Part shown: one piece after another, positions 1 through 11,676 of the stretch
How the letters are laid out: every line of letters begins with the position of its first letter
Position numbering within the stretch: the first letter of the stretch is position 1
DNA from: Deltaproteobacteria bacterium RBG_13_61_14
GTDB lineage: Bacteria > RBG-13-61-14
NCBI GenBank assembly: GCA_001797815.1
Contig: MGQK01000063.1
Coordinates: 65,799 to 77,474 of the forward strand
Direction: 5' to 3'
DNA length: 11,676 nt
Made by a program: the position numbers and the translations under genes
The notes under the pieces: model-generated
What the model was told of the DNA's origin: nothing
Seen by the model: the letters and a program-made list of their open reading frames with translations, nothing else
Databases searched by the model: none

Positions 1-247
1 CAAACTTGGCCCGCTCCCGCCACCTGCCGGTGGGGGCCGGCTGCCGCCGCCAGGGATGATCCCTGGACTCAACTTTGGCCCGCTCCCGCTTCGGCCTGAG
101 CTCCACTCGGCCTGAGTACTCGTGACCGAAGGCAGGGTCGAAGGACCGTTGGTCGCGGGCTGGATGGGGGATTTTTTAATTAAGGGATCGAGCCGTCGGA
201 AAAGTTTCCGGCTGTAAAGGAAAGGCGCGCGGCGGTCGGTCGGGAAC
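1..247. other. Gene-free, G+C-rich, repeat-containing stretch
   Basis: I find no credible gene here. The first 120 bases hold several short repeats and hairpins: CCACC-TGCC-GGTGG at 20-33, the palindrome CCAGGGAT-G-ATCCCTGG at 50-66, an 18-bp direct repeat (separate entry), and TCGGCCTGAG twice, at 91-100 and 107-116. Further right, a short imperfect hairpin (AGCCG/CGGCT with GAAA/TTTC) lies at 191-213, downstream of the minus-strand hicB-like gene. It has no adjacent T-run on either strand, so I do not call it a terminator. The stretch could be the edge of a larger intergenic repeat cluster that starts before the window. Confidence 0.6.
3..89 (+). repeat. Direct repeat pair, AACTTGGCCCGCTCCCGC
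   Basis: Positions 3-20 read AACTTGGCCCGCTCCCGC and positions 71-89 repeat this with one extra T (AACTTTGGCCCGCTCCCGC). The copies are about 68 bases apart, and the 17-bp palindrome at 50-66 lies between them. No gene is seen in this stretch. It may be a dispersed intergenic element, but only these two copies are visible in the window. Confidence 0.6.
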
Positions 248-442
248 TCAGCAGGAATAGATCCGTTGTTCGTGCTCGGGTTCGTAGTTGGCCATGATCT
301 GTAACCACTCTTCCACCACCTGGTGCATGCCGGTCAAAGCCTCTTCCGGGGTCCGCCCCAGAGAAAAGCAACCGGGCAGGCTGGGCACCTCGGCCACGAA
401 AAACCCGTGGCGGTCCTCTTCGATCACAATGTATAGTTTCAT
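248..442 (-). CDS. HicB-like (UPF0150-type) small protein, orphan
   Basis: This 64-residue protein begins MKLYIVIEEDRHGFFVAEVP and continues with SLPGCFSLGRTPEEAL. That is the usual signature of the HicB N-terminal fold: a beta strand, 'D..G.(F/Y)...VP.LPGC.S.G.T.EEA', then an amphipathic helix. Full HicB antitoxins often carry an extra C-terminal DNA-binding (RHH or HTH) domain. None is present here, and the protein stops after the helix. A purine-rich GAGGGAG lies about 6 bases before the ATG. The gene lies 52 bases downstream of a minus-strand helical-protein gene and probably shares its transcript. No HicA toxin (short, dsRBD-like, with a GSH motif) is visible on either side. It could be an orphan antitoxin, part of a non-canonical pair, or a stand-alone HicB-fold protein. 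The family call is fairly secure; the function is not. Confidence 0.75.
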   Translation of the reverse strand: MKLYIVIEEDRHGFFVAEVPSLPGCFSLGRTPEEALTGMHQVVEEWLQIMANYEPEHEQRIYSC

Positions 443-494
443 GGTCGCTCCCTCGCGCCCGCGGCGGAGCTCTTTTCCCGCGTCCGCCGGCTGG

Positions 495-770
495 TCAATG
501 GAGCTGCTCGCGTTCCAGGAACTGGGCCGCTTCGGAAAACGGCGCTTCTTCCAGGAGCCCGCGCAACTCCGTCTCCAGGTCCCGCAGCCGGTAAATGAGG
601 CGGATGACGCGCAGCCGGTCTTCCAGGCTCAGGCTCGAGCCATTGTTCAAGAGGTGGTCGAGATCGAGCGGGGCCAAGTGATAGCGCCGGCAGATTTCCA
701 GATAATGGCACCGCTCCTTGACATAGGCCTGGAAGGCGCTTCCTTCAGCATTTGAATTCCCGTTCAACAT
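495..770 (-). CDS. Unrecognised 91-residue helical protein
   Basis: I do not recognise this protein. It is predicted soluble and mostly helical. A short polar N-terminus is followed by FQAYVKERCHYLEICRRYHL and a middle part rich in Leu, Asp and Asn. A long charged amphipathic helix follows (about residues 48-75, RLRVIRLIYRLRDLETELRG), then an acidic end. No membrane segment, signal peptide or catalytic motif is visible. It shows none of the features of HicA, the usual partner of HicB. An overlapping minus-strand frame (439-711) reads as Ala/Pro/Arg/Gly-rich shadow, whereas this frame has natural hydrophobic patterning and lies behind a good promoter candidate (795-823). The start is the ATG at 770, with GAAAGG about 8 bases upstream. 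It is probably cotranscribed with the hicB-like gene 52 bases downstream. Confidence 0.55.
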   Translation of the reverse strand: MLNGNSNAEGSAFQAYVKERCHYLEICRRYHLAPLDLDHLLNNGSSLSLEDRLRVIRLIYRLRDLETELRGLLEEAPFSEAAQFLEREQLH

Positions 771-1034
771 CTTACCAACCTTTCTGCCCCTCTAGTAATA
801 AGTGTAAGCAAAACCAATGCCAATTCTTGGGTAATGAAATAGACAACAAATTCATCTGGTTGGTAGGAGAGGTTTTTTTCGTTCTCGGTTAAGAGGTAAG
901 AAGGTAATGGCTTGAATGGAAAAATGTAACCGTCCGCTTCTGAAGGGATTTCTCTAAAGGAAAAAAGCACTTGCGCGATAGAAGAAAACATGGTAAGAGA
1001 TAGATCATCTGAAGTTGGAGGAACGGAGGAAGAG
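771..1034. other. AT-rich divergent intergenic region
   Basis: This stretch separates the minus-strand pair from the plus-strand genes and is clearly richer in A+T than its surroundings. It holds the minus-strand promoter candidate and the leader of the small basic protein. A minus-strand open frame crosses it (ATG at 991, stop at 764, overlapping the 91-residue gene by 7 bases). Its composition is that of intergenic DNA, and I see no ribosome-binding site or family motif, so I do not call it. No DnaA box, RNA gene or convincing plus-strand promoter is evident. Confidence 0.5.
795..823 (-). promoter_or_regulatory. Predicted sigma70-type promoter for the 770-248 unit
   Basis: On the minus strand, TTGGCA (plus 818-823; 5 of 6 match to TTGACA) is followed after 17 bases by TATTAC (plus 795-800; 4 of 6 match to TATAAT). 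It lies 25 bases before the start codon at 770. An 8-bp inverted pair, TACCAACC at 773-780 and GGTTGGTA at 858-865, flanks it; this could be an operator or chance. Prediction by eye only. Confidence 0.4.
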
Positions 1035-1163
1035 ATGGCTAGCCCGGGCAAAAAGCAAAAAGGGGTCATTCGCTGGAAAAAAGCGAAAAAGGGCAAGCGG
1101 ACGAAGCGAGCCAAGCGCCGGGGCACCACCCCGGTTTTTGCGGTGCACCCGGATAAAAAGTAA
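1035..1163 (+). CDS. 42-residue highly basic small protein
   Basis: This short ATG frame has a strong Shine-Dalgarno sequence (GGAGGA, 4 bases before the ATG) and ends at TAA 1161-1163. By my count it contains 12 Lys and 5 Arg in 42 residues, with runs such as KKAKKGKRTKRAKRR at residues 15-29. The tail, TTPVFAVHPDKK, is not low-complexity and looks like a specific motif. Composition and size resemble small nucleic-acid- or ribosome-binding proteins such as bTHX, but I see no sequence match to that family. A competing frame with a TTG start (1015-1272) runs into the next gene and is less likely. The gene sits 30 bases upstream of the PilZ gene and may be cotranscribed with it. The function is unknown. 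The case for coding rests on the ribosome-binding site, the start and the tail. Confidence 0.55.
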   Translation: MASPGKKQKGVIRWKKAKKGKRTKRAKRRGTTPVFAVHPDKK

Positions 1164-1193
1164 CGCCACCGCTGGCTTTAGTCCTCTGGACGC

Positions 1194-1973
1194 ATGCCCG
1201 AAAGACGCAAACATAGCCGGATGCCGGCAGCATATGAAGTCTTTCTCAAATGCCAGGGCCGGACTTCCATAGCCCGCAGTCGCGACATCTCTCCGCACGG
1301 CATCGGCCTTCTCAGCCAGGGAGCCCTGCCCCAGGGCGCGGCCGTGGATCTCTCGATCGTGCCGCCCGAAGGCATGCTCAATGTGGAGTTCCAGGGCCGG
1401 ATCCGCCACTGCCTCCTTCACCCGGAAGCGGGCAAAGCCGGCCAAACCGGCAGGGCCTACCCCTACCTGGTCGGGATCGAATTCAGCGCCGAGGCCAAGG
1501 AGAGTTTTCCTTTCCTGGAGATCCAGGGCCGGGTGCTGCGCTACCAGGCCGCGCATTCGGTGTTGATCGAGGCGGAGGCCTCCTCGTGCTACCGGCTGAT
1601 GACCGAGTTCGAGCGGTATCCGGAATGGGCCAAGGAGATCGTCAAGGCCAAGGTGCACGACCGCTACCCCGACGGCCGCGGCCGGCGGGTGGAGCTGGTA
1701 GCCAATATCTATTTCCGCAAGGTGCGCACCCTGCTCGACTACTCGTATGACGACCGCGGCCTCTGCCTGAGCTGGGTGAGCGCCGGCGGCGACCTGCAGA
1801 GCGTCAGCGGCCGCTACTTCTTCAAACCCCAGGGCTCGCAACGGGCCGCGGCCACCTGCGAGCTGTCCATGATCCTGGACTTTCCCGTGCCCAACCGCAT
1901 CGTCCGCTATTTTTCCCAGATCGTCATGCGCCGCTCCATGCGCGATTTCAAAGTCTGGGCCGAGAAAAGTTAA
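1194..1973 (+). CDS. PilZ domain fused to an SRPBCC/START-like domain
   Basis: The 259-residue protein has two parts. Residues 1-110 form a PilZ domain, the family that binds the second messenger c-di-GMP. Both ligand motifs are present: RxxxR (R5-R9, in ERRKHSR) and D/NxSxxG (D31, S33, G36, in RDISPHGIG). Residues about 118-255 resemble the SRPBCC helix-grip fold (polyketide cyclase/dehydrase, Coq10-like), with the typical opening 'A..CY.L.(T/D)FERYPEW...V...KV', a mid strand VELVANIYFRKV and a C-terminal helix. That fold makes a hydrophobic pocket for lipids or polyketides. No membrane segment is seen, so it is probably cytoplasmic. An inferred role is c-di-GMP control of a lipid- or ligand-binding module. 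The start at 1194 keeps R4-R9; its ribosome-binding site is weak. An in-frame ATG at residue 10 would lose the RxxxR motif. The gene lies 111 bases before rpmH. Confidence 0.85.
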   Translation: MPERRKHSRMPAAYEVFLKCQGRTSIARSRDISPHGIGLLSQGALPQGAAVDLSIVPPEGMLNVEFQGRIRHCLLHPEAGKAGQTGRAYPYLVGIEFSAEAKESFPFLEIQGRVLRYQAAHSVLIEAEASSCYRLMTEFERYPEWAKEIVKAKVHDRYPDGRGRRVELVANIYFRKVRTLLDYSYDDRGLCLSWVSAGGDLQSVSGRYFFKPQGSQRAAATCELSMILDFPVPNRIVRYFSQIVMRRSMRDFKVWAEKS

Positions 1974-2023
1974 TGGAACCAGGTTCTTACTTGTAACTTA
2001 AAGGGTTGCGACGGAAGAAAAGG

Positions 2024-2053
2024 TTTGCATCTGAGCGGAAGATGTGGTTTAAT
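2024..2053 (+). promoter_or_regulatory. Predicted promoter for the rpmH block
   Basis: TTTGCA (2024-2029; 4 of 6 match) and TTTAAT (2048-2053; 5 of 6 match to TATAAT) are 18 bases apart, followed by an A-rich stretch and the rpmH leader. This is the best candidate in the 111-base gap before rpmH. I see no terminator for the PilZ gene there, so readthrough is possible. Prediction by eye. Confidence 0.4.
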
Positions 2054-2084
2054 AAAAAGTTCAAAAGAAATTGGATGAAGGATC

Positions 2085-2234
2085 ATGAAACGAACCTATC
2101 AACCCAGTAATATCCGGCGCAAGCGGACCCATGGCTTTCGGCAAAGGATGGCGACTCCGGGCGGACGGGCGATACTGAGCCACCGGCGGCAAAAGGGTCG
2201 GAAGCGGTTGACGGTTTCCACGCCAACCAAATAG
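2085..2234 (+). CDS. rpmH: Large-subunit ribosomal protein bL34
   Basis: The 49-residue product begins [19 protein letters not shown] and continues with the diagnostic '[20 protein letters not shown]', so it is bL34. This is a small, very basic protein of the 50S subunit that contacts 23S rRNA. Typical bacterial L34 is 44-46 residues, so this one has a slightly extended C-terminus (TVSTPTK). A Shine-Dalgarno GAAGGA lies 4-5 bases before the ATG. It is the first gene of the conserved rpmH-rnpA-yidD-yidC-jag block, and only 3 bases separate its stop from rnpA. That implies cotranscription and probably translational coupling. In many bacteria dnaA lies upstream of rpmH; here the neighbour is the PilZ gene. 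Confidence 0.97.
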
Positions 2235-2237
2235 GCG

Positions 2238-2633
2238 ATGGTTTCCGAGGGCCTGCCCCCGAGCGACCGCCTGCGCCGCGGCCGGGAGTTCGAGGCGGTT
2301 TACCGACAAGGCTGGAAGGCCCACACCCGGCACTTCGTCGTGCAGGGCTGGGCCAGGCCCGAGCGCCGGCTGCGGCTGGGCATCACCGTCAGTCGCAAGG
2401 TCGGCCGGGCGCCTGAGCGCAACCTGGTCAAGCGTCGGCTCCGCGAATTCTTCCGCCGGCATCGGCCGGAGATCCAACAGGCCGTGGCCGAAAACGCGGG
2501 AGTCGAGGAAGGCCTTGACCTGGTGATCATTGCCAAGCCCGGCGCTCCGGCGCTCACGCAGCCCGAGCTCGAGCGCGAGTTGATGGCCGGGCTGGGCAAG
2601 CGGCGGGAGTCGGGCCCCAGGAGCAAGAGCTGA
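2238..2633 (+). CDS. rnpA: Ribonuclease P protein component
   Basis: RnpA (131 residues) is the protein subunit that binds the catalytic RNase P RNA and helps it remove the 5' leader of precursor tRNAs. The fold signature is clear: an N-terminal LRRGREFEAVYRQGWKA, the central strand 'RLGITVSRKVGRAPERN', and the arginine-rich RNR motif RNLVKRRLREFFRR at residues 61-74. A strand LDLVIIAKPGA follows at 93-103, then a C-terminal helix. The length is at the upper end for the family because of a basic tail after about residue 120. The start ATG lies 3 bases after the rpmH stop, and its ribosome-binding site must lie inside rpmH. The yidD start follows 3 bases after its stop. All three are probably translated in step. 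Confidence 0.97.
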   Translation: MVSEGLPPSDRLRRGREFEAVYRQGWKAHTRHFVVQGWARPERRLRLGITVSRKVGRAPERNLVKRRLREFFRRHRPEIQQAVAENAGVEEGLDLVIIAKPGAPALTQPELERELMAGLGKRRESGPRSKS

Positions 2634-2636
2634 ACC

Positions 2637-2846
2637 ATGGTGCGCGCGGCCACAGCCTTGGTCCGGTTCTATCAGGCTTTGGTGCGGCCACTCTTGCCCC
2701 CGGCCTGCCGGTTTGTGCCGAGCTGCTCGGAATACGCCCTGGAAGCCCTGCAGCGCTACGGTTTTGTCAAAGGTTCCTGGCTCGCGGCCCGCCGGATTTG
2801 TCGCTGCCACCCGTTCCACCCGGGCGGCTTTGACCCGGTGCCCTGA
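2637..2846 (+). CDS. yidD: Membrane protein insertion efficiency factor YidD
   Basis: This 69-residue protein carries the full YidD (DUF37) signature: '[20 protein letters not shown]' then [12 protein letters not shown], and a C-terminal [18 protein letters not shown]. Cysteines occur at the usual positions, in CRFVPSC and RCHP. YidD is a small membrane-associated amphipathic protein thought to aid YidC-dependent insertion of inner-membrane proteins. In this block it always sits between rnpA and yidC, as it does here. The ATG lies 3 bases after the rnpA stop, and 21 bases separate its own stop from yidC. It ends right after the conserved DPVP motif, without the hydrophilic tail many homologues have. 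I see nothing abnormal. Confidence 0.95.
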
Positions 2847-2867
2847 GCCGAAACGGATCAAGACCCG

Positions 2868-4628
2868 ATGAATTCCGATAGCAAAAACTTTATTCTCTTT
2901 ATCATCCTCTCGTTCCTCATCATCCTCACCTGGTCGCTGTTCATGGCGCCCAAGTCCAAAAAGCCGGCGCCCGGCCAGCCCACGGTGCAGGCGCCGGGCC
3001 CGGAGAAACAAGCGCCTTCCGCCCCGCAGCCCGCGACCGGCCACACCGCCGGCGAAGCCGCGGCCGCCCAGCCGCCGGCGGTCAAGCCCGCGGCTACGGT
3101 CAGCGGCGAATTCGCCGCCGGCCCCGAGAAAAGGATTGGGGTCCAAAACGGGGTGTTCGAGATCGAGTTCTCCAGCAAAGGCGCGGTGCCGGTCTCCTGG
3201 AAGCTGCTCCAGCATAAGGACCGGGTGTATTTTCCCTACGAGGTCAACCTGCGCTGGCCGCCCATTACCAAGATTGAGCCGTTTGATCCGGAGCCGGTGA
3301 ACATGGTGGACCCCAAGCTGGCACCGGGGCGCGAGCCGTTCCGGTCCGAGATCCACCTGGGCGGCCTGGTCGTCCCGGAACAGGCGGTCTGGGAGACGGA
3401 GACGGAAAAACTGGAACTCTTGCCCGGCTCGGGTCCGCAAAGCCTTTCCTTTCATCTCCGCACGCCGGACGGGTCCGTGCTTACCAAGAGCTATACCTTT
3501 CGGCCCGATGACTACACGGCTGAACTGGAAATCTCGCTCAGCCCCGGCCCCATTCCGAAACCGGACCAGCCGGTCCAGGTCATCACCCGGCTCTCTTATC
3601 TCCACGATCCGGGCAGCCGTTTAACCAGCGGTATGAGCAGCGTCAACTTTGTCGGGCCGCTTTGCTATACCGGCGTCAAACTTTACCAGGCCAAGGCGGA
3701 CAACCTGGTCAAAAAGGGACCGGAAGAGCACAGCCCGGTGACCTGGGCCGGCTTCACCGAGAGCTTCTTCCTGACCGCGCTCTTGACCGAGCCGGCCGGC
3801 TCCATCACCTGGGAGGCCCGTTACAGCGGCCCGGAGGACTTGCGCCAGGACAAGAAAGCCGCCAAGGAGCTGACCGGCGAGCTGCGGGTCAGCCCGGGCG
3901 AGGAGGGGTTGAAGACCGGCGCTCTTCTCAAGGTCCGGCTGTTCGTGGGGCCCAAGCAGCGGGAGCTCCTGGCTAAAGTCAACGACAAACTGCCCCTGGC
4001 CATTGACTACGGCGTGCTCTACATCCTGGTGCGCCCCCTGATGTGGTGCCTGAACCAGCTCTACCAGGTCATTCCCAACTACGGCGTGTGCATTGTCGCT
4101 CTCACCGTGATCCTGCGCATGGGCATGTTCCCGCTCACCCGCAAGGGCCAGCAGTCCATGAAGGAGATGCAGAAGCTGCAGCCGGAGATGCAGAAGCTCC
4201 GGGAGAAGTATCCCAAGGACCGGATGAAGCAGCAAGAGGAAATGGCCGCGCTTTACAAAAGATACAAGGTCAATCCCCTGGGCGGCTGTTTGCCCATGCT
4301 CTTGCAGATCCCGGTCTTCTTCGCCTTCTACAAGGCGCTCTTGATCTCGGTCGAGCTCCGCCACGCTCCTTTCTTCGGCTGGATCCAGGACCTCTCCGGC
4401 CGCGACCCGCTCCTGGTCTGGCCCGTGCTCATGGGCGCCACCCAGGTCGCGATGCAAAAGATGACCCCCACCACCAGCATGGACCCGACCCAGGCCCGGA
4501 TGATGATGCTCATGCCCCTGGTCTTCATCTTCCTGCTCCTCTACTTCCCCTCCGGGCTGATCATCTACTGGACCGCCAGCAACCTGGTCGGCATCGGCCA
4601 GCAGATCTATGTCAACCGCAAAGGCTAG
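2868..4628 (+). CDS. yidC: Membrane protein insertase YidC (Gram-negative type)
   Basis: YidC inserts and folds inner-membrane proteins, alone or with SecYEG. This 586-residue form has the Gram-negative architecture. A single N-terminal membrane helix spans about residues 7-26 and is followed by a Pro/Ala-rich linker (28-80). A periplasmic beta-sandwich domain covers about 88-360 and the conserved insertase core the rest. The core begins near 380 (YGVLYILVRPLMWCLNQLY). It has the groove arginine at R417 (ALTVILRMGMFPLTRKG), a charged cytoplasmic hairpin (430-465) and 'NPLGGCLPMLLQIPVFFAFY' (469-488). The last helices are PLVFIFLLLYFPSGLIIYW and SNLVGIGQQIYV. It ends soon after the last helix, without a long basic tail. 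The start ATG has only a weak upstream GGAT, suggesting dependence on coupling from yidD 21 bases before. jag follows after 65 bases. Confidence 0.97.
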   Translation: MNSDSKNFILFIILSFLIILTWSLFMAPKSKKPAPGQPTVQAPGPEKQAPSAPQPATGHTAGEAAAAQPPAVKPAATVSGEFAAGPEKRIGVQNGVFEIEFSSKGAVPVSWKLLQHKDRVYFPYEVNLRWPPITKIEPFDPEPVNMVDPKLAPGREPFRSEIHLGGLVVPEQAVWETETEKLELLPGSGPQSLSFHLRTPDGSVLTKSYTFRPDDYTAELEISLSPGPIPKPDQPVQVITRLSYLHDPGSRLTSGMSSVNFVGPLCYTGVKLYQAKADNLVKKGPEEHSPVTWAGFTESFFLTALLTEPAGSITWEARYSGPEDLRQDKKAAKELTGELRVSPGEEGLKTGALLKVRLFVGPKQRELLAKVNDKLPLAIDYGVLYILVRPLMWCLNQLYQVIPNYGVCIVALTVILRMGMFPLTRKGQQSMKEMQKLQPEMQKLREKYPKDRMKQQEEMAALYKRYKVNPLGGCLPMLLQIPVFFAFYKALLISVELRHAPFFGWIQDLSGRDPLLVWPVLMGATQVAMQKMTPTTSMDPTQARMMMLMPLVFIFLLLYFPSGLIIYWTASNLVGIGQQIYVNRKG

Positions 4629-4636
4629 GAGCCCGG

Positions 4637-4687
4637 ATGAGTTCTTCCGCGAACGACCACCCCTCGGGGGATACCGAATCGAGGTGA
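4637..4687 (+). other. In-frame mini-ORF upstream of jag
   Basis: Between yidC and jag there is an ATG with a GGAG 5 bases upstream, encoding 16 hydrophilic residues (MSSSANDHPSGDTESR) and ending in TGA at 4685-4687. It is in the same frame as jag, whose ATG comes 6 bases after this stop. The TGA is embedded in jag's own ribosome-binding site, GAGGTGA. It may be a leader peptide, a jag N-terminus lost to a nonsense change, or chance. It is too short to judge as a gene. Confidence 0.25.
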
Positions 4688-4693
4688 ATCAGC

Positions 4694-5323
4694 ATGGCAG
4701 AACACGATCGCCCGGATGGGGATGACGGCGAGCAGCCCGAGGCCAAAGGCGCGGCCGAACCCGATGAGGAAACCGCCGAGTTCCGGGGCGACCGGCCGGG
4801 CCACGAGGCCGAGCCCGGGGCCCGCCAGGTCCCGCCCGCGGAGCTGGTCGAGAAGGCGCGCGAGCTTTGCGAAGAGCTGGTCCGCTTTTTCCCCTTGGGC
4901 CAGATGCCCAGCATCCGCGCCCGCCACGACGAAGAGACCATCTTCCTCCAGATCGAGGGCGACGGCTCCGGCCTGCTCATCGGCAAAAAGGGCCAGACCC
5001 TGGACGCGCTTCAGTACCTGCTCCAGCGCATGGTAAATCATAATGTATCTAACAGAATGCGGGTGGAGCTCGACACCGAGAACTACCGCAGCCGCCGGCG
5101 CAGCCAGCTCAGCGCGCTCGCCCGCAAGGTGGCGGACGAGGTCCGCGCCAGCGGCCAAGCCCAGGCGCTCGAGCCGATGAGCCCCACCGAGCGCCGCCTC
5201 GTCCACCTCGCGCTCCGGGACATGCCCGACGTGGTCACCGAGAGCGAGGGCGCCCCGCCCGAGCGCTACGTGGTCATCCGGCCCCGCTTCGCGGCCGAGC
5301 GCGACGACTCCTCTGAAGACTGA
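4694..5323 (+). CDS. jag: Jag/KhpB (EloR) RNA-binding protein, KH-R3H
   Basis: The 209-residue protein has a KH-type RNA-binding domain (about 50-130) with the GxxG loop GKKG at 97-100, inside SGLLIGKKGQTLDALQYLL. An R3H domain (about 138-197) follows, with R167-x3-H171 in TERRLVHLALRDMP and a closing RYVVIRP strand. Jag/KhpB binds RNA and in other bacteria affects cell elongation. It commonly sits right after yidC, as here. The usual N-terminal Jag_N domain is not recognisable: residues 1-45 are acidic, Pro/Gly-rich and probably disordered. GAGGTGA sits 6 bases before the ATG. Codons for residues 113-122 (RMVNHNVSNR region) are strikingly AT-rich within an otherwise G+C-rich gene. The gene normally found next, mnmE, is missing, and a 112-base repeat-filled gap follows. 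Confidence 0.93.
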   Translation: MAEHDRPDGDDGEQPEAKGAAEPDEETAEFRGDRPGHEAEPGARQVPPAELVEKARELCEELVRFFPLGQMPSIRARHDEETIFLQIEGDGSGLLIGKKGQTLDALQYLLQRMVNHNVSNRMRVELDTENYRSRRRSQLSALARKVADEVRASGQAQALEPMSPTERRLVHLALRDMPDVVTESEGAPPERYVVIRPRFAAERDDSSED

Positions 5324-5329
5324 AAGGCG

Positions 5330-5443
5330 TTAGACTTTAGGCTTTAGACCTTAGACTTTGGAACCGCATTGCTTCGCTTTTAATACAGGTCTGTATGGTC
5401 AACGCTTAAGCCTAAAGTCTAAAGCCTAAAGCCTAATGCCTAA
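5330..5443. repeat. Inverted repeat built from 7-bp TTAGRCT units
   Basis: The left arm (5330-5357) is four tandem heptads: TTAGACT, TTAGGCT, TTAGACC, TTAGACT. The right arm (5409-5443) is five heptads on the opposite strand: AGCCTAA, AGTCTAA, AGCCTAA, AGCCTAA, TGCCTAA. Reverse-complemented, the right arm is again TTAGGCA/TTAGGCT/TTAGACT. The arms could therefore fold into a long stem in DNA or RNA, around a 51-base centre. The centre holds a smaller hairpin, ATACAG-GT-CTGTAT (5383-5396), and a weak promoter-like pair (TTGGAA 5358-5363, TAATAC 5381-5386). The repeat fills the whole jag-mnmG gap and includes the mnmG start codon (5436-5438). It resembles in kind the heptanucleotide STRR sequences known from cyanobacteria, but here in inverted form. 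Confidence 0.85.
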
Positions 5444-7358
5444 CACCTCTCCGATCATCGTCGTCGGCGCCGGCCACGCCGGCTGCGAGGCCGCGCTCGC
5501 GGCCAGCCGGCTGGGCCTGCCCACCCTGCTCCTGACCATCCGGCTCGACACCATCGCCAAGATGTCCTGCAACCCCGCGATCGGCGGCCTGGCCAAAGGG
5601 CAGCTGGTCCGCGAGATTGACGCGCTCGGCGGCGAGATGGCCCGGGCGATTGACGCCACCGGCATCCAGTTCCGCCGGCTCAACACCAAGAAAGGCCCGG
5701 CCGTGCGCTCGCGCCGCGCCCAGGCGGACATGGCGGCCTACTCCGGTTATATGACCGCGGCGGTCACCGGCCAGCCCAACCTGACGGTGCGCGAGGCGCT
5801 GGTGGACGCCGTGCTCACGGAAAGAGATCGGGTTTGCGGAGTTCGCTTGAGCAACGGCGAATCGCTCCCGGCGCGGACCGTAATCCTCACCACCGGCACC
5901 TTTTTGCGCGGGCTGATCCACATCGGGCTGGAGCACCACCCGGCCGGCCGGCTCGGCGAGCCGCCGGCCGAGAACCTCTCGCCCTGCCTGGCCGCGCTGG
6001 GGTTCAGGCTGGGCCGGCTCAAGACCGGCACCTGCCCCCGCCTGGACGCGCGCACGCTTGATTTTTCCCGGCTCACGCCGCAGTCGGGGGACGAGCCGCC
6101 CTTGCCTTTCTCCTTCGACGCCGAATTCAGTGCCGGCGGTAGTGCCACCGGTTTGAAACCGATGGCACGATCGGTCCAAAATAAAATTGTATGTTACCTT
6201 ACATATACCAACGAGCGCACCCACGCCGCGGTCCGGGCCGGGCTTGCTCGCTCCCCGCTTTTCAGCGGGGTGATCCGGGGCATCGGGCCGCGCTATTGCC
6301 CGAGCATCGAGGACAAGGTGCACCGTTTTCCCGACCGGACGCGCCACCAGATCTTTTTGGAGCCGGTGGGCCTGGACACGGTGGAGATCTACCCCAACGG
6401 CATCTCCACCTCCTTGCCTGACGACGTGCAGGCGGCCCTGGTCCATTCCATCACCGGCCTGGAGCAGGCCAAGATCCTCCGGCCCGGCTATGCCATCGAG
6501 TATGATTTTGTTCAGCCCACCCAGTTGCTGCCGAGCTTGATGACCAAGGCCGTCGCCGGCCTGTTTCTGGCCGGCCAGATCAACGGCACTTCCGGATACG
6601 AGGAGGCCGCGGCCCAGGGGATTATGGCCGGGATCAATGCCGCGCGCTTTTGCCGGGAGGCCGAGCCGCTCATCCTCGACCGCGGCCAGGCTTACATTGG
6701 AGTGCTGATTGACGACCTCACCACCCGGGGCACCGAGGAACCCTACCGCATGTTCACCTCCCGCGCCGAGTACCGGCTGCTCTTGCGCGAGGACAACGCT
6801 GACCTGCGGCTCTGCGAGCTGGGCTTTGGTATCGGCCTGGTGCCCGAAGCCAAGTTTGAGCGGTTCCTGCAAAAGAAGGAGCTGATCGAGAAAACCCTGG
6901 CTTCTCTGGAGCAGCCGGTGAGTCCGGCCGCGCAGTTGAATGCCTGGCTTCAGGCCCATGAGTCCGCTCCGCTGCCATCGTCCGTGAGCCGCAAGGCCCT
7001 GCTCCGCCGGCCCGAGATTCTCTTTGCGGATCTTCAAGAGCTGGTCCCTGACCTTGCTTCCCTTCCGCCCGAGGTCGCCGAGGAAGTGGAGATCATGGTC
7101 AAGTATGAGGGCTACCTGGCCCGCGAGCAGGCCGAGGTGGAGCGCTTTCAAAAGCTCGAGGCGGAGCGCATTCCCGCGGGACTCGACTATAACCGGATGC
7201 CTGGGCTTTCCCGCGAGGTGCGGGAAAAGCTCTGCAAGGTGCGGCCCCTGTCCTTGGGCCAGGCCGGCCGCATCCCGGGCGTGACCCCGGCCGCCCTGGC
7301 CGTGCTGCAAGTGTATTTGAAAAAAATTTCTCTTTCCGCTGGGCCCGGCCATGGATGA
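5436..7358 (+). CDS. mnmG: tRNA uridine-5-carboxymethylaminomethyl modification enzyme MnmG (GidA)
   Basis: MnmG is an FAD-dependent enzyme that works with the GTPase MnmE to place the carboxymethylaminomethyl group on U34 of certain tRNAs. The 640-residue protein is full length. It has an FAD-binding GAGHAG (11-16), the hallmark SCNPAIGGLAKGQLVREIDALGG (44-66), and FRRLNTKKGPAVRSRRAQAD. The redox-type cysteines C47 and C288 are present, the latter in GIGPRYCPSIEDKVHRF. So are EIYPNGISTSLP, 'FLAGQINGTSGYEEAAAQG' and the C-terminal helical tRNA-binding domain ending near GRIPGVTPAALAVLQVYLKK. An in-frame TAA at 5427-5429 fixes the start at ATG 5436. That ATG lies inside the heptad repeat, with no visible Shine-Dalgarno sequence. 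MnmE, usually adjacent, is not in the window. An AT-rich codon island covers residues about 247-259. The gene overlaps rsmG by 8 bases. Confidence 0.96.
   Translation: MPNTSPIIVVGAGHAGCEAALAASRLGLPTLLLTIRLDTIAKMSCNPAIGGLAKGQLVREIDALGGEMARAIDATGIQFRRLNTKKGPAVRSRRAQADMAAYSGYMTAAVTGQPNLTVREALVDAVLTERDRVCGVRLSNGESLPARTVILTTGTFLRGLIHIGLEHHPAGRLGEPPAENLSPCLAALGFRLGRLKTGTCPRLDARTLDFSRLTPQSGDEPPLPFSFDAEFSAGGSATGLKPMARSVQNKIVCYLTYTNERTHAAVRAGLARSPLFSGVIRGIGPRYCPSIEDKVHRFPDRTRHQIFLEPVGLDTVEIYPNGISTSLPDDVQAALVHSITGLEQAKILRPGYAIEYDFVQPTQLLPSLMTKAVAGLFLAGQINGTSGYEEAAAQGIMAGINAARFCREAEPLILDRGQAYIGVLIDDLTTRGTEEPYRMFTSRAEYRLLLREDNADLRLCELGFGIGLVPEAKFERFLQKKELIEKTLASLEQPVSPAAQLNAWLQAHESAPLPSSVSRKALLRRPEILFADLQELVPDLASLPPEVAEEVEIMVKYEGYLAREQAEVERFQKLEAERIPAGLDYNRMPGLSREVREKLCKVRPLSLGQAGRIPGVTPAALAVLQVYLKKISLSAGPGHG
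6184..6202 (+). other. AT-rich motif AAATTGTA-N7-TTAC, copy 1 (inside mnmG)
   Basis: Within G+C-rich mnmG, about 36 bases around this site are only about a quarter G+C by my count. They encode the conserved segment QNKIVCYLTYTN with A/T-ending codons. The motif reads AAATTGTA (6184-6191), seven bases, TTAC (6199-6202). The same spaced motif recurs at 8191-8209 (minus) and 9962-9980 (plus). It also overlaps the imperfect palindrome TATGTTACCTTACATA. Confidence 0.5.
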
Positions 7359-8013
7359 TCCGGATCGCCAACTCCTTCTGGCCGGCGCCCGGAGCTTCGG
7401 GCTGGAGCTAGGGCCGGCGGAGTTCAATCGCTTCGACCAATACCTGGCCCTGATCCAGAAATGGGCGGGCAAGGTCAGCCTGACCGCGCTCCGGGGCGAC
7501 CGGGAGATCGTGCTCAAGCATTTCCTCGACTCGCTCGCGGTGCATCCGCTGCTCTCTGACCAACTTTTCGTCATGGACCTGGGCGCGGGCGCGGGCTGTC
7601 CCGGCATCCCGCTCAAGCTGGTCCGGCCTTCGCTCCGGCTCCTGCTCCTCGAATCCAAGTCCAAGAAAGTGAGCTTCCTCAACCAGGCGATCCGCACCCT
7701 GGAGCTGGCGGATACCCGGGCCATCCAGCAGCGGGCCGAGAGCACGCTCTTCCAGGAGGGGATCAAGGGCCAGGTGGACGTGGTCCTGGCCCGGGCGGTC
7801 GGGAAACTGGACTGGCTGATCCGGTTGTCCGCGCCGTATCTCAAGCGGGGCGGCCGGCTGATCGCGATGAAGGGGCCGGACCCGGAGCCCGAGATCCGGG
7901 AGGCGGGCCCGATCCTGGAGGCGTTTCGCGGCCGGATCCTGGAAGTCCGGCACTACGATTTGCCGGAGACCGGGGGCAGCCGGAGCCTGGTGGTGGTGGA
8001 ATGTTTCACGTGA
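7351..8013 (+). CDS. rsmG: 16S rRNA (guanine-N7) methyltransferase RsmG (GidB)
   Basis: RsmG methylates N7 of G527 (E. coli numbering) in 16S rRNA using S-adenosylmethionine. This 220-residue protein shows the family pattern. The N-terminal helical part includes FDQYLALIQKWAGKVSLTAL, where most homologues have 'W...NLT'. Then come VLKHFLDSLAVHPLL, the SAM-binding motif I 'VMDLGAGAGCPGIPLKLVRP' (74-93), motif II LLLLESKSKKVSFL (97-110), and 'DVVLARAVGKLDWLI' (143-157). It ends with LKRGGRLIAMKGP. The ATG overlaps the last 8 bases of mnmG, so the two are translationally coupled. The last four codons and the stop (E-C-F-T-TGA) form most of a parS site, so the C-terminal sequence is also constrained as DNA. 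parA and parB, the usual next genes, are absent; MCP genes converge from the other side. Confidence 0.96.
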   Translation: MDDPDRQLLLAGARSFGLELGPAEFNRFDQYLALIQKWAGKVSLTALRGDREIVLKHFLDSLAVHPLLSDQLFVMDLGAGAGCPGIPLKLVRPSLRLLLLESKSKKVSFLNQAIRTLELADTRAIQQRAESTLFQEGIKGQVDVVLARAVGKLDWLIRLSAPYLKRGGRLIAMKGPDPEPEIREAGPILEAFRGRILEVRHYDLPETGGSRSLVVVECFT

Positions 8014-8017
8014 AACA
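8002..8017. promoter_or_regulatory. parS centromere site 1 (perfect 16-mer)
   Basis: TGTTTCACGTGAAACA is a perfect 16-bp palindrome matching the widely conserved chromosomal parS consensus bound by ParB. parS sites cluster near the origin, and the end of rsmG next to parAB is a classic location. This site overlaps the 3' end of rsmG and includes its stop codon (8011-8013). The ParB that would read it is not encoded in the window. Confidence 0.95.
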
Positions 8018-8019
8018 GG

Positions 8020-8119
8020 CGGTTCAGTGGACAGTAAACAGTGCACGGTGGACAGTGAAGAAAGAAGAAGTTCCTTGTCAACTGTGCACTGTCCACTGTT
8101 TACTGTGCACGATTAACCG
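8020..8119. repeat. Inverted repeat of 7-bp CAGTGNA units between two parS sites
   Basis: The left arm is CGGTT (8020-8024) plus five heptads (8025-8059): CAGTGGA, CAGTAAA, CAGTGCA, CGGTGGA, CAGTGAA. An 18-base centre follows. The right arm (8078-8112) is TCAACTG, TGCACTG, TCCACTG, TTTACTG, TGCACGA, and the terminal AACCG (8115-8119) mirrors the left CGGTT. Read on the opposite strand, the right arm is again CAGTNNA heptads. The element sits in the convergent gap between rsmG and the first MCP gene, exactly where parAB would be expected, and is flanked by parS on each side. It has the same plan as the 5330-5443 element but a different heptad sequence. Confidence 0.88.
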
Positions 8120-8133
8120 TTTCACGTGAAACC
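8118..8133. promoter_or_regulatory. parS centromere site 2
   Basis: The 14-base core GTTTCACGTGAAAC (8119-8132) is a perfect palindrome identical to the parS core. The outermost pair is C/C instead of the consensus T/A. Its centre is 116 bp from that of site 1, about 11 helical turns, so both sites should face the same side of the helix. It closes the right end of the CAGTGNA inverted repeat. Confidence 0.9.
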
Positions 8134-8165
8134 CCGGAGGGGAACCGCCCGCGCTCGACGGCCGC

Positions 8166-8246
8166 GGGTGCGCACCCCTCGAAATCATAGGTAATCTATA
8201 TTACAATTTGTTGGACCTGGCCCCTGGCCCGGCCGGGCTCCGGGCC
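8166..8246. terminator. G+C-rich hairpins downstream of the first MCP gene (possible terminator)
   Basis: GGCCCGG-N7-CCGGGCC (8226-8246) and the perfect palindrome GGGTGCGCACCC (8166-8177) follow the minus-strand MCP stop codon. The first could end MCP transcription as a stable stem, but no run of T follows it on the minus strand. It is therefore not a classic intrinsic terminator. Between the two hairpins lies an AT-rich patch with GTAAT-CTAT-ATTAC (8191-8204). Confidence 0.3.
8191..8209 (-). other. AT-rich motif AAATTGTA-N7-TTAC, copy 2 (intergenic)
   Basis: On the minus strand this reads AAATTGTA, seven bases, TTAC, within an AT-rich patch (8181-8212) surrounded by very G+C-rich DNA. It is the only one of the three copies outside a gene. 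Here the core also forms a clean hairpin, GTAAT-CTAT-ATTAC. Confidence 0.5.
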
Positions 8247-8264
8247 GCCCCGCTCCCGCGGGCG

Positions 8265-10136
8265 TCAGGGATCCGCCCGCACGGCTCCCTTGCCCTCCAC
8301 CGTCTCCCGCAGCGCCTCGGCAAAGCTTTGCAGCTCGGCAATGGCGGCCTGGATCTCTTTGGCCCCGGCCTCGGCCCGCCGGGCCTCGGCGTGGACCTGG
8401 GCCACGGAGCCGGCGAGCTGTTCGGAGCCTTGGGTCTGCTGGCGGGTGGACACGGTGATTTCGCCGGCCGAGCGCGAGGTGGTCTCGGCCAGGGAAGAGA
8501 TCCGCTTCAGCGCCGAGACCGTCTCGGCAATGACCGTGGCCCCGGCGGCAACTCTTTCCCGGCCTTTTTCCGCCAACTCGTGGCTCTGGAGCGTGGCGGC
8601 TTGAATTGTCTCCACCAGGCCGCGAATTTCCCGGGTGGCGTCCGCCGCCCGGACCGCCAGCCGCTGGGTGGCCTCGGCCACCACCTTGAAGCGCTGGCCG
8701 GCCGCGCCGGCGCCGGCGGCTTCGAGCGAAGCATTCAACGCGAGCAGCTCGGTCTGGTCGGAGATCTCGTCCATCAATTCCACGCCGCGATAAATTTCCT
8801 GGAAGCGGTCCTCCAGCTCTTGCATGGCCAGGCCGATCGCTTGCACCTGCTCGGAGATGCCGGCAAAGCCGTCCCGGACCTCCGCCAGTTTCTGTTCGCC
8901 TTCCTGACACGCGGACAGGGTGGAATGGGCGATCCCGTCCACCGTGCCCGCGCTCTCGGCAATGTGCCGGGCCGTGGCCACGATTTCCTCAGCCACGGTC
9001 GAGGCCTCTTCGACCGCCGTCGCCTGTTCCGCGGCTCCGGTCGCCTGCTCGGCGCTGATCGCATGCAGGGTGCTGACCGTTTCTTCCAGCCGGCGGATGC
9101 CCTGGCGCAGGTTCTCGACCACGGACTCCATGGCCTGGACGTGGCCGCGGATCGAGCCCATCATCCGGTTCAGGGCCGCGCCCAACTCGGCCAGCTCGTC
9201 ATTGCTGACCAGGCGCAGGGGCTGGCCGTAATCTCCCCGCCGCACTTTTTCCGCGACGCTCTGCAAAATGCGAATCGGCCGGGTGGTCTCGCGGGCCGCG
9301 GCGATGCCGAGGAGCAAGGCAAGCCCCAGGCCGACCAGCCAGACGGTCAGGTAAAAGGTTTTCAGACTTCCCATTCGCGACTGAAAGAACCGAGACGAGC
9401 GGATGCGGGGATCCAGGGAATTCTGGATCTGATCCGCCAAGTCCGCTTGGACCGCGGCCGGAAGGAGTTCCTCCATCCGGGCCATGTTCTTCAGCACGGC
9501 ATGGGTCTGGCTATAGCCCAGGACCACCATGTAGCCGGCGATTGCTCCGACCAACACCATCAGGATCAGGTTGAACTTGAAGCGCAGCGAAAGCCTGACG
9601 CCGGCCAGGCGGGCGGCCTCGCTCTCGGGAAGCAGGGCGACGGTTTGCTGCAGGATCGGCTCAACCACCCAGTGGGCGGCGTAAATGGCCATGGGGACCG
9701 TGATCAGCCCGGCCACCAGGCCGCCGAGAAAGCCATACCCGATGACGTCCGAAGGCCAGCCGAGGTTGCGGGCGATGATCCAGCCCCCGGCGGCGCCGCC
9801 GATCACGAAACTGGGAAAGGCAAAGAGGGCGCAGAAATAGGGGAGGTTGACGCACCGTTCCTGGACCGCCTGCACCTGGCGGTCGGTGAGCGCCGCCTTG
9901 GCCCCGAACGAGTCCAGGAAGCGGAGAATCGGCCGGGAATAGAAATAAACGATCGAGCAATAAATTGTAAGCAATATTACTATTATTGGAATGGGGTGGT
10001 AGAGCATGAGCGGGAGCTCTGCCGGGGTGGCGCCCTGTCCGAAGTAAATCAAGAGCTCGATGACCAGCACGTTGAAGCCCGTCACCGGCAGGATAATCCA
10101 GAGCAGGAGTCGGCCTAAAAATTGAGGCTTGGTCAT
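8265..10136 (-). CDS. Methyl-accepting chemotaxis protein, six membrane helices
   Basis: This 623-residue receptor starts with four hydrophobic helices (about 8-32, 48-66, 100-122, 131-155). A fifth helix (188-208), a short hydrophilic segment of about 50 residues (209-259, probably periplasmic) and a sixth helix (262-281) follow. A HAMP linker spans about 282-335, including SNDELAELGAALNRMM. The rest is a long coiled-coil MCP signalling domain whose hairpin tip is DQTELLALNASLEAAGAG (460-477), with no CheA or CheW gene nearby. The tip differs from the E. coli form: 'EAARAGEQGRGF' is replaced by EAAGAGAAGQRF. A strong AGGAGG lies 9 bases before the ATG. It is a tandem paralogue of the gene upstream at 10247 and probably in one transcript with it (110-base gap). 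The ligand is unknown. Codons for about residues 48-62 (IPIIVILLTIYC) form an AT-rich island. Confidence 0.9.
   Translation of the reverse strand: MTKPQFLGRLLLWIILPVTGFNVLVIELLIYFGQGATPAELPLMLYHPIPIIVILLTIYCSIVYFYSRPILRFLDSFGAKAALTDRQVQAVQERCVNLPYFCALFAFPSFVIGGAAGGWIIARNLGWPSDVIGYGFLGGLVAGLITVPMAIYAAHWVVEPILQQTVALLPESEAARLAGVRLSLRFKFNLILMVLVGAIAGYMVVLGYSQTHAVLKNMARMEELLPAAVQADLADQIQNSLDPRIRSSRFFQSRMGSLKTFYLTVWLVGLGLALLLGIAAARETTRPIRILQSVAEKVRRGDYGQPLRLVSNDELAELGAALNRMMGSIRGHVQAMESVVENLRQGIRRLEETVSTLHAISAEQATGAAEQATAVEEASTVAEEIVATARHIAESAGTVDGIAHSTLSACQEGEQKLAEVRDGFAGISEQVQAIGLAMQELEDRFQEIYRGVELMDEISDQTELLALNASLEAAGAGAAGQRFKVVAEATQRLAVRAADATREIRGLVETIQAATLQSHELAEKGRERVAAGATVIAETVSALKRISSLAETTSRSAGEITVSTRQQTQGSEQLAGSVAQVHAEARRAEAGAKEIQAAIAELQSFAEALRETVEGKGAVRADP
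9962..9980 (+). other. AT-rich motif AAATTGTA-N7-TTAC, copy 3 (inside the first MCP gene)
   Basis: On the plus strand, antisense to the MCP gene, AAATTGTA (9962-9969) is followed after seven bases by TTAC (9977-9980). The surrounding stretch (about 9950-9990) uses ATA, GTA, TTG, CTT, ACA, ATT and TAT codons, unlike the rest of the gene. It encodes part of the second membrane helix. Confidence 0.45.
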
Positions 10137-10145
10137 GGTTCTAAT

Positions 10146-10151
10146 CCTCCT
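10146..10151 (-). promoter_or_regulatory. Strong Shine-Dalgarno sequence for the first MCP gene
   Basis: The minus strand reads AGGAGG, nine bases before the ATG at 10136. It supports that start and shows that the gene can be translated independently of the upstream MCP gene. The rest of the gap (10152-10246) shows no terminator or convincing promoter. Confidence 0.7.
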
Positions 10152-10246
10152 CTCATCCTTTTCCCGAAATACTTCGAGAATCGGCGGAACCGGGATAGAG
10201 GGATAAACTCTTCCTGGTGCTTCTTAAAGATGCGACCGGGCCGGCC

Positions 10247-11676
10247 TCAAGAGAATTCGGCCCCGGGCCGGCCTCCCTTGCTTACTTCCACCGTGGCCCG
10301 CAGGGTCTCGGCGAAACTCTGCAGCTCGGTAATGGCGGCCTGGATCTCTTTGGCCCCGGCCTCGACCCGCCGGGCCACCTCGTGCACCTCGGCCACCGAG
10401 GCGGCCAGTTGTTCCGCGCCGGTGGTCTGCTGCCGGGTGGAGAGGGTGATCTCGCCGACCGCCCGGGAGGTGGAGTCGGCCAGGGCCGAGATGCTCCGGA
10501 TCGCTTCCATTGCTTCCGCCATTACGCTGCCGCCGGCCGCCACCTTGTCCTGGCCGCCCTCCGCGATCTGGATGGTCTTCATCGTGGCCTGCTGAATGGT
10601 CTGCACCAGCTCCCGGATCTCCCGGCTGGCCTCCGCCGCCCGGTTGGCCAGGCGCTTGGTGGCGTCGGCCACCACCATGAAGCGCTGACCGGCCAGTCCG
10701 GCCCCGGCCGCCTCCAGCGCCGCGTTGAGGGCGAGGAGTTCGGTCTGCTCCGCGATTTCGCCGGTCATGGCCACCATCTTGTAGATGGCCTGGAAGCGGT
10801 CTTCCAGCTCGCGCATCGCCGCCAGGATGGCTGCCACCTGCTCCACGATCCCGCTGAACCCGCTGCGCACCTGCACGAGCTTTTCCTCGCCCTGGCGGCA
10901 AGCGCCCAGAGTGGAATGGGCAATCCCGTCCACGCTCTTCGCCTGCTCCGCGATCTGGCGGGCGGTGGCCGCGATCTCTTCGGCGATGCTCGAGGCCTGC
11001 TGCACCGCGCTCGCCTGCTGGGTGGCGCCGGTGGACTGTTCCGCGCTGACCGCAAGCACGGTGCCGATGATCTCGTCCATCCGGCGGATGCCCCCGTGCA
11101 GCCGCTCCATCACCGAGGTCAGGGCCTGCATCTGCTGGAGGATGGTGGCCATCATCCGGTTGAAGGTGGCGCCCAATTCCGCCAGTTCGTCGTTGCTGAC
11201 CAGTTCCACCGGCTTTTGGTAGCGGCCCTGGCGCACCCGCTCGGCCGCGGCCTTGAGCAGGGCGATGGGCCGGGTGATCTCTTTGGCCGCGGCGATGGCG
11301 ATGACGAGCGCCATGGCACAGGCCACCAGGAGCAGGGAGAGGTAGAGGGCTTTCAAGTTTCCGAGCCGGGACCGGAAGTAGGCGGAGGAGCGCACGCCCG
11401 GCTCGCTCATCGTCTTCACCTGGTCCTTGAGCTCGGCCCGGGCCGCGGGCGGGAGCATCTGCTCCATCTGTTCCAGGTTCTCAAGCATGGCCTGGTTCTG
11501 GCGGTAGCCTACCAGCACGGTGTAGGCGGTCCAGGAGGCCACCAGGATGATCACGGCGACGATCAGCTTGGCCTGGGCCGGAATCCGGAAGCCCGCCATC
11601 CGGGCCGGCGGCAGCTCCGGCGCCGCGGCGGCGATCAGCCGGGTCACCGGCTCGGCCACCCAGTGGTAGCCGTAAA
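10247..11676 (-). CDS. Methyl-accepting chemotaxis protein, paralogue, 5' end outside the window
   Basis: The visible part is the C-terminal 475 or so residues of an MCP. The frame stays open to the window edge and the first visible residues, YGYHWVAEPVTRL, align with AAHWVVEPILQQT (residues 153-165) of the neighbouring MCP. The real start therefore lies beyond 11676, and the GTG at 11659 is not the start. Visible elements are a membrane helix (KLIVAVIILVASWTAYTVLV), a short segment with MEQMLPPAARAELKDQVK and VRSSAYFRSRLGNLK, and another helix. A HAMP region with SNDELAELGATFNRMM and a signalling coiled coil follow, with the tip EQTELLALNAALEAAGAGLAGQRF. Spacing from HAMP to tip matches the paralogue, indicating tandem duplication. 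As in that gene, the usual EAARAG tip arginine is Gly. It ends GRPGAEFS at a TGA, 110 bases before the next MCP gene. Its ligand is unknown. Confidence 0.9.
   Translation of the reverse strand, partial: YGYHWVAEPVTRLIAAAAPELPPARMAGFRIPAQAKLIVAVIILVASWTAYTVLVGYRQNQAMLENLEQMEQMLPPAARAELKDQVKTMSEPGVRSSAYFRSRLGNLKALYLSLLLVACAMALVIAIAAAKEITRPIALLKAAAERVRQGRYQKPVELVSNDELAELGATFNRMMATILQQMQALTSVMERLHGGIRRMDEIIGTVLAVSAEQSTGATQQASAVQQASSIAEEIAATARQIAEQAKSVDGIAHSTLGACRQGEEKLVQVRSGFSGIVEQVAAILAAMRELEDRFQAIYKMVAMTGEIAEQTELLALNAALEAAGAGLAGQRFMVVADATKRLANRAAEASREIRELVQTIQQATMKTIQIAEGGQDKVAAGGSVMAEAMEAIRSISALADSTSRAVGEITLSTRQQTTGAEQLAASVAEVHEVARRVEAGAKEIQAAITELQSFAETLRATVEVSKGGRPGAEFS

Follow-up and report, generated by a model that had tools for sequence, protein, structure and literature searches.

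The window analysed here, a stretch of 11,676 nucleotides, lies on contig C63 of a draft genome that comprises 132 contigs and is 95% complete. Within it, rsmG and a gene resembling those for methyl-accepting chemotaxis proteins (MCPs) converge on a gap that holds two parS sites and, between them, an inverted repeat built of CAGTGNA-type heptads (Table 1). A second palindrome, built of TTAGRCT heptads and located elsewhere in the window, is listed for comparison.

Table 1. Features of the parS-containing gap and of a comparison palindrome, numbered from the first base of the window
Feature	Position	Strand	Description
TTAGRCT-heptad palindrome (comparison)	5325..5441	.	fills the jag-mnmG gap, without parS
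rsmG (gidB), 16S rRNA methyltransferase	7351..8013	+	TIGR00138, 145 bits, cut-off 99.5
parS site 1	8002..8017	.	TGTTTCACGTGAAACA, full 16-bp consensus, exact match
Left heptad array	8025..8059	+	five CAGTGNA-type units: CAGTGGA CAGTAAA CAGTGCA CGGTGGA CAGTGAA
Centre of heptad palindrome	8060..8077	.	18 bases, read from the sequence
Right heptad array	8078..8110	-	four units at 8078-8105 (minus strand: CAGTAAA CAGTGGA CAGTGCA CAGTTGA) and a partial heptad to 8110
parS site 2	8119..8132	.	GTTTCACGTGAAAC, 14-bp core, exact match
Methyl-accepting chemotaxis protein-like gene	8265..10136	-	MCP models matched, with scores under their equivalog cut-offs

The sequence TGTTTCACGTGAAACA is the near-universal parS consensus of chromosomal ParABS systems. 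A preliminary description of this stretch had reported a perfect 16 bp parS at site 1 and a second perfect core at site 2, 116 bp away, and we found both the sequences and the spacing to be correct. The cores, at 8003-8016 and 8119-8132, have 0 mismatches in 14 positions and are 116 bp apart from start to start. Site 1, which overlaps the stop codon of rsmG, matches the consensus in full, and the outer bases of site 2 are C and C, which confines the consensus to its 14 bp core. These matches are far over chance, the number of parS matches expected in the window being 0.02 even when two mismatches are allowed. The genome-wide search that the preliminary description had called for was carried out with the parS pattern, and sites 1 and 2 were the sole exact or one-mismatch sites in the draft genome. 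With the reservation that 5% of the assembly is missing, the two sites probably constitute the centromere of this genome. Matches with two mismatches were mostly recurring GCTTCACATGAAAC and GCTTCACTTGAAAC variants, a small repeated family of parS-like 14-mers with copies that include C33:7974, C53:3863, C68:42, C81:85528 and C101:8520 of this genome (G000); such matches were rejected as parS sites, as a reversed control also yields 10 matches.

The usual gene order is rsmG-parA-parB. In this genome ParB is encoded by an open reading frame on contig C79 (TIGR00180, 191.7 bits against a cut-off of 58.45) with parA directly upstream, and the usual order is therefore broken, in agreement with the proposal that a convergent gap here takes the place of parAB. 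The parS sites do lie in the origin region, on a common contig with dnaA and 37 kb from it (dnaA at C63:36344, parS at C63:73801). GC skew along contig C63 showed no clear switch. The pair is thus like the parS of other chromosomal ParABS systems in its exact sequence, its origin-side position, the presence of more than one site, their clustering, and the presence of ParB in the genome. It is unlike the usual locus in that no parAB follows rsmG and in that site 2 lacks the outer T/A bases. Clustered sites are well documented, and in Caulobacter the five strongest parS lie within 5 kb (PMC5815017).

Between the two sites we found the inverted CAGTGNA repeat with its 18-base centre as it had been described, and it is far beyond chance. 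The palindrome folds as RNA at -48.6 kcal/mol (z -6.2 against shuffles). The whole block folded as DNA gives z -8.4, a value that is partly trivial in that two identical palindromes always pair together. The distance from parS to the element is 8 bp on the left and also 8 bp on the right if the partial heptad is counted. The junctions had been described as mirror images of each other. The motif CGGTT does follow the left parS at a distance of a few bases, but the likeness is weak, extending to only 5 bases, and at the right parS the CGGTT shares the final base of the site. The mirror symmetry of the parS sites themselves is trivial, since they mirror one another solely because each is its own palindrome.

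Heptads of this type are dispersed through the genome, as judged from pattern searches and from 55 extracted elements, on which the copy numbers rest. The pattern CAGTGNACAGTRNACAGTG gave 196 overlapping matches at up to 2 mismatches, against 13 for the reversed control. Most of the 55 distinct array-containing elements that we characterised consist of one array of 3-6 units; a clear inverted pair with long arms was seen in just three (the parS-gap element, L008 and L025). A simple codon-based gene caller gave usable calls around 39 of the elements; 37 of these proved to be intergenic (24 in tandem, 8 in convergent and 5 in divergent gaps) and the remaining two fell inside predicted genes. The genome holds just two parS, and therefore no other heptad element of the 55 is parS-linked. 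The preliminary description had held that many CAGTGNA copies unrelated to parS would make the arrangement a chance insertion, and this is what the search returned, with many copies genome-wide, all without parS. Of the 50 gaps on the 81 kb contig C63, 10 hold an array with a period of 7, whereas each of the periods 4-6 and 8-12 is represented in 3-5 gaps, so that a heptad array in any single gap is unsurprising. The comparison palindrome at 5325-5441 has 34-nt arms that are 88% complementary around a 49-nt centre (fold z -5.1), and two further inverted TTAGRCT pairs were seen on the same contig at C63:58085-58201 and about C63:65420-65480.

The closest comparison available was with two relatives of the same order, G001 and G002, the phylum sample comprising three genomes. 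Each relative carries a parS pair, with one mismatch per site, at a locus other than rsmG, namely downstream of a lipoprotein-like gene and upstream of rpsU/GatB-Yqey/dnaG (names assigned by reading the translations), and the position of the centromere therefore varies within the order. The sites are 76 bp apart in G002 (L081), with an unrelated spacer sequence, and 1264 bp apart in G001 (L082), with an amidohydrolase-like gene between them; the exact heptad pattern is absent from both genomes. Conservation of the layout, the spacing and the heptads among relatives, by which the preliminary description proposed to judge its case, is thus not seen. A search of named genomes for rsmG relatives that might serve for synteny turned up a single gammaproteobacterial fragment and otherwise just distant genomes of Clostridia type, at 31-44% identity, and these were set aside. 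Exact parS pairs 26-187 bp apart occur in at least nine other, unrelated genomes of a sample of 145, with spacings of 26, 36, 47, 59, 60, 75, 79, 80 and 187 bp among the matches listed. In the majority of doublets examined the spacer is unstructured, the structured ones being those of G131 (z -5.5, a GC-rich hairpin), G084 (z -3.4) and G007 (z -3.4). Neither a conserved phasing nor a requirement for a palindrome is visible across the sequences of these parS pairs.

From the observed sequences, copy numbers, gene context and relatives, we consider it very probable (roughly 0.83) that two independent and ordinary features occupy one convergent gap and that their layout is a coincidence. The parS sites would form an origin-side chromosomal doublet, either member of which could load the ParB clamp whose gene lies on contig C79; together the two would provide redundancy or higher loading rather than act as a spacing-dependent device. 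Binding of ParB at both sites is predicted. A degenerate, dispersed intergenic heptad repeat would have entered the neutral DNA separating the two sites, or expanded within it, here as two head-to-head arrays able to form a hairpin, and we infer that it plays no part in partition. The preliminary description had offered this as its alternative, with a mobile palindromic repeat arriving between parS sites already in place, and it is the reading that gains support from heptads elsewhere without parS and from the relatives' parS without heptads. The counterpoint is that an inverted pair with long arms, found in 3 of 55 elements, makes the parS-gap copy unusual in form. A striking centromere-like layout can evidently come from two common ingredients.

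The heptad hairpin might at most serve as the 3' hairpin of rsmG. A structural role at the 3' end of either rsmG or the convergent MCP gene, as an mRNA stabiliser or weak terminator, is a proposal that concerns the repeat alone and is compatible with coincidence of two ordinary features, but we regard it as unlikely. The hairpin occupies a convergent gap, 11 nt past the rsmG stop, and many heptad copies are found no more than about 30 nt from where a predicted gene ends or begins. However, a search for terminator-like sites found none carrying a T run, an Rfam search returned no match, and most heptad copies have a single orientation and are incapable of forming a long hairpin.

Somewhat less likely again is a history in which the heptad element inserted into one original parS and duplicated it, which would make the second parS a target-site duplication. 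The element is indeed flanked, almost symmetrically, by a perfect 14 bp direct repeat consisting of the parS cores, and the L011 array (near 1473-1549) has an imperfect 20 bp flanking repeat, 17/20 identical and 8 bp off on both sides, which is a possible insertion footprint. Across the 55 elements, however, direct repeats at the flanks exceed what shuffled pairings give by only a little and are not a feature of most copies; 3 of 55 scored at least 10, one of them the parS pair itself, where 0.6 would be expected for the set. Moreover, the stretch repeated at the parS gap coincides with the parS core and does not extend past it, a match better explained by selection on parS than as the footprint of an insertion, and G001 and G002 also carry two parS sites, without heptads.

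We give very little credence to a functional composite in which the palindrome would limit ParB spreading, phase two clamps or extrude as a cruciform, and just as little to co-option of a dispersed repeat into a composite centromere where it would alter clamp loading or sliding: a strong predicted hairpin does lie between the sites, 116 bp corresponds to about 11 helical turns (116/10.5) and three other doublets have structured spacers, but most doublet spacers are unstructured, the 26-187 bp spacings share no value, the same heptads occur throughout the genome away from parS, and G001 and G002 differ in spacing and spacer content. The cruciform, phasing and barrier roles first proposed are thus not supported. 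Were such a composite real, the structured spacers of the few other doublets would be parallel cases, and a spacer palindrome that affected ParB sliding would offer a natural experiment on what brings ParB clamps to a halt, although nothing here requires it. A literature search for heptad repeats tied to parS, or for cruciforms at parS, brought up no relevant work.

Under the reading of two independent features, the repeat is best compared with known repeat classes. It resembles REP/BIME elements with their RAYT (Y1) transposases in being dispersed, intergenic and sometimes palindromic, and Y1_Tnp (RAYT/IS200-like) matches occur at 19 places in the genome (L105-L112 and others). It differs from them in its variable unit number (mostly 3-6 heptads), its mostly single orientation (3 of 55 inverted) and its lack of a defined short palindromic unit in high copy. 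With a 7 bp tandem unit, dispersed and mainly intergenic, it falls instead among heptanucleotide simple sequence repeats. Intergenic repeats of this sort are an already known kind (PMC4679880 and the work on long simple sequence repeats cited therein, Mrazek 2007), an example being TAACTGA in Beggiatoaceae. The features shared here are units of 7 bp, few copies per set, a mostly intergenic position, many sets per genome and a scattered phylogeny; the exact heptad pattern occurs in 10 of 386 genomes of many families, this genome included. The present heptad differs from TAACTGA in sequence, is more degenerate and sometimes forms inverted pairs, and no start-codon-facing bias is demonstrated here. 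Period-7 arrays were also detected by TRF, 11 in all across contig C63 and part of C79. The C63 gaps, both in the window and at L179-L183, are rich in several unrelated, degenerate 7 bp repeat families, and this multiplicity suggests a genome-wide process that generates heptads.
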